Shown here piece after piece: positions 1-64,000 of a DNA stretch of 64,000 nucleotides; the stretch's first letter is position 1, and each line of letters starts with the position of its first letter. The stretch is taken from the NCBI RefSeq assembly GCF_900105625.1, contig NZ_FNSD01000001.1, positions 4,154,001 through 4,218,000 of the forward strand, read 5' to 3'. The translations under genes were made by a program, and so were the position numbers. Below the pieces are notes generated by a model. That model was not told the DNA's origin, did no database searches, and was given only the letters and a program-made list of their open reading frames with translations. The DNA is from Terriglobus roseus (GTDB lineage: Bacteria; Acidobacteriota; Terriglobia; Terriglobales; Acidobacteriaceae).

Positions 1-407
1 CACCCTTCCGCGCGTTCCTGGAGCATCGCCAGGCGCATGGTCACAAGGGCGAGAACTGGCTCTTCTTCGGTGAGCAGCGCGCAGCCTCGGACTTCCTGTA
101 CAAGGATGAGTTCACGGCGATGCAGGCAGATGGCACGCTCACGCGGCTGGATACGGCCTTCTCACGCGACCAGCAGAAGAAGATCTACGTGCAGGACCGT
201 ATGAAGGAGAACTCCAAGGAGCTGTTCGCGTGGCTCGAGCGTGGCGCCTACTTCTACGTCTGCGGTGACGCATCGCGCATGGCGAAAGACGTGGAACAGA
301 CGCTGCTCGACACGATCGCTAACGGCAAGGATTGCAGCCCGGAGCATGCTCAGGAATATCTGAACGATCTGAAGAAGCAGAAGCGGTACCAGCTGGACGT
401 TTACTAA
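1..407 (+). CDS. cysJ: Sulfite reductase (NADPH) flavoprotein, C-terminal part (partial)
   Basis: Only the 3' end lies in the window; the reading frame is open from base 3 and ends at TAA 405-407. The visible ~134 residues are the NADP-binding end of a ferredoxin-NADP-reductase module: the acidic/aromatic stretch ENWLFFGEQ, the motif YFYVCGDASRMAKDVEQ that binds the nicotinamide/2'-phosphate region, and the terminal RYQLDVY, the aromatic end typical of CysJ that stacks on FAD. CysJ passes electrons from NADPH through FAD and FMN to the sulfite reductase haemoprotein in cytoplasmic sulfate assimilation. A related diflavin reductase for nitrate reduction cannot be excluded without the N-terminus. 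A strong intrinsic terminator follows at once, so this is the last gene of its transcript. Confidence 0.8.
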   Translation, partial: PFRAFLEHRQAHGHKGENWLFFGEQRAASDFLYKDEFTAMQADGTLTRLDTAFSRDQQKKIYVQDRMKENSKELFAWLERGAYFYVCGDASRMAKDVEQTLLDTIANGKDCSPEHAQEYLNDLKKQKRYQLDVY

Positions 408-425
408 ACGACGTTCGCGGAACGC

Positions 426-455
426 AAAGAGCGCGGCGAAAGCCGCGCTCTTTTT
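426..455 (+). terminator. Intrinsic terminator after cysJ
   Basis: A perfect 12-bp stem (AAAGAGCGCGGC, 426-437; complement 442-453) closes a GAAA tetraloop and runs into TTTTT. It lies 18 bases past the cysJ stop codon. Confidence 0.92.
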
Positions 456-490
456 GCTGCTTACGTGAATCCCTATCGGTTAAATGAGCT

Positions 491-691
491 ATGGCTCGCG
501 CGGGTTGGACTTCGTCCTTAGTCTCCGATGAACAGCTCTTTGAAGAAGAGCAGCGACGTGCCTGGCGGGAACTGCCCCTCGGCGATAGGCTTGTTTATAT
601 TCATGAGCTAAGTGTCATGGCGTACAGCGTGAAAGGCATTGGGCCCGAAGACGGTGAACGACTTTCGAGACTTGATACTCGCACTCAATAA
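491..691 (+). CDS. Small hypothetical protein, partner of a nucleotidyltransferase
   Basis: A 66-residue, charged, probably cytoplasmic protein with no signal peptide or membrane segment. Its middle (EEEQRRAWRELPLGDRLVYIHELS) looks helical. Its last ~38 bases overlap the probable GTG start of the downstream nucleotidyltransferase-like gene, so the two were translationally coupled. Short proteins of this kind sit directly before minimal nucleotidyltransferase genes in many bacteria, an arrangement resembling toxin-antitoxin pairs, but I do not recognise a named family. Since the partner is frameshifted here, this may be a remnant. Confidence 0.5.
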   Translation: MARAGWTSSLVSDEQLFEEEQRRAWRELPLGDRLVYIHELSVMAYSVKGIGPEDGERLSRLDTRTQ

Positions 692-1094
692 GTTCCAGGT
701 TCGTTACCTGATCATTGGCGGTTATGCCGTCGGTGTGCACCACGATCCCCGAACAACCAAAGATCTCGATCTCTTTGTCGCTACCAGCCCTGACGACAGC
801 GAACGGATTTTTCGCTGCTCTTCAGGACTTCGGGGCTCCACTCTCGGGGATAGGACCTGAGTTCTTCGCCACACAGCAGAAGCAATGGTTTCAGATGGGC
901 CGTCCGCCGTTCCGCGTCGACATCCTGCAGGCATCGAGGGTAAAGAGTTTGAGGTCGCCTGGGCGAACAAGGTCGAGGGATCACTTTTTGGCGTTCCGGT
1001 CTTTGTTATCTCTAATCAAGTTCTGATCGACAACAAGCTCGCAACCGGTCGTGCCATCGACCGGCGCGATGCGAAGAATTTGCGGAAGCCTTAG
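654..1094 (+). pseudogene. Minimal nucleotidyltransferase-like gene, broken by two frameshifts
   Basis: Frame 3 from GTG 654 gives MNDFRDLILALNKFQ then VRYLIIGGYAVGVHHDPRTT and KDLDLFVA, the GG...D-x-D signature of minimal/AbiEii-like nucleotidyltransferases (NTP-binding GGYA, metal-binding DLDLF). Near base 795 similarity jumps to the +1 frame (ANGFFAALQDFGAPL...FRVDILQ) and near base 938 returns to the first frame (IEGKEFEVAWANKVEGSLFG...RRDAKNLRKP). Put together the three pieces make one ~146-residue protein. One inserted base and one missing base explain this. Either the gene is inactivated or there are sequencing errors; the indels compensate, so the ends are in one frame. The stop overlaps the convergent DUF6526 gene by 4 bases. 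Confidence 0.75.
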
Positions 1095-1504
1095 ATTCGG
1101 TCGTTATCCGCGCGCCAGTTCGTGATGGCGGCCTTGATTGCCTTGGGCTCCATGTTTTCTGCGACGGCGCGGCGGGAGAGTGCCACGACTTCTTCATCAG
1201 AAGCAAAGCGAAGCGCAATGAACTGCGCTGGTTTGATGCCGGCTGCGCTGCCGCCGAGGGTCATGATGCGGAGCGACTCTTCTAGGCGGATGATGCGGTT
1301 CTGGTTCTGCAGCGCGTAGATGCGCGTCATCACAATGGCGCCCACGATGAGGAACGTCACCGGCACCAGGAGGACGTTCGCCCTTGAGTATTCGTGAAGC
1401 AGGTGCACGATGGACATAATGAAACAGAGGAGCGCGAGAGGTGCGAGGACCAGGTACTTCGGGTCGCGGCGTGTGTGATTGGTGAAGCTCTGTGGTTCTG
1501 CCAT
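1091..1504 (-). CDS. DUF6526 family membrane protein
   Basis: About 137 residues. The start at 1504 (MAEPQSFTNHTRRDP) is chosen over an upstream ATG at 1516 because the family typically opens with a PQ-x-F-x-NH-x-R-x-DP motif. Two adjacent hydrophobic segments follow (YLVLAPLALLCFIMSIVHLL and VLLVPVTFLIVGAIVMTRIY), predicting a helical hairpin in the inner membrane. A conserved-looking cytoplasmic half contains RLEESLRIM and ends in a charged region. The family is common in Acidobacteriota and Bacteroidota; its function is unknown. It is transcribed divergently from endonuclease IV. Confidence 0.75.
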   Translation of the reverse strand: MAEPQSFTNHTRRDPKYLVLAPLALLCFIMSIVHLLHEYSRANVLLVPVTFLIVGAIVMTRIYALQNQNRIIRLEESLRIMTLGGSAAGIKPAQFIALRFASDEEVVALSRRAVAENMEPKAIKAAITNWRADNDRI

Positions 1505-1581
1505 GATGCCTGCCATTCGTAAATCAGATTGTGGAGTCGCCCAAGTCTCGCACGACGAGCGCTTCCTCTAACATCGAAGTG

Positions 1582-2457
1582 ATGGCACCTGCTAAGACCT
1601 CTCCCAAGCGCATCGGCATTCATCTCTCCACCAGCGGCGGCACATGGACGGCTGTGCAGCGCGCGGTGGATTGCGGCGCGAACTGTTTCCAGATCTTTTC
1701 GTCGTCGCCGCGGCAATGGAAGGCGAACGCTGTCGCTCCTGCCGATGCGGAGCAGATGCGTACGTTGCGCGCACAGCATGGCATCGCGCCGATGACTATC
1801 CACGCGTCCTATCTGATCAATCTTTGCTCGCAGAGCGAGGAGGTGCGCAGGAACTCGACCGCTGCCTTTCGTGGCGAGGTGGAGCGAGCGCTGGCGCTGG
1901 GTGCAGAGTTCCTTGTCTTCCATCCGGGATCATGGAAGGGCCTGACGCGTGCCGAGGCGCTGCAGCATGCAGCGGAGAATATCGAGCGCGCGATCGAGGG
2001 GCTCGGCTGCCAGGATTCACACCTTCGCATCCTGATCGAGAACACGGCCGGCAGTGAATTCAGCATGGGCGGCAAGCTCGACCAGGTGGCTGATCTGCTG
2101 CACATGCTCGACCGCTGCGCCCCGGTGGATGTCTGCCTGGACACCTGCCACACGCACGTCGCGGGTTATGACATCGTTACGTCCGAGGGCTATGAAGAGA
2201 CGATTGCGCTCATTGGGGAATCATTCGGCAAGGAGCGTGTACGCGTGTGGCATTGCAACGATGCGAAGGCACCCATGGGTAGCAAACTGGACCGGCACGA
2301 GCACATTGGTGATGGCACCATTGGCCCGGATGCGTTTCGGCGCCTGCTACGCGATAAGCGCTTTGCGCACTGCGCGTTCATCGCAGAGACGCCGGTGGAC
2401 GATCCCGGTGACATTCTGCGGAACGTGAGTGTGCTGCGGACGCTTGCGGCTCAATAA
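1582..2457 (+). CDS. nfo: Deoxyribonuclease IV (AP endonuclease)
   Basis: About 291 residues from ATG 1582 (MAPAKTSPKRIGIHLSTSGG); the frame is open further upstream but similarity begins here. Endonuclease IV is a three-zinc TIM-barrel enzyme that cuts 5' of abasic sites and oxidised bases in base-excision repair. Visible family signatures in order: RIGIHLSTSGG at the N-terminus, NCFQIFSSSPRQW, MTIHASYLINL, VFHPGSW, LIENTAGS, DVCLDTCHTHVAGYD, VWHCNDAKAPMGSKLDRHEHIGDG and FIAETP. These hold the His, Glu and Asp zinc ligands. The length matches the family (~280-300). It stands alone, without an operon partner. Confidence 0.95.
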   Translation: MAPAKTSPKRIGIHLSTSGGTWTAVQRAVDCGANCFQIFSSSPRQWKANAVAPADAEQMRTLRAQHGIAPMTIHASYLINLCSQSEEVRRNSTAAFRGEVERALALGAEFLVFHPGSWKGLTRAEALQHAAENIERAIEGLGCQDSHLRILIENTAGSEFSMGGKLDQVADLLHMLDRCAPVDVCLDTCHTHVAGYDIVTSEGYEETIALIGESFGKERVRVWHCNDAKAPMGSKLDRHEHIGDGTIGPDAFRRLLRDKRFAHCAFIAETPVDDPGDILRNVSVLRTLAAQ

Positions 2458-2784
2458 CCTGCGAAGTTTTATTCTGCTGATTCGCCCAAGAGCCAGGAAT
2501 CGCGGCAGCAGATTGCCCGTGGGCAGACTTCGTTCAGAGCACTGCATATTCTTCGCCGATCGAACTGCGTCGCGGCATTTGCCGGCCTATCGTTCGCGCA
2601 GGACGGGGGCAAGGCGCTCGCGGTATCGGGCTAGCATCCATTCATCGAGGGCACCCAGACAATCTCGCTGTGCCGCAGGCGAGTGCCTTGCGGTCGGCAG
2701 TCCAGAAATATTTATGCGCGCACCCGCAACTGTTTCCAGAAGAGGCCGTCTACTGGTGCAAGCTTAACTCTGAGGTGCTCTCTC
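2458..2784 (+). other. Intergenic region without a convincing gene
   Basis: The 327 bases between nfo and the next exported protein contain open frames but none with family resemblance or a good ribosome site. A promoter for the downstream gene probably lies here. The GAGGTG at 2772-2777 is the likely ribosome-binding site for the ATG at 2785. Confidence 0.4.
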
Positions 2785-3651
2785 ATGAAGATTGGTCTCG
2801 TCTCTGCTGCTCTGTTGCTGGCCGTTGTGCCGGTGTTTGCGCAAGGTCCGGGTGGTCCGGGCGGCGGTCCTGGCTTCATGGGCCGTGGCTTTGGCCCCAT
2901 GGAGGGCGGCTTCGGCATGATGCGCCAGCCGGTGACGAACGCGCCGTACTCCGCAACGTTCACCAGCACTTCCACGGAGAAGCTGCAGGATGGCACGGTT
3001 TTGACTCATACGACGACCCGCGTTGCTACGCGCGATGCGCTGGGCCGTACTCGTGAGGAAGTGACCTTGCCGGCGCGTCCGGATGGAGATGGTAAGCCGC
3101 ACACGATGGTCGTCATCATGGATCCGATTGCGCATACGATCACGCGGCTGCAGGCGGAAAAGAAGATCGCTATCGTTCACCAGATTCCCGAGCCGCGTCC
3201 GCATGACGGACCGGGACGTCGCGGACCGGGCGGACCGCCGCAGGATGCGAGTGCGCCGCCGCCGCCCGACGGTGGACAGGGACCGCGTGGCCGCCATGAA
3301 GACAGGAATGTGGTGACCGCTGACCTGGGATCGAAGACGATCGACGGTGTGGTCGCGACGGGCAAGCGTGTGACGCGGACCATCCCGGTTAGTGGAACGG
3401 ACAAGCCGGTCGTGGCGACGCATGAGGATTGGTTCTCGCCCGATCTAAAAATCGAACTGAGCCGCAGCGATGTGGATCCGTTCCGCGGCACGCACACCAC
3501 GGTTGTCAGTGGTCTCTCCAAGGCTGCGCCCGATGCGACGCTCTTTCAGATTCCGCAGGGCTACACGGTAGAGCAGGCTCCGCAGCACGCCGGGCGGCGC
3601 GGTCCAGGTCGTGATGGCCAGGCGCCACCACCCCCACCGTCTGGTATGTAG
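2785..3651 (+). CDS. Exported Gly/Pro-rich hypothetical protein
   Basis: About 288 residues from ATG 2785, preceded by GAGGTG. A typical signal peptide (MKIGLVSAALLLAVVPVFAQ) ends in an A-x-A-like cleavage site. A Gly/Pro/Met-rich stretch follows, then a repeated-looking domain (TEKLQDGTVLTHTTTR, RTREEVTLPA, MDPIAHTITRLQAEKK) that occurs in many exported acidobacterial proteins of unknown role. A second Pro/Gly-rich linker precedes a C-terminal domain (TKRVTRTIPVS..., KIELSRSDVDPFRGTHTTVVSG). No catalytic motif is visible. I infer a periplasmic or outer-surface protein; function unknown. Confidence 0.75.
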   Translation: MKIGLVSAALLLAVVPVFAQGPGGPGGGPGFMGRGFGPMEGGFGMMRQPVTNAPYSATFTSTSTEKLQDGTVLTHTTTRVATRDALGRTREEVTLPARPDGDGKPHTMVVIMDPIAHTITRLQAEKKIAIVHQIPEPRPHDGPGRRGPGGPPQDASAPPPPDGGQGPRGRHEDRNVVTADLGSKTIDGVVATGKRVTRTIPVSGTDKPVVATHEDWFSPDLKIELSRSDVDPFRGTHTTVVSGLSKAAPDATLFQIPQGYTVEQAPQHAGRRGPGRDGQAPPPPPSGM

Positions 3652-3680
3652 TCAGTTGTGTGACATCAACGCGGCAGACG

Positions 3681-3715
3681 CAAAGGCAGCCAATCCGGCT
3701 GCCTTTGTTCGTTTT
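3681..3715 (+). terminator. Intrinsic terminator
   Basis: An 11-bp perfect stem CAAAGGCAGCC (3681-3691) / GGCTGCCTTTG (3697-3707) with a 5-base loop, followed by TTCGTTTT. It ends the transcript of the exported Gly/Pro-rich protein. Confidence 0.85.
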
Positions 3716-3766
3716 ATGCACCTGCATGCGGGAGACTCACGATAACTGGGCTTCGTCTAACCCGCA

Positions 3767-4648
3767 ATGAGGAAGACCTGGGGCATGGCCGCGTGGGCTG
3801 GTGCGCTGGCGGGCGCTGTGCTCGCAGTGGCTGCGGTGGCCGTTGCGCCCGGGGTGATCTTTGCAGCCGGAACGAATGCCGGTCCGCAGTGGCATGCGCC
3901 GTTCCGCGAGTATCCGTCCGTCGAGTACGGACGTTTCCCGGTTCCGCCGGACTATGAGCGGCAGGGTGAATGGACGTTCGCGCGGCTGATGTTTCCAGGC
4001 GGGCCGCTCGACGGCTATCGAGGACGCTTCGATGGGCCTTGGCAGGAGGGCATGACGCTGTGGACTCAGGATTATCCGCGGGCTGATCGTGCGCTTGCGA
4101 ATGCTGTTCACCGGCTCACCCGAGCGGATGCGCGATCGGTGGAGCAGTCGGTCTCGCTGGATGATGGCGACGAGATTTACAACTGGCCTTGGCTGTACGC
4201 GGTGCAGGTAGGCGAGTGGGGGTTGACGGACAAGCAGGCTGCGAAGCTGCGGGACTACCTGCTGCGCGGCGGCTTCTTTATGGCCGACGACTGCCACGGG
4301 TCGCAGGAGGAGGCTTACTTCGTTCAGACGATGAAGCGGGTCTTCCCGGAGCGTGAGTTGGTCGACATCCCGGACGGCGATCCGATCTTTCACACGCTGT
4401 TCGATCTCGATGAGCGCTTCCAGGTGCCGGGGTCGGAACACCTGGCGACGGGGCACAAGAAGGACGGCTACGTGGCGCACTGGAAGGGAATCTACGACGA
4501 CAAGGGGCGCATTATGGTGGCGTTCTCGCTGAACAGTGACCTCGGCGATTCGTGGGAGTTCCTGGACGATCCGCGGTACCCGGTGCGCTACTCGGCTCTG
4601 GGAACGAAGATCGGTGTGAACTATGTGCTGTATGCCATGACGCATTAG
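3767..4648 (+). CDS. DUF4159 domain exported protein
   Basis: 293 residues. An N-terminal hydrophobic segment (AAWAGALAGAVLAVAAVAVA) serves as signal peptide or anchor. The rest matches the DUF4159 pattern: FTFARLMF-like start (EWTFARLMFPGG), DYPRADRALANAVHRLT, a central acidic DDGDEIYNWPWLYAVQVGEW, then LRDYLLRGGFFMADDCHGSQE, and FHTLFDLDERFQVPG near the end. The fold resembles a glutamine-amidotransferase-like/ThuA-like domain with the GGFFMADD turn; the biochemical role is unknown. It lies 10 bases before the sulfurtransferase gene, so the two may be cotranscribed. Confidence 0.8.
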   Translation: MRKTWGMAAWAGALAGAVLAVAAVAVAPGVIFAAGTNAGPQWHAPFREYPSVEYGRFPVPPDYERQGEWTFARLMFPGGPLDGYRGRFDGPWQEGMTLWTQDYPRADRALANAVHRLTRADARSVEQSVSLDDGDEIYNWPWLYAVQVGEWGLTDKQAAKLRDYLLRGGFFMADDCHGSQEEAYFVQTMKRVFPERELVDIPDGDPIFHTLFDLDERFQVPGSEHLATGHKKDGYVAHWKGIYDDKGRIMVAFSLNSDLGDSWEFLDDPRYPVRYSALGTKIGVNYVLYAMTH

Positions 4649-4658
4649 GCTGGAGTGC

Positions 4659-5498
4659 ATGAACGCTCTCGTCTCGCCGCAGTGGGTGGCCAGCCGTCTT
4701 GGCTCGCCGGACCTCGTGATTGTTGATGCCACCATGCCGCCCGTGGGGGTCGCGCCAAAGGTGGATACTCATGCGATCTACCTGCAGAAGCACCTGCCAG
4801 GTGCGGTCTTCTTTGACATCGATGAACTGTCTGACCACAGCAGCGGCCTGCCCCATACCCTGCTGAGCGCCGAGGCCTTCGGAGCGGCGATGGGCGCACG
4901 GGGCATCACGGAGACGGCGACGATCGTGGTGTATGAGCAGGGCGATGTGTTTTCAGCCCCGCGGGCTCGGTGGACCTTCCGCACGATGGGCGCGAAGGAG
5001 GTATACCTGCTCGATGGCGGCCTGAAGGCATGGGAGGCTGCGGGATTGCCGGTGGAGTCGGGTGCAGTGACTCGCGAGCCCGCGGAGTTCCACGCCGTCC
5101 TGGATGCGGCTGCGGTGAAGGACTACGACAAGCTCCGCGCAACGCTCGCAGCAGGCGAGCAGGTGCTGGACGCTCGCAGCGCCGGACGGTTCAGCGGCGC
5201 AGATCCCGAGCCGCGCGCTGGTCTGAGCAGCGGCCACATGCCGGGCGCTACGAGCACGCCGTTCCCTCAGCTTGCCAATGGCGCCGCGATGAAGTCGCCG
5301 GAAGAGCTCCGCTCGGTCTTCCAGGCGAAGGGAGTCGACCTGCAGAAGCCCATCACGACGTCGTGCGGATCTGGCGTCACGGCGGCGGTCGTCGCCCTGG
5401 GACTGGAACTGGCGGGCGCGCCGCTCGTTACGCTCTACGACGGATCTTGGGCAGAGTATGCGTCGCGTTCCGAGTCGGTGATCGTGAAGGACGTTTAA
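4659..5498 (+). CDS. sseA: 3-mercaptopyruvate/thiosulfate sulfurtransferase
   Basis: 279 residues with two rhodanese domains. The N-terminal domain (1-~125) is inactive and structural, with LVIVDATMP and the linker VVYEQGDVFSAPRARWTFR. The C-terminal domain holds AGEQVLDARSAGRFSG, GHMPGATSTPF and the active loop CGSGVTAAV. CG[ST]GVT is characteristic of mercaptopyruvate sulfurtransferases; thiosulfate rhodaneses usually carry CRKGVT/CRxxxT. The enzyme forms a cysteine persulfide and moves sulfane sulfur to acceptors such as cyanide, thioredoxin or sulfur-carrier proteins. TGGAG 5 bases upstream supports the ATG. In this sulfur-rich window it is a possible sulfur donor for the MoaD-like protein near 41 kb, which is my inference. 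Confidence 0.92.
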   Translation: MNALVSPQWVASRLGSPDLVIVDATMPPVGVAPKVDTHAIYLQKHLPGAVFFDIDELSDHSSGLPHTLLSAEAFGAAMGARGITETATIVVYEQGDVFSAPRARWTFRTMGAKEVYLLDGGLKAWEAAGLPVESGAVTREPAEFHAVLDAAAVKDYDKLRATLAAGEQVLDARSAGRFSGADPEPRAGLSSGHMPGATSTPFPQLANGAAMKSPEELRSVFQAKGVDLQKPITTSCGSGVTAAVVALGLELAGAPLVTLYDGSWAEYASRSESVIVKDV

Positions 5499-5509
5499 AG
5501 GCGAACGGC

Positions 5510-6199
5510 TCAGAACAGGGAGGGCAGGACAGCGGCGGCGGTGCCGATCTCGATGCGGTGGAAGGAGGCGGCGTTCAGCGGCTCTTCCGGTCCGACGTAG
5601 ATCGTCTGTATGCCGCGCTGCCTTGCGCTGTGCACGAATCCTGCTGCTGGATACACCGAGCCGGAAGTGCCGACGACCAGCAGGACCGTTGCCTGGTCGA
5701 GCTGCTCGTAGATCATGTCCATCGCCAGCGGCACCTCGCCAAACCAGACGATGTGTGGCCGAACGGGTGATCCGCAGGTGTCGCAGACGGGAAGCGTTTC
5801 CAGATACTCCCGGCGGTCCGGGAAGGGCTCGTTGCACTTCACGCAGCGCGACTCGAACAGCGACCCATGCATATGGTGCACGTTGCGCGAGCCGCCGCGC
5901 TCATGCAGATCGTCGACGTTCTGCGTGCAGAGGAAGAGTCGATCGCCCATCTTCTGTTCGAGCTTACCGAGCGAGAAGTGAGCGGCATTGGGCTCGGCGG
6001 CCTCTGCATCGCGCCGCCGCATGGAGTAGAAACGCCACACAAGCGCAGGATCCGTGTCCCATGCTTTGGGCGTCGCGACCTGCTCTACGCTGTGCCCTTC
6101 CCACAGGCCACCCGATCCACGAAAGGTAGCAAGCCCGCTCTCGGCGGATATTCCCGCTCCCGTAAGAGCAAAGACACGGTCAGATTTAGACAGCAGCAT
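5510..6199 (-). CDS. cobB: NAD-dependent protein deacylase (sirtuin, CobB type)
   Basis: 229 residues, a full-length bacterial sirtuin. NAD-binding motifs: ALTGAGISAESGLATFRG near the N-terminus, TQNVDDLHERGG and the catalytic histidine in HHMHGSLF. The four zinc cysteines are in CVKCNEPF and CDTCGSP, followed by RPHIVWFGE and VVGTSGSVYPAAGF. The FYSMRRR segment carries the Y-x-x-R pair that recognises acidic acyl groups in SIRT5/CobB, predicting desuccinylase as well as deacetylase activity. It acts in the cytoplasm on acyl-lysines, for example of acetyl-CoA synthetase. It is convergent with sseA, with only 11 bases between them. Confidence 0.95.
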   Translation of the reverse strand: MLLSKSDRVFALTGAGISAESGLATFRGSGGLWEGHSVEQVATPKAWDTDPALVWRFYSMRRRDAEAAEPNAAHFSLGKLEQKMGDRLFLCTQNVDDLHERGGSRNVHHMHGSLFESRCVKCNEPFPDRREYLETLPVCDTCGSPVRPHIVWFGEVPLAMDMIYEQLDQATVLLVVGTSGSVYPAAGFVHSARQRGIQTIYVGPEEPLNAASFHRIEIGTAAAVLPSLF

Positions 6200-6380
6200 C
6201 GAAAAACATTATGCGCGACAGGCTCATCCGATGACCGCCCTGCGTCAGGCAAATTTCAGGTCTTTGATGGAGTTTAAATTTGTGACCACAGGGTGATTGC
6301 CAGGTCGTTGGGCAGGCCGCTTGTTGGCGGCATCCGTGGCAGACTTCGCCGGTGCCGGTGCCGTACCGTACACTCTCCCC

Positions 6381-7796
6381 ATGCTCGAGTCGGCATTTTT
6401 CAAGCTGATGACGGTCGCGGTGCTGATCCTGGCTAACGCGTTTTTCGTCGCGGCGGAGTTTGCCATCGTCTCTGTTCGGGAGACGAGGCTGGAACAGATG
6501 TTGCGGTCCGGTCGCGTCGGAGCGACCACCGCGCTGCGGCTCAAGCGTGAGATCGACGACTTCCTGGCGGCCAACCAGCTTGGCGTGACGCTGTGCTCGC
6601 TGGCGCTCGGCTACCTGGGCGAAGGCACCGTTGCACAGCTTCTGGAACAGATCTTCGACAGCATGACCTTCGTGCAGCACGTTCCGTTTTTGCATGCGCA
6701 TGCAGCTTCCGTCAGCCACATCATGGCGATCATTATTGCTTTCTCCCTTATCACCTATCTTGAAGTGTTGCTAGGAGAACAGGTTCCTAAGTCATTGGCT
6801 TTACAGCGCGGAGAGCGTATTGCTTTGGCGGTAGCGGGTCCGATGGATGTCTTCATCCGGATCACGCGGCCGGCGGTCCGACTCCTGAAGGGATCGACAG
6901 CCTTCGTTCTTAAACTGTTCCGCGTGCCTCTCCGTGGCGAGGGTGGCGAGGTCCACTCGCCCGAGGAATTGAAGATGGTGGCAACCGCGACCCGTCGCAG
7001 CGGACTGCTGCCGCCCTTCCAGGAGCAGATGATCCACCGCGCCATCGACCTGAACCATGTGACCGTCCGCGAGATCATGACGCCTCGCGGCCGCATCTTC
7101 GCGTTGCCCGCAGATATGCCGGTGGAACTCGCCTCGGCCCGCATCATCGAGGAGCAGCATTCGCGCGTGCCCGTCTATGACCCCGCGCTTGGCACTGAGC
7201 ACATCATCGGTGTCGTTTACTCCAAGGACATCTCGCGGCTGATGCACTTTCGGCGCGATAGTCGGCTGCCGGCGGCGTTGCAGGCGCAGAGCGTTCCGCT
7301 GAGAACCGTGGCGCGCGAGGTTCTTGTGGTGCCCGAGACGAAGCTGGCGGTCGACGTTCTGCAGGAGTTCCAGGAACGCCGTCGGCAGATCGCGATTGTG
7401 GTCGACGAGTTCGGCTCGACCGTGGGTCTGGTCACCGCGGAAGATGCGCTGGAGCAACTGGTGGGCGAACTGGAGGACGAGTTCGACCTTTCCGGTCGAG
7501 CGCTGCCGACCCCGGACAGCCGTGGCTTCGTGGAATTCGATGGCACGGTAACGCTGCGCGACCTGGCCACGCAACTGCATTGGCAGTTCCCGCGCGAACC
7601 CGGCATTGAGACCCTCGCGGGCTTCCTGCTGGCGCAGCTTGGACATCTGCCAAAGCCCGGCGAGCGCGTCTGCCATGCAGGCCGCTGCTTCACCGTTACG
7701 GAGCTGGCGGGACGTCGTATCAGCCGTGTTCGCGTAGAGCCGGATGAACGGGCGAAGAGGGTTGCGGAGGCGGAAGGGCAGCGTGCTTCTGCATGA
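6381..7796 (+). CDS. CNNM/HlyC-CorC family transporter-like membrane protein
   Basis: About 471 residues from ATG 6381 (MLESAFFKLMTV); the frame stays open upstream but the hydrophobic start fits here. Order of domains: DUF21/CNNM membrane domain (ILANAFFVAAEFAIVSVRETRLE, then ANQLGVTLCSLALGYLGEG), two CBS domains (REIMTPRGRIFALPADMP... and VLVVPETKLAVDVLQEFQERR with IVVDEFGSTVGLVTAEDALEQLVG), and a C-terminal CorC/HlyC domain (LPTPDSRGFVEFDGTVTLRD). The family is linked to magnesium and cobalt handling; hemolysin names are historical. Its last 4 bases overlap the permease gene downstream (ATGA). Confidence 0.9.
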   Translation: MLESAFFKLMTVAVLILANAFFVAAEFAIVSVRETRLEQMLRSGRVGATTALRLKREIDDFLAANQLGVTLCSLALGYLGEGTVAQLLEQIFDSMTFVQHVPFLHAHAASVSHIMAIIIAFSLITYLEVLLGEQVPKSLALQRGERIALAVAGPMDVFIRITRPAVRLLKGSTAFVLKLFRVPLRGEGGEVHSPEELKMVATATRRSGLLPPFQEQMIHRAIDLNHVTVREIMTPRGRIFALPADMPVELASARIIEEQHSRVPVYDPALGTEHIIGVVYSKDISRLMHFRRDSRLPAALQAQSVPLRTVAREVLVVPETKLAVDVLQEFQERRRQIAIVVDEFGSTVGLVTAEDALEQLVGELEDEFDLSGRALPTPDSRGFVEFDGTVTLRDLATQLHWQFPREPGIETLAGFLLAQLGHLPKPGERVCHAGRCFTVTELAGRRISRVRVEPDERAKRVAEAEGQRASA

Positions 7797-8743
7797 AAGC
7801 TTTGCTTCCGGTATTTCGTCGTATCCTGCTCATGCTGCCAGTGTTATGGATCATCGTTTCGCTGGTTTTTCTGCTGATCCATCTTGTCCCGGGCGATCCC
7901 ATTGCTCAGATGATGGGTGAGGGCGCGAGTTCAACTGACCTGTCGGCGTTGCGGCATAGCTACGGCCTCGATCTGCCGCTGCACACACAGTATTACCGGT
8001 ATTGGATTGGCATCTTCCACGGTGACCTGGGGCGGTCGCTTCGTCTGCGAGACTCTGTGACGAACCTGGTCCTGGCGCGTTACCCCTATACGTTGCTGAT
8101 GAGTGTGGCCGCTCTGGTGCTGGCGCTGCTGCTTGCGGTGCCCGCCGGAGTCGCGAGCGCGTTACACCGCGGCCGGGCGGCTGACAGGCTGCTGGGCGGT
8201 GTGTCGCTGCTGGGGCTGTCGTTCCCAAACTTTGCGCTGGGGCCGATCCTGATCCTGATCTTCTCGATCAGTCTGGGATGGCTGCCGGTATCGGGCGCCG
8301 GGACCGGGCCTCTATTTGGTGGCAGCACACTGCTGCACCTGATCCTGCCGGCGGTCACGCTGGGGCTTTCACTGGCTGCGATCCTGACGCGGATGGTGCG
8401 GGCGTCCATGCTGGAAGAGCTGGGCCAGGACTATATACGGACGGCGCGGGCGAAGGGGCTGCCAGAGCGGACGGTGGTCTATCGCCATGCACTAAGGAAT
8501 GCTCTGGTGCCGGTCCTCACCGTGGTGGGTCTTCAGTTCGGATCGCTGCTCGCCGGAGCCATCGTCACGGAGACGATCTTTAGCTGGCCGGGCCTGGGGC
8601 GGCTGACGCTATCCGCCATCTCAAACCGCGACTACGCGCTGGTGCAGGGTTGCACACTGACGATCGGGCTGACCTACCTGGCGGCCAACCTGCTTACGGA
8701 CCTGGCGTACACGCTCGCGAATCCCCGGCTCCGTCGATCCTAG
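7793..8743 (+). CDS. ABC transporter permease, DppB/OppB family
   Basis: 316 residues with about six membrane helices. The N-terminus RRILLMLPVLWIIVSLVFLL and the LIHLVPGDPIAQMMG element are typical of DppB/OppB/GsiC permeases for peptides, nickel or glutathione. The EAA loop that contacts the ATPase is present: MLEELGQDYIRTARAKGLPE...RHALRNALVPVLT. ETIFSWPGLGRL near the C-terminus is also diagnostic. The gene overlaps the CNNM gene by 4 bases. No DppC-like partner, ATPase or binding protein lies beside it, so it either works with subunits encoded elsewhere or is a remnant of a larger operon. Substrate unknown. Confidence 0.9.
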   Translation: MKALLPVFRRILLMLPVLWIIVSLVFLLIHLVPGDPIAQMMGEGASSTDLSALRHSYGLDLPLHTQYYRYWIGIFHGDLGRSLRLRDSVTNLVLARYPYTLLMSVAALVLALLLAVPAGVASALHRGRAADRLLGGVSLLGLSFPNFALGPILILIFSISLGWLPVSGAGTGPLFGGSTLLHLILPAVTLGLSLAAILTRMVRASMLEELGQDYIRTARAKGLPERTVVYRHALRNALVPVLTVVGLQFGSLLAGAIVTETIFSWPGLGRLTLSAISNRDYALVQGCTLTIGLTYLAANLLTDLAYTLANPRLRRS

Positions 8744-8774
8744 AGTGAGCGCTAGACTGAGCCCTGGAGAACTC

Positions 8775-9479
8775 ATGCCTCGCATCCTGCTGACCCTTGC
8801 GTTACTGATGTCTCTGCCCGCAGCGGCGCAGACGGAGCGGCACCAGTTGCCCGTTCCCGGGATGGATCCACCGAAGCCGGTTCCCGGTGCACCGACGCCG
8901 AGGAAGCCGGGCGGCGTGAAGGGCATCACCGAGCCGGACGATCCGGAACATCCCATGCCTGCCGCGAGGGACTTTCACGATCCCAGGTATCACCTGTCAC
9001 TGCATGTCCCGGCAGGCTGGAACTTTGAACGGCGGGACGGTGTCCTGTCGAACTTTGGTGTGGATGTGCGGACGACGAAGCGCACCCTGGACGTCCGTGG
9101 TGTCGCTTCGATCAACTTCAATCCGTACCCGGTTTCCACGTTTTCGGGCGCTACGATCTACTACTCGGTGATGCCGAAGGCCACGGCGGCAAGCTGCGCG
9201 GCACAGGCTACGACCGCGCCTCTTACACCGCAAAATGATGTGCGCATCGGCGGTCTACCGTTCAAGCATGGCCGCGACGAGCATGGCCACGTCTGCATCG
9301 AGTCTCGCGACGAAGTGTTTACCGCGCTGCAGGGTCGCAGCTGCCTGCGGTTCGACCTGGTGGTGAACACCTTTTGTTCCCAGACCAGCGGGGCAATGGA
9401 AATCTCGAAGGACCAACTTGCGGATGTGCAGGGGCGGCTGGGAAAGATACTGGGTTCGCTCACAGTCGAGGGACGCTAA
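8775..9479 (+). CDS. Exported hypothetical protein
   Basis: About 234 residues from ATG 8775, with CTGGAGA upstream; an earlier GTG at 8745 lacks a signal-peptide context. The signal peptide MPRILLTLALLMSLPAAAQ is followed by a Pro-rich linker (PVPGMDPPKPVPGAPTPRKP) and a globular part starting FHDPRYHLSLHVPAGWNFERR. Four cysteines (in AASCAAQA, HVCIES, SCLRFD, NTFCSQ) could form disulfides in the periplasm. I do not recognise a named family. The gene closely follows the permease, so cotranscription is plausible. Confidence 0.7.
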   Translation: MPRILLTLALLMSLPAAAQTERHQLPVPGMDPPKPVPGAPTPRKPGGVKGITEPDDPEHPMPAARDFHDPRYHLSLHVPAGWNFERRDGVLSNFGVDVRTTKRTLDVRGVASINFNPYPVSTFSGATIYYSVMPKATAASCAAQATTAPLTPQNDVRIGGLPFKHGRDEHGHVCIESRDEVFTALQGRSCLRFDLVVNTFCSQTSGAMEISKDQLADVQGRLGKILGSLTVEGR

Positions 9480-9494
9480 TCCACCGCTTCTGCT

Positions 9495-9540
9495 GGGTGC
9501 CCCATTCTTTCGCGGCTGCATCACGAAAGGGTGGGGTATT
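9495..9540. repeat. Dispersed repeat, GTGCCCCATTCTTTCGC type, single copy
   Basis: The 20 bases at 9495-9514 (GGGTGCCCCATTCTTTCGCG) occur identically at 32641-32660. Here they are followed after a 9-base gap by CGAAAGGGTGGGGTA, so the element is a near-palindrome (CCCCA..CTTTCG / CGAAAG..TGGGG). It lies between two convergent genes, where it could also help end transcription. It resembles short extragenic palindromes; no transposase is seen. Confidence 0.7.
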
Positions 9541-9548
9541 CGGACTTC

Positions 9549-10028
9549 TTACAAGTCGAACGTGACGGGTTCTGCGGTCAGTTTCCCATTTTCGATCTTT
9601 AGGAAGGCCATGGCGATGGGCAGCCGGAAGCGGCGCGGGCCTACGCTGCCGGGGTTCAGGTAGAGCACGCCATTGCGGGTTTCGTGTCCGGGCTTGTGGG
9701 AGTGACCGCTGACGACGACCTGCACGCGCGCGGCCGTCGGGCTGATGTCGAGATCCGCGATCGAATGCACCAGGTAGAAGGTTCTTCCACCGATTTCGAC
9801 CATCTCGGTTGCGGGGAGGCTGCCGCAGCGGCCGGAAGTATCGACGTTACCGCGGATGGCTGTGAGCGGGGCGATGCTGCCGAGGGTATCGAGAATGGCA
9901 GGGTCGCCGACGTCGCCTGCGTGAAGGATGTGGTCGACGCCCTGGATGCGTTCCACGACCTCCGGACGGAGCAGGCCGTGTGTGTCGGAGAGAATCGCGA
10001 TCCGGATATTGGTGTTCGCAGTTGTCAT
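9549..10028 (-). CDS. YfcE/MJ0936-type metallophosphoesterase
   Basis: 159 residues, the usual length for this family of small calcineurin-like phosphodiesterases. Metal-binding motifs in order: ILSDTHG (D-x-H), HILHAGDVGD (GD), AIRGNVDT (GN-x-D), FYLVHS (H) and VVSGHSHKPG (GH-x-H), then LYLNPGSVGPRRF. It is a cytoplasmic phosphodiesterase dependent on Mn or similar metal; the physiological substrate is not established. It is divergent from xerD. Confidence 0.93.
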   Translation of the reverse strand: MTTANTNIRIAILSDTHGLLRPEVVERIQGVDHILHAGDVGDPAILDTLGSIAPLTAIRGNVDTSGRCGSLPATEMVEIGGRTFYLVHSIADLDISPTAARVQVVVSGHSHKPGHETRNGVLYLNPGSVGPRRFRLPIAMAFLKIENGKLTAEPVTFDL

Positions 10029-10149
10029 TCAGGATCTTCCCATTGGCAACGGCGTTCCGTTCGAGGATTCGTCTCGGCAATCAAAAGCATATCGAGTTAG
10101 ATTCCGGCATCTACCCGATCAGACGCATGGCCGACATAATCGAATTGCG

Positions 10150-11100
10150 ATGGACGCCCCGCAGCCTACAACCGGAAAGCCGCAGCCCAGCAGTAATTCG
10201 GTGCTGGTGCGCGAGTACGTGACCTGCCTGCGAGTGGAACGTGGCCTGCGACCGCTGACCTGCGAGGCTTACGTTCGTGACCTGCAGCAGTTTTCCGAAC
10301 ACCTGGAAGAGCATGCCGGCGTGCTGCACGCGGCGACGCGCGAAGATGTCGCGGCCTGGATGGAGCATCTGCGTACGCATGACCGGACGGATCGGTCCGT
10401 CGCGCGGAAGCTGAGCTGCCTGCGCGGCTTCTATAAGTGGATGCTGCTGGACAAGCGCATTGCGCATGATCCCACCGTGAACATTGAAGCTCCGTCCACT
10501 TGGAAGGTGCTGCCCAAGTCCCTGGCCGAGAGCGAAGTCAACGGCATGCTGGAACAGACTTCGATGGCCGCGAACCATCCACAGGCGGGCGGTCTGCAGT
10601 TACGCGATCACGCGTTGATGGAGTTGCTGTACGCAGGAGGGTTGCGTGCGGGCGAGATCGTTTCGCTGCGTGTGGAGGATCTGCACCTGGACCAGCAGCG
10701 GGCGCAGGTACGCGGCAAGGGGGACAAGGAACGGATTGTGCCTCTGGGGAATGCGGCTTGCGCCGCTCTCCAGGCCTATCTTGATCGAGGCCGTGCGGAG
10801 CTGGCTGGAAAGGGTTTGCAGCGTGCGCTGTTTCTCTCGGTTCGCGGGAAGCCGCTGACGACGCAGGTGGTGTGGTCGATTGTGAAGGGAACCAACGCCA
10901 ATGCCAGCCCCCATAAGCTGCGGCATAGCTGCGCGACCCATATGGTGGAGCACGGCGCTGACCTGCGCAGCGTGCAGACGCTGCTGGGTCACGCCGACAT
11001 TGCGACGACGCAGGTTTACACGCACCTGGCGCTGGGGCGGCTGAAGGAAGTCCATCGGATGCATCATCCGCGCGGACGCCGGCGGACGGAGGCAGCATGA
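10150..11100 (+). CDS. xerD: Tyrosine recombinase XerD-like
   Basis: 316 residues from ATG 10150. SAM-like N-terminal core-binding domain ([29 protein letters not shown]) and a C-terminal catalytic domain with all active residues visible: Arg in [15 protein letters not shown], Lys in [24 protein letters not shown] (His-x-x-Arg), LGHADIATT (His) and the nucleophilic Tyr in QVYTH. Length and motifs match XerC/XerD, which resolve chromosome dimers at dif. The stop overlaps the start of a second recombinase gene (ATGA). No phage or integron genes are nearby, so a housekeeping role is likely. Which of the two is the true XerD is a guess from order and length. Confidence 0.88.
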
Positions 11101-12095
11101 GCGACCGCATGCAGGCACTTGCCGACCGATTCATCACCATGCTGGACGCGGAGCGTGGAGCGAGCGAACACACCGTTCGCGCTTACACGCGTGAGGTGCA
11201 GGCATTTGCGCTCTATCTTGCAGGAACGCTCGGCGAAGATGTCGAGCCGAAGGCCATTGAGCATACCCACATCCGTGGGTATCTTGCTGTCCTGTACGAC
11301 CGCGGACTGACGCGCGCCTCGGCGGCGCGCGCGCTGGCGGCAGTTCGGTCATGGTTCAAGTGGATGGCGAAGGAAGGCATCGTCGACCAGAATCCGGCGA
11401 CGCTGGTGTCGACGCCAAAGCTGCCGAAGCATCTGCCGCGTGTGCCGTCCGCCGAAGAGGTCAACCGCGTGCTCGATGCCATTGAGCTGGGAAGCCGCGA
11501 GCCTCGCATCGAGAAGCCGAAGCGGTCGGGCAAGCGAAAGGCCGCCGACAATGAAGCCTATACTGGCTGGCCGGAACGCGACCGCGTCATCTGGGAGTTG
11601 CTGTACGGCTGCGGCATCCGAAATTCTGAACTGGTCGGCATCGACATGGCGAGCCTGCACTGGGCAAACGATGCGATCCTGGTTCGCGGCAAGGGTCGCA
11701 AGGAGCGCTACGTCCCGCTCGGCGACGCGGCTGCCGAGGCGATTCGCAGCTATCTGCCGCATCGTGAGGCGAAGCTGCAGGCGGCGGGCAAAGGCGCCCT
11801 TGCTACCGCTGGGCCACTACTGATCAATCAGAGCGCGCGTGGCGTTGCTCGGCTGACGACCCGGTCTGTCGGCCGCATCGTGAAGTCCATCGCCATTGCA
11901 CGCGGGCTCCCGGCAGACGTGCATCCGCACACGCTGCGCCATGCCTTTGGCACCCACATGCTGGAAGACGGAGCTGATTTGCGGGCTATTCAAGAACTGC
12001 TGGGACACGAGCGGCTGTCGACGACGCAGCGGTATACACAGCTGACCGTAAGCCAGGTGCAGCAGGTGTATGACGAGACGCATCCGCGGGCTTGA
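11097..12095 (+). CDS. xerC: Tyrosine recombinase XerC-like
   Basis: 332 residues, overlapping xerD by 4 bases. N-terminal SAM-like domain ([26 protein letters not shown]) and catalytic domain with Arg in [15 protein letters not shown], Lys in [34 protein letters not shown] and Tyr in QRYTQ. Before the catalytic arginine there is a basic insert ([20 protein letters not shown]) not usual in XerC. With its neighbour it probably forms the heterotetramer that acts at dif. No dif-like site was noticed in the window. Confidence 0.88.
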
Positions 12096-12133
12096 GCATT
12101 CGTGCATGCCGCACCTGAGCTAGACTAAGAAGG

Positions 12134-12427
12134 ATGCGTTTCCGCGCCACACATTTGACGTGCCTTTTGTTGCTGCTTTCGAGCCTGGCGGTATCGGTTC
12201 ATGCCAGCAACGTGGCGCCGACGCGGACGCCGGGTGGTGTGTTTGTCCGGAACCTGCTGCTGCAGGCCGCGGTGGAAGAGTCGGAGCCGGTTCGGTCTGA
12301 CTTCTCGGATAAAAACCGCGATGCCTCGACGGTTCCCACGCCTCACCTGTGGAATGCTGCTCACGCGGTTGCGGGGCCGGTGGCACACACGGCGCATGTA
12401 CACGCGGTGACCGGAAGCAGCCTGTAG
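12134..12427 (+). CDS. Small exported protein directly upstream of secA (possible secretion monitor)
   Basis: 97 residues, start ATG 12134 with AAGAAGG immediately upstream. A clear signal peptide (RATHLTCLLLLLSSLAVSVHA) precedes a short mature part of ~72 residues without a known domain, rich in Ala/His/Val near its end (HAVAGPVAHTAHVHAV). Position, size and signal peptide match SecM and other unrelated regulatory nascent peptides encoded before secA. A 6-bp hairpin (CTGGCA/TGCCAG, 12432-12448) lies just past the stop codon. No SecM arrest motif or RAPP-type motif is present, so regulation is only a hypothesis. Confidence 0.65.
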   Translation: MRFRATHLTCLLLLLSSLAVSVHASNVAPTRTPGGVFVRNLLLQAAVEESEPVRSDFSDKNRDASTVPTPHLWNAAHAVAGPVAHTAHVHAVTGSSL

Positions 12428-12517
12428 CGCGCTGGCAATCCCTGCCAGTTCTCGCGGCCGTTCGACGTGCCGCGCCCTACTCTCGCGCTACTTTTCGCAC
12501 CAGCAAGGAATCCACCC

Positions 12518-15406
<2,889 letters not shown>

Positions 15407-15424
15407 CTGTTGGTTCAAGATCGA

Positions 15425-15454
15425 AAGGCCGCGAGCTTTGCTCGCGGCCTTTTG
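15425..15454 (+). terminator. Intrinsic terminator after secA
   Basis: A perfect 12-bp stem AAGGCCGCGAGC (15425-15436) / GCTCGCGGCCTT (15440-15451) with a TTT loop and a short T tract. It can serve the convergent lipoprotein gene as well. Confidence 0.9.
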
Positions 15455-15499
15455 TATTTCCAGCGGTCCGGATCGGGATGATGATCCCTTAGCGGTGTT

Positions 15500-16096
15500 C
15501 TACTCCAACACTTCATCCAGCACCACCTTTGCCTTCGTGGCAAGGGTGCGAGCGCCTTCGATGTCCAGCTTGGTCCAGGCATCATTGGCCTGCTTCAGGA
15601 ACAGGCGGGCCTGTTCGATCTGCTCGGTGTGCAAGGCGATTATCGAAGTCGGGATGGCATTCAAGCGGCGTGTCTGGGCCTTCAGCAAGTCATCGGTCTG
15701 CTGTCGCAGGGCAGTGTTGGTGGACTCGCCGCCCGTTGTCAGGCTCCCCAGATCCATGGGGGGAGGTGCGACCACAGCGGTCTGCGTTGGTGGCACGGGA
15801 GTGGGCCGGCGACGCGGTGGCTGTGGGCGCCTGACCGGTGGCACTGGCAGGGGCAGTGTCGGAGATGCGATCACCGGCTCTTCCGGCATCGGTTCACTCG
15901 GATGGGTGGGCGGCGGCACACTCACCATCTCAACGGGTGGCGGTGGCGGTGCGGCTACTACGACTACCTTGCGATGGCAGCCGGCCAGTGACACCAGGGC
16001 GCAGGCGGAAACGAAGATGCGCAGGCATTGCCGCCGAGCCTTACGGGCCGGGCGGACCTTGTTGCCGCGATGCGGGATCAACACTCTGTTTTGCAT
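15500..16096 (-). CDS. Proline-rich lipoprotein
   Basis: About 198 residues. The second ATG (16096) is chosen because GGGAG lies 6 bases upstream; the earlier ATG at 16102 touches that site. A basic N-terminus is followed by IFVSACALVSLAGC, a lipobox whose cysteine would be lipidated. A long Pro/Val-rich linker (PPPPP, PRRPQPPRRRPTPVPP) leads to a helical C-terminal region (ALRQQTDDLLKAQTRRLNAI, EQARLFLKQANDAWTKLDIE) resembling the coiled, TPR-like tails of peptidoglycan-associated lipoproteins. Function unknown. It lies 34 bases downstream of the histidine kinase gene and may belong to that operon. Confidence 0.75.
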   Translation of the reverse strand: MQNRVLIPHRGNKVRPARKARRQCLRIFVSACALVSLAGCHRKVVVVAAPPPPPVEMVSVPPPTHPSEPMPEEPVIASPTLPLPVPPVRRPQPPRRRPTPVPPTQTAVVAPPPMDLGSLTTGGESTNTALRQQTDDLLKAQTRRLNAIPTSIIALHTEQIEQARLFLKQANDAWTKLDIEGARTLATKAKVVLDEVLE

Positions 16097-16129
16097 CCGC
16101 ATCTCCCTAGATTAAATCCGCCGTCACGT

Positions 16130-18028
16130 TCATGCGGATGTCTTTAGCCCCGTCTGTGCGGGCGAACGTGCCGCCAGCGGCAGGCGCAGCGTGAAGCTGG
16201 TGCCCCGGCCGGGCGATGCCGGATCGGTCTCGGACGTGACCTCGATGACGCCGCCGTGCAATTGCACGATGCGATAGGTCATGGACAGACCGATACCGCT
16301 GCCGGTCGCCTTCGTCGTGAAGTAGAGATCAAAGATCTGATTCAGCATCTCCTTCGGGATACCCATACCGGTGTCCCGAAGCGACAGCACGGCGGAGTGC
16401 CGTGTGTGGGACAGGTTGATGTGGAGCACGCCGCCGTCCGGCATGGATTGCATGGCGTTCAGGGCGATGTTCAGCAGCGCCTGTCGCAGTAGTTCCGCAT
16501 CGGCAACGACACGGACCGGCACGGAAGGAGATTCTTCCGTGACAGCGACGGCGATGTTGTGGCCTTCAGCCTCTGCGGCAATCAATTGCGTCACGGCCTG
16601 GATGATGGGCATCAGTGGCTGTTCCTGCAAACGCGGTTCCATCGGCCGCGAGAAGTCGGCAAGCGTCTGCACGACGCGGTCCAGACGACTCATCTCGCTG
16701 GCGAGCACTTCGACGTGTCGCTGGGCGTCGGCATTCGGTGTCTTGGACAGTTTGCCGCGCAGAAGTTCCAGATGAACAACCATGGCGTTGATCGGGTTCT
16801 TCACCTCGTGGCCCACGCCGGCGGTCAGTCGGCCGATGCTGGCCATGCGGCGTGCTACCTCGATCTCGCGTTCCAGCTCTTCTTGTGCTGCCACATCGTG
16901 CAGCGTCAGCAGTGCTCCCATCCCACTGCCGGGGAAGCAATTGAGTGTGAGTTCGATCGTGCGTCCACCGTAGAGCGATACCGGCACATCGCGCACGCTG
17001 CGGCGTTCGGAGATGATCTCGGAGAGTAGCGTGCCGATCTCGCTGGACTGGGGGAAGACCTCGGTGAGCGGTGTTCCTGCTGTGGGCGCGGTGCCGGATG
17101 GAAGGAAGTTGGCGCAGGATTCACTGGCCATGGCAATGCGCAGATCCGCAGTGAACAGCATCACGCCATCCTTCAAGGTCTGCAGCATGCTATCCAGGTT
17201 GGTGGCCATCTCCGTGCGGGTCTGTTCGCTGGTGCGGATCTGTTCATCGATGCGGCTGATGGTGGAAGAGACGCGCTGGACCGCATCGCGTGACGTCGTC
17301 TCTTCAACCGCTACCTGCTCCGCACCGCCGCGTGTTGAGATCACCTCAAGTTCTCGGCCAATCTGCTCAATGGGGCGCAGCGCGGCGGCCGAGATGGCGG
17401 CAGCAACCAGCAACGATCCTCCCAGCGCGAGCAGGCACACGATCACGGCATCACGCAGCCAAGGAGCGTACGCATTGCGCAGCAACGTCGACCGGATACC
17501 GAGGTGTGCGACAAGAAAGGGCTGACCGTTGCGCTCCAGAGGGAGGCTCACGTCCAGCGTCTCCGGCGCGCCAAACAGCAGCTTGCGCTTGCTCAGCAGG
17601 GAATTGCCGCTGGCATTTGAGAAAGGCCGGCGATGCGGCGGCGTGCCGTCCACCATAGATGGGTCCGTACTGACGAGTACGCGACCATTCGCTCCGGCAA
17701 CATACGCATCCTGCAGGCTTGCCGAGTAACGAACGAAGCCGTCCAGCGTGTTCTGCAGCGTGTCATCGGTCTGCAGCGCGTGTTCAATGGCAACCTCGAA
17801 GGCTGCCTCGCCCGCTTCGGTTGGAGGCTTTTCCTTCAACCCGTGCTGCAAAGCTGTCCGCGTCGCCGCGAGAATCTGGTGCACCAGCACGTCGTTCGCG
17901 GCCTCAGTCTGTGCCACACGTTCGCGCAGCAATTCAGACAGGAAGACAAGCGACAGCACCACCGTCAGGACGAAGGTGAAGAGCAGCGTTGCAGCAATCA
18001 GTTGAGAGCGAAGGCGCATCCGCTTCAC
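16130..18028 (-). CDS. Membrane sensor histidine kinase (NtrB/ZraS-like)
   Basis: 632 residues. One N-terminal membrane helix (LIAATLLFTFVLTVVLSLVFL), a periplasmic sensor region (~35-170), a second helix (AVIVCLLALGGSLLVAAAISA), a HAMP-like linker, a PAS-like domain (MLQTLKDGVMLFTADLRIAM) and the kinase core. The H-box is IGRLTAGVGHEVKNPINAMVVH; N, G1 and G2 boxes are NIALNAMQSMPDGG, LRDTGMGIPKEM and TGSGIGLSMTYRIV. Autophosphorylated at the H-box His, it should phosphorylate the sigma-54 regulator encoded just upstream, whose stop overlaps its start by 4 bases. The stimulus is unknown. Confidence 0.93.
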   Translation of the reverse strand: MKRMRLRSQLIAATLLFTFVLTVVLSLVFLSELLRERVAQTEAANDVLVHQILAATRTALQHGLKEKPPTEAGEAAFEVAIEHALQTDDTLQNTLDGFVRYSASLQDAYVAGANGRVLVSTDPSMVDGTPPHRRPFSNASGNSLLSKRKLLFGAPETLDVSLPLERNGQPFLVAHLGIRSTLLRNAYAPWLRDAVIVCLLALGGSLLVAAAISAAALRPIEQIGRELEVISTRGGAEQVAVEETTSRDAVQRVSSTISRIDEQIRTSEQTRTEMATNLDSMLQTLKDGVMLFTADLRIAMASESCANFLPSGTAPTAGTPLTEVFPQSSEIGTLLSEIISERRSVRDVPVSLYGGRTIELTLNCFPGSGMGALLTLHDVAAQEELEREIEVARRMASIGRLTAGVGHEVKNPINAMVVHLELLRGKLSKTPNADAQRHVEVLASEMSRLDRVVQTLADFSRPMEPRLQEQPLMPIIQAVTQLIAAEAEGHNIAVAVTEESPSVPVRVVADAELLRQALLNIALNAMQSMPDGGVLHINLSHTRHSAVLSLRDTGMGIPKEMLNQIFDLYFTTKATGSGIGLSMTYRIVQLHGGVIEVTSETDPASPGRGTSFTLRLPLAARSPAQTGLKTSA

Positions 18029-19458
18029 GCCTCCTTATCGTCGAGGGCGTATTCCTTCAACTTGTTCTGCAGAGTCTTCGAGCTGATGCCGAGTATCTCC
18101 GCCGCGCGTGTTTTGTTGTTGCGTGTGGATTGCAAAGTCTTCAGGATGAGCTGTTTTTCCGCCTCGTCAACGGTCGTGCCAACACTCAGGTGAACCATCT
18201 CTTCCCCGCCGGCAATGGGCGAGGCGGCTGCAGAAGGAAGCCCGCCCATCAGGTGCGCGCCATGCGCTGGCGGAGTATTTGCGAGTTCGCCAAATCCCGA
18301 AGTCAGGTGCGATACGTCAATCTGCTTGCTGTTAGAGAGGATGACGGCACGCTCGATGGTGTTGCGCAGTTCCCGCGCATTTCCCGGCCAGCTGTACGCA
18401 AGGAAGCGCTCCATAACCGACCGTGCAATGCCTGGGACGGTGGTGCCGTGGCGGGCATTCATCTCTTCCACCATAGCCGCGGCCATTGCAGGAATATCAT
18501 CCCGATGCTCGCGCAGCGGCGGCATCTGGATGTTGAAGACGTTCAGTCGGTAGTACAGATCGCCGCGAAGCTCACCGGCGGCGACGGCCGTGTGCGGATC
18601 CTTGTTGGTGGCGGCAATCACGCGCACGTTGACAGGAATTTCATCGCGCGATCCCAGGCGGCGCAGCTTGCGGTCCTCCAGCACACGCAGCAGCTTGGTC
18701 TGCGTTGCGGCTGGCATCTCGCCAATCTCGTCGAGCAGCAGTGTGCCCTCCTCGGCCAATTCAAAGCAGCCGGCACGACGCTCCTGGGCACCGGTGAAGG
18801 CGCCGCGTTCATGCCCGAAGATCTCGCTTTCAATCAATGTCTCCGGAATCGCCGCGCAGTTCACGGCGACGAAGGGTTTGTTACGGCGGCCGCTCATCAG
18901 GTGCAGCGCACGCGCCGCGAGTTCCTTGCCTGTACCGCTCTCGCCCGTGATCAACACACTCACGTTGTTGGGCGCAATTCGTTCGATCATGGAAAAGATC
19001 TCACGCATCTGTGGTGAGGAGCCAACCAGCGGCCCAAGCCGACCAGCAGCCTCGGCCTCGGATTCAACCTGCGCAATCTCTTCGTTCGCCTCGGACTGTT
19101 GCCGCGCGTTTTGCAGAATCGTCTTCAGACGCTGCGGGTCCACGGGTTTCTGCAGGTAGTCATAGGCGCCCATGCGCATCGCGTCCACGGCAGAGTCGAT
19201 GGAGCCCTGTGCCGTGAGCACAACGACGGCCACCTGCTGCGGCAGTTCGCTGATCCGGTCCAGTAGCTGCAGTCCGTCCATGCGCGGCATCATCATGTCC
19301 GTTACAACAACGTCCGGTGACCAGCGCACGACGGCATCAAGCCCTGCGGCGCCGTCTACGGCTGTTTCGGTACGGTAACCCCAGGATGCAATCAGCTCCG
19401 CCAGTCCAGCGCGTGCGTTCGGTTCGTCTTCGACGACCAGTACCTTGGTCTGTGCCAA
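18025..19458 (-). CDS. Sigma-54-dependent response regulator (NtrC/ZraR family)
   Basis: 477 residues. Receiver domain with acidic pocket VVEDEP, phospho-acceptor in VVTDMMMPRMDG, conserved Thr in VLTAQG and Lys in LQKPVD. AAA+ domain with Walker A GESGTGKEL, the intact sigma-54 contact loop GAFTGA, Walker B LLLDEIGEMP and arginine region RRLGSRDEIPVNVRVIAATN. The C-terminal Fis-type helix-turn-helix is EKQLILKTLQSTRNNKTRAAEILGISSKTLQNKLKEY. It activates sigma-54 promoters when phosphorylated by its kinase partner. Because fliC-fliD-fliS lie next door, a role in flagellar or surface gene control is possible but unproven; no sigma-54 site was found before fliC. Confidence 0.95.
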   Translation of the reverse strand: MAQTKVLVVEDEPNARAGLAELIASWGYRTETAVDGAAGLDAVVRWSPDVVVTDMMMPRMDGLQLLDRISELPQQVAVVVLTAQGSIDSAVDAMRMGAYDYLQKPVDPQRLKTILQNARQQSEANEEIAQVESEAEAAGRLGPLVGSSPQMREIFSMIERIAPNNVSVLITGESGTGKELAARALHLMSGRRNKPFVAVNCAAIPETLIESEIFGHERGAFTGAQERRAGCFELAEEGTLLLDEIGEMPAATQTKLLRVLEDRKLRRLGSRDEIPVNVRVIAATNKDPHTAVAAGELRGDLYYRLNVFNIQMPPLREHRDDIPAMAAAMVEEMNARHGTTVPGIARSVMERFLAYSWPGNARELRNTIERAVILSNSKQIDVSHLTSGFGELANTPPAHGAHLMGGLPSAAASPIAGGEEMVHLSVGTTVDEAEKQLILKTLQSTRNNKTRAAEILGISSKTLQNKLKEYALDDKEA

Positions 19459-19490
19459 TCAAAATCCTCTCTCGTTCGGTCGGTCGTTGG

Positions 19491-19856
19491 ATGCCACACA
19501 GACAAAAGAAGTTTGCGTATGCTAACTGTGTGTTGCCCTATGAGATCAGCGTCGCCGAGGTAGCGCAACTACGCGCGGCAGGAACCCCTTTCACCTTGCT
19601 GGATGTTCGCGAGCCGTGGGAGGTGGCTACGGCCAGTATCGCTGGAAGCCTGGACGTTCCCATGGGCGAAATTCCAGCGCGCGCCAACCAGGCACTGGAT
19701 CCGGATGCACACATCGTCGTGGTCTGTCATCATGGCGCCCGATCCTTGTCCGTTACAGCCTGGTTACGCCGCGAAGGCTTTGATCGTGCCCAATCCATGG
19801 CTGGCGGTATTAACCAGTGGACGCGTGAGATCGATCCGAAAGTTCCTCTTTACTAG
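19491..19856 (+). CDS. Single-domain rhodanese-like sulfurtransferase
   Basis: About 121 residues from ATG 19491; a GTG at 19530 is an alternative because similarity starts at YEISVAEVAQLRAAG. Rhodanese fold: FTLLDVREPWEVATASIAGS, DVPMGEIPARA, and the active loop VVCHHGARSLSVTAWL with the catalytic Cys, then GFDRAQSMAGGINQWTREID. This is the GlpE/ThiI-like single-domain type that carries persulfide sulfur. It is divergent from the sigma-54 regulator with 32 bases between starts, so the promoters overlap. Confidence 0.85.
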   Translation: MPHRQKKFAYANCVLPYEISVAEVAQLRAAGTPFTLLDVREPWEVATASIAGSLDVPMGEIPARANQALDPDAHIVVVCHHGARSLSVTAWLRREGFDRAQSMAGGINQWTREIDPKVPLY

Positions 19857-19924
19857 GAAGAGTCCTTCACGACAGGGACCGTTCCGATCCCTGTGTCGCC
19901 CATAACCATCGCCGCTGCTCCTTT

Positions 19925-19968
19925 GTACTCCGAGCTGCAGGCAAAGGTACTCCGAGCTGCAGGCAAAG
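19925..19968. repeat. Perfect 22-bp tandem duplication upstream of fliC
   Basis: Bases 19925-19946 are repeated exactly as 19947-19968 (unit begins GTACTCCGAGCTGCAG and ends GCAAAG). It lies in the 322-base region between the rhodanese and fliC genes. It looks like a recent slippage duplication. The rest of this region has no convincing gene. Confidence 0.9.
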
Positions 19969-20081
19969 GCGTTCGCCTGAGCGGGGCAAACCTGTGTGCG
20001 ACGGTTCCGTGTCGCTGCCTGTGTCGCCGTGCAACATACGAGTCCCATCCATCAATCGATAGCAAACACCTGACATCCGCC

Positions 20082-20108
20082 TCATGGAGTCCTCCAGTAC
20101 GCCGATAT
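20082..20108 (+). promoter_or_regulatory. Possible sigma-28 (FliA) promoter for fliC
   Basis: GCCGATAT at 20101-20108 matches 7 of 8 bases of the FliA -10 element GCCGATAA. At the usual 15-base spacing the -35 position (20082-20085) reads TCAT instead of TAAA, so support is only partial. The fliC ATG lies 71 bases downstream with AGGAG at 20166-20170. Confidence 0.35.
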
Positions 20109-20178
20109 TGCTTTTGAGCGCCAGGGTATGGCGTAGAAGTTCAAATCTCAAAACGCTGAAAAGCAGGAGCGAATCCAA

Positions 20179-21033
20179 ATGTCCCTTGGTGTACTCAATA
20201 ACATCTCCGCCATCTACGCACAGAACAATTTGAGCGCAACGCAGAATAGCCTTTCGAAGACGCTGCAGCAGCTCTCCTCAGGTTCGCGCATCAACTCCGG
20301 CGCCGACGACGCAGCAGGTCTGGCAGTTGCCGATGGCCTTGCTGCAAATGTGACGGCCCTGTCGCAGTCCACCCGCAACGCCAGCGACGCCACCGGCCTG
20401 CTGCAGACGGCTGACGGCGCCCTGTCGCAGGTGAGCACGCTGCTGAATCGGGCAGTCACGCTTGCGACCCAGGCGGCGAACGGCACCCTGAGCGCCTCGC
20501 AGGTCTCTTCGGCCAACCAGGAGTATCAAAACATCCTGACGCAGGTGGCAAACATCGGTTCCACTACCAACTTCAATGGCACCTCGGTCTTCTCCGCAAC
20601 GGCACGCAACTTCTTCGTGTCGGATGGCACGACGTCCGGTTCTTCCACCTATAGCGACACGGTCGGTACGCTGACGGCGTCGAGTGTGGGTACGACCAGC
20701 GGCGGCGGTGGCGTCGACTTCTCGGCCACCAGTGTTGCAACGCTTTCGGCATCGTCTGCGGTCAGCGTGCTGACAGCACTGACGAATGCCATCGGCGACG
20801 TAGCCTTTCAGCGTGGCAGCATCGGTGCGGACATCAACCAGTTGTCTTCCGCGTCCTCAGTCGCTGCCAGTGAAGAGACAAATCTGACCTCGGCAGAAGA
20901 CAGCATCCGCGCTACGGATTACGGCCAGGCCGCTTCGAACCTGTCGAAGTTCCAGGTGCTTTCGCAGACAGGTATCAGCGCACTGGCGCAGGCGAACAGC
21001 GTGCAGCAGGAAGTCACGAAGCTGCTGCAGTAA
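20179..21033 (+). CDS. fliC: Flagellin
   Basis: 284 residues. The conserved N-terminal D0/D1 region (NNISAIYAQNNLSATQNSL, LQQLSSGSRINSGADDAAGL, TRNASDATGLLQTADGALSQV) and C-terminal D1/D0 region (NLTSAEDSIRATDYGQAASN, LAQANSVQQEVTKLLQ) are intact and form the filament core. The exposed middle (~140-190) is short and Ser/Thr/Gly-rich, giving a protein well below the ~500 residues of enteric flagellin, similar to other small flagellins. Export is through the flagellar type III apparatus. AGGAG 8 bases upstream supports the start. It heads a fliC-fliD-fliS group. Confidence 0.95.
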   Translation: MSLGVLNNISAIYAQNNLSATQNSLSKTLQQLSSGSRINSGADDAAGLAVADGLAANVTALSQSTRNASDATGLLQTADGALSQVSTLLNRAVTLATQAANGTLSASQVSSANQEYQNILTQVANIGSTTNFNGTSVFSATARNFFVSDGTTSGSSTYSDTVGTLTASSVGTTSGGGGVDFSATSVATLSASSAVSVLTALTNAIGDVAFQRGSIGADINQLSSASSVAASEETNLTSAEDSIRATDYGQAASNLSKFQVLSQTGISALAQANSVQQEVTKLLQ

Positions 21034-21042
21034 TCCACGTGA

Positions 21043-21087
21043 AGCAGGTAGGGGCGCGGAGGAAATTCGATCCGCGCCCCCCTGCTG
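21043..21087 (+). terminator. Strong hairpin between fliC and fliD
   Basis: GGGGCGCGGA (21051-21060) pairs perfectly with TCCGCGCCCC (21071-21080) across a 10-base loop, extended outward by AGCAGG/CCTGCT (~21043/21087). Only GTTT follows, so it may act as a partial terminator that lowers fliD expression relative to flagellin. Confidence 0.65.
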
Positions 21088-21174
21088 TTTCTGAGCGCTT
21101 TCTTTGGCGCAACTAATGGTCAACAGGCTTTTGCGGCAGGATGCGTGCACGCCTATCCAGGCAAGGGAGTCGAC

Positions 21175-22533
21175 ATGGCGGTTGTGGGTCTCAGCTTTGG
21201 ATCGGCGACGAGTGGCACGGGCTTCGACGTAACGACGACGGTCGCCAGCATCATGACGAACATGCGCGCACCCGAGACCCTGTGGACAACGCAGACGGCC
21301 GCGCTCACCGCTCAGGACGCGGTGCTGAGCACGCTTGGCACGGATCTGTCTGCTCTCTCGACGGCTTTGGCTGCGCTCACCAGCTTCGACGGATCGTTCT
21401 CACAGAAAGAGGGAGCGGTCAGCGACACGACAACGGTTGCCTTGACGGACGCAACAACCGACGCCTCCGCCGGGACACACACACTTACCGTGGAGAACCT
21501 CGCAACCAGCAGCCAGCAACACTCCAGTGCGGTCGCTGCCGGGGCAACGCTCAGCGGCAGCATCACGCTGCAGGTTGGCAGCAGCACAACGCAGACGATC
21601 GCGCTCGACTCCTCGAACAACACCGTGTCAGGACTGGCGGCAGCCATCAACAATTTGAACGCGGGCGTCAGCGCCACCGTCATCACAGACAGCACGGGTT
21701 CGCGACTGTCCCTCACCAGCAGCAATAGCGGTGCGGCCAATACGATGACCATCGACTCCAGTGGCATGGTGGACTCAGATGGAAACACGGTCGCCATGAC
21801 AGTGACGCAGGTCGGCTCGGACGCGAACTTCACGTTGGACGGGATTCCGCTGACTTCCACCTCAAACACCATCTCAACCGCGCTGATTGGGGTTACGTTC
21901 CAGTTGCTGGGCGTTACCAGTAGCCCCGTGACCATGCAAATTGCGGAGGACACCAGCACCATCGCATCGGCGCTGGCCACCTTCGTTTCCGCTTACAACA
22001 CGGTGGCAACCGCGCTCGCCGGACAGGAAGCCAAGGACTCGACCGGTGCAGCCGAGCCGCTCTTCGGCGACCAGACCCTCTCGCTGCTGCAATCGGAGCT
22101 CTCCAGTGCGCTCGCCTTTGCAACGGCGAACACCGGAAAGAGCAGCAACCTCGCGCAACTGGGCATCGCCGTTGGAACAACCGGGCTGCTAACGCTCGAC
22201 ACCAGCACGCTTTCCACCGCGCTCGCCGGCAACTTCACGGGCGCCACGAACTTCTTCCAAGACGTGGGTGACTTCGGCCAGAACCTGACCTCGGTGCTGA
22301 ATAGCCTTGGCACCTCCGGCAATGGTGCACTGGCTCTGCGGGCCGCGCAGAATACAGCGCAGGAGAGGACACTGGCTGACAACAAGACCAACCTGGAGGC
22401 CAGGCTGGTGACCTATCAGGCGAACCTGACGACGGAGCTGAATGCTGCAAACCAGATATTGCAAAGCATCCCCTCCCAGTTGGACGAGATGAAGGAAATC
22501 TACGCGGCAATCACAGGCTACAACGGCAACTAA
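21175..22533 (+). CDS. fliD: Flagellar filament cap protein FliD
   Basis: About 452 residues from ATG 21175, preceded by AAGGGAG. FliD caps the filament and helps flagellin fold. The N-terminal coiled part includes GTGFDVTTTVASIMTNMRAPE and LWTTQTAALTAQDAVLSTLGT; a central hook-in segment follows (GTHTLTVENLATSSQQHS). The C-terminal FliD_C part contains LATFVSAYNTVATALAGQEA, a LFGDQTLSLLQSELSSAL segment, LAQLGIAVGTTGLLTLD and a helical end (LADNKTNLEARLVTYQANLTTELNAANQIL). Length matches the family. The next gene is its usual partner fliS. Confidence 0.92.
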   Translation: MAVVGLSFGSATSGTGFDVTTTVASIMTNMRAPETLWTTQTAALTAQDAVLSTLGTDLSALSTALAALTSFDGSFSQKEGAVSDTTTVALTDATTDASAGTHTLTVENLATSSQQHSSAVAAGATLSGSITLQVGSSTTQTIALDSSNNTVSGLAAAINNLNAGVSATVITDSTGSRLSLTSSNSGAANTMTIDSSGMVDSDGNTVAMTVTQVGSDANFTLDGIPLTSTSNTISTALIGVTFQLLGVTSSPVTMQIAEDTSTIASALATFVSAYNTVATALAGQEAKDSTGAAEPLFGDQTLSLLQSELSSALAFATANTGKSSNLAQLGIAVGTTGLLTLDTSTLSTALAGNFTGATNFFQDVGDFGQNLTSVLNSLGTSGNGALALRAAQNTAQERTLADNKTNLEARLVTYQANLTTELNAANQILQSIPSQLDEMKEIYAAITGYNGN

Positions 22534-22565
22534 GCGACGCATCCAGAGAGAAGAAGGGAAGCAAG

Positions 22566-23036
22566 ATGGATTATCGGGAGCATGCGCTGGCCGGCGCAAC
22601 CGGTGTGGATTTGATCGTTGCGTTGTACGACGGATGGATCCGTTTCCTGCATCGGGCGGCCGATGCGGCGGAGAACGGTGACGTGACCGAGCGTCGCTAT
22701 GCGGTAAAGCGTTCTCTCGACATCCTGATGTACCTGGAAGCGCGATTGCGGCCGGACATCGGCGGGTCGCCGGCTGGGGCACTCTCAGACTTTTATGCCG
22801 CCATGTTCACCATGACGCTTGAGGCCTCAAGAGAGGGCTCCGCCGAAGCGTTGCGTAAAGTCATCGACTGCGTACGCAACGTCAAGGAAGCCTGGGGGGT
22901 CGTGGCGCGCGATCCCGTGGCAAACCGCGTGCTGCCCCGTGAGTTGCGGACGGCAGCAGAACGACAGCCGCTCCCTGGGACCATGCCGAGGAGCCAGTCG
23001 AGCAGTCCGCCGCTGCCGATGCGATGGAGCGCGTAG
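22566..23036 (+). CDS. fliS: Flagellin export chaperone FliS
   Basis: 156 residues. FliS binds the C-terminus of flagellin and prevents early polymerisation. The N-terminal four-helix part carries the family signature LIVALYDGWIRFLHRAADAAENGD, then RYAVKRSLDILMYLEARLRPDIGG and ALSDFYAAMFTMTLEASREG. The C-terminal ~30 residues are extra, Ser/Pro-rich and low in complexity. It follows fliD by 32 bases with GAAGGGAAGC upstream of the ATG, so the two are cotranscribed. Confidence 0.88.
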   Translation: MDYREHALAGATGVDLIVALYDGWIRFLHRAADAAENGDVTERRYAVKRSLDILMYLEARLRPDIGGSPAGALSDFYAAMFTMTLEASREGSAEALRKVIDCVRNVKEAWGVVARDPVANRVLPRELRTAAERQPLPGTMPRSQSSSPPLPMRWSA

Positions 23037-23385
23037 CCTGTCCGTTCCACTCCGCAAAGACGTGCCTTTATTTTTTTTGAGGCACTTGTAGACCTTTTTG
23101 GTGGCCTTATTTTTGGGCGATCTGCGTGCTTGCCCTCTCACCCAAAGGTGGTAAGCTGCATGAAACCTTGGTTACAGTTAGCAAAGTTACCAATGCTATC
23201 TCATCCGAGGCGAGATTGCGGTGAAGCGATTTGGCCTGTTTCTCGTATGTGGCACATATCACTCACTAAATTAGGAAACCAAGGTGGGGGCTGGCGCATC
23301 TTTTCATGTATGGACTCTCTCCATGTCGTCGGCGTGTGCAGTGCATGCCCCCAAAATCCTGCAGCCGAGGTGAAGTTTGAGTAAA
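23037..23385. other. AT-richer intergenic region
   Basis: 349 bases of noticeably lower GC than the surroundings. A 6-bp stem GTGCCT (23062-23067) / AGGCAC (23080-23085) with a T-rich loop, and further T runs up to ~23117, may end the flagellar transcript. TTGGT/ACCAA inverted pieces lie near 23168-23193. The one open frame here has odd composition and no family resemblance. GAGGTG at 23367-23372 is the likely ribosome site for the next gene. Confidence 0.45.
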
Positions 23386-23781
23386 ATGTTGAGTTCCTGG
23401 AAAGAAATCGCCCATTTTTTTGGTAAGGGCGTACGTACTGTGCAGCGTTGGGAAAAGACGCTCGACCTGCCCATCCATCGTCCGCCAGGTGCGCCGAGCA
23501 ATGTTGTCTTGGCTCGCACCAGTGATTTGGAAGAGTGGATGCACCGCGGACCCGTTTCGCGTGCGGAGCTGGAGGGACCTGTCCTGACGGGCACCGCTGA
23601 CTCCATCGCGTCGCTGGCTTCTCTCGAACGCGAGGTCACGTACCTTGCAGAGATCGCCGGCATCACGGTACCTGTTGTGGACGCTGCGTCTTCGTTTGAA
23701 GAACGCGTGAACGCCCTGACCGAGCTCGTGGCTGAGGCGAACAGCCGCCTGTCGAAGCGGTCCGGTATTCGCGCCGCGTAA
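23386..23781 (+). CDS. Helix-turn-helix DNA-binding protein (excisionase/MerR-like)
   Basis: About 131 residues. ATG 23386 (MLSSWKEIAHFFGKGVRTVQ) is preferred; an in-frame TTG at 23377 is closer to GAGGTG. The first ~50 residues are a winged helix-turn-helix of the excisionase/MerR type (WKEIAHFFGKGVRTVQRWEK, LPIHRPPGAP, VVLARTSDLEEWM), typical of small proteins abundant in Acidobacteriota, where it often heads TPR or kinase proteins. The C-terminal half is predicted helical (SLASLEREVTYLAEIAG, EERVNALTELVAEANSRL). A role as a transcription regulator is inferred; targets unknown. Confidence 0.8.
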   Translation: MLSSWKEIAHFFGKGVRTVQRWEKTLDLPIHRPPGAPSNVVLARTSDLEEWMHRGPVSRAELEGPVLTGTADSIASLASLEREVTYLAEIAGITVPVVDAASSFEERVNALTELVAEANSRLSKRSGIRAA

Positions 23782-23942
23782 CAGCCCCTTCTTTCCGCAG
23801 TGTCGACGCACCCGCCTTTATGGCGGGTGTTGTTGCGTGTGGCCCATGCGCTTGTGCCTTTCGAGTGATGGTCAAGTCGTCAGGCGATACCATGAATCCT
23901 GCGGCTGCTTGCATGCGGCGCGCGGCTTGGAGCAATAGCATC

Positions 23943-25523
23943 ATGGCGTATCGTGACCTGCGCGATTGGATTGCGCGACTGGATAAGAGCGGGGAACTGA
24001 AACGCATCAAGATCGAAGTCGATCCCGATCTGGAGATGGCCGAGATTGCCGACCGCGCGGCCAAGATGAATGGTGGCAAGGGTGGCCCGGCGCTGTTGTT
24101 TGAGAACGTCAAAGGTCATCCCGGCGCGCGTGTGCTGATGAACCAGTTCGGCAGCGAACGCAAGATGCGTATGGCGCTGGAGTGCAACTCACTCGACGAG
24201 ATCGCCGGCCGCATTGACACGCTGCTGAAGCCGCAGATGCCTTCCACGCTGATGGACAAGCTGAAGATGCTGCCCATGCTCGCCGAGGTCGGTTCGTTCT
24301 TTCCGAAGGTCATCGATCGACGCCATGCGCCGTGCAAGGAAGTCGTTCACACTGGCGATGCTATCGATATCTTCGAACTGCCTGTGCTGAAGACATGGCC
24401 TGGTGACGCTGGCCGCTTCATCACGTTGCCACTGGTCATCACACGCGATCCCAAGTCCGGCAAGCGCAATACCGGCATGTACCGCATGCAGGTCTACGAC
24501 GAGCGTACGACGGGGATGCACTGGCAGCGCCAGAAGAATGCTGCTGAACATCTCCGGGATCGCATCCGCGCCACCGCAAGCAGTGACGCGGAGCGTGTGA
24601 ACCTGATGGCCATGACCGCCGGCGGTACGGTTGCGTCGGGCGCTGCAGCGGAGAGCTTGCCTGGCGTCACGTTATCCCGCATTCGCGGTGAGCGCATGGA
24701 AGTCGCCGTCGCCATTGGCGCAGATCCCGCGATGACCTTCAGCGCGATCGTGCCCGCACCACCGGAGATTGAGGAGTTCCTGATCGCCGGCTTCCTGCGG
24801 CAGTCGCCGGTCGAGCTGGTGAAGTGCGAAACCGTTGACCTGGAAGTGCCGGCACACGCCGAGTACATCCTGGAGGGCTACGTTGAACTCGGCGAACTCC
24901 GCATGGAAGGTCCCTTCGGAGACCACACCGGCTTCTACACCATGCCGGAGGAGTACCCGGTCTTCCACCTGACGGGGATCACGCACCGCAAGAACCCCAT
25001 TTACGCGGCAACCGTCGTGGGCAAGCCGCCCATGGAAGACGCGTGGCTGGCCAAGGCGGTTGAGCGCATCTTCCTGCCACTGATCAAGCTGACCATGCCG
25101 GAGATCGTCGACATCAACCTGCCGCCTGAGGGTGTTGCACACAACCTGATGTTGGTCTCTATCCGCAAGAGTTATGCGGGGCACGCGCGTAAGGTGATGA
25201 GCGGTATCTGGGCGCTGGGGCAGGCGATGTTCACGAAGTGCATCGTCGTCGTGGACGAAGATTGCGATGTGCAGGACGTTGGAGAAGTCGTGCTGCGCGT
25301 CGCGAACAACATTGATCCGGAGCGTGACATTCAGTTCACGCTTGGGCCGGTGGATTCGCTCGATCACGCATCGCGCCTGCCCAACTACGGCAGCAAGATG
25401 GGCATCGACGCTACACGAAAGTGGGCCGCGGAAGGATTCACGCGACCCTGGCCACAGATGTTGGAGATGCCGAAGGACGTGAAGATGCGCGTCGATGCGA
25501 TCTGGTCCAGGCTTGGCCTGTAA
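23943..25523 (+). CDS. UbiD-family decarboxylase, probably menaquinone pathway (MqnL-like)
   Basis: About 526 residues from ATG 23943 (MAYRDLRDWIARLDKSGEL). UbiD enzymes are prenyl-FMN-dependent decarboxylases made active by UbiX. Visible motifs: GGPALLFENVKGHPGARVLMN, the central VITRDPKSGKRNTGMYRMQV, EYILEGYVELGELRMEGPFG, and a C-terminal HRKNPIYAATVVGKPPMEDA segment followed by LPPEGVAHNLMLVSIRK. The GDHTGFYTMPEEYPVF and GKPPMED stretches recall the SCO4490-type decarboxylases of the futalosine menaquinone pathway more than ubiquinone UbiD. Acidobacteriota use menaquinone, which fits. The assignment to a pathway is inference; no other menaquinone gene is in the window. Confidence 0.88.
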   Translation: MAYRDLRDWIARLDKSGELKRIKIEVDPDLEMAEIADRAAKMNGGKGGPALLFENVKGHPGARVLMNQFGSERKMRMALECNSLDEIAGRIDTLLKPQMPSTLMDKLKMLPMLAEVGSFFPKVIDRRHAPCKEVVHTGDAIDIFELPVLKTWPGDAGRFITLPLVITRDPKSGKRNTGMYRMQVYDERTTGMHWQRQKNAAEHLRDRIRATASSDAERVNLMAMTAGGTVASGAAAESLPGVTLSRIRGERMEVAVAIGADPAMTFSAIVPAPPEIEEFLIAGFLRQSPVELVKCETVDLEVPAHAEYILEGYVELGELRMEGPFGDHTGFYTMPEEYPVFHLTGITHRKNPIYAATVVGKPPMEDAWLAKAVERIFLPLIKLTMPEIVDINLPPEGVAHNLMLVSIRKSYAGHARKVMSGIWALGQAMFTKCIVVVDEDCDVQDVGEVVLRVANNIDPERDIQFTLGPVDSLDHASRLPNYGSKMGIDATRKWAAEGFTRPWPQMLEMPKDVKMRVDAIWSRLGL

Positions 25524-25542
25524 ACAGGCGCTTTCGCGCTTG

Positions 25543-26634
25543 CTAGTTCTTGAGTGTGTTGCGCTTGCTGTTCGTGGTCAGTTTCTTGAGCACGAACTCC
25601 TGGAAGACGTTGTTCATCGCATCGCCGGCGATACCAAGCAGGCCGTTGACCAGCGTCACCTTCGCGCCCTGTCGATCTTCGGGCGCGTAATAAAGGTTTG
25701 AGAGCGCACCTGCAGACATGTCTCCAAGTACCGTGGAGTAGTTGAATTGGTGCCGGCCGTTGTCTCCGCGCGTTACAACCGTTCGAGTGACTGCGTACAG
25801 AAAGCGCTTTCGGACGGTGCCGGTACCTCGGTAAAAGTAGCGCGGGTCCTGGTGGAATATGGACGGATAAATCGCTCCCCCCAGGAATGTACCGGAGACA
25901 AGATTGCCCAGGTCCGCACCGTAACGGCGACCATACCCTTTGGCTCCCTGGCCGTAGCCGGGAAAGGCATTGTCGGCCTGTTGGACACCTGCAACCACTC
26001 CCACCAGCAGCAGGTTTCCAGGGTCACTCGCATTCTTGAATGCAAGGCGGAATTTCTGCCCGGAAGTAAGTGGGACCGCCCGGTACATATAACTCACAAA
26101 GAAATTCGGAAGTATTCCTGCAAGGCGCTGCTGTTCGGCCATGCGGACCTGCGCCTGTGCGATGTCTTTCGCCGATGCAGTCACACTGACGGAGTCACTG
26201 GCCGCTGGGTGCAAAGTGAAAGTTGCCGTGGCGGTATTTGCTTCGGGCGCCAGCTTCACGGATCCGGAGATCGGGCTGAAGCCGTCGCGCGAAACAGAGA
26301 CCGTGAACATGCCCGGGGGTAACTCACCGATGAAGAAGTTTCCGTCGGCATCCGTTTCGGCCTCGCGCGCAGGCAATAGTGGCGCGCTCAGCTGCACCTT
26401 CGCACCGGGAAGAGGATCGCCCTCGGGCGATGTCACACGGCCATTCAAGCTGCAGTACGTTACGTTTTGCTGGCCGGGGTCAGCAGCGGCCATCAAGGGG
26501 CGAACAGGACCCACAGTGTTCCACTGCTGCGCGTGCATGGACAAAGCGGGCACAGCGGCGAGCATAAGAACTGCGCCGCGTGCGTATAAGTGGGGCAGCC
26601 GGGAACGGTCGAAATTACGGAATGACTTGGACAT
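25543..26634 (-). CDS. Exported protein with carboxypeptidase-regulatory-like domain
   Basis: About 363 residues. The ATG at 26634 (MSKSFRNFDRSRL) has AGGTG just upstream; an ATG at 26664 is the alternative. A signal peptide (ARGAVLMLAAVPALSMHAQ) is followed by a CarboxypepD_reg beta-sandwich (~70-150: LNGRVTSPEGDPLPGAKVQL, ETDADGNFFIGELPPGMF, VSVSRDGFSP). The C-terminal ~200 residues (FRLAFKNASDPGNLLLVG, FLGGAIYPSIFHQDPRYFY, RTVVTRGDNGRHQFNYS) recur in acidobacterial exported proteins and may be membrane-associated beta structure. Function unknown. Confidence 0.78.
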   Translation of the reverse strand: MSKSFRNFDRSRLPHLYARGAVLMLAAVPALSMHAQQWNTVGPVRPLMAAADPGQQNVTYCSLNGRVTSPEGDPLPGAKVQLSAPLLPAREAETDADGNFFIGELPPGMFTVSVSRDGFSPISGSVKLAPEANTATATFTLHPAASDSVSVTASAKDIAQAQVRMAEQQRLAGILPNFFVSYMYRAVPLTSGQKFRLAFKNASDPGNLLLVGVVAGVQQADNAFPGYGQGAKGYGRRYGADLGNLVSGTFLGGAIYPSIFHQDPRYFYRGTGTVRKRFLYAVTRTVVTRGDNGRHQFNYSTVLGDMSAGALSNLYYAPEDRQGAKVTLVNGLLGIAGDAMNNVFQEFVLKKLTTNSKRNTLKN

Positions 26635-26785
26635 GAACACCTGTTGGATGCGTGTCTCTGTCATAACTCTGGCTAGGAAGTCCGAACATCGGCCATGACC
26701 GCTTTTGGCCGATCGCTGCCTGTCGTGTCATTCGCATCTATCTCTCTATCGCGGCGATCCTTCCGCCGTGGTTTTCGGAGAGTTT

Positions 26786-27817
26786 GTGAACGAGGTACCG
26801 TCGCGCCGCAGGTGGCGCGCACGCATCATGCTGCTGCTGACAATCGCCCTGCTGGGCGGTCGGTTCGCGCATGCCTCGCTTGCGGTGCTTGTGGGCGAAC
26901 CATTCGGCAGCTTCGGCACCATGATGCCCCTGGGTCACACCGCCATCTATCTGAATCACGTTTGTGCAGACGGCCCACTCAAGGTTCGTCAGTGTCATGC
27001 GGGCGAGCCGCAGGGCGTTGTGCTGGCGCGCTATCACGCGATCGGTAGATACGACTGGCTTGCGACGCCCGTTATGGATTTCCTGTACGCCACGCAGGAT
27101 GCTTCTGAAGTCCCTGCATACGCGACGCCGGAAGCGATCTGGGCCATGCGGGAACGGTATCGCGAGCGTTTTCTGCGTAACGTGGTGCCGGACGGCGTAC
27201 AGGGCACGATGGACCGCGATGGAAGCGCGAAGAACGCGCGCGATCTTGAGGAGTGGTGGGAAACTGCGGGCATGGCCTACTATCGCCGGCTTTGGGCCTA
27301 TGAGGTTGCGACAACGCCAGAGCAGGATGCAGCCCTGGTTGCCGTCATGAATGACCACGCGAACCGTCATCGCTATCACCTGAGCGGCGCGAACTGTGCG
27401 GATTTTGCAGCCGAACTCCTGAACCTGTACTTTCCCGGAGCGGTGCGACACGCCGATCGCGTTGCGGACTACGGTCTGATGACGCCGAAGCACGTGGTGC
27501 GCAGTCTGTCCGAATACGCGGGGAAGCACCCGGAACTGGACCTTCACGTGTGGGAGATCGCCCAGGTACCTGGATCTCTGCGACGCAGCAAGACGGTGTG
27601 GGGCGGTGTGGAATCGGCGTTAAAGACGAAGCGCTACCTGTTCACGCTGCTCGTCATTCAGCCGGAGGTGCCGTTGGTGCTGGAGGCGCTGTATCTGCGG
27701 CACGGCCGATGGAAACTGGGAGAAGGCGCTCAGCCCATGCCGCCACTTGTCCCGTCTGCGACCGAAGAGACGCTGGCCTCGGTGCCAGCCACGACAGAGC
27801 CGGACGGGTCGCAGTAG
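26786..27817 (+). CDS. Exported permuted NlpC/P60-like putative cysteine hydrolase, paralogue A
   Basis: About 343 residues from GTG 26786 with CGGAG 5 bases upstream. A signal peptide (IMLLLTIALLGGRFAHA) precedes a domain where a His (residue ~51, GHTAIYLNHVC) comes before a Cys (residue ~204, ANCADFAAELLN). His-then-Cys order and the 'NC' context resemble circularly permuted NlpC/P60 (papain-like) hydrolases such as the YiiX/LRAT group; this family match is my reading, not a search. A second copy lies at 38136-39197. Extra shared cysteines (NHVC, RQC) may form a disulfide. Substrate unknown: cell wall peptide or lipid are candidates. Confidence 0.7.
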   Translation: MNEVPSRRRWRARIMLLLTIALLGGRFAHASLAVLVGEPFGSFGTMMPLGHTAIYLNHVCADGPLKVRQCHAGEPQGVVLARYHAIGRYDWLATPVMDFLYATQDASEVPAYATPEAIWAMRERYRERFLRNVVPDGVQGTMDRDGSAKNARDLEEWWETAGMAYYRRLWAYEVATTPEQDAALVAVMNDHANRHRYHLSGANCADFAAELLNLYFPGAVRHADRVADYGLMTPKHVVRSLSEYAGKHPELDLHVWEIAQVPGSLRRSKTVWGGVESALKTKRYLFTLLVIQPEVPLVLEALYLRHGRWKLGEGAQPMPPLVPSATEETLASVPATTEPDGSQ

Positions 27818-27864
27818 GAGTCTGATCTGGCACCTCTGGCCTTCGGAGCGGCATAGCGGCGGCG

Positions 27865-27966
27865 GTGGCACCTGAGTCCGGCTGTCGCGCCTAGCTGTGG
27901 CACCTAGCTCCGGCTGTGGCATCTGAGTCCGGCTGTGGCATCTGAGCCCGGCTGTGGCGCCTACCT
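27865..27966. repeat. Degenerate 19-bp tandem repeat
   Basis: Units close to GTGGCACCTGAGTCCGGCT at 27865, 27897, 27916 and 27935, with shortened copies at 27884 and 27954. Three full units are adjacent and differ by 1-3 bases. It lies in the 342-base region between two convergent genes, beside a palindromic element. Confidence 0.85.
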
Positions 27967-27972
27967 CTAATT

Positions 27973-28147
27973 TCGGAAGGGCACAGCTTCAGCTGTGCCG
28001 TTTAGTCCAGAAAAGAAATGGGCTTCAGCCCCTGAGGCTCAGCTTCTCTGCCGCGAGCAGAGCCACACGTCAGCACCTAAAGCCGAACATTCCGGATGGA
28101 ACGTTCCGGATGAGCTTGTTGGCACGACTGAGGCTGTGCCCTTCCGA
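27973..28147. repeat. REP-like palindromic element A
   Basis: The ends are a perfect 15-base inverted repeat: TCGGAAGGGCACAGC (27973-27987) and GCTGTGCCCTTCCGA (28133-28147). The left end also forms its own hairpin (GGCACAGC/GCTGTGCC). A related element with CCCTTCCGA ends lies at 47191-47330. The inner part has a repeated TTCCGGATG around 28090-28113. This pattern matches paired REP sequences (BIME-like) that are spread by RAYT-type transposases; none is encoded here. Confidence 0.75.
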
Positions 28148-28159
28148 GCGAAAGGCGTC

Positions 28160-28690
28160 CTAAGGCGCCACAGCCTTCACAGTCAAGGAAGACAGGTTCC
28201 GCGCCCAGCGTGCGGGCTTCTTGTCTTCTGTGAGCACCAGCTTAAAGGCACCGTCGGCTGCGATAGGCGTGCCATCCAGCGTGTCTGCGACGATCGCCTG
28301 GCCATTGCGACATTCGGGGTTCGTATCGCAAAGCGTGATGGCGACGTGAAAATTGTCCGTCGCGCTTGCGATGACAACCATCAGGTTCGCAGAGGTCCTC
28401 GGACCCTCACCTTTTGCCGGCTCCACCAGGGTAAGCAGCTCCTTGACGGGCACTCCGCTATAGCTCTCGTCCTTGTTGTTGTGCGCGTTGTGGACGCTGA
28501 CGGTGACGTGCGGCATCGCCTTCAGATCCGCCGGTGTCAGTGCCTTTTTCTTGCCCGCGATGCCGGTCAGTACCAACTCCGTGGAAGGTGCTGACTTCTT
28601 CATGTCCATACCGGCCATTTGTGCGGGCGACTTGATCGCGGTCATCGCTGGGAGAAGAAGTGCAAGACAGAGGCTGATCGGACGGGTCAT
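28160..28690 (-). CDS. Exported molybdopterin-oxidoreductase-fold protein
   Basis: About 176 residues from ATG 28690 (MTRPISLCLALLLPAMTAIK), a signal peptide start whose first bases overlap the stop of the upstream gene. The mature part follows the pattern of the sulfite-oxidase-type molybdopterin-binding fold: LTGIAGKKKALTPADLKAMP, VTVSVHNAHNNKDESYSGVP, VKELLTLVE, MVVIASATDNFHVAITL, VADTLDGTPIAADGAFKLV, and KPARWARNLSSLTV. The usual molybdenum-ligand cysteine cannot be placed and the protein is much shorter than full enzymes, so it may be a cofactor-free relative. It is translationally coupled with the next gene. Confidence 0.72.
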   Translation of the reverse strand: MTRPISLCLALLLPAMTAIKSPAQMAGMDMKKSAPSTELVLTGIAGKKKALTPADLKAMPHVTVSVHNAHNNKDESYSGVPVKELLTLVEPAKGEGPRTSANLMVVIASATDNFHVAITLCDTNPECRNGQAIVADTLDGTPIAADGAFKLVLTEDKKPARWARNLSSLTVKAVAP

Positions 28691-29397
28691 TGGGCTGCTC
28701 CAAAAAGAACGCCGTTCTGGTTGTTGCGGATGCACTTGGTGTAGTTGAACAGGAAGGTGTCGCGCATGCGAGCGTAATCTGCCGTGGACTTGATGGGTGC
28801 CTTTGCCGGGTTCAAGAGATAGACCGTCGTGACGACGTGCGTGTGATCGTCGATCAGCATGTAGATCCCGAGTGTCTTACCGTCGACCTTGTTGCGATCA
28901 AGACCAACGATGCCGAAGGCATTGAAGGGCGACTTGCGCGTCATGTTGCGGGCCACGTTCTTGTCGGACGCAATGATGTCATCGAAGTCATCCATCAGCA
29001 GCTTGCGATTCGCGACAAAATTCGCGTCCGGAAGCACTTCGATCTTGGCGCTGGCGTAGGGATCGGCACCGGGATAGGCAAAGTCCACACGACGGCCTCC
29101 AAGCAGTGGTACGGAGCCGGTCTTGCCATGCGACTGCACGGGGCGCTCCTTCACATCGTCCGGCATGGGCACAATGTTTGTGACCTGCAGGCCGTCCGGG
29201 AAAGAGCAGGATTCGTAAGGCTTTAGCTGCGGAAGGGACTTCGGCGCAACTGCCCGGGGCGCCTGTGCTCCCGTCGACGGGAAAAGAAGCGGCTTGGGCG
29301 AAACGGGTTTCACCGCAGGGGAAGCTGTGGTTTGAGCGTGCAGTGCAGCCATAGGCAGCAGGAAGAGGGCGACGATGGCGGAGGGTGCAAGACGCAT
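28687..29397 (-). CDS. Exported hypothetical protein
   Basis: 236 residues with a signal peptide (IVALFLLPMAALHAQ) and a Pro/Ala-rich linker. The mature part has two cysteines (ESCSFPDG near the start and TKCIRNNQ near the end) that may form a disulfide. Its order of beta-rich segments (YPGADPYASAKIEVLP, FGIVGLDRNKVDGKTLGIYM, THVVTTVYLLNP) gives no family match. Its stop codon overlaps the start of the molybdopterin-fold gene by 4 bases, so the two form an operon and may act together in the periplasm. Confidence 0.65.
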   Translation of the reverse strand: MRLAPSAIVALFLLPMAALHAQTTASPAVKPVSPKPLLFPSTGAQAPRAVAPKSLPQLKPYESCSFPDGLQVTNIVPMPDDVKERPVQSHGKTGSVPLLGGRRVDFAYPGADPYASAKIEVLPDANFVANRKLLMDDFDDIIASDKNVARNMTRKSPFNAFGIVGLDRNKVDGKTLGIYMLIDDHTHVVTTVYLLNPAKAPIKSTADYARMRDTFLFNYTKCIRNNQNGVLFGAAQ

Positions 29398-29436
29398 CTC
29401 TGAACACTACCGGAACGGCCGTCGTATACTCAAGCC

Positions 29437-29940
29437 ATGTCAGTCGTCAAGAATATCGCCGGCATCGCCAAGGGCATGGGCATCACCTTTAAGGAGATGC
29501 TGCAGCCGTCAGAGGTCGAAAACTACCCCGACGGCCCAGGGCCGATGCGTGGCGCCATCTTCCAGGAACGCTTTCGCGGCAAGCACCAGTTGCAGCGCGA
29601 TGAGAACGGGCTGGAGAAGTGCGTCGCCTGCTTCCTGTGCGCGGCAGCGTGTCCGTCGAACTGCATCTACATCGAAGCTGCGGAGAACACGGAAGAGAAG
29701 CGCATCTCTTCCGCCGAGCGCTACGCGAAAGTCTACAACATCGACTACAACCGCTGCATCTTCTGCGGTTACTGCGTCGAAGCGTGCCCCACGGACGCCA
29801 TCACACACGGTCATGGCTTTGAATTGGCCAGTTTGAACGCGACCAACCTGGTCATGCGTAAGGAAGACCTGTTGATGCCCACACCCGCGACACCGCTGAA
29901 GCCGGGCAGCAGCGAAGACCGCGTCGAGCTGCTCTCGTAG
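29437..29940 (+). CDS. nuoI: NADH-quinone oxidoreductase subunit I
   Basis: 167 residues, the usual size. Two [4Fe-4S] ferredoxin motifs carry clusters N6a/N6b: CVACFLCAAACPSNCIYI and CIFCGYCVEACPTDAI. The N-terminus (AGIAKGMGITFKEMLQP) is the membrane-associated amphipathic helix typical of NuoI, and RGAIFQERFRGKHQLQRDENG matches the family. It belongs to the peripheral arm of respiratory complex I. It is encoded alone rather than in a nuo operon; other subunits must lie elsewhere. Confidence 0.95.
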   Translation: MSVVKNIAGIAKGMGITFKEMLQPSEVENYPDGPGPMRGAIFQERFRGKHQLQRDENGLEKCVACFLCAAACPSNCIYIEAAENTEEKRISSAERYAKVYNIDYNRCIFCGYCVEACPTDAITHGHGFELASLNATNLVMRKEDLLMPTPATPLKPGSSEDRVELLS

Positions 29941-29954
29941 TCCGGCGTTGCACG

Positions 29955-30398
29955 CTATAGCGCTTCGAAAGATTGCCGGTCAGTGACCTCGGTCCTGGCC
30001 GGCGTTTCCATCTCCTGCATCTTCGCGATGACAGCCGTCATATCCACAAAGTTCCACGCTTCCACAATCTGACCGCTGGACCATCTGGCCGTCGCAAAGC
30101 CCGAAACGGCCGCCGGCTTATCCGTTGCGTCTTCGCGGCCGTGAAGCGTCGCGGTCCAGCGCACCGCGGACTTGTCTCCGTCCACGAAGACATCCTGCAT
30201 CTTCAGCTGGATCTTCGGAAAAGCATTGTGAAATTGAACAACAGAGGCTTTGAAGCCTGCGGCATCCTGGACCGAATTGAATTCGGGGAAGCCGTGCGCC
30301 CGCACCTCGGGGGCCAGCAGCTCATCGACGGTTGCGAGCCGTTTCTGATTCCAGACCTCTTCAAACCACCGCTGCGTCAGTTCGCGTACATCCTGCAT
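29955..30398 (-). CDS. SnoaL-like (ester cyclase / NTF2-fold) protein
   Basis: 147 residues. It matches the SnoaL-like polyketide cyclase pattern: RWFEEVWNQKRLATVDELLA, VRAHGFPEF, FHNAFPKIQLKMQDVFVDGD, KSAVRWTATLHG, ATARWSSGQIVEAWNFVDM. The NTF2-like cone fold binds small hydrophobic molecules; most genomic members have no known substrate. It has no signal peptide. It is convergent with nuoI with 14 bases between stops. Confidence 0.85.
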   Translation of the reverse strand: MQDVRELTQRWFEEVWNQKRLATVDELLAPEVRAHGFPEFNSVQDAAGFKASVVQFHNAFPKIQLKMQDVFVDGDKSAVRWTATLHGREDATDKPAAVSGFATARWSSGQIVEAWNFVDMTAVIAKMQEMETPARTEVTDRQSFEAL

Positions 30399-30532
30399 GG
30401 CTTCCCTCCAGTGCTGGGAGACTATGCAGCCGGGGAAAGCCGTTGCAAGAAAAATTACGGTGAGCAGCGCAATTTCTCTTAATCGGACGGTGCCGGGTTC
30501 TCAAAAGCCATGCGCGGTCGGAGAATAGAGGC

Positions 30533-32629
30533 ATGACTGTTCTGAATGAAACGCCGGTAGTTGCGGGAACCGCTCCAGTTTTCGACGCAAGCAATCCGTT
30601 CTTTGCGCCCAGCTCGTTGCCTTACTCTGCGCCTCCATTCGACAAGATCCGCGAAGAGCACTACATGCCCGCGTTCGATGCCGGTATGGCTGAGGGGCGG
30701 GCCGAGGTGGATGCCATCATCGCGAACACCGATGCGCCAACGTTCGACAACACCCTGGTCGCTCTGGAGAAGAGCGGCGCCCTGCTGAACCGCGTTGCCA
30801 CTGCCTTCTATGCGATCGCCGGCGCGAATACCAATGCTGCGATTCAGCAGATGCAGCAGGACGTTGCGCCCAAGCTGTCGGCGCATGGCGACAGCATCAA
30901 CCTGGACGAGAAGTTGTTTGCACGCGTGAAGACCCTGTATGAGCAGCGCGAGTCGCTTGACCTGGATGCGGAGTCGCTGCGCCTGCTGGAAATCACGTAT
31001 GACGGCTTCGTAAAGGCAGGCGCGCTGTTGAGCGAGCCGAGCAAGAACACCCTGCGCGCGCTGAATACCGAGCAGTCCACGCTGCAGGCGAAATTCATCA
31101 ATCGCGTGCTGGCAGCCATGAAGGAAGGTGGCCTGCACGTTGTGACGCGCGAAGCGCTGGATGGCCTGTCGGATGCAGAGATTGCAGAGGCCGCCGAGGC
31201 AGCGAAGTCGCGCGAGTTGGATGGCTTCTATCTCTCACTGCAGAACACGACGCAGCAGCCTGCGCTTGCTTCACTGACCAATCGCGAGACCCGTAAGGCC
31301 CTGTGGGAGGCTTCGCTGACGCGTGCCGAACAGGGGAATGATCACGACACCCGCGAGATGATCTCGCGCCTGGCGCAGCTTCGCGCGCAACGTGCGCATC
31401 TGCTGGGTTACGAAAGCTATGCGGCCTGGAAGCTCTCCGACCAGATGGCCCGCACGCCCGAAGCCGCTGTGAAGTTTCTCGACAACCTGGTCCCCGCGGC
31501 GCTCGTCGGTGCCAAGGCCGAAGCGGCAGAAATGCAGGCACTGATCGGCGACTCCTTCACGCTGGAGCCGTGGGACTGGGCCTTCTATGCCGAAGCTGTT
31601 CGCAAGGCGAAGTACGACATCAATGAAGACGAGGTGAAGCAGTACTTCGAACTGAGCAGTGTCTTTGAAGATGGTGTGCTCTTTGCTGCAACGAAGCTCT
31701 ATGGCATCACGTTCTCCAAGCGGGCGGACCTGCCGGTCTACCACCCGGACGTTGTGACCTATGAGGTTTTCAACGCGGACGGATCGCATCTTGCACTGCT
31801 GTACTGCGACTTCTACCGGCGCGATTCGAAGCGTGGCGGCGCGTGGATGAGTTCGCTGCTGACACAGTCAAAGCTGCTGGGCGATGCGCCCATCATCACC
31901 AATGTCTGCAACTACACGAAGCCGGTGGGCGATGAACCTTCGTTGATTGACAGCGATGAGGCGCAGACGCTCTTCCATGAGTTCGGGCACGCACTGCATG
32001 GCTTGTTCAGTGAAGCGACCTACCCATCGCTCAGCGGTACCGCGGTACCGCGTGACTTCGTCGAATTCCCATCGCAGTTCAATGAGCACTGGGCTTCGTA
32101 CCCGGCCATCTTCAATAACTACGCGAAACACTGGAAGACGGGCGAAGTCATGCCCGCCGACCTACAGGCAAAGCTGAAGGCGACGAAGAATTTCAATGGC
32201 GGCCACGCGTTAACGGAAGTACTTGCAGCGGCCGAACTCGACATGCAATGGCACACGCTACCCTCGGACAGTGAAGCGCCGGATGCATCGGCCTTCGAAG
32301 CCGCTGCGCTGGAACGTGCCGGTGTGTCGGTGCCACTGGTGCCGCCACGCTATCGCTCGACGTACTTCTCGCACATCTTCGGCGGTGGCTATGCCGCGGG
32401 CTACTACGCGTACCTGTGGGCGGAGATGCTGGACAGCGATGCGTATCACTGGTTCGAAGAGCATGGCGGCCTGACACGCGCCAATGGCGATCGCCTGCGC
32501 AACATGGTGCTGTCACGCGGCAACACCGCCGATCCTGCTGAGCTCTATCGCGCGTGGGCGGGTCGTGATCCGGTCATTGGACCGATGCTGCAACAGCGTG
32601 GGATTCCTGACTCGGCGGTGACTGGATAG
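30533..32629 (+). CDS. M3-family oligopeptidase / peptidyl-dipeptidase Dcp-like
   Basis: 698 residues, the full length of M3A peptidases. The zinc site FHEFGHALHGLFS (HExxH, ~481) is followed by the third ligand region in QFNEHWA. Substrate-binding tyrosines lie in YFSHIFGGGYAAGYYAYLWA, typical of Dcp/OpdA. The N-terminal helical half (FDKIREEHYMPAFDAGM, NTLVALEKSGALLNRV) matches too. It trims short peptides in the cytoplasm; no signal peptide is present, so the cytoplasmic form is likely. Dcp cuts dipeptides from C-termini, OpdA/PrlC is an endopeptidase; I cannot decide from sequence. Confidence 0.93.
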   Translation: MTVLNETPVVAGTAPVFDASNPFFAPSSLPYSAPPFDKIREEHYMPAFDAGMAEGRAEVDAIIANTDAPTFDNTLVALEKSGALLNRVATAFYAIAGANTNAAIQQMQQDVAPKLSAHGDSINLDEKLFARVKTLYEQRESLDLDAESLRLLEITYDGFVKAGALLSEPSKNTLRALNTEQSTLQAKFINRVLAAMKEGGLHVVTREALDGLSDAEIAEAAEAAKSRELDGFYLSLQNTTQQPALASLTNRETRKALWEASLTRAEQGNDHDTREMISRLAQLRAQRAHLLGYESYAAWKLSDQMARTPEAAVKFLDNLVPAALVGAKAEAAEMQALIGDSFTLEPWDWAFYAEAVRKAKYDINEDEVKQYFELSSVFEDGVLFAATKLYGITFSKRADLPVYHPDVVTYEVFNADGSHLALLYCDFYRRDSKRGGAWMSSLLTQSKLLGDAPIITNVCNYTKPVGDEPSLIDSDEAQTLFHEFGHALHGLFSEATYPSLSGTAVPRDFVEFPSQFNEHWASYPAIFNNYAKHWKTGEVMPADLQAKLKATKNFNGGHALTEVLAAAELDMQWHTLPSDSEAPDASAFEAAALERAGVSVPLVPPRYRSTYFSHIFGGGYAAGYYAYLWAEMLDSDAYHWFEEHGGLTRANGDRLRNMVLSRGNTADPAELYRAWAGRDPVIGPMLQQRGIPDSAVTG

Positions 32630-32640
32630 CAACAGACTTC

Positions 32641-32763
32641 GGGTGCCCCATTCTTTCGCGAAGCGAAAGGTGGGGTATCGCGCGGAAGCGCGACGCTGCT
32701 GCTGGAGTCGAACGGTCATGCTTCGCGTGATGCCCCACCCTTGCTGCGCAAGAATGGGGACCC
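32641..32763. repeat. Dispersed repeat, two inverted copies of the GTGCCCCATTCTTTCGC type
   Basis: GGGTGCCCCATTCTTTCGCG at 32641-32660 is identical to 9495-9514. It forms a small hairpin with GAAAGGTGGGGTA. At 32730-32763 an inverted relative follows (GATGCCCCACCC, then GCGCAAGAATGGGGACCCA). The element fills the gap between two convergent genes. It is a second, unrelated type to the CCCTTCCGA elements. Confidence 0.8.
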
Positions 32764-32790
32764 ACATGCGAGGGCGCGATCCTCTTCCTC

Positions 32791-35498
<2,708 letters not shown>

Positions 35499-35502
<4 letters not shown>

Positions 35503-36617
35503 GCGCGTGCACCTGCCAGTTCCAGTGCGTATTCGCGCGGATGCTTGCCTTCGAGCGCCTTTGCGATCGCGGCGATGTGGTCAGGCGTGTTGCCGCAGCA
35601 GCCGCCGGCAATGTTGATCAGGCCGTTCTTCGCAAAGTCACCGAGGAAGCGCGCCATGTCGTCCGGTTCAAGATCGAAACCGGTCGGCGACAACGGGTTC
35701 GGCAGACCTGCGTTCGGATAGCAGGAGATTGCGGTGTCCGCTTTCGCGGCGAGTTCCGTGAGAAACGGGTACATCAGATCGGGACCAATCGAGCAGTTCA
35801 AGCCCACGCTCAGCGGCTTCACATGTTTCACAGCGTTCCAGAAAGCCTCGACGGTCTGCGCGGAGATCATCGTCTCGCCGCCACGTCCCACAGCAGCGGA
35901 GATCATCACGGGCAGGTCCGTGCCTTTGGCAGTGTGGCCGTCTTCTTCGAAGACCTCGCGGATCGCGACGAGTGCTGCTTTCGCATTCAACGAATCGAAG
36001 ATCGTCTCGACCAGCAGAACGTCCGAACCTCCGGCGATCAGCGCGCGTACCTGGTGCTTGTACGCGGTCAGCACCTGGTCAAAGGTGACCACGCGAAACC
36101 CTGGATCGTCGGCATCGGGTGAGTTTGAGAGTGAGACGGTTAGCGGGCCAATAGCGCCGGCAACAAAGCGCTGGCGGCCCGTGTCGTTCGACGTCCTGTC
36201 TGCAAGCTCGCGGCACTGCCTTGCGCTGACTTCGTTGATCTCCCAAGCCAGGTCGTTCAGCATCGTGTCGTCGATGATCTTCTGGTAAAACTCGGGATCC
36301 TTGCGGCCGCCGTGTTCGCGCGGATCGTCCACGAAGAACTCGCTCTGCGAGATGCCGGTCGCGCCGAAGGTGTTCGTCTCGATGATGTCGGCGCCCGCGT
36401 TTAGAAAACGCTGGTGGATGTCGCAGATCATCGCCGGCTGCGTCAGCGAAAAGATGTCGCCGTTGTTCAGCAGATCCTTCGGGGCGTCCTTGAAACGTTC
36501 GCCGCGCATGTCCGCTTCGGTCATGCCATAGGTGCGGATGGTCGTACCCATGGCGCCATCGATGATGGCGATGCGGTCTTCCAGAACTTTGCTGAGTGGG
36601 TGTTTGCTATCCGGCAT
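35499..36617 (-). CDS. metH: Methionine synthase, homocysteine-binding part (split MetH)
   Basis: About 372 residues from ATG 36617 ([20 protein letters not shown]); the frame is open further upstream but similarity begins at [15 protein letters not shown]. It is the homocysteine S-methyltransferase barrel: [35 protein letters not shown], and the zinc cysteines in [12 protein letters not shown] and [13 protein letters not shown] that activate the homocysteine thiol. In most bacteria this module is fused to the rest of MetH; here it is a separate gene whose stop overlaps the start of the second part by 4 bases, so stoichiometric coexpression is expected. Split versions are known in some bacteria. 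Confidence 0.95.
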
Positions 36618-36640
36618 GGCTGAGATTAGATGATATCGAA

Positions 36641-36710
36641 CGCGGAAAGCACCAAGGGCCTGAGTCTGTAGCCACGGCGGGTTCGCCTCCGGTAAACTAT
36701 CCCTACCGCG
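36641..36710 (-). promoter_or_regulatory. Structured leader candidate upstream of split metH
   Basis: The metH leader RNA can form competing structures: an outer stem CGCGG (36641-36645) / CCGCG (36706-36710), or a hairpin CGGTA (36690-36694) / TACCG (36704-36708) that uses the same bases, plus GGCG/CGCC hairpin near 36677-36688. I do not recognise the SAM, SAH or cobalamin riboswitch consensus in it. Competing stems would suit a switch, but they may be chance in GC-rich DNA. Confidence 0.3.
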
Positions 36711-36777
36711 TGAAAGCAATCGGTCCCTGGCTCGCCTCCGTGCCCTGTGCCTGCTTGCGATAGCGCGCTACACAACC

Positions 36778-37161
36778 ATGTCACCGCTACCCCCCGACCC
36801 CTCGGCCAAGAGCATCCTGCATATCTGTGCGCGCGAGATGCTGCGTCCCTTACGTGATCAGATCCTGCGCCTGTCGGGATTCTTCGTCGACTCGACGCTG
36901 TCCACTGCGGAAGGGCTTTCGCTCTTCTGGGCCAAGCACTACGACCTGGTGCTGATTGATGTGGAGGGCGAGCACAAGGTAGGCGACGCGGAAGAGATGT
37001 GCTCTGAAATCAAAACTGCCCAGCCCGAACAGAAGGTGGCGTTCGTCTGCAATTGGCGCGTGGCCATCATGACGGACTGCCCGGATGAGATCCTGCGGAC
37101 GGAGTTCGATCCGCAGCGCTTTGTCTCCGGCGTGCAGAGCATGATTACCCAGGCCAGCTAG
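36778..37161 (+). CDS. Degenerate receiver-domain protein
   Basis: 127 residues with a CheY-like layout: ILHICAREMLRPLRDQIL, then a phospho-acceptor-like strand HYDLVLIDVEGEHK (Asp in LVLID), and VAFVCNWRV in place of the Thr/Ser strand. The pair of N-terminal acidic residues and the conserved Lys are not evident, so normal phosphorylation is doubtful. Stand-alone receivers of this form are common in Acidobacteriota. It is divergent from metH. Role unknown. Confidence 0.6.
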   Translation: MSPLPPDPSAKSILHICAREMLRPLRDQILRLSGFFVDSTLSTAEGLSLFWAKHYDLVLIDVEGEHKVGDAEEMCSEIKTAQPEQKVAFVCNWRVAIMTDCPDEILRTEFDPQRFVSGVQSMITQAS

Positions 37162-37180
37162 CGACCTTACCGCGGGCCAG

Positions 37181-37945
37181 CTAAGGCGACGCCGTCTGTA
37201 TGCTGGTATCGACCTCATCCTGAATCATGTTCTGGACGCTTGCCCACACCTTCGGATCGTTCTCGATCTCAATGTGCGGATGCATAAACGTGCGCGCAAA
37301 CCAGGGAAACTGGCTCGTATCCACTGGCGATGATTTATAGCTGACCAGCTGATTGCCAAGGATGATCGTCTTCGCGGGGTCTTCCGCGTGAATACTGCGC
37401 CGCCCGCTCAGCAGACCCTCCGTCTGGTAGATGTTCATGGCGTGATGCACATTGGCCGGAATGGTGCTGTCGTCTTCACCCAGCTTTTGCACGGAATCCA
37501 CCTGAATGGTCAGCAACACAGGAACGCCTATGCGGTCCAGCTGGCGCGCGATATTTACCGTCTCGGAGGCGCCCCAGCTATGGCCGTAGAGCACAATCCG
37601 GGCGTTGCGCTTCTCTGCTTCGCTGAGCGCGCCATTGCCGTCGGTATCCAGGTAATGCATGACAGCCGTCATGGCCTGCGTTGTGTCGTGATTGGCGAAG
37701 GTCATCACGGTCATGCGGTTGCCGTTGTGCTGCTGTAGATCGCGCGCGATGACGGCTTCTTTGTGGACGAAGTTCGTGCTCTTCACGCGGCCTCCCATGA
37801 AGCCAAGCACCAGCGCAGGGTGTGCCGGATACCCGGTTGGAGCAGGTCTTTCCGCGCGCGGCTGTGCGCAAAGTGTCGTTGCAGCGGTAAGTCCGAGAAT
37901 GAGTACGAGAGTCGAGACGCGAGGGAAGGACAACGGGCAGGGCAT
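37181..37945 (-). CDS. Exported alpha/beta-hydrolase-like protein with an EF-hand-like loop
   Basis: About 254 residues from ATG 37945 (MPCPLSFPRVSTLVLILGLT), a signal peptide; a GTG at 37972 is the alternative and neither has a good ribosome site. The nucleophile elbow is VLYGHSWGASETV (G-x-S-x-G). Ahead of it a calcium-binding-like loop DTDGNGALSEAE (D-x-D-G-N-G-x-x-S-x-x-E) is inserted. The region LVLGFMGGRVKSTNFVHKEA may be the oxyanion segment. Catalytic acid and His are not certain (HPHIEIEND near the end is a candidate). A periplasmic lipase/esterase-type role is inferred. Confidence 0.7.
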   Translation of the reverse strand: MPCPLSFPRVSTLVLILGLTAATTLCAQPRAERPAPTGYPAHPALVLGFMGGRVKSTNFVHKEAVIARDLQQHNGNRMTVMTFANHDTTQAMTAVMHYLDTDGNGALSEAEKRNARIVLYGHSWGASETVNIARQLDRIGVPVLLTIQVDSVQKLGEDDSTIPANVHHAMNIYQTEGLLSGRRSIHAEDPAKTIILGNQLVSYKSSPVDTSQFPWFARTFMHPHIEIENDPKVWASVQNMIQDEVDTSIQTASP

Positions 37946-38135
37946 GAGCGCACCATGGGGGCCGGCGCTCACGATGAGCGGCGAACGCCAGTCTGAAATT
38001 TACACCTGCGCGCCGACACTTGCCACGTCGCGCCGGGTCTAGGCCTGTAGACCACCGCAGATGGCGCACGGGCCGCTGGGCGGGTAAAGTGAAAATAGCC
38101 TTAAGATCGTCGCGCAACGCGCCGGGAGACCCTCT

Positions 38136-39197
38136 TTGAAGCTCATCAGCAGGACCGGCCCGGCACCGCGGCGATGGCTATGGACTCTCGTCGCCGCTGC
38201 CGCAGCATTGCAGTTCGCCGTTCCCGCGCGCGCTTCGGTCGCGTTGTTGATGGAAGAGCCCTACGGACAGTTTGGAGCGTTCAACCCCACGGGGCACGCC
38301 GCGGTTTATCTGAACCACGTATGCGCCGTTACGCCCACACAACTTCGCACCTGTCGCCCCGGTGAGTTGGGCGTCGTCATCAGCCGCTATCACAAGATCC
38401 ATCACAACGACTGGATCGCCATGCCCCTGGCGCCGTACCTCTACGCCGTCGACGAGCCGTCTGATGTGCCAAAGTCTGTGACGAAGGAAGATGTCACGCG
38501 CCTTCGCGAGGCTTACTGGCGGGCGCACCTGCAGAAGCTGGCTCCTGCGAAGGCGGATGGTTCTGTCCCCGGTGGCGAGTGGACGCAGTTGGTGGGCTCC
38601 TCCTTCGATCGCAAAATCCATGGCTTTGAAGTTGAGACGACACCTGAAGAGGACGAGCACCTCATCGCCTACTTCAACGATCGGCGCAACGTCGGCCATT
38701 TCAATCTGTTCTTCCATAACTGCGCGGACTTTTCGAAAGCGGTTCTGGACATCTACTTTCCGCATGCCATCCACCGAAATTTCATTGCGGACTTCGGCAT
38801 CACCACGCCAAAGCAGGTCGCCAAGTCACTGGTGAAGTACGGTAAGAAGCACCCGGAGCTGAAGATGTCCGCGTTCACGATCCTGCAGGTGCCCGGGACC
38901 GTGGGGCGCAGCCACTCTGTGGACGGTGTCGCGGAATCGCTGGTGAAGAGTAAGAAGTACCTGCTGCCGCTGGTGGTTCTGCAGCCGGAGTTCGCGGGTG
39001 CGCTGGCGGTCGGTTATTTGTCTGAGGGACGGCTGCACCTGCCGAAGGACGCACCCATCTTCGAGATTGGCGATCTGGTGCCCGCGAATGCGCAGGACGC
39101 TGCAACGCCGGTAGCCAGTGCGGCGCCGCCTCCGCAGGGCATCATTCCTGCCTCCAATGTGCCTGCCGTCACTCCTGCGCCATCAACAGCGCAGTAG
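38136..39197 (+). CDS. Exported permuted NlpC/P60-like putative cysteine hydrolase, paralogue B
   Basis: 353 residues from TTG 38136, with GGGAG 7 bases upstream. Signal peptide (WTLVAAAAALQFAVPARA), then the same arrangement as paralogue A: VALLMEEPYGQFGAF, GHAAVYLNHVCAV (His ~54), RYHKIHHNDWIAMPLAPYLY, a middle region EVETTPEEDEHLIAYFNDR, FFHNCADFSKAVLDIYFP (Cys ~196) and TPKQVAKSLVKYGKKHPEL. The C-terminus is Ala/Pro-rich. The near-identical layout in two genes 11 kb apart implies gene duplication. Family assignment rests on motif order alone. Confidence 0.7.
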   Translation: MKLISRTGPAPRRWLWTLVAAAAALQFAVPARASVALLMEEPYGQFGAFNPTGHAAVYLNHVCAVTPTQLRTCRPGELGVVISRYHKIHHNDWIAMPLAPYLYAVDEPSDVPKSVTKEDVTRLREAYWRAHLQKLAPAKADGSVPGGEWTQLVGSSFDRKIHGFEVETTPEEDEHLIAYFNDRRNVGHFNLFFHNCADFSKAVLDIYFPHAIHRNFIADFGITTPKQVAKSLVKYGKKHPELKMSAFTILQVPGTVGRSHSVDGVAESLVKSKKYLLPLVVLQPEFAGALAVGYLSEGRLHLPKDAPIFEIGDLVPANAQDAATPVASAAPPPQGIIPASNVPAVTPAPSTAQ

Positions 39198-39276
39198 GCA
39201 CACCCATTGCATCGCTGCCCCCAAGGTGCTACAAAAGTGTTAATCAAGTCTGCAGCAGTGATGCCGCAGATCTGAG

Positions 39277-39392
39277 TTTCATGAAGAGTGGCTGAGGGAC
39301 GAGCCCTGCGACGCCACGACAACCGGACGAAGTCTGTACCGGTGTCACCTCTCTCCTGGGAACCCGCGCAAGTGGGAACAGGGAACATGAGA
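39277..39392 (+). promoter_or_regulatory. SAM riboswitch (S-box type) upstream of thrC-like gene
   Basis: Closing stem P1: TTTCATG (39277-39283) with CATGAGA (39386-39392). P2: GTGGC (39288-39292) with GCCAC (39313-39317), enclosing the invariant GAGGGA...GCCC segment (39294-39305). The ACAACC joiner follows, and P3 is CCGG (39322-39325) with CCGG (39339-39342) leading into GGTGTCACC. A fourth hairpin around CCTGGG/ACAGGG lies before the 3' P1 strand. The GAGGGA-GCCC-...-CAACC-...-GGTG order is that of SAM-I family aptamers. It lies ~150 bases before the thrC start. Control by S-adenosylmethionine marks the operon as methionine-related rather than threonine-related. Confidence 0.85.
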
Positions 39393-39542
39393 TTCGGGAT
39401 ACAGCCTCCACGCAAGGTGTGGACCAGCCGTATGACCGTCTAATCAGGCTTCCGTACGTACCGCCTATCCGGCAGGTGCGTCTTCCCGGCAGAGTCGTCG
39501 CATGTGGTCCATACCCCTCTTCCGCTTAGGGAAGAAGGTTTC

Positions 39543-40841
39543 ATGTCGTCTGTCTCGTCTGCGTGTACACCGTACGAGCTCTACTCGAAGGAATCGGGCA
39601 AGAGCTACGGCAACCAGCCCCTGTCCATCTGCGATGAGTCGTTTACGCCGCTTGAAGTGCGTTACGACCTGGAAGCCGCCCGCAGCATCTTCACGAAGAA
39701 GGCTATTGAAGCCGGTCCCGACAACATGTGGCGCTACAGCGGCCTGCTGCCCCTTCCCGAGGGCTTTCAGCCGGACCTGCCCGTTGGCTTCACGCCCCTG
39801 GTGCGCGCGAAGAACCTGGGCAAACGCCTTGGCTCCGCTAACCTTTATGTGAAGAATGACGCGGTCTGCTTCCCGACGCTGTCGTTCAAGGATCGTGTCG
39901 TTGCTGTTGCGCTGGCGAATGCGCGCGCGTTCGGCTTCGATGTCGTCGGCTGCTCGTCGACCGGCAATCTTGCGAACTCGGTTGCGGCACAGTCCGCACG
40001 CCTGGGTATGAAGGCATGCATCCTGGTCCCGGCCGATCTCGAGCCCGCGAAGATTCTGAACACGCTGATCTACGGCGCACGTCTGGTACGCATTGACGGC
40101 AACTATGATCACGTGAACCGTCTCTGCTCGCTCATCGCCGACCAGTACAACTGGGGCTTTGTGAACGTCAATCTGCGGCCCTATTACGCAGAAGGTTCCA
40201 AGTCCGTCGGCTACGAAATCGCGGAGCAGCTCGGCTGGAAGCTTCCTGACAATGTTGTTGTGCCGATGGCCGGTGGATCGCTGATCCGCAAGATCAAGAA
40301 GGCCTTCGATGAACTCGTCTTCCTCGGCCTGGTTGAGAAGAAGCATGTGCGCTTTTTCGGAGCGCAGGCCACCGGCTGCTCGCCCATTGCGCAGGCCGTA
40401 AAGAATGATACGGAGACCATCACTCCGCAGAAGCCGAACACCATCGCGCGTTCGCTCGCCATTGGCAATCCCGCGGACGGCCCGTTCGCATCGCGCATGA
40501 TCCGCGAGACCGGCGGCTGGGCTGAGGATGTTTCGGACGTCGAAATCGTCAGCGGCATTCAGGAACTGGCGGAGACCGAAGGCATCTTCACGGAGACGGC
40601 GGGCGGCGTCACCACTGCTGTCACCGCGCGCCTCATCGCGCAGGGCCGCATCGCTGCGGACGACCTTACGGTTGTCTGCATCACAGGCAACGGCTTGAAG
40701 ACCACTGACTGCATCGCCGACCGCTTCACGCTGGGTCGCGCCGTGCGTCCGCGCCTTGCGGATTTCGAGGAATACATCAACGAGCTGGACGGCACCACTG
40801 CTTCTGCAGAGCCCGAACTGGCCATTGCAGGAGGGAAGTAA
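39543..40841 (+). CDS. thrC: Threonine synthase family PLP enzyme (possible O-phosphohomoserine sulfhydrylase)
   Basis: About 432 residues from ATG 39543 with GAAGG upstream. Fold type II PLP enzyme of the threonine synthase family: CDESFTPLEVRYDLEAA, WRYSGLLPLPEGFQPDLPVGFTPLV, the PLP lysine in SFKDR (Lys ~117), GCSSTGNLANSVAAQSA that binds PLP phosphate, and FFGAQATGCSPIAQA. Threonine synthase converts O-phosphohomoserine to threonine. The usual NPTGSFKDRG is altered here to CFPTLSFKDRVV, a sign of divergence. With a SAM riboswitch before it and a sulfur-carrier gene one base after its stop, it may instead make homocysteine from O-phosphohomoserine; this is inference. Confidence 0.85.
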   Translation: MSSVSSACTPYELYSKESGKSYGNQPLSICDESFTPLEVRYDLEAARSIFTKKAIEAGPDNMWRYSGLLPLPEGFQPDLPVGFTPLVRAKNLGKRLGSANLYVKNDAVCFPTLSFKDRVVAVALANARAFGFDVVGCSSTGNLANSVAAQSARLGMKACILVPADLEPAKILNTLIYGARLVRIDGNYDHVNRLCSLIADQYNWGFVNVNLRPYYAEGSKSVGYEIAEQLGWKLPDNVVVPMAGGSLIRKIKKAFDELVFLGLVEKKHVRFFGAQATGCSPIAQAVKNDTETITPQKPNTIARSLAIGNPADGPFASRMIRETGGWAEDVSDVEIVSGIQELAETEGIFTETAGGVTTAVTARLIAQGRIAADDLTVVCITGNGLKTTDCIADRFTLGRAVRPRLADFEEYINELDGTTASAEPELAIAGGK

Positions 40842-40842
40842 C

Positions 40843-41124
40843 TTGTCGATTCGCGTCATGCTGCCCGCCGCCTTTGCGCGGCACACCGCTGGCACCAAGC
40901 AGGTCCAGTCCGAAGCCACCACACTGCCCACACTTGTCGAAGATCTTGGCTCGAAATTTCCCGAGCTTGGATTGCACATCGTCGATGAGTCCGGCACACT
41001 GCGGAAGTTCATCAACGTGTACGTCAATGACGAAGACATCCGCTTCCTGGGCGGAGACACCTACCAATTCCAGGACCGCGACGAAGTTATGTTTATTCCG
41101 TCCATTGCAGGCGGACGCTCGTAG
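40843..41124 (+). CDS. MoaD/ThiS-family sulfur carrier protein
   Basis: About 93 residues from TTG 40843, with a strong GGAGGGAAG 5-6 bases upstream and only one base after the thrC stop. Ubiquitin-like beta-grasp: RVMLPAAFARHTAG, LPTLVEDLGSKFPELGLHI, RKFINVYVNDEDIRFL, and DRDEVMFIPSIAGGRS at the end. MoaD, ThiS and CysO accept sulfur as a thiocarboxylate on a C-terminal Gly-Gly. Here Gly-Gly is followed by Arg-Ser, so a protease (JAMM type, as for QbsE or HcyS) would need to trim it first. No activating ThiF/MoeB enzyme lies in the window. Its tight coupling to the thrC-like gene suggests it serves that enzyme. Confidence 0.88.
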   Translation: MSIRVMLPAAFARHTAGTKQVQSEATTLPTLVEDLGSKFPELGLHIVDESGTLRKFINVYVNDEDIRFLGGDTYQFQDRDEVMFIPSIAGGRS

Positions 41125-41144
41125 GGAACACTCGGTCTTATGAG

Positions 41145-41179
41145 AAAAAAGGGATGCGCTCATGCGCATCCCCTTTTTT
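41145..41179. terminator. Bidirectional intrinsic terminator
   Basis: AAAAAAGGGATGCGC (41145-41159) pairs with GCGCATCCCC then TTTTTT (41164-41179) around a TCAT loop. It ends the thrC-moaD operon and, on the other strand, the small DUF3309 gene. Confidence 0.9.
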
Positions 41180-41195
41180 TCGAGCGCCTCTTGAT

Positions 41196-41345
41196 CTAAA
41201 CGCCGTGCATCAGCAAAACAATCAGCACGATGATCGCCAGCAAGCCAAGGCCACCGCTGGGATAGTAGCCCCAGCCGCGGCTGTAGGGCAGAATCGGCGA
41301 TGTACCAAACGCCAGTACAAGAAGAATAATCAGCAGGATCAGCAT
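41196..41345 (-). CDS. DUF3309-type small membrane protein
   Basis: A 49-residue protein read on the minus strand, starting at ATG 41345 (MLILLIILLVLAFG). One hydrophobic segment is followed by the Gly/Tyr/Pro-rich core SPILPYSRGWGYYPSGGLG and a second hydrophobic segment LLAIIVLIVLLM. The GWGYYPSGGLG core is the DUF3309 signature. Such proteins are small inner-membrane proteins of unknown role, often stress-induced. GGGAG precedes the start. Confidence 0.8.
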   Translation of the reverse strand: MLILLIILLVLAFGTSPILPYSRGWGYYPSGGLGLLAIIVLIVLLMHGV

Positions 41346-41531
41346 CGTTGTTCTCCCTCAAATATCTGCGTCGACTTCGCGACACAAACGTCTAGATGCG
41401 GCCCCACGCGGCGAATGTTTCCTGCCTGCTGAGAAATGATTTCTTCCCTTACATGCAACCAGCAATCGCCGTGTTGACTCTATGTATTCGTTTGTAGCTG
41501 CTTCAACATTGAAGCGCGGGAGGAAGTTCTT

Positions 41532-41678
41532 ATGTTTTTTGCTATTGCCGGTGTACTGTTTCTGCTTTGGATCCTTGGCGAAGTTTTCACCCACGGCGCC
41601 AGTCTCGCGATCCATATTCTCGCCATCGTCTGGGTCATCTCGCTGATCGGTGGACTGTTCACCGGCCGCAAGGCATAG
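41532..41678 (+). CDS. Small membrane protein, lmo0937/DUF5670 type
   Basis: 48 residues from ATG 41532 with GGGAGGAAG upstream. Two hydrophobic segments (IAGVLFLLWILGEVF and LAIHILAIVWVISLIGGLF) separated by THGAS and a basic end TGRKA match the lmo0937-type family. Members are small inner-membrane proteins without known function. A strong terminator follows. Confidence 0.8.
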   Translation: MFFAIAGVLFLLWILGEVFTHGASLAIHILAIVWVISLIGGLFTGRKA

Positions 41679-41699
41679 AGCGTTAAAGTTTCGCAATGC

Positions 41700-41731
41700 A
41701 AGAAGGGCCGGCTCTCGCCGGCCCTTCTTTT
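41700..41731. terminator. Intrinsic terminator between small membrane protein and lon
   Basis: A perfect 13-bp stem AAGAAGGGCCGGC (41700-41712) / GCCGGCCCTTCTT (41717-41729) with a TCTC loop and flanking T run. It serves the plus-strand gene, and lies beyond the lon stop at 41746. Confidence 0.92.
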
Positions 41732-41745
41732 TGGTTCCAAGGAGT

Positions 41746-44172
41746 CTACTGACGCGCTTCCGTCGCGGGGCGGATCGCATTTGGCGGCGGCATGGTCTTT
41801 GCCAGCGCCTCGGGCTTCTCCTCTTCCAGCTTCGGCAGCTTGCCTTCAAGAGCCAGCTCCAGCACGTCGTCCATCTCGCTGACAAAGTGCAGTTTCATCT
41901 CGTCCTTGATCAACTGCGGCAGCTCGTCAAAGTCTTTCTCGTTATCCTTTGGCATGATGGCCTCGCGGATGCCGGTGCGATGTGCCGCAAGCAGCTTTTC
42001 CTTCAGGCCGCCGATGGCGAGTACCTTGCCGCGCAGCGTAATTTCGCCCGTCATGGCGATGTCACGGCGCACCGGTATCATCGTCAGGGCCGACGTGAGT
42101 GCCGTTGCAAGGGTGATGCCGGCAGACGGACCATCCTTCGGGATTGCGCCCTCTGGAACATGTACGTGGATATCAATGTTGCGGTAGAAGTCCTTGGGAA
42201 GGCCAAGGTGCTGCGCGCGGCTGCGGACGTAGCTCAGGGCTGCCTGGGCGCTCTCCTGCATCACGTCACCTAGCTGGCCGGTCGTGGTCAACTTACCCTT
42301 GCCGTCCAGCACCTGCACTTCAGCCTGCAGAATCGCACCGCCCACTTCGGTCCATGCGAGTCCGGTCACAAGACCGATCTCGCTCTTCTCCTGCATGATC
42401 GAGTCGCGGAACTTCTGCGCGCCCAGGAACTCGGAGATGTTCTCGGCCGTGATAACTTCCTTCGCGTGCTTTGGACCGGCCTTCACAACGCGACGAACCA
42501 CCTTGCGGCAGACGTTGCCGATCTCGCGCTCCAGGTTACGGACGCCGGCCTCGCGCGTGTAACCGCGGATAAGCTCCTTCAGGCCCTCGTCGGTGAACTC
42601 GATGTTCTCCTCGGTCAGGCCGGTGCCCTCGCGCTGCTTCTTCACCAGGTACTGCTTGGCGATCTCCAGCTTTTCGACCTCGGTGTAGCCGTGCAGACGA
42701 AGGATCTCCATACGGTCCTGCAGGGGACCGGGTATCGTGTGCAGCACGTTCGCCGTGGCGACGAAGAGCACCTGCGACAGGTCGTACTCGACGTCCAGGT
42801 AGTGATCCTGGAAGGTCGCGTTCTGTTCCGGGTCAAGCACTTCAAGCAGAGCCGATGCAGGGTCGCCACGGAAGTCCGATGCCATCTTGTCGATCTCGTC
42901 CAGCATGATGACCGGGTTCTTCGTACCAGCCTTCTTCATGCTCTGGATGATCTGACCGGGCAGGGAACCGATGTACGTGCGGCGATGTCCGCGGATCTCG
43001 GCCTCGTCGCGCACTCCACCCAAAGACATACGGACGAACTTGCGGCCCGTTGCTTTCGCAATGCTCATTCCAAGCGAGGTCTTGCCCACGCCCGGAGGTC
43101 CGACGAAGCACAGGATGGAACCCTTCGGATTCTTCACCAATTGGCGGACTGCGAGGAACTCAAGAATGCGATCCTTGATCTTTGGCAGGCCGTAGTGGTC
43201 TTCGTTCAGAATCGTCTCCGCATGTTCGATGCTGCGGATGTCCTTCGATTTCTTCTTCCAGGGCACAGCCAGTAGCCAGTCCAGATAGTTGCGGCTGACG
43301 GTCGATTCCGCAGACATCGGCGGCATCGCTTCGAGCTTCTTCAACTCCTGGATGGCCTTGTCGAAGACATCCTTCGGCATACCAGCCGCTTCGATCTTCT
43401 TCTTTAGCTCGTCCCATTCGGACTTCTCGCCGCGGCCCAGTTCCTTCTGTATGGCCTTGATCTTCTCGTTGAGGTAGTACTCCTTCTGCGCGCGCTCCAT
43501 CTGCCGCTTCACGCGCGACTGCACGGTGCGGTCCATGTTGAGCTTTTCAATCGCAATGTCGAGTACGTCTGCAATCTTCGCCAGGCGAAGAGCCGGGTCG
43601 AAGATGTCGAGCAATTCCTGCTTCTCTTCGATCGAGAGCTGAAGGTTCGCTGCGATCACGTCGGCCAGCTTCGTGGGCTCATCCGTGCGTACGCTGGCGA
43701 CCATCGTCTCGTAGTTCAGGCTCTGCTGCAGCTTCAGGTGCTGCTCAAAGCGCTGCTGCACCACCTGCATCAACTGCTCAATCTGCGGTGTGACGACAAG
43801 TTCGGTCTTGTTAGTCCGAACGGTTGCGACGAAGAATCCGTCGTCGTCATTCAGTTCCAGCGTGCGTGCACGCTCCACACCTTCGACCAGCACCTTGATG
43901 TTGCCGTCGGGCATCTTCACGGACTGCACGATGTTGCCAATAGTGCCGGTCTCGAAGATGTCATCGCCGCTGGGCTCGTCGATGGACGCGTCGTGCTGCG
44001 TTGCGAGGAAGATCTTGCGATCACCCGTCAATGCTTCTTCGAGCGCGCGAACGCTCGATTCACGACCGACAACGAAAGGCGTCATCATGTGCGGGAAGAT
44101 GACCATGTCGCGGATGGGCATCATGGGGAGCTTGCGTACGTCGCCGTGGGGTGCATCAGGTTGCTTAGGCAT
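41746..44172 (-). CDS. lon: ATP-dependent protease Lon
   Basis: About 808 residues from ATG 44172 ([20 protein letters not shown]), with GGGAG upstream; the frame stays open for 15 more codons. N-terminal substrate domain ([20 protein letters not shown]), helical linker, AAA+ domain with Walker [12 protein letters not shown] and Walker [10 protein letters not shown], sensor regions, and the C-terminal protease with catalytic Ser in [11 protein letters not shown] and Lys in [14 protein letters not shown]. Lon degrades misfolded and regulatory proteins in the cytoplasm. It is near clpX, clpP and tig on the same strand but has its own terminator region between it and clpX. Confidence 0.98.
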
Positions 44173-44308
44173 AATCTCCCTCATTAGACGCCGGAATGTC
44201 ACACAGGATGCGGACACCGGGAGCGCTTCGAGAGATTGTAGCGCCTCTCAGGCCATCGCACGCAGAAGGAGACGGGTGCGAATCCAGACCAACTTGCGAT
44301 GCGATATC

Positions 44309-44345
44309 AAAAGGGCACTGAGAGTGAACTCAGTGCCCTTTTTGT
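44309..44345. terminator. Intrinsic terminator between clpX and lon
   Basis: AAAAGGGCACTGAG (44309-44322) pairs with CTCAGTGCCCTTTT (44329-44342) around a six-base loop, flanked by A and T tracts. It ends the clpX transcript on the minus strand, so lon has its own promoter between here and 44172. Confidence 0.9.
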
Positions 44346-44373
44346 TCGTTCTGCGAACGTGAATTGAAACGCT

Positions 44374-45657
44374 TTAGCCGGCCTTCTCCAATTGCACGGG
44401 AATCGTGACATTGCGGTTCTTCACCTGGTCCGCAGTAATCTCGATCTCCTTCACCTTCTTGTTCGTCGGCACGGTATACATCAGGTCGAGCATAAGCTCT
44501 TCCAGAATCATGCGCAGACCACGCGCACCCACCTTGCGATTCAAAGCCTCGTGCGCCACGGCCTGTGCGGCCTCGGCAGTCCAGGTGACCTTGACGCCTT
44601 CGAACTCGAATAGCTTTGCGTACTGCTTCAAAATGGCGTTGCGCGGACGTGTGAGGATGTCGATCAGCGCAGCCTCATCCAACTCGTCGAGAATACCGAG
44701 GACCGGCAGACGTCCGACGAACTCTGGGATCAAGCCATACTTCAACAGATCCTGCGGTTCTGCCTGGCGCAACAGTTCGGTGTCACGCTGCGCGCGGATC
44801 GGCGTTACTTCTGCTTCCTTGGCATCGCCGTTGGCATGCTTGAAGCCAAGCGCCTTCTTGCCGATGCGGCGACCGATGACCTTCTCAAGTCCGACGAAGG
44901 CGCCACCGCAGATAAACAGGATGTTCGTCGTGTCGACGATGGTGAACTCCTGGTGCGGATGCTTGCGGCCGCCCTGCGGAGGAACATTGGCGACGGTGCC
45001 TTCCAGCAGCTTCAGCAGAGCTTGCTGCACGCCCTCACCGCTGACGTCGCGGGTGATGGACGGGTTCTCATCCTTACGGCCGATCTTGTCAATCTCATCG
45101 ATGTAAATGATGCCCTGCTGCGCGCGCGTTACGTCGCCGTCAGCGGCCTGCAGCAGCTTCAGGATGATGTTTTCGACATCCTCGCCGACATAACCGGCTT
45201 CCGTCAGCGTGGTCGCGTCCACGATGGCGAATGGTACGTCCAGCATCTTCGCAAGCGTCTGTGCCAGCAAGGTCTTACCGCTGCCCGTTGGGCCGACGAG
45301 CAGGATGTTCGACTTCGCAAGCTCGACGTCGTTGCCGCGCGTGCGGTTCATCTGGATGCGCTTGTAGTGGTTGTAGACGGCGACCGCAAGCTTCTTCTTG
45401 GTCAGGTCCTGGCCGATGACGTACTCATCCAGAAACGCCTTGACCTCATGCGGCTTGGGCAGGTGCGCAGGCGCAGTGCCGGCCTGTACCTCCGTGCGGT
45501 CATCCTCAAGGATCGAGTTGCATACAGCAACGCACTCATCGCAGATGTAGGCGCGGGGATAGTCAGAGGGGGAAGAGATCAGCTTTGCGACTGCATCCTG
45601 CGATTTGTGGCAGAACGAACAGCGCAGTGAGTCGTCAGAACCTTTGGAAGTCTTCAT
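44374..45657 (-). CDS. clpX: ClpX ATPase of the ClpXP protease
   Basis: 427 residues from ATG 45657 ([20 protein letters not shown]). The N-terminal zinc-binding domain has CSFCHKSQ...[10 protein letters not shown] (C4). AAA+ motifs: [13 protein letters not shown] (Walker A), [10 protein letters not shown] (Walker B), the pore loop GYVGEDV and [13 protein letters not shown]. The C-terminal small domain carries [11 protein letters not shown] and [13 protein letters not shown]. ClpX unfolds tagged proteins and feeds ClpP, whose gene is 0.9 kb away on the same strand. It is divergent from the PaiB-like gene. Confidence 0.98.
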
Positions 45658-45840
45658 GCGGATCCGCAACTCCTCTCCGGGCAATACTCAACCCGGCAGA
45701 GTTCAAGTTTACACCTGTGTTTCATTCCACGTGACACGCGCCCGTACCCCATAAGCGTCATTCGGGACGTGCTTTCCACATGGGCAATGTGGCGGAATAA
45801 TGGCTTTGTCAGGCATCTTGTCGTACCGTCGAACCACAAT

Positions 45841-46473
45841 ATGTACAATCCACCGCAATTCGAGCTGGCGTCCTTGCCGGACCTGCACGCCGTGATCCGC
45901 GCATGCGGCCTGGCGCAATTTGTTACGGGAACCGCCGCAGGCCTGCTCGCGACACCGCTGCCTCTTTTTCTCGACGCCACCGAAGGAGACCTGGGCACGC
46001 TCTACGGACACCTGGCCCGTGCGAACGACCAGTGGAAGACCAGGCCGGAGCATGAAGCGCTCGCAATCTTCCCGACGGCCGACGCCTACATCTCGCCTTC
46101 CTGGTACGCCACCAAGGCTGAGACCTCGAAGGTCGTGCCGACCTGGAACTACGAGACCGTGCACGCCTTTGGAAACGCAGAGTTCTTCGACGATCCGCGA
46201 CGTCTGCTGGACGTTGTGACACGCCTGACCGATCTGCACGAGGGCAGGCGCGCCGAGCCATGGCAGGTGAGCGACGCTCCAACAGACTTCGTGATGGGCC
46301 AACTGCGCGGCATCGTCGGCATCCGCATGCCCATCAGCCGCCTGGAAGGGAAGCGTAAGATGAGCCAGAACCGCAGCGAAGCGGATCGTGCCGGTGTGGT
46401 GGAAGGCCTCTCCCAATCACCGCGCGAGGGCGATCAGATTGCCGCGAAGATTGTTCCTATTAAGTCTCGCTAA
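45841..46473 (+). CDS. PaiB-type FMN-binding regulator
   Basis: About 210 residues from ATG 45841 (MYNPPQFELASLPDLHAVI), which matches the family's MY-x-P start; the frame is open earlier. PaiB-like proteins have an FMN-binding split-barrel fold: LLATPLPLFLDATEGDLGTLYGHLARAN, FPTADAYISPSWYATK, VPTWNYETVHAFG, IRMPISRLEGKRKMSQNRSE. B. subtilis PaiB is a transcriptional regulator of sporulation and degradative enzyme genes; the biochemical role of most members is unknown. It interrupts the otherwise minus-strand tig-clpP-clpX block. Confidence 0.88.
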   Translation: MYNPPQFELASLPDLHAVIRACGLAQFVTGTAAGLLATPLPLFLDATEGDLGTLYGHLARANDQWKTRPEHEALAIFPTADAYISPSWYATKAETSKVVPTWNYETVHAFGNAEFFDDPRRLLDVVTRLTDLHEGRRAEPWQVSDAPTDFVMGQLRGIVGIRMPISRLEGKRKMSQNRSEADRAGVVEGLSQSPREGDQIAAKIVPIKSR

Positions 46474-46481
46474 GGACAGCA

Positions 46482-46515
46482 GAAAGGCCCGGCAGAAGCC
46501 GGGCCTTTCGTTTGG
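46482..46515. terminator. Intrinsic terminator between PaiB-like gene and clpP
   Basis: GAAAGGCCCGGC (46482-46493) pairs with GCCGGGCCTTTC (46498-46509) around AGAA, followed by GTTT. It serves two convergent genes. Confidence 0.9.
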
Positions 46516-46529
46516 ATCCACTAGAATTC

Positions 46530-47126
46530 TTACGACTTCTGACGCGAGATGATGTCGTCGATCAGGCCATAGTCCTTTGCCTGGTCGGCGCCCATCGTGA
46601 AGTCACGATCGGTGTCGCGTTCGATCTGGTCGAAGGTCTGGCCCGTATGGTCCGCCATGATCTTGTTCATACGCTCGCGCAAACGAAGGATTTCGCGTGC
46701 GTGAATGTCGATCTCGGTCGCCTGGCCCTGGATGCCGTGGCCCATGATCAGCGGCTGGTGGATCAGGATGCGCGAGTTCGGCAGGGCGAGACGCTTGCCC
46801 TTCTTGCCAGCCATCAGCAGGAACGCGCCCATGCTGGCAGCCTGACCGATGCAAAGCGTACTGACGTCGTTCTTGATGTACTGCATGGTGTCGTAGATCG
46901 CCATGCCTGCGCTGACGGATCCGCCCGGCGAGTTGATGTACAGCTGGATGTCCTTGTCCGGGTCCTCGCCGGAGAGGAAAAGCAACTGCGCAATGATCAG
47001 GTTGGCGACGTTGTCATCGATGGGCGTGCCCAGGAAGATGATGTTGTCGCGGAGCAGACGGCTGTAAATGTCGTAGGAGCGTTCGCCCCGACTCGTCTGC
47101 TCGAGCACCATTGGAATCAGACCCAT
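46530..47126 (-). CDS. clpP: ATP-dependent Clp protease proteolytic subunit
   Basis: 198 residues. The Ser-His-Asp triad is visible: Ser in [13 protein letters not shown], His in [16 protein letters not shown] and Asp in the [20 protein letters not shown] region. N-terminal [20 protein letters not shown] is the pore-loop region, and [15 protein letters not shown] is a conserved strand-turn. It forms the tetradecameric chamber with ClpX and possibly ClpA/C. GGGAG stands 5-9 bases before the start. Upstream, across an element of repeats, lies tig. Confidence 0.98.
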
Positions 47127-47190
47127 GTTCTCCCTCGTTCTTCCGTTGTTGCTCTTAATGCGGTTGTTCGATGTTCGTGTTGACGATCTT

Positions 47191-47330
47191 TCGGAGGGCC
47201 ATGGCTTCAGCCATGCCGACCCTGTTCGCTAGAGTAAATGGCTTTAGCCGCTGAGGGATTTCCCCCTCAGGGGCTAAAGCCCGGATGTAACGATGATCTT
47301 ACGGCACGGCTGAAGCCGTGCCCTTCCGAG
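47191..47330. repeat. REP-like palindromic element B
   Basis: Left end TCGGAGGGCCATGGCTTCAG (47191-47210) forms a hairpin; right end CGGCACGGCTGAAGCCGTGC then CCTTCCGA (47302-47329). The middle has a long stem GGCTTTAGCC...GGGCTAAAGCC (about 47240-47281). The ends share TCGG(A)AGGG / CCCTTCCGA with element A at 27973-28147. It fills most of the tig-clpP gap, so it may affect cotranscription or mRNA stability. Confidence 0.75.
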
Positions 47331-47354
47331 ACTTGCATCGCGGAAAGGCAGTGA

Positions 47355-48758
47355 CTATGCCAGCTTCTCGTACAGCGCAGTTGCGGTAGCTTCGCGGCGC
47401 ATCTGCTCGCGCATGCGGCCCACGGTGCCGTCGTTATTCATGCGGGTGCGCAGTGTCTCCAGCGGCTCCCGTGTCTGCAGGGACATGATCATCAGCTCGC
47501 GCTCGATGTCATCTTCCTTCACTTCCACGTTCATCTCTGCGGCGATCTTATCCAGGATCAGCGATGCCTTGACTTCCTTCACGGCTTCGTCACGCTGCGC
47601 TTCGCGCAGGCGGGGGAAGTCGAGTGTCTGCATCTGCTCGCGGGTCATGCCCTGCTGCGCGAGAGCGCGAAGGCCACGGTCCAGGCGGACGTCGATCTGT
47701 TGGTTCACAAAGCTCTCGGGAACGGGGAACTGGAACTTCTCGACAAGGGCATCCACCAGCTTACCCTTGGCCTCGTTCTCCGCCTGCTGCTTCTTGCCTG
47801 CGGTTGCGTTCTCACGCAGACCGGCTTCGAAGTCTGCCCAGGTCTCATACTCGCCCAGCTGCTTGGCGAACTCGTCGTTCTTCTCCGGGTAGACCTTGCG
47901 CTTGATGCCGTTGACCGTCACCTTGTAGTCCACGGTGATACCGGCCAGGCGGACGTCGCCGAAGTCTGACGGATAGCTGACTTCCAGCTCGAACTCGGAA
48001 CCCTTGGACTGACCGCGCAGAGCGTCGTTGAAGGCAGGCAGCGTGTTCTTGCCGCCGATCTCGACCATCACGTCCTGGCCGTCGATCTCGTCGGCCTCGT
48101 GCTCGCTGGTGTCGCCTTCCGCCTTGCGGCGTGCACCAGTGAAGCTGATCTCAGCCCAGTCGCCATCGGCGAGCGGACGATCTTCTTCGACCGGTTCGAT
48201 GGTCGCGTGCGAGTCGAGGACGCGGTCCATCTCAGCCTCGTACTCTGCCTCTTCCAGTGCGACGTTCGGCTTCTCGACAGTAACGGTGTCATAGCCGGCG
48301 ACATCCACGGTGGGAGCGGTCTCAAACTGTGCGCGGAAGCGCAGCGGCTGGCCGTCCTCGCAGAACAGTTCGCTGAGCTGCGGCTCAGAGATCGGGTTCA
48401 GGCCCTGTGCCTTGATCTCAGCAACAAATCGCTCCTGCACCAGCGACTCCAGAACTTCCTGACGGATGTCCTTCGCGAAGCGGTTGCGGATGGTTGCCTC
48501 GGGCACCTTGCCGGGGCGGAAGCCAGGGATGCGCGCGAGCTTGCTGTAGCGCTTGATCACCTTGCTGTACGCCTTGGAAACTTCTTCAGCCGATGCTTCC
48601 ACACTGACCGAGCGCGTCAACTCAGGGTTGAACGGCGGGCGATGCACGTGGCCCTCATGCGAGTGGTCGTGACCCTCGTGCGAGTGATCGTGCGTAAGTT
48701 CGGTCTGCTCTGCCGGTGTTGTCTCGGCTGCTGCTTCTACTGTCTCGTTCGGAGTCAA
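47355..48758 (-). CDS. tig: Trigger factor with a histidine-rich N-terminal extension
   Basis: About 467 residues from TTG 48758 (MTPNETVEAAAETTPAEQTE), chosen because AAGG lies 9 bases upstream; the open frame reaches further back without support. Residues 23-39 are HDHSHEGHDHSHEGHVH (8 His of 17), not normal for trigger factor. The ribosome-binding signature GFRPGKVP follows near residue 79-86. The PPIase-like domain (DGDWAEISFTGARR, GGKNTLPAFNDAL) and the long helical C-terminal chaperone part (YETWADFEAGLRENATAGKKQQ) match the family. Trigger factor binds nascent chains at the ribosome exit. Confidence 0.95.
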   Translation of the reverse strand: MTPNETVEAAAETTPAEQTELTHDHSHEGHDHSHEGHVHRPPFNPELTRSVSVEASAEEVSKAYSKVIKRYSKLARIPGFRPGKVPEATIRNRFAKDIRQEVLESLVQERFVAEIKAQGLNPISEPQLSELFCEDGQPLRFRAQFETAPTVDVAGYDTVTVEKPNVALEEAEYEAEMDRVLDSHATIEPVEEDRPLADGDWAEISFTGARRKAEGDTSEHEADEIDGQDVMVEIGGKNTLPAFNDALRGQSKGSEFELEVSYPSDFGDVRLAGITVDYKVTVNGIKRKVYPEKNDEFAKQLGEYETWADFEAGLRENATAGKKQQAENEAKGKLVDALVEKFQFPVPESFVNQQIDVRLDRGLRALAQQGMTREQMQTLDFPRLREAQRDEAVKEVKASLILDKIAAEMNVEVKEDDIERELMIMSLQTREPLETLRTRMNNDGTVGRMREQMRREATATALYEKLA

Positions 48759-48887
48759 AATCGGATGCCTTCTGGGTGGGTCTCTGCGGCGGGCCGCGAC
48801 GGGCTCGCCGCGGGCGGTCATGCCGTCGTATCAATGGTACGGACCCGGGACGGGAGGGTCAAACCTGTTACGTCCGCGGGCCGCAGG

Positions 48888-50036
48888 TTATTGTGTGGAA
48901 CTTTTATCGTCGGGGTCCGAAGGAACGTCCACCCGGACCCTCCACAGGAGTGTTTCGTGGGGCGCGACCACCGTCCTGGCCCGCTCCGGACTGTCGCCGG
49001 AGGCCGTGCTGAAGTCGATTGCAACGCCCTTACCGTCCTTGGCCGCATCAACTCTCATGCTCCGGATGCTGGGCGTCATGGCCGTCATCCGCAGAACGTA
49101 GCCATCTGCGGCATTGCGCAACCGCATCTCCGGTCCCTGGCTAAGGTAGCTGTATTTCAGGTTGGTGAAGACCTGGTGCACATCGCCGGCGCCCAGCGGC
49201 ACCGTGCGCGCCGCTGCGCGGGAGGCCGCGGAACCGATCGAAGCGGACGGGGTCACAGCCTCCGGCGGCAGAATGATCATACCGGTCAGGCCGGCGCGCG
49301 GCGCTGCGAAGTGAGCGTGCCAGCTGATGGCCAGGGCCCGCGGCGTGTCGTTATGGTTCGTTGCGGCGATCGTCAGGTCCAGGCCACGGCCCGAAAGCGT
49401 GGTGGTGACCTTCGTCTCAATACCGCTGGGAGGGGGAACGCGACCGTCCGTGCCGGCCGGAGGGACTGCGGGGAATGTTGCATTGGCCGTGCTGCCGTCT
49501 GGTAGAAAGTCACTGCTGACGTTCTGCGCCGGATGGTTCATCACCAGTTCTGTGAATGGCCCCCAGCCGGTTCCGTCAGGAACCTGAGTGCGGACCGAGA
49601 TAGGGGAATTCTGCAAGCCTGCGCGCGGGGCGAACGTCTGGGGATCCAGCTGCTCCGGCAGAGACGTCTCCTCAGTGCCCACCAGTACCGGCACCTGTCC
49701 ATGTCCCGGGACGTTCAGGTTGGCCTGCAGCACTGCCATGCCTGCGCCCGGCAGCAGCAGCGCGGACGAGAACTTCGGCGTCATCTCTTCTGCGTGATCG
49801 TTGCGCATCATGTGCAGCACGTCCTGCCCACCGGGCCGCGCAGCCACAACCGTATCCGGAGCGATCTCAGGCGTGGTCATTTTGTGAATCTTGCCGTGCA
49901 AGTGTGCCTGCCACACCACGCCTAATACGCCCAGCACCACGGCCAGCAGAAGGGCGGTGACCAGTCCGGAGCTGGCGAGGCTCATACCGCGCCTGCGCTG
50001 GCGGCCTTCGCTCTGATTTTCGTTCACGGGTGTCAT
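48888..50036 (-). CDS. Membrane-anchored protein, aldose 1-epimerase-like (uncertain)
   Basis: About 382 residues from ATG 50036 (MTPVNENQSEGRQRRRGMSL), with GGAGAG upstream. After a basic N-terminus there is one membrane helix (SGLVTALLLAVVLGVLGVVW). The body resembles galactose mutarotase-type beta-sandwiches: SSALLLPGAGMAVLQANLNVPGHG, VTTTLSGRGLDLTIAATNHND, ISWHAHFAAPRAGLTGMIILP. The typical catalytic His/Glu pair cannot be assigned. It could be an anchored carbohydrate-related protein; I would call the function unknown. Confidence 0.6.
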   Translation of the reverse strand: MTPVNENQSEGRQRRRGMSLASSGLVTALLLAVVLGVLGVVWQAHLHGKIHKMTTPEIAPDTVVAARPGGQDVLHMMRNDHAEEMTPKFSSALLLPGAGMAVLQANLNVPGHGQVPVLVGTEETSLPEQLDPQTFAPRAGLQNSPISVRTQVPDGTGWGPFTELVMNHPAQNVSSDFLPDGSTANATFPAVPPAGTDGRVPPPSGIETKVTTTLSGRGLDLTIAATNHNDTPRALAISWHAHFAAPRAGLTGMIILPPEAVTPSASIGSAASRAAARTVPLGAGDVHQVFTNLKYSYLSQGPEMRLRNAADGYVLRMTAMTPSIRSMRVDAAKDGKGVAIDFSTASGDSPERARTVVAPHETLLWRVRVDVPSDPDDKSSTQ

Positions 50037-50106
50037 CTCTCCAATACCAGCGAACTTGGCTAAAACGTTGAAACGAAGCGAGGCGGAATAGTGCCACGCT
50101 ACCATC

Positions 50107-50832
50107 ATGTTAGCCGTCATGCCATCTGCACGAAATACCAAAGCAGCTACCGAGCTTGCAAACGTCAGCGCCAACATCATCGCCTGCACACGCTGCCCGC
50201 GCCTTCGCGAGTACTGCACCGCACTGGGAGAGACCAAGCGCCGCGCCTATATCGATTGGGAATATTGGACTCTGCCCGTACCAGGATTCGGCGATCCCAA
50301 TGCTCGTGTCCTGATCGTCGGCCTGGCGCCCGGCGCGCACGGAGCTAATCGCACGGGGCGCCCCTTCACCGGTGATGGCGCCGGATATTTCATGTATCCC
50401 GTGCTGTATGAGACGGGCTTCTCAAACCAGCCGGACGCCACCGATCGCGACGACGGTCTGAAGCTGCGCCACGCACGTATCGCGTCCATCTGCCGGTGCG
50501 CACCGCCAGCGGATAAACCAACGCCGCAGGAGATCCGCAACTGCGCACCGCATCTTGCCGCAGAGATCGGCGCGCTCCCTCGGCTCCGTGTGGTCGTCGC
50601 ACTTGGACGCATCGCGTTCGACGGCTACCTGAACTTCCTGATTGCGCAGGGCGTCATCGACTCGCGCAGACACTACCCCTTTGGCCATGGTGTCGAACAT
50701 CGGCTGCCGAACGGCATGGTCCTGCTGGCCAGCTATCATCCATCGCTGCGCAATACGAATACGGGACGGCTGAATAAAGCCATGTTTACGAAGATTTTCG
50801 TGCGTGCGCGGGAGCTCGCGGGACTAGGCTGA
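50107..50832 (+). CDS. Uracil-DNA glycosylase, family 5 (UdgB-like)
   Basis: About 241 residues from ATG 50107 (a second ATG is at 50119). The N-terminal cysteine motif ACTRCPRLREYC and later CRCAPP/NCAPH cysteines suit a [4Fe-4S] cluster as in family 4/5 enzymes. Motif 1 is VLIVGLAPGAHGANRTGRPFTGDGAG, typical of family 5 (Ala instead of the polar Glu/Asp), and motif 2 is LLASYHPSLRNTNTGRLN. The enzyme removes uracil and some deaminated or oxidised bases. It is divergent from the membrane-anchored protein gene. Confidence 0.9.
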   Translation: MLAVMPSARNTKAATELANVSANIIACTRCPRLREYCTALGETKRRAYIDWEYWTLPVPGFGDPNARVLIVGLAPGAHGANRTGRPFTGDGAGYFMYPVLYETGFSNQPDATDRDDGLKLRHARIASICRCAPPADKPTPQEIRNCAPHLAAEIGALPRLRVVVALGRIAFDGYLNFLIAQGVIDSRRHYPFGHGVEHRLPNGMVLLASYHPSLRNTNTGRLNKAMFTKIFVRARELAGLG

Positions 50833-50927
50833 TTTCACGACACAGCGTCGACTCTGCGTGAAACCAAACAACCCACGCGGATGAGTGCCCATCACAAGGA
50901 AAAGAAGCAAGGAAGCGAGGCACGAGG

Positions 50928-51290
50928 ATGAGCAGCAAGAGTTTCTGGATCGCCTTTATCGCCGGTACCACCGCGGGTGCCATCGTTGCACTGTTGTATG
51001 CGCCGCAGACCGGTGCGAAGACACGCAAGCAACTGGGCCGCGCCTACGACGAAGCGGGCGACTCCCTTGAGGACGCAGCCGACTATGTGAAGGATCAGGC
51101 CGAGCGCCTGTCCAAGGAAGCGAATTCGGCCTACAAGAAGGGCGTCAAGCAGTTGGACAGCGCCTACTCCCAGGCCATCGACGCTCTGAATGATTCCTAC
51201 AGCGAAGCCAAGGAGAAGCTTGTAAGCGTCGCCGACGTCGCCATCGACAATGTGGAAACCATCACCAAGAAGGCTCGCTCGCTGGTGTAG
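50928..51290 (+). CDS. YtxH-type protein
   Basis: 120 residues with GACGAGG before the ATG. One N-terminal membrane segment (SFWIAFIAGTTAGAIVALLY) followed by the family motif APQTGAKTRKQLG and a long amphipathic, Lys/Glu/Ala-rich helix (EDAADYVKDQAERLSKEANS, YSQAIDALNDSYSEAKEKL). YtxH-domain proteins are general-stress associated in Bacillus; in Gram-negatives their role is unknown. The structured RNA candidate starts directly downstream. Confidence 0.85.
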   Translation: MSSKSFWIAFIAGTTAGAIVALLYAPQTGAKTRKQLGRAYDEAGDSLEDAADYVKDQAERLSKEANSAYKKGVKQLDSAYSQAIDALNDSYSEAKEKLVSVADVAIDNVETITKKARSLV

Positions 51291-51300
51291 CCATTCGCTC

Positions 51301-51478
51301 TGGAAGCAACTGCAAGTTGCCGTCCTGAGTGAAGTCAGGGGACCTGCTTCCGCCGCAGTTCCAACAATGTGAAGGAGTAACCCTCCGAGGCATTGTGGAA
51401 CCACCGGCGCGAAGCAGGTCTTTCTCGTTCGTAAGGCACTCGCCGCCTACAACAACTAAGACCCCGGAGAGGGGTCTT
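51301..51478 (+). ncRNA. Structured RNA candidate, possibly 6S RNA
   Basis: A long interrupted hairpin: GACCTGCTTC (51341-51350) with GAAGCAGGTC (51411-51420); CGCCG with CGGCG; GTTCC with GGAAC; ACAATG (51364-51369) with CATTGT (51391-51396); and GGAG/CTCC at the tip. Two ~20-base unpaired strands flank it (51321-51340 and 51421-51445), and an outer stem can form from AGTTG (~51315) with CAACT (~51454). A rod with one large internal loop of ~160-180 bases is the 6S RNA form; the 5' piece GTCCTGAGTG recalls known 6S starts. A hairpin AAGACCCC/GGGGTCTT (51458-51478) closes the unit. Strand is uncertain because the structure is palindromic. Confidence 0.5.
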
Positions 51479-51495
51479 CATCGTTGGAGAGCCAC

Positions 51496-51819
51496 TTGAA
51501 CGAACCGACCAGCACCAGCCTTTCTCACGAAGCACGCATCCTCCGGGTCAAGAAGATCGCCCTGGAGCATTTCAAAGAAGAACACTGGGTCGAGATGACC
51601 TCACAGGTCGGATGTTCCGATCTGCTTGAGATGCGGGATGAGGCCCTCGGCTCGGTATCCTGGGGTGACGATGCGTACGCAGCGACCGTATTAAAGATTC
51701 TGTCTGCGATCGTTCAACGGAATCCGACAGATCTCGACCGGCTCGAACTCTACGCGGACAAATGCCTCGCGCACGCCGAAGCCGGCTCCTTTTCGGGAGT
51801 TACCCTGACTAGAATCTGA
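51496..51819 (+). CDS. Small hypothetical protein
   Basis: About 107 residues. TTG 51496 (MNEPTSTSLSHEARILRVKK) follows GGAGAG by 4 bases; an upstream TTG at 51484 is possible. The protein is helical and acidic with no membrane segment (KIALEHFKEEHWVEMTSQVG, ATVLKILSAIVQRNPTDLDRLELYADKCL). I do not recognise a family. Its position right after the structured RNA suggests a shared transcript is possible. Confidence 0.55.
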   Translation: MNEPTSTSLSHEARILRVKKIALEHFKEEHWVEMTSQVGCSDLLEMRDEALGSVSWGDDAYAATVLKILSAIVQRNPTDLDRLELYADKCLAHAEAGSFSGVTLTRI

Positions 51820-51844
51820 CACGACAAGGTTGCGCGCCGGCAGC

Positions 51845-52090
51845 TTATTCGTCGTCAGAATCGCCGGACCTGCCTCGCTTTACGTTGGTCCGACCCAACT
51901 CCACGCAGCGGTCGGAGACCTCAACCGGATTGGCCATCTTCCCAGCAGCCGCTCGGGAGAACGTGCGCCACATACGGTTTACGTCCACAGGCTTCCCAGC
52001 CCTGACCTCACGCTCCACCGCAACGTGCATCGCTGAGAGAAGTTCGTCGCGTAACTCGTGAAAGAGTTTGCTGATATAGATCGAGGGCAC
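51845..52090 (-). CDS. Small hypothetical protein
   Basis: 81 residues from GTG 52090 (MPSIYISKLFHELRDELLSA), basic in the middle and ending in an acidic tail (SGDSDDE). No clear ribosome-binding site and no family match. It ends 26 bases from the convergent hypothetical gene. Codon choice looks like neighbouring genes, but it could be a chance frame. Confidence 0.4.
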   Translation of the reverse strand: MPSIYISKLFHELRDELLSAMHVAVEREVRAGKPVDVNRMWRTFSRAAAGKMANPVEVSDRCVELGRTNVKRGRSGDSDDE

Positions 52091-52138
52091 TGACTGAGGC
52101 TAACAGTTCATGCAGTGTTGCCCGTGCCGAGTCGCCTT

Positions 52139-54166
52139 TTAGGATCCTGGTTGCAACGTCGGGAACGATGTAATGCGTAGTTTGGCTGCGCCGTAAGGGA
52201 TAAGAGGAATTAACTCGTCCGGTAAAGTTCCGGCCGATGCACTCAACTTTGGGTGTTCCGGAACCGGAGCGGCGACGCCATCTTCGGAACGCCAGGCATC
52301 GAGTATCTTCGCAGGGACCAGGAGTTTCACACCCGGATTCGCGGCGGAAAACGGGATTGCCCCGATCGCAGACTCGTGCACGGCAAGTCCCGGAGCGGAA
52401 GTCTCATCGACGTGCAGAGCATAGTTCCACTGCGCCTGCGGAAACACCTGCCAGTCTGCAGTGATCCCTCGGTCACGCAGCTTGACCCAGGTCGTGCCGG
52501 GTGAAAAGGAAAAGAGCAACGGTCCACGACTGAGTGTGGCTGAGCCGTGATAGCCACGGGTCAACAATGGCTGCATGGGAAGCACGAGCTCGACAACATC
52601 GCCGGCCTTCCAGGTGCGTGCAACCTTTGCAAAAGTGCCCGGGGCGGACGCAGTGTTCACGACTTCGCCGTTGACCGAGATCGCTGCTTTTGCAGCCCAC
52701 ATCGGTATGCGGAGGTGAAGAGTGAAACGAACATCCGAGCTTGGGTTCACGGTGATGCGAACGCGCTCGCGGAACGGATAGTCCGTCTGCTCCTGCAGGT
52801 GCACGCTGCAGCCGTTGATCTGCGTCGTCACGCTGCAGGGCGCATAGATCATCGCAGCCAATCCATCTCCATCAGCAGGCCGCATCCACAGGGACGAAGT
52901 GAGCTTTGGCCAGCCTTGATGGAAGTTAGCCGTGCAGCAGCCAAAGTGTGGCTCCAACCCATACAGGTTGGATTCGGCGCTGTTGGTGGTCCACGGTTTG
53001 GAATTGAGGCTGCAGGAGATCTGGTTGGCCTGCTGGTCGTATTGATGGGCCCACATGTCGTCCGTGAACGTGCCTGGCAGAGCGTTGTAGGCGATGCGCT
53101 CAATGCGATCCGCAATAGCGGCATCTCCAAAGGTAGCCAGGGCTACTTCCATCGAGAACAGCGTCTCCACGACCGTGCAAAGTTCAGTGCCCTGGCTGGT
53201 ATTCAGACCAGCAAGATGCTCATCGCACGAGAACATGCCATTCGGCTGGCCATGAAATTTATCCAGGGCGCCCAGTTGCCGGTAATAGCCTGCCTTCTCC
53301 GCAGCGTTACCGTTCAACCGGAACTGCACAGCAGCAGTCTTCAACGCCTGCCCGTTGTTGACGCCGTGTGTCTGCATCCCTTCTGCTTTGTTTCCGCTCG
53401 GCCTGCTCGGATCAAGCAGACTCCGTGAAGTTGGACCTGTGTATTTGAAATCCCGAAAGCTTTCCACCCAGTCGAAGCCCTGCTGCTTGAGCAGGTGCAT
53501 CAGGGCGAGCAGCTTCGGATCATTGGTCTGGGAATATAACCACTGAACGACATAGACTTCGTCCTGCCACCGGTACTGGCCCCACTCCTGCAACGGACGT
53601 TGCGGCATCTCTGCTAACTGATGGTGGAAGTATCTTGTCAAGGCAGGATGGACGCGTGGGTCGCCCGTTGCGTCATGGTATTGCGCCAGTGCCTTGACCA
53701 TCACCATGCGGGGCCACCAATCGTTGTTGGAAGCAGGTCCGATCATTCCGCTTGGCTGCTGGTTGTCGAGGGTCCAGTCGATGAACCGCATCGCCTTGGC
53801 CTTCAGGACGGGATCGTCCAACTGCCAGGCGAGCGGCACCAGCCCATCCAGAAAATAGGGACCGCGCTCCCAGCTTTCGCCTGTGCCACCCAGCCATCCG
53901 GAGTTAAGACCGACATCCGGCCAGAACTCATCCAAATGACCGCCCATGCCGTCCGCCTGAATTCGCATCTGGCGCAACAGCCAACCCGCAGGCCGGATCT
54001 GACCGACCAGCAGCGGCTGAAATGCTGCAGGCGCTAACTTCGCCGCAGCAGTATCAGCTCGTCCTGTCTTCGGGCCCAGAGCGGAGAGACCTCGAGACGT
54101 GACTGCGGACGCCGCCAACACACAGGCGGTCGAATGGAGGAACTGGCGGCGACTAGCAGAAGACAT
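52139..54166 (-). CDS. Glycoside hydrolase family 127-like protein (beta-L-arabinofuranosidase family)
   Basis: 675 residues. A Tat-type signal with SRRQFLHSTACVLAASAVTS directs folded export. The catalytic (alpha/alpha)6 barrel spans ~45-450 with IRPAGWLLRQMRIQADGM, GTGESWERGPYFLDGLVPLAW, YRWQDEVYVVQWLY, GVNNGQALK, GTELCTVVETLFSMEVAL and FGCCTANFHQGWPKLTSSLW. In GH127 the zinc-bound cysteine of the CC pair is the nucleophile, with Glu and Cys of the ELC segment as ligands; all are present. Beta-sandwich domains follow. Members release L-arabinofuranose from plant glycans; exact specificity is unknown. Confidence 0.88.
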   Translation of the reverse strand: MSSASRRQFLHSTACVLAASAVTSRGLSALGPKTGRADTAAAKLAPAAFQPLLVGQIRPAGWLLRQMRIQADGMGGHLDEFWPDVGLNSGWLGGTGESWERGPYFLDGLVPLAWQLDDPVLKAKAMRFIDWTLDNQQPSGMIGPASNNDWWPRMVMVKALAQYHDATGDPRVHPALTRYFHHQLAEMPQRPLQEWGQYRWQDEVYVVQWLYSQTNDPKLLALMHLLKQQGFDWVESFRDFKYTGPTSRSLLDPSRPSGNKAEGMQTHGVNNGQALKTAAVQFRLNGNAAEKAGYYRQLGALDKFHGQPNGMFSCDEHLAGLNTSQGTELCTVVETLFSMEVALATFGDAAIADRIERIAYNALPGTFTDDMWAHQYDQQANQISCSLNSKPWTTNSAESNLYGLEPHFGCCTANFHQGWPKLTSSLWMRPADGDGLAAMIYAPCSVTTQINGCSVHLQEQTDYPFRERVRITVNPSSDVRFTLHLRIPMWAAKAAISVNGEVVNTASAPGTFAKVARTWKAGDVVELVLPMQPLLTRGYHGSATLSRGPLLFSFSPGTTWVKLRDRGITADWQVFPQAQWNYALHVDETSAPGLAVHESAIGAIPFSAANPGVKLLVPAKILDAWRSEDGVAAPVPEHPKLSASAGTLPDELIPLIPYGAAKLRITSFPTLQPGS

Positions 54167-54286
54167 TGAGAGGCCTCAGGGAACAGACTAAAGCTCCAGG
54201 CGTTGCAGGAACAGTGGTTGGGGCTGCGACTGCGACCAAAGAGGGAAACGGTGCGGTCGCGTCGTGGTTTCCTGCTGGTACATCCG

Positions 54287-54703
54287 CTACTTAGTCAGTT
54301 CGACCGACAACGAATATCGGCTGGTGGTTCCTCGCCTTGCCGCGTTGCGCATAAGGAAGACCTGGATCATGTAATCGCCTGGTTCACTTACAGGTACTTC
54401 CGCCTTTGTCCCAGCAGACGCGCCCTTGAAGATCGCCTCGTCTTTTCCGAGTTGTGCACCCGGTCCATACACGTTGAAGAGATTGGATCCCACCCCACTC
54501 TTCAACGCGATGCGCAACACACCGGCCGCATCGATGGATACGAGATAGCGCACGTCGTCATAACCCCGGACGGAGCCCCGTTCCTTGTGTGCGCCTCCAT
54601 CCTTTCTGACGTTAAAGCGATGGAGCTGATCATGAGCGACGGCTGGTCGAACCGATAAGATGAGTGCTGCAAGGAACGCGATCGCGATCATCCGATGGCT
54701 CAT
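54287..54703 (-). CDS. Exported hypothetical protein, pre-peptidase-like
   Basis: 138 residues. Signal peptide MIAIAFLAALILSVRPAVAH, then a compact beta-rich domain: VRYLVSIDAAGVLRIALKSG, SNLFNVYGPGAQLGK, and GDYMIQVFLMRNAARRG. The GDYMIQV strand and overall layout recall pre-peptidase/PPC-like domains that pack on surface enzymes. No catalytic residues. Function unknown. Confidence 0.65.
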   Translation of the reverse strand: MSHRMIAIAFLAALILSVRPAVAHDQLHRFNVRKDGGAHKERGSVRGYDDVRYLVSIDAAGVLRIALKSGVGSNLFNVYGPGAQLGKDEAIFKGASAGTKAEVPVSEPGDYMIQVFLMRNAARRGTTSRYSLSVELTK

Positions 54704-54866
54704 GTTTGTTCCTCCGCTACAGGGATGGTAGAAATTGCTCGAAAAGGATACGGCTGTGACGACGTCGAAGGACAGTCCATCAACAGTTTCGAGGTAGAAA
54801 ACGTAACAAAGTCGCTGCCGGAAACGCCGTCAAAATGCTAATCTGGCCCGATCACGGGGAGGTCTT

Positions 54867-55592
54867 ATGCTGCGGCGCCATCTCACCCCTTTCGCTTCTC
54901 TGGCGATCGCCCTTGCTGTTGTGCCGAACGCCATCGGGCAGACGCTGATTCGGATGTACGTGCAGGCAGGGAGCGGCGATTTTGCAGCAAATGGTGCGGG
55001 AGATTCCGCGCTCGATCTGCGGAAAGCACTCCTCGGAAAATCTCGCACCATCCGTGTCGTGGATTCACCGGCAGAAGCCGAGGTTGTTGTGCGGATTGAC
55101 TCCCGCAACGTGCGCAAGGAGACGGCGTCTGTCAACACTTACGCCAACCAGAGCAAAGATGGAAAGTCGGGTACAGCCACGACAGTCCCGACCATTCGAA
55201 ACGTGAATGTGCTGCATGTGATGCTGCTCGCAGGCAACTCACAGATTCCGCTTGAAACAGAATCAGCGCTCTCCTGGCGACTCGCCGCAGGTGACATGGC
55301 ATCCAGCATCGATCATTGGGTAAAGGAAAACTACGCTAAGCTCATCGAACGCAGGACAGAGCAGAAATACGCTCCCAGCGCGACCGAAGCTGCGCCATCT
55401 CCGTCAACTCCACCGGCCGCAGCGAAGTCAGCGAATGACGCATCGATCGCTCCGGGCATGTCTGAGTCACAGGTTCTTGAAGCCATGGGCGCGCCGGAGA
55501 AAAAGGTTATCTTCGGGAAGAAGTCGCTCTGGAACTACCGCGGACTGCAGGTTGTGTTTGAAGACGGTCGCGTTACCGATGTGAAGTTCTAA
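54867..55592 (+). CDS. Exported protein with BamE/SmpA-like C-terminal domain
   Basis: 241 residues. Signal peptide FASLAIALAVVPNAIGQ, then a domain (IRMYVQAGSGDFAANGAGDS, SPAEAEVVVRIDSRNVRKET) found in exported proteins, an Ala/Ser/Pro-rich linker (~165-195), and a C-terminal SmpA/OmlA-like module: IAPGMSESQVLEAMGAPEKK and KSLWNYRGLQVVFEDGRV. The GMSESQVLEAMGAPE motif is typical of that fold in cell-envelope proteins. It precedes the MscS gene by 66 bases; a shared envelope role is inferred. Confidence 0.72.
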   Translation: MLRRHLTPFASLAIALAVVPNAIGQTLIRMYVQAGSGDFAANGAGDSALDLRKALLGKSRTIRVVDSPAEAEVVVRIDSRNVRKETASVNTYANQSKDGKSGTATTVPTIRNVNVLHVMLLAGNSQIPLETESALSWRLAAGDMASSIDHWVKENYAKLIERRTEQKYAPSATEAAPSPSTPPAAAKSANDASIAPGMSESQVLEAMGAPEKKVIFGKKSLWNYRGLQVVFEDGRVTDVKF

Positions 55593-55658
55593 GACTCATC
55601 GGAAAACAGCAGAAACCAAGGCTCAATTTCGATAGCAAAGGCTGGAAAGAACGCGCGA

Positions 55659-57464
55659 GTGAAAACATTTCCGGCTACGAGAATGACACTGCCGCAACGC
55701 ATCGGCCTTTGGCTGTTGGGATGTGTCGTGGTGATTATCTTCGTGGTCGCAAACTCGGGAACCGATCTCTCACTCTCGGAATTTTCCGCGCCGGCTGAAG
55801 CTCCTTCTTCCAACACCGCTGTCGATCAGAGCTATTACGTTACCGCGCGGAATCTTGCGGCGCTGGCTGCGACGCCCCAGGAGCAACAGTATGCGGTGCT
55901 GGCCATGCGATCGGCAGATCACGAGCTCGATCAAAGCTTCGCCTCGGCCATTCGCAACTCGGCAGCCCACCGACTCGAACACACCGCCGCGGCGACGTCG
56001 ATGCTTCAACGGATTGCTGAGCTGAAGCAGTCGATCCGGGCCGATCAGGCAGGAGTTGCGGCCGCGAGTGCCGATTCCTCGAAGGCCTCTGATGACGACG
56101 GAGAGCGGTTGCGTATCGCGCAGGCCCAACTCACGCTGGATGAAGATGAACTGGAGAATGTGCAGCAGGATCTCGCTCGAACGGGCGGGGATCCCCAAAC
56201 GGATATCCAACAGGCTTTCGATCAGCACCGGTCCATTGAGAGTCAAGCCGCAGCACTGCCGAAGAACACGGCGACCGCAGATCTCGAGTCCGCACGGTCC
56301 CTGCATTCGGTCGTAGGTAAGGTGCGGATCCTCTCGTCCTTGAAACAACGCCGGAAGATGCTGGCGGACGCGCGCAACAAGGTGCTTGCAGAGCAACAGA
56401 AATTGCAGCAGCAACATGACGGCCTCGACCGCCAGACCTATGTGTCGACACCGGGCGAAGATCCGTCATCAAGATCAGGCAGACTGACGCAACTGCGTGT
56501 CTCAGCCGAGCGCGAAAAGGACATGGCCGACCTCGACAAGCGTGTCCGGGACCTGGGCCAACTGGCGAAGGTCTACGAGGATTGGGGCCACCTTGTGCAG
56601 ACCCAGCGTCGAACACTGCTGACTTCGCTGGCCGCAGATTTTCTGACGGTAGTTATGGCGGTACTGGGTATCTTCGCGCTGAGTGGTTTTGCGCAATACC
56701 TTCTCAAACGGTGGGAGAAGAATCATCATCGCCGCTTGAAACATGCCCGCGTGGTCATCACGCTCATTCTGGAAATTGTCGTCGTCGCCCGGATTGCGGT
56801 CGTCATCTTCGGCATGCCAGGTGATGTCTCAACTATCCTCGGCTTCATCACAGCGGGCATAACGGTCACTTTGAAAGACTTCCTGGTCTCCTTCGTCGGC
56901 TGGTTCGCACTGATGGGAAGACGGGGCATCCAGGTTGGGGATTGGGTCGAAATCGACGGCACGCAAGGCGAAGTTCTTGAGGTCACCGCACTTCACACCT
57001 ACCTCCTCGAAGCTGGAAACTGGGCAACAAGTGGTCAGTTCACCGGCCGCCAGGCCGTCTTCATGAACAAGTTTGCCGTGGAGCGCAAGTACTTCAACTT
57101 TTCAACGTCAGAGCAGTGGCTCTGGGACGAGTTCGTGGTTCCCGTGCCTGCAAGTAAGGTCATCACGCAGGAACTGCTGTCCCGCGTGCAGCACCTGATC
57201 GCAACGGAGACACGAGACGATATGGCAAGTGCGGAAGCATCGTGGCGAGAACTCGCCACGACGCATGGCCTTCACGAACGGAAAGGCGCACCCACAGCAA
57301 TCGTTCGCACCTCTGCCGCGGGGCTGGAGGTGGTGGTTCGGTATGTCACCAAAGCTCCCACCCGCTTTGATACGGCTGTTCGTCTGCGCCAGCTTGTTCT
57401 TGGCGCGTTGGGGTTGGGTCTGCATGTCGACCCGAGCATGCCGGCTCGACCCGTTGGCACCTAG
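55659..57464 (+). CDS. Large MscS-type mechanosensitive channel
   Basis: About 601 residues from GTG 55659; ATG 55683 is the alternative. An N-terminal membrane helix (RIGLWLLGCVVVIIFVVA) is followed by a ~270-residue coiled-coil-rich region outside the membrane (EDELENVQQDLARTGGDPQT, MLADARNKVLAEQQKLQQQ). Two or three helices precede the MscS channel: GITVTLKDFLVSFVGWFALM is the pore-lining TM3 region with GRRGIQVGDWVEIDGTQGEV of the beta domain, then VEVTALHTYLLE. It protects against osmotic downshock. The periplasmic part is longer than in small MscS and resembles MscK/YbdG-like proteins. Confidence 0.88.
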   Translation: MKTFPATRMTLPQRIGLWLLGCVVVIIFVVANSGTDLSLSEFSAPAEAPSSNTAVDQSYYVTARNLAALAATPQEQQYAVLAMRSADHELDQSFASAIRNSAAHRLEHTAAATSMLQRIAELKQSIRADQAGVAAASADSSKASDDDGERLRIAQAQLTLDEDELENVQQDLARTGGDPQTDIQQAFDQHRSIESQAAALPKNTATADLESARSLHSVVGKVRILSSLKQRRKMLADARNKVLAEQQKLQQQHDGLDRQTYVSTPGEDPSSRSGRLTQLRVSAEREKDMADLDKRVRDLGQLAKVYEDWGHLVQTQRRTLLTSLAADFLTVVMAVLGIFALSGFAQYLLKRWEKNHHRRLKHARVVITLILEIVVVARIAVVIFGMPGDVSTILGFITAGITVTLKDFLVSFVGWFALMGRRGIQVGDWVEIDGTQGEVLEVTALHTYLLEAGNWATSGQFTGRQAVFMNKFAVERKYFNFSTSEQWLWDEFVVPVPASKVITQELLSRVQHLIATETRDDMASAEASWRELATTHGLHERKGAPTAIVRTSAAGLEVVVRYVTKAPTRFDTAVRLRQLVLGALGLGLHVDPSMPARPVGT

Positions 57465-57605
57465 GCACCCTCAACATCCTTGACGATGCGGCGGCTTGCA
57501 TTTGACGAGGCCGAGCTCAATCGGTGACGACGGACAACGCTCTCGCACTCCATATAGCAGCCTCGCAACATTGCGACGTTCCCTGCGGTATGCGAATGTG
57601 GACAA

Positions 57606-59783
57606 ATGCGCCACACGTTCCTTCGACTGCTTTGCTGCGTCGTGTTTGTCTCATCCGCCGTCGCCCAACAGACCCCGACGCGCTCGGATCACGAACTCTT
57701 CGTGCAGACATGCAGCAGTTGCCACAGCGAAGAGATTGCGACGCAGAAGCACTATTCGCACGACACATGGCAGGGCGTCGTCGCGAACATGCGCTCTCGC
57801 GGAGCCCAGGGCACCGACGCAGACTTCGCACGCATCGTGAACTACCTCACGACGCTGGACACAGCTCCTGTAAAAGAAACGAGTAAAGCAACGCAGGAGT
57901 GGAAGACCTACGGTGGCGATCTTGCCAATCATCGCTACTCGCCACTCGACCAGATCAACGCCTCGAACTTCAATAACCTCAAAGTCGCGTGGCGTTTCAA
58001 CACCGCAAACCTCGGCAGCAGCCCCGAATACAAGTTCGAATCGACACCGCTTATGGTGAAGGGCGTGGTCTACACAACAGCAGGCTCACGACGCGATGTC
58101 GTCGCGCTCGACGCCGCAACTGGCGAAATGTTGTGGATGTACCGCGAAGACGAGGGACAACGCGCAAAGAATGCGCCCCGCCAGCTCTCCGGACGAGGCC
58201 TCGCCTATTGGTCTGACGGCCAGCACAATCGCATTCTCTACGTCACGCCCGGCTACCGGCTGATCGCGCTCGACGCGACCACCGGCCACCGCGTCTCCAC
58301 CTTTGGCCGCGGCGGCGTCGTCGATCTGAAGGAACAGGACGACCAGAAGATTGATCCGCTGGGTGGCGACATCGGCCTGCACGCAGCACCCCTTGTTGCG
58401 GGCGACACCATCATCATCGGCGCAGCGCACAGCGTCGGCCTCATTCCCAAGAGCAGGAACAACACCAAGGGCTACGTCCGCGGCTTCGATGTCCGCACCG
58501 GCCGCCGCCTCTGGATCTTCCACACCATCCCCATGAAGAACGAGTTCGGTGCCGACACGTGGCAGGGCGACTCCGCTTCCTACACGGGTAATACCGGCGT
58601 CTGGGGCCAGATGAGCGTCGACGAGAAGCTTGGCCTCGCCTACCTGCCGGTGGAACTTCCCACCGGTGACGCCTACGGTGGATATCGTCCCGGCAACGGG
58701 CTCTTCGGCGAGACCCTCGTCGCAGTCGATCTGAAGACCGGCAAGCGCCGCTGGCACTACCAACTCGTTCACCACGGCATGTGGGACTACGACATCCCTT
58801 GCGCGCCCGTCCTCGTTGACATCACCGTCGACGGCAAACCGATCAAGGCACTCGCGCAACCCACCAAGCAGTCCATCCTCTTCGTGCTTGACCGCGAGAC
58901 CGGCAAGCCCGTCTGGCCTATCGTCGAGCAGGCCGTCCCCCAGGGTGACGTTCCCGGCGAAACCTACTCGCCCACGCAACCCATCCCCACCAGGCCCGCA
59001 GCCTATGGCCGCAACGGTTTCAGCAACAACGACCTCATCAACTTCACGCCGCAACTGCATGCCGAGGCGATGAAGCTCGCATCCCGGTACCAGATCGGGC
59101 CCGTGTACACACCGCCCGTCGTCAGCAAAGCCGACGGGAAACTTGGGACACTCATCCTCGGCTTCTCGCTTGGCGGCTCCAACTGGCCCGGCGGCTCGTA
59201 CGACCCGGAGACGCACACCTTCTACGTCTTCTCGCAGGCCCTGGTAGGCGCGGCGGGCCTCGTGCCACCCGATCCCAATGAATCCGACATGCGGTACGTC
59301 CTGGGCCAGGCGGCCACGGGCCCGGAAGACACCGGGAGAGACCTGGACATCCACAAGATGCCGCTCGTACACCCACCCTACGGCGAAATCTCCGCTATCG
59401 ATCTCGATCACGGCACGATCCTCTGGCAGATCGCACACGGCGAAACCCCGGACGAAGTCCGCACCAACCCGCTCCTCAAAGGCATCAACATCCCTCGCAC
59501 AGGACGTCTCGGCATTATTGGCGTGCTCACGACGAAATCACTCCTGATTGCGGGCGAAGCTGGCACCTTCACAAACACAGCAGGAGTAAAAGGCGCACTG
59601 CTGCGTGCCTACGAAAAGACCAGCGGCAAGGATGCCGGTGCCGTCGCTATGCCCACCGGGCAGACCGGATCCCCCATGACTTATATGTGGAAGGGCAAGC
59701 AATACCTGGTAGTCGCAGTCGGTGGTCCCGGCCACCCCGGGGAACTCATCGCTTACAGCCTGCCCGATGAAGGGGCGAAGTAG
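57606..59783 (+). CDS. Cytochrome c-PQQ dehydrogenase fusion
   Basis: 725 residues. Signal peptide FLRLLCCVVFVSSAVA, then a short cytochrome c domain with CSSCH (Cys36, Cys39, His40) in TCSSCHSEE and NYLTTLD. From ~100 a PQQ-dependent eight-bladed propeller follows: WKTYGGDLANHRYSPLDQIN, AWRFNTANLG, DVVALDAATGEMLWMYRED, GRGLAYWSDG and later FDVRTGRRLWIFHTIP, WDYDIPCAPVLVDI, GLVPPDPNESDMRYVLG. These enzymes oxidise alcohols or sugars in the periplasm and pass electrons to the haem, then to quinone or terminal oxidases. The N-terminal rather than C-terminal haem placement is notable. Substrate unknown. Confidence 0.9.
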   Translation: MRHTFLRLLCCVVFVSSAVAQQTPTRSDHELFVQTCSSCHSEEIATQKHYSHDTWQGVVANMRSRGAQGTDADFARIVNYLTTLDTAPVKETSKATQEWKTYGGDLANHRYSPLDQINASNFNNLKVAWRFNTANLGSSPEYKFESTPLMVKGVVYTTAGSRRDVVALDAATGEMLWMYREDEGQRAKNAPRQLSGRGLAYWSDGQHNRILYVTPGYRLIALDATTGHRVSTFGRGGVVDLKEQDDQKIDPLGGDIGLHAAPLVAGDTIIIGAAHSVGLIPKSRNNTKGYVRGFDVRTGRRLWIFHTIPMKNEFGADTWQGDSASYTGNTGVWGQMSVDEKLGLAYLPVELPTGDAYGGYRPGNGLFGETLVAVDLKTGKRRWHYQLVHHGMWDYDIPCAPVLVDITVDGKPIKALAQPTKQSILFVLDRETGKPVWPIVEQAVPQGDVPGETYSPTQPIPTRPAAYGRNGFSNNDLINFTPQLHAEAMKLASRYQIGPVYTPPVVSKADGKLGTLILGFSLGGSNWPGGSYDPETHTFYVFSQALVGAAGLVPPDPNESDMRYVLGQAATGPEDTGRDLDIHKMPLVHPPYGEISAIDLDHGTILWQIAHGETPDEVRTNPLLKGINIPRTGRLGIIGVLTTKSLLIAGEAGTFTNTAGVKGALLRAYEKTSGKDAGAVAMPTGQTGSPMTYMWKGKQYLVVAVGGPGHPGELIAYSLPDEGAK

Positions 59784-59854
59784 TTTTCCGGAAAGTCCAG
59801 GTTGTCGGGAGCAAGTTCCGTTTCTCTCAGAGCGACAGATTTAGCCGGACTTCC

Positions 59855-59883
59855 TTGCAATCTGCGTCTCAATCCGATACACA
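59855..59883 (+). promoter_or_regulatory. Possible promoter for Cys-rich leader and TonB receptor
   Basis: TTGCAA (59855-59860) and TACACA (59878-59883) at 17-base spacing are weak sigma-70 matches. If used, transcription would start near 59890, so the ATG at 59892 would be at or almost at the 5' end (leaderless). Confidence 0.3.
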
Positions 59884-59891
59884 TCTAAGTC

Positions 59892-59936
59892 ATGGTGCTG
59901 CGTTCCCACGCAACGTGTAACTGTTGTCGCCGCTAG
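59892..59936 (+). CDS. Cys-rich leader peptide 1 upstream of TonB receptor
   Basis: A 14-codon frame, MVLRSHATCNCCRR, ending TAG 59934-59936. Three of the last six residues are cysteine. Its final codons (TGTTGTCGCCGCT, 59922-59934) are identical to those of a second tiny frame at 60025-60054. The ATG lacks a ribosome-binding site and may be leaderless. Cys-rich short frames before sulfur genes act as cysteine-sensing attenuators in mycobacteria; the same function is inferred here. It lies ~190 bases before the receptor start. Confidence 0.6.
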   Translation: MVLRSHATCNCCRR

Positions 59937-60024
59937 GTTGAGCGCGCGCACCTTTCTGCTTTTCTCCTCATCCAATCTCTGATTCACCGTTGGCGCATCG
60001 CGCCGTTTCCCATGAGGTCCGTTC

Positions 60025-60054
60025 ATGCTCCTGTGTCGTTGTTGTCGCCGCTGA
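60025..60054 (+). CDS. Cys-rich leader peptide 2 upstream of TonB receptor
   Basis: A 9-codon frame, MLLCRCCRR, ending TGA 60052-60054, with GAGG 7 bases before its ATG. Three of nine codons are cysteine, and it shares the end C-x-C-C-R-R-stop with leader 1. It lies 72 bases before the receptor start codon, a distance suited to translational or transcriptional attenuation. Both leaders and the one before cysD point to cysteine-dependent control of this region. Confidence 0.65.
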   Translation: MLLCRCCRR

Positions 60055-60126
60055 TCCTTCGCAGCCTTGCTGTGCGCTAACGCCGCGCGCCAGCCCGACA
60101 ACCGAACACAACGAGAGGAACACCCT

Positions 60127-63100
60127 GTGACGCACCCCTTTGCGCGACGTTCGCGCTTTCTTGCATCCGTCCCCATTGCCATCTCCGCGGTCCTTTCCGT
60201 GACCGCTGCATGCGCGGGCGCGCAGGTTGTCGGCAGCACCTTGTACGGCGTCATCACCGATGGCAGCGGCGCTGCCGTTCCCAATGCAACGGTCATCATC
60301 CACAATGAAGAGACCGGCACTGAGCGTCGCCTGCGCACCGATGCCGCTGGCCGCTACAGCGCGCCGTCCATCGCGGTTGGCCTCTATTCTGTCGCCGTAA
60401 CTGCCGATGGTTTCAGCGCAGAGAAGCACACGGGCGTCGTCCTCACCGTTGGTCAGGCCGCATCGCTCGACGTGAAACTGCACGTCCGCAGCGATGAGCA
60501 GCAGGTCACCGTCAGCGACACGGTACCCACGGTCAATCTGTCCAACGAACAGGTCAGCGGTCTCGTCACCGAGCGCCAGGTGAAAGACCTGCCGCTCAAC
60601 GGACGCAGCTACGACCAGCTCATCACGCTGAATCCTGCAACGGTCAACTACACCTCGCAGCGGTCGGGTTCTGTTGGAACTTCAAACTCCTCGGTGGGCA
60701 ACATGTTCTCCGTCTCCGGCCGACGCCCGCAGGACAATCTTTACCTGCTCAACGGCGTGGAGTACACAGGAGCATCGCTCATTAACGTGACGCCGGGCGG
60801 CACCAGCGGTCAGTTGCTGGGCGTGGAAGCCGTGCGGGAATTCAACGTGGTCAGCGACACCTACGGCGCCAACTACGGCAAGCGGCAGGGTGCGCAGATC
60901 TCCATCGTCACCGCATCCGGCACCAATGCTCTGCACGGCGCGGCGTATGAGTTCATCCGCAACTCCGCACTCGACGCGCGCAACTACTTCGACCAGGCGA
61001 AGAAGCCCAACTTCCAGCGCAACAACTTCGGCGCAGCGCTGGGCGGTCCTATCAAGCACGACAAACTCTTCCTCTTCGCCAACTACGAGGGCTACCGCCA
61101 GAACCTGGGCCTCAGCGACGTAACACTCGTGCCCAACGCCGCCTCGCGTGCAGCGGCCGCACCTTCGGTCCGGCCGCTGCTGAACCTGTGGCCCGTTGCG
61201 AACGGCCCGGACCTTGGCTCCGGTATCGCCATCGCATACTCCACGCCTGTCCAGCACATCCGCGAAGACTTCGGCACCGCGCGCTTCGACGCCAACTTGT
61301 CCGCCAACGACCTTCTCTTCGGCGTCTACACCGTCGACGACTCCACCGCGAACACGCCCACGGCTAACCCCTACTCGCTCATCAACGAAGCCCTGCGCGA
61401 GCAGGTGGCCAGCGTGCAGGAACAGCACGTCTTCTCACCGAAACTTCTGAACACGGCGCGCGCCGGCTTCTCACGCGCCAGCTTCTACTTCCTGGGCGAA
61501 GTACCGCCGGATGTCGCCGCTGCCAGCGGCACCTTCGTCGCGGGCAAGCCGATCGGTGCGATCGTGATCGCCGGTTCCACAGCCTCGAACGGCTCTTCGC
61601 AGATCACCGGCGCAGGCGCCAACGTAGGATCGAACAACGCGATCACACGCAACCTCTTCACCTTCGACGACCACATCTTCTACACCCTTGGCAGTCACAC
61701 GCTTGAGGCTGGCGGATGGCTGCAGCGTCTGCAATCGAACGACAACCTGGCGCAGAATCAGTACGGTCAGGCCAGCTTCGCATCGCTCAGCACCTTCCTC
61801 ACCGGCAACATCAAAACCTTTACGGTCGTGCCCAATCCAACGGCACTTGCATGGCGGTCGTGGTTCGGCGCGGGCTACGTGCAGGACACGTGGAAGGCGT
61901 TGCCCACGCTCGAAGTCACGGCTGGCATCCGCTTCGAATCCAGCAACGGCTTCAACGAGGCGAAGGGACGCGCCGGTGTCTATGGCTTCACGAATGGCAT
62001 CATCAACAGCACGCCAACCGTCGGCAGCGCAGGCCTTGCAACCAACCGTGCAAAGTTCCTCCCGGAGCCGCGTGTCGGCCTCGCGTGGAACGTCTCCGGC
62101 GATAACAAGACCGCCATCCGCGCTGGCTTTGGCCTGCACCATTCGTTGCTCGACAACCTGGACTATCGCCTCGACCAGGCCGCGCCGTACAACACCACGC
62201 TGTCGTACAGCGGCACCACGGTGGCGAACCCGACATCCGGCGCGCCCGGCCTGATCTCGCCGTCCAACGTGCAGCCAGACATCGCAACGCCCACCGTCTA
62301 CTCCTACTCGCTGCACATCGAACGCCAGCTTGCCGCGAACCTCTCCGTTACTGTTGGCTACATCGGCTCCCGGGGCACCCACCAGATCCTGTCGTCAAAT
62401 CAGAACGAGCCGGCTTCGCAGTCATGCGCCAACAACTGCCCAACAGGCGTGCCCAACGGCACGCTTTACTACCCGACGACCACGCGTGCGAATCCGGCCG
62501 TGGCTAACACCACTTCGTGGTCAAGTGGTGGCAGCAGCAACTACAACGGACTGGTGCTGGATGTGCGTCAGAGCCTGCGCAAGGGCCTGACACTGCGGGG
62601 CGTGTATACCTTCAGCAAGAATCTTGACAACGGCAGTGCGTGGAATACCAGCGTCTCGGCTAACACGCCCGCCTTTGTCAGCTACCCGAAGAATCCATCG
62701 CTCGACTACGGTCCCGCGGCAACTGACGTACGGCAACTTGCAGCGTTCAACGGCAGCTACGATCTGCCCTTCGGCACCAGCGCCAGCAGCAATCCTGTCT
62801 TTCGTCGCTCCGTCGGCGGATGGTCCGTGAGCACCATCGTCACGTTGCAGACCGGTCTGCCGTTCACGCCGCAACTCGGCTACAACCCCACCGGCTCCGG
62901 CGACACGCGAAATCCCGTCCGTCCCAATCGCAACCCGAACTTCACCGGCAAGCTCTATACCGGCGGCAGCACGGCGCAGCGCGCAGCGAAGTACTTTGAC
63001 GCATCGGCCTTCTCCGCACCCGCCTATGGCACTGTCGGCAATCTTGGACGAGACACGCTGGTATCTCCCGGCTTCGCCAACTGGGATCTGTCGCTGCTGA

Positions 63101-63330
63101 AGAACACCCAGGTAAGCGAGCGTCTCAGAGTGCAGTTCCGCGCGGAAGCCTTCAACCTGCTCAACCACACCAACCTGCTCACACCGAACCCGGTCGTCTT
63201 CTCCTCCGGACCGACGCAGGGCACCGCCGCCAACCAGACCGCCGCCGTCGTCGCAAGCCCCACGGCAGGCGTCATCACCGCGGCAGCCACATCACGCCAG
63301 CTCCAATTCGGCGTCAAGGTTCTCTTCTAG
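60127..63330 (+). CDS. Oar-like TonB-dependent outer-membrane receptor
   Basis: About 1067 residues from GTG 60127 (MTHPFARRSRFLASVPIAIS), preceded by GAGAGGA; the frame is open upstream into the leaders. Signal peptide, CarboxypepD_reg domain (TLYGVITDGSGAAVPNATVI, RRLRTDAAGRYSAPSIAVG), plug-like domain with VTERQVKDLPLNGRSYDQLI and VSGRRPQDNLYLLNGVEYTG, EAVREFNVVSDTYGANYGKR, and a large beta barrel ending in the outer-membrane signature GVKVLF. Oar-like receptors are numerous in Acidobacteriota. Two Cys-rich leaders precede it and cysD follows, so uptake of a sulfur compound is a reasonable guess. Confidence 0.88.
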   Translation: MTHPFARRSRFLASVPIAISAVLSVTAACAGAQVVGSTLYGVITDGSGAAVPNATVIIHNEETGTERRLRTDAAGRYSAPSIAVGLYSVAVTADGFSAEKHTGVVLTVGQAASLDVKLHVRSDEQQVTVSDTVPTVNLSNEQVSGLVTERQVKDLPLNGRSYDQLITLNPATVNYTSQRSGSVGTSNSSVGNMFSVSGRRPQDNLYLLNGVEYTGASLINVTPGGTSGQLLGVEAVREFNVVSDTYGANYGKRQGAQISIVTASGTNALHGAAYEFIRNSALDARNYFDQAKKPNFQRNNFGAALGGPIKHDKLFLFANYEGYRQNLGLSDVTLVPNAASRAAAAPSVRPLLNLWPVANGPDLGSGIAIAYSTPVQHIREDFGTARFDANLSANDLLFGVYTVDDSTANTPTANPYSLINEALREQVASVQEQHVFSPKLLNTARAGFSRASFYFLGEVPPDVAAASGTFVAGKPIGAIVIAGSTASNGSSQITGAGANVGSNNAITRNLFTFDDHIFYTLGSHTLEAGGWLQRLQSNDNLAQNQYGQASFASLSTFLTGNIKTFTVVPNPTALAWRSWFGAGYVQDTWKALPTLEVTAGIRFESSNGFNEAKGRAGVYGFTNGIINSTPTVGSAGLATNRAKFLPEPRVGLAWNVSGDNKTAIRAGFGLHHSLLDNLDYRLDQAAPYNTTLSYSGTTVANPTSGAPGLISPSNVQPDIATPTVYSYSLHIERQLAANLSVTVGYIGSRGTHQILSSNQNEPASQSCANNCPTGVPNGTLYYPTTTRANPAVANTTSWSSGGSSNYNGLVLDVRQSLRKGLTLRGVYTFSKNLDNGSAWNTSVSANTPAFVSYPKNPSLDYGPAATDVRQLAAFNGSYDLPFGTSASSNPVFRRSVGGWSVSTIVTLQTGLPFTPQLGYNPTGSGDTRNPVRPNRNPNFTGKLYTGGSTAQRAAKYFDASAFSAPAYGTVGNLGRDTLVSPGFANWDLSLLKNTQVSERLRVQFRAEAFNLLNHTNLLTPNPVVFSSGPTQGTAANQTAAVVASPTAGVITAAATSRQLQFGVKVLF

Positions 63331-63346
63331 TCGGAAGCGAAGAAGA

Positions 63347-63385
63347 GAAAGGCCGGTGTGGGGCGACACCCGCACCGGCCAACAT
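63347..63385 (+). terminator. Hairpin after the TonB receptor gene
   Basis: GGCCGGTG (63351-63358) pairs with CACCGGCC (63373-63380), extended inside by GGG/CCC; AACATTT follows. The T tract is weak, so it may leave some read-through into cysD. Confidence 0.6.
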
Positions 63386-63411
63386 TTCCATCGACCACAA
63401 GATCGGGTGCT

Positions 63412-63476
63412 CCACACATACGCAAAGCGGATGTGTGGGTTGCTCGTGAAGCGGAGAGCAGCGGGCCAAAGCCCGC
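63412..63476 (+). promoter_or_regulatory. Two hairpins in the receptor-cysD gap
   Basis: CCACACAT (63412-63419) with ATGTGTGG (63431-63438) enclosing an inner CGC/GCG, and GCGGGC (63461-63466) with GCCCGC (63471-63476). A weaker stem CCTTCG/CGAAGG (about 63499/63548) ends before GCTTTTTG. Function unknown; they may be a second terminator or part of an upstream control region. Confidence 0.4.
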
Positions 63477-63555
63477 GCAATCCTCGCCCAGGGGAAGCCC
63501 TTCGTGCGCGGAATGAGAAATCAAGCGGCCCAAAGGCCCACGCGAAGGATGCTTT

Positions 63556-63584
63556 TTGAATCCGAAGCCCCCGTTTGCTAATCT
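63556..63584 (+). promoter_or_regulatory. Possible promoter for the cysD leader
   Basis: TTGAAT (63556-63561) and TAATCT (63579-63584) at 17-base spacing. Transcription would begin near 63591, placing the leader ATG (63597) within ~6 bases of the 5' end. Confidence 0.35.
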
Positions 63585-63596
63585 CAAAGAGCAGAC

Positions 63597-63668
63597 ATGC
63601 GCGCGCCCCTTTCCATCTGCGACTGTTGTCCGGCCGTCCTCACGGCTGTGTGTTGTTGCGCGCGCTAG
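63597..63668 (+). CDS. Cys-rich leader peptide upstream of cysD
   Basis: A 23-codon frame from ATG 63597 to TAG 63668. Six residues are cysteine: 8, 10 and 11 (ICDCCP) and 19, 20 and 21 (VCCCAR before the stop). The run of three Cys codons two codons from the stop is a classic sign of a leader that stalls when charged cysteinyl-tRNA is scarce. It sits 65 bases before cysD, the first gene of sulfate activation. AAAGAG lies 7-12 bases before the ATG. Cysteine-responsive attenuation is inferred. Confidence 0.75.
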   Translation: MRAPLSICDCCPAVLTAVCCCAR

Positions 63669-63733
63669 ACTTCCGCTCTGCCTCTCCTCCACCAAACATC
63701 TCAGCGCACGTCCCCATGCACTCATAGGAATCG

Positions 63734-64000
63734 ATGGCCACACTCACTCCATCTCTGCCGCCTGTCACCGCAGCACCACCGCGCCTCAGTCACCTGCGTC
63801 TGCTCGAAGCTGAGAGCATCCAGATCCTGCGCGAGGTCGCCGCCGAGTTTGAAAAGCCGGTCATGCTCTACAGCATCGGCAAGGACTCCTCCGTCATGCT
63901 GCGGCTGGCGCAGAAGGCCTTCTATCCCGGCCCCATTCCGTTCCCGTTGCTGCACATCGACACCGGCTACAAGTTCCGCGAGATGATCGAATTCCGCGAC
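63734..64000 (+). CDS. cysD: Sulfate adenylyltransferase subunit 2 (partial)
   Basis: Starts at ATG 63734 with AGGA upstream and runs off the window (89 codons visible). The visible part has [20 protein letters not shown], the PP-loop [20 protein letters not shown] that binds ATP, and [20 protein letters not shown], all typical of CysD. With CysN it adenylates sulfate to APS at the start of sulfate assimilation. It is preceded by a Cys-rich leader, consistent with repression by cysteine. Confidence 0.95.

Follow-up and report, generated by a model that had tools for sequence, protein, structure and literature searches.

The 23-codon open reading frame (ORF) just upstream of cysD near the end of the window, by which we mean the whole stretch of 64,000 nucleotides of Terriglobus roseus DNA analyzed here, is probably the sensor of a cysteine-responsive attenuator, which in the window's genus would combine a near-leaderless start with a Rho-dependent output. 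Judging by the comparison of related loci, it is very likely that the leader senses Cys-tRNA, and the proposal of an earlier, sequence-only reading that a cysteine-sensing leader would control sulfate activation in this lineage is supported by the conservation of Cys codons upstream of cysD.

The poly-cysteine leader and its surroundings

The sequence-only reading had described a 23-codon frame with six cysteines and a cysteine triplet before a final Ala-Arg-stop, 65 bases upstream of cysD, and this description was confirmed on re-reading: in the window translation, Cys19-20-21 are followed by Ala-Arg-stop, and 65 nt separate the leader stop from the cysD ATG at 63734. The elements of the region are as follows:

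63556 to 63561, plus strand: -35-like box TTGAAT, separated by a 17-nt spacer from the -10-like box
63579 to 63584, plus strand: -10-like box TAATCT, with TGC just before it, ending 12 nt upstream of the leader ATG
63597 to 63668, plus strand: poly-cysteine leader ORF of 23 codons, from the ATG at 63597 to the TAG ending at 63668, MRAPLSICDCCPAVLTAVCCCAR
63618 to 63629, plus strand: first Cys group, codons 8, 10 and 11 (TGC, TGT, TGT)
63631 to 63648, plus strand: predicted hairpin within the leader, between both Cys groups, CGGCCGTCCTCACGGCTG
63651 to 63659, plus strand: second Cys run, adjoining the stop, codons 19-21 (TGT TGT TGC)
63669 to 63733, plus strand: spacer rich in C (43%), poor in G (14%) and weakly folded, the proposed Rho loading segment
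63726 to 63730, plus strand: Shine-Dalgarno-like AGGAA of cysD, read from the sequence
63734 to 64000, plus strand: 5' part of cysD (sulfate adenylyltransferase subunit 2), which continues past the window end

Since the last Cys run lies directly upstream of the stop, it also lies directly upstream of the C-rich spacer. The hairpin between the two Cys groups is predicted in all seven subclade leaders that were folded (7/7), and it is a possible pause hairpin or pause site. The last 267 bases of the window are the start of cysD, for whose 89 codons TIGR02039 was the best NCBIfam match, and the complete gene (313 aa) exceeds the cut-off of that family. Downstream of cysD follow closely spaced cysN-like, cysH-like and TauE/SafE-like permease genes, named by reading rather than by family scan, while a TonB-receptor-like gene, also named by reading, ends at 63330 upstream of the leader. 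The leader peptide itself had no match in the NCBIfam scan. A riboswitch or other leader known to Rfam was considered and rejected, because the Rfam 15 covariance-model scan of 63300-64000 matched no family up to an E value of 1.

Dinucleotide shuffling of the region upstream of cysD yielded six cysteines in one ORF of 10-38 codons within 300 nt in 2 of 5000 cases, and tiles with six cysteines numbered 7 of 1274 across both strands of the window; two of these seven are the leader itself, and the other five overlap at two further places on the minus strand. It might be argued that the ORF is a chance product of a GC-rich intergenic region, as short ORFs with at least four cysteines were found in 47 of the 1274 window tiles. 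Such an origin is extremely improbable, being contradicted by the conservation of position and strand across 106 loci and also by a codon preference in the leaders that is opposite to that of genes.

Conservation of the leader among relatives

Matches to cysD were obtained in 95 of 200 genomes of the family (90 above the cut-off), 18 of 19 genomes of the window's genus (16 above the cut-off) and 103 of 297 genomes of the phylum (59 above the cut-off). The locus set (n = 144) was oriented by tblastn, identical copies and loci with less than 150 nt of upstream sequence were removed, and two family matches (G396 and G440) were left out. By rule, a leader is present in 97 of the 144 loci, comprising 91/106 in the family and 6/38 outside it. 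A short ORF with at least four cysteines in the 300 nt upstream of cysD occurs in 77 of the 106 family loci, compared with 2 of the 106 reverse complements of these loci and 110 of 2120 shuffles under the same criterion. Without six doubtful calls, 85 of the 106 family loci have the leader, and these represent 23 of 31 genera. The sequence-only reading had named Cys codons that are not kept among relatives as an outcome that would speak against it, and this outcome was not observed. A stricter rule gave 80 loci, and 21 of the 106 family loci were counted as having no leader (15 by rule and 6 set aside by eye).

Within the window's genus, the leader is present in 14 of 16 unique loci by rule and in 16/16 when two loci read by eye are included, namely L100 (three cysteines, GTG start) and L110 (two cysteines), each of which has a leader with a Cys pair. 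The leader of another locus of the genus, L098, has only four cysteines and a GTG start. As a point against the model, locus L086 (genome G101) encodes a CysD that is 92% identical to that of the window, yet no leader was seen within 800 nt upstream, which could reflect leader loss or a promoter swap.

The six leader loci outside the family (L138, L139, L141, L143, L152 and L166) all belong to f24 and f46, two other families of the phylum, where they make up 6 of 14 loci. A strict rule was applied to those of a second set of 80 cysD relatives that had enough upstream sequence, and 12 of the 34 Acidobacteriota loci passed it, as did 2 of the 44 loci outside this phylum; of the 12 Acidobacteriota matches, one (L338) is doubtful, and at least 5 genomes are shared with the family set. 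Both matches outside Acidobacteriota are from what we take to be Zetaproteobacteria. One of the two, L358 from Mariprofundus, carries a Cys-rich ORF, MPWCMVPALCNGWRCCDSALCCLYRH, located 213 to 132 nt upstream of cysD, and this may be a chance match.

Only the Cys runs are kept across relatives, and the peptide is otherwise not conserved: the leader length ranges from 13 to more than 30 residues with variable Cys spacing, and the window leader differs from that of L058 by 2 silent and 11 replacement codon differences. In a group of five leaders with the same length, individual Cys codons are variable, but codons 10-11 and 19-20 remain Cys pairs throughout. This pattern bears on the possibility that the ORF encodes a small protein with its own function, such as metal or redox binding, and is no sensor. 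Six cysteines in 23 residues might well bind a metal; however, the peptide varies outside its Cys runs, and many genera have predicted terminators that can pair with the leader, so that we consider a small protein highly unlikely.

Cysteine codon choice

The Cys codons of the family leaders are mostly TGT (369 TGT vs 142 TGC, 369/511 or 72% TGT), and TGT also accounts for 19 of 30 Cys codons in the f24/f46 leaders. The opposite preference is found in the 42 ORF-called genes of the window (23 TGT vs 137 TGC, 23/160) and in the cysD bodies of the leader loci (27 TGT vs 415 TGC, 27/442 or 6% TGT), while the flanking non-coding DNA of all leader loci contains 430 TGT and 725 TGC. Slow decoding of the rare TGT codon would presumably sharpen cysteine sensing, and rare codons are thus suggested to tune such sensors; weaker RNA structure could be another cause of the preference.

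Promoter-like boxes and the predicted near-leaderless start

With the -35-like and -10-like boxes given above, transcription is predicted to start at about 63591, leaving 5-7 nt ahead of the leader ATG, although a strict consensus promoter scan of this window region reported no promoter. Of the 91 family leaders, 64 have the motif TANNNT 6-12 nt ahead of an in-frame start, a count that falls to 8-17 when the position is shifted by 15-75 nt, and TANNNT together with a -35 match is found in 31/91 leaders, against 0-8/91 after shifting. A Shine-Dalgarno-like motif upstream of the rule-assigned start was seen in 8 of the 91 family leaders, which is a raw count without a control. These motif positions support the view that the leaders tend to be near-leaderless, and the placement of the window's start codon about 6 bases from a plausible transcription start, as put forward in the sequence-only reading, agrees with them. 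Annotators of these genomes can look here for a short gene missing from the annotation, as well as for the point where transcription of the sulfate operon probably begins.

Predicted terminators and anti-terminator pairing in relatives

Under a rule that calls a terminator where a hairpin is followed by a T run between the leader and cysD, an intrinsic terminator is predicted after the leader in 56 of the 97 leader loci, and in 19 of 31 family genera once doubtful calls are removed. Pairing between the leader and the 5' arm of the terminator was scored against shuffled leaders in 50 of these 56 loci and gave a mean z of -1.9 and a median of -1.7, with 21 of 50 below -2. The segment that pairs best mostly falls within the final 10-40 nt of the leader, on the 3' side of the main Cys cluster. 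Weak pairings also occur, in that 22 of the 50 (44%) rank no better than tenth of 100 shuffles and several have z near 0. The arrangement of the terminator-bearing relatives is, as far as predicted structures can tell, the design of classical transcription attenuation: in most other leader-carrying genera of the family, the sensor would act through a predicted intrinsic terminator, and the leader's 3' end would serve as the anti-terminator partner.

The six f24/f46 loci have GC-rich terminators and, by eye, three alternative pairings. In their alignment, likewise read by eye, a hairpin lies directly downstream of the Cys codons, and its 3' arm can pair with the 5' arm of the terminator; the pairing z is -2.2 to -4.6 in five of the six loci and -0.8 in L141. 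These leader-terminator loci are candidates for a new RNA family.

In the window, the anti-terminator pairing has no terminator arm to pair with, and no intrinsic terminator was predicted between leader and cysD in any of the 16 loci of the window's genus, the window included (0/16). It could still be supposed that the window uses an intrinsic terminator too, placed inside the leader and formed, for example, by the hairpin at 63631-63648 followed by TGTGTTGTTG. The frequency of predicted terminators among the leader loci as a whole and the recurrence of this hairpin throughout the subclade would suit such a terminator, and the terminator scanner does report the hairpin. Its tail, however, consists of alternating T and G residues, the scanner's chance expectation for sites of this kind is 0.7, and the hairpin lies upstream of the last Cys run; together with the result for the genus, this makes an in-window intrinsic terminator quite unlikely.

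Output step in the window's genus

The spacer between leader and cysD stands out in composition. Its C minus G value reaches 0.29, while none of 42 upstream controls exceeds 0.15, and values of at least 0.28 are found in 0.1% of 65-nt windows. The mean C minus G is 0.17 in terminator-less loci, 0.09 in terminator loci and 0.00 in controls (36, 50 and 42 stretches, respectively), a comparison that used 86 of the 97 leader loci and that, being one of composition, does not test Rho binding. The spacer folds at -4 kcal/mol, no better than shuffles, and a rho gene is present in the genome (721 bits).

Alternatively, the output might be translational attenuation, in which the cysD ribosome-binding site (RBS) would be hidden by an RNA fold in the absence of a stall, the stall would prevent this fold, and transcription would be unaffected. 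In favor of such control, the sensor, the predicted near-leaderless start and the missing terminator are all as in mycobacteria, and the leader end can pair ahead of cysD in L109 (z -3.4 and -2.5) and L097 (z -1.5). In L058, moreover, a stall cuts the opening cost by 1.0 kcal/mol, although a ribosome at the stop gives an equal effect. The predicted energetics argue the other way: the opening energy of the cysD RBS with a free, a stalled or a terminating ribosome differs by at most 1.7 kcal/mol over 18 loci, a maximum that comes from L092, one of the loci where the automatically picked start codon is probably wrong, and by at most 0.3 kcal/mol in the window. Neither the fold of the 143 nt (z 0.22) nor, across the 16 loci of the genus, the pairing of the leader end with downstream sequence (mean z 0.03 and 0.24) outperforms shuffled sequences. 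Translational attenuation is accordingly regarded as rather unlikely, if a serious competitor.

By elimination and composition, that is, with no terminator, no RBS sequestration and a spacer richer in C than in G, Rho-dependent (tnaC-like) termination fits best, and we lean slightly towards it as the likeliest output in the window's genus. RNA polymerase would start 5-7 nt before the leader ATG, and ribosomes would initiate at the near-leaderless 5' end. Under a shortage of Cys-tRNA, the ribosome would stall on the TGT-rich Cys runs and mask the C-rich spacer from Rho, so that transcription could enter cysD-cysN-cysH and sulfate would be activated and reduced. With ample cysteine, the ribosome would reach the stop and depart, and Rho could then load on the bare spacer and bring transcription to an early end.

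Relation to known attenuators

Leaderless polycysteine short ORFs of mycobacteria were reportedly treated by Canestrari in 2020. Such ORFs precede sulfur and cysteine genes in mycobacteria (Shell 2015, PMC4633059), and another source describes an RNA structure that hides the RBS of the next gene and is relieved by stalling at the Cys leader (PMC13236596). The mycobacterial systems and the window have in common a Cys run towards the end of a short ORF and the lack of a terminator, and the ORF of the window is predicted to start close to the transcript 5' end, where the mycobacterial ones lie. They differ in that the window belongs to another phylum, its target is cysDNH and no RBS sequestration is predicted; in many of its relatives, an intrinsic terminator is predicted in addition. 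The likeness to mycobacteria drawn in the sequence-only reading holds for the sensor, but outputs differ between lineages, with a predicted terminator in most leader genera and none in the window's genus.

Cysteine leaders without terminators were also described for cys operons of Mycobacterium and P. acnes and for cbs of B. longum (Seliverstov 2005, PMC1262725), where tna was named as the Rho-dependent parallel and tna-type Rho-dependent termination was raised and termed a rather weak prediction. These actinobacterial leaders resemble the window in having Cys runs near the stop, whereas the C-over-G spacer recurs in the window's genus and can be compared with terminator-bearing relatives. In Rhodobacterales, the uORFC-8-2 motif upstream of cysS combines a tandem-Cys short ORF with an intrinsic terminator (PMC8632094). 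It has the tandem Cys codons plus terminator seen in many relatives of the window; its target is, by contrast, cysteinyl-tRNA synthetase in alphaproteobacteria, and the window has no terminator.

Certain features are shared more widely with amino-acid leaders, as runs of end-product codons lie in a short ORF between promoter-like boxes and the matching biosynthetic operon. The attenuators of the trp/his/leu type in enterobacteria rely on leader codons and on alternative anti-terminator and terminator structures. Leader codons with a predicted anti-terminator and terminator are also found in many relatives of the window, including the f24/f46 loci with their three pairings, whereas the window's genus has no terminator and the leaders rarely have a Shine-Dalgarno-like motif. 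In E. coli, tnaC is Rho-dependent and senses free tryptophan via the nascent peptide. The likeness to tnaC is that a ribosome held at the leader end would shield a Rho site just downstream, and, as in a tnaC-like arrangement, a C-rich, G-poor, weakly folded stretch comes right after the leader stop in a genome that encodes Rho; unlike tnaC, starvation for Cys-tRNA is proposed for the window, not sensing of a free amino acid.

No report of a Cys leader in Acidobacteriota or upstream of cysD was found among the literature matches listed, in which subscription papers are little covered, in keeping with the remark of the sequence-only reading that it was not aware of any such description. Thus the phylum, the operon and the change of output appear to be new, while Cys leaders themselves are known. 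With the present loci, leader peptides that sense cysteine would be extended to one of the major soil phyla. The loci also form a comparative set with and without terminators, suited to studying how the output step of attenuation evolves. They also bear on whether Cys leaders of the mycobacterial type act on transcription, via Rho, or on translation.

Leaders upstream of other sulfur genes

Poly-Cys leaders are not confined to cysD. Of 19 sulfite reductase loci of the genus, one per genome, 7 have a poly-Cys leader of their own upstream of the gene, preceded by a -10-like box (for example MQTAKNTCCCSAACCCV); the upstream sequence is incomplete in L290, L297 and L299. These leaders are:

L281, 881 to 934, plus strand: sulfite reductase leader
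L284, 877 to 930, plus strand: sulfite reductase leader
L285, 835 to 933, plus strand: sulfite reductase leader
L288, 850 to 945, plus strand: sulfite reductase leader
L282, L283 and L295, minus strand: sulfite reductase leaders

The genome of the window and that of its nearest relative (L292 and L293) have no sulfite reductase leader, and the gene there follows a PhoU-like gene, named by reading. The sulfite reductase leaders suggest a sulfur regulon read by ribosomes. Upstream of sat, leaders were found in 2 of 30 loci (L174 and L193: MNNLLYCRCRCCSCCCLCCSTIQL; MLTFHDYCCCCCR) and in none of the other 28; the 30 loci were drawn from 57 family genomes with a sat match, and the upstream sequence is incomplete in a few. 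Taken together, a single Cys sensor, mostly built on TGT, could tentatively be proposed for several Acidobacteriota lineages, serving a sulfur regulon and coupled to intrinsic termination in most leader genera and to Rho in the window's genus, a broader scheme that we hold to be possible rather than probable.

A whole-genome search for TGTTGTTGY returned 135 sites, compared with 127 for the reversed control, and the motif alone therefore finds no further leaders. Among the 30 of these 135 sites that were scanned, the sole candidate was a GTG-started ORF, MRCCKSCELPGTAEGTRSCRARTYPHPR, behind a TATTGT box on the minus strand (L220, in the genome of the window). In L026, the leader MLSATHKADTCTKHMCMCMCCCRVWVPADSG is situated 958 to 862 nt upstream of cysD and precedes the first gene of a longer stretch; with another gene following it, this leader seems tied to the promoter and not to cysD itself. 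Moreover, the leader scan of cysK-like (30) and cysE-like (20) loci of the genus gave two matches, L278 and L280.
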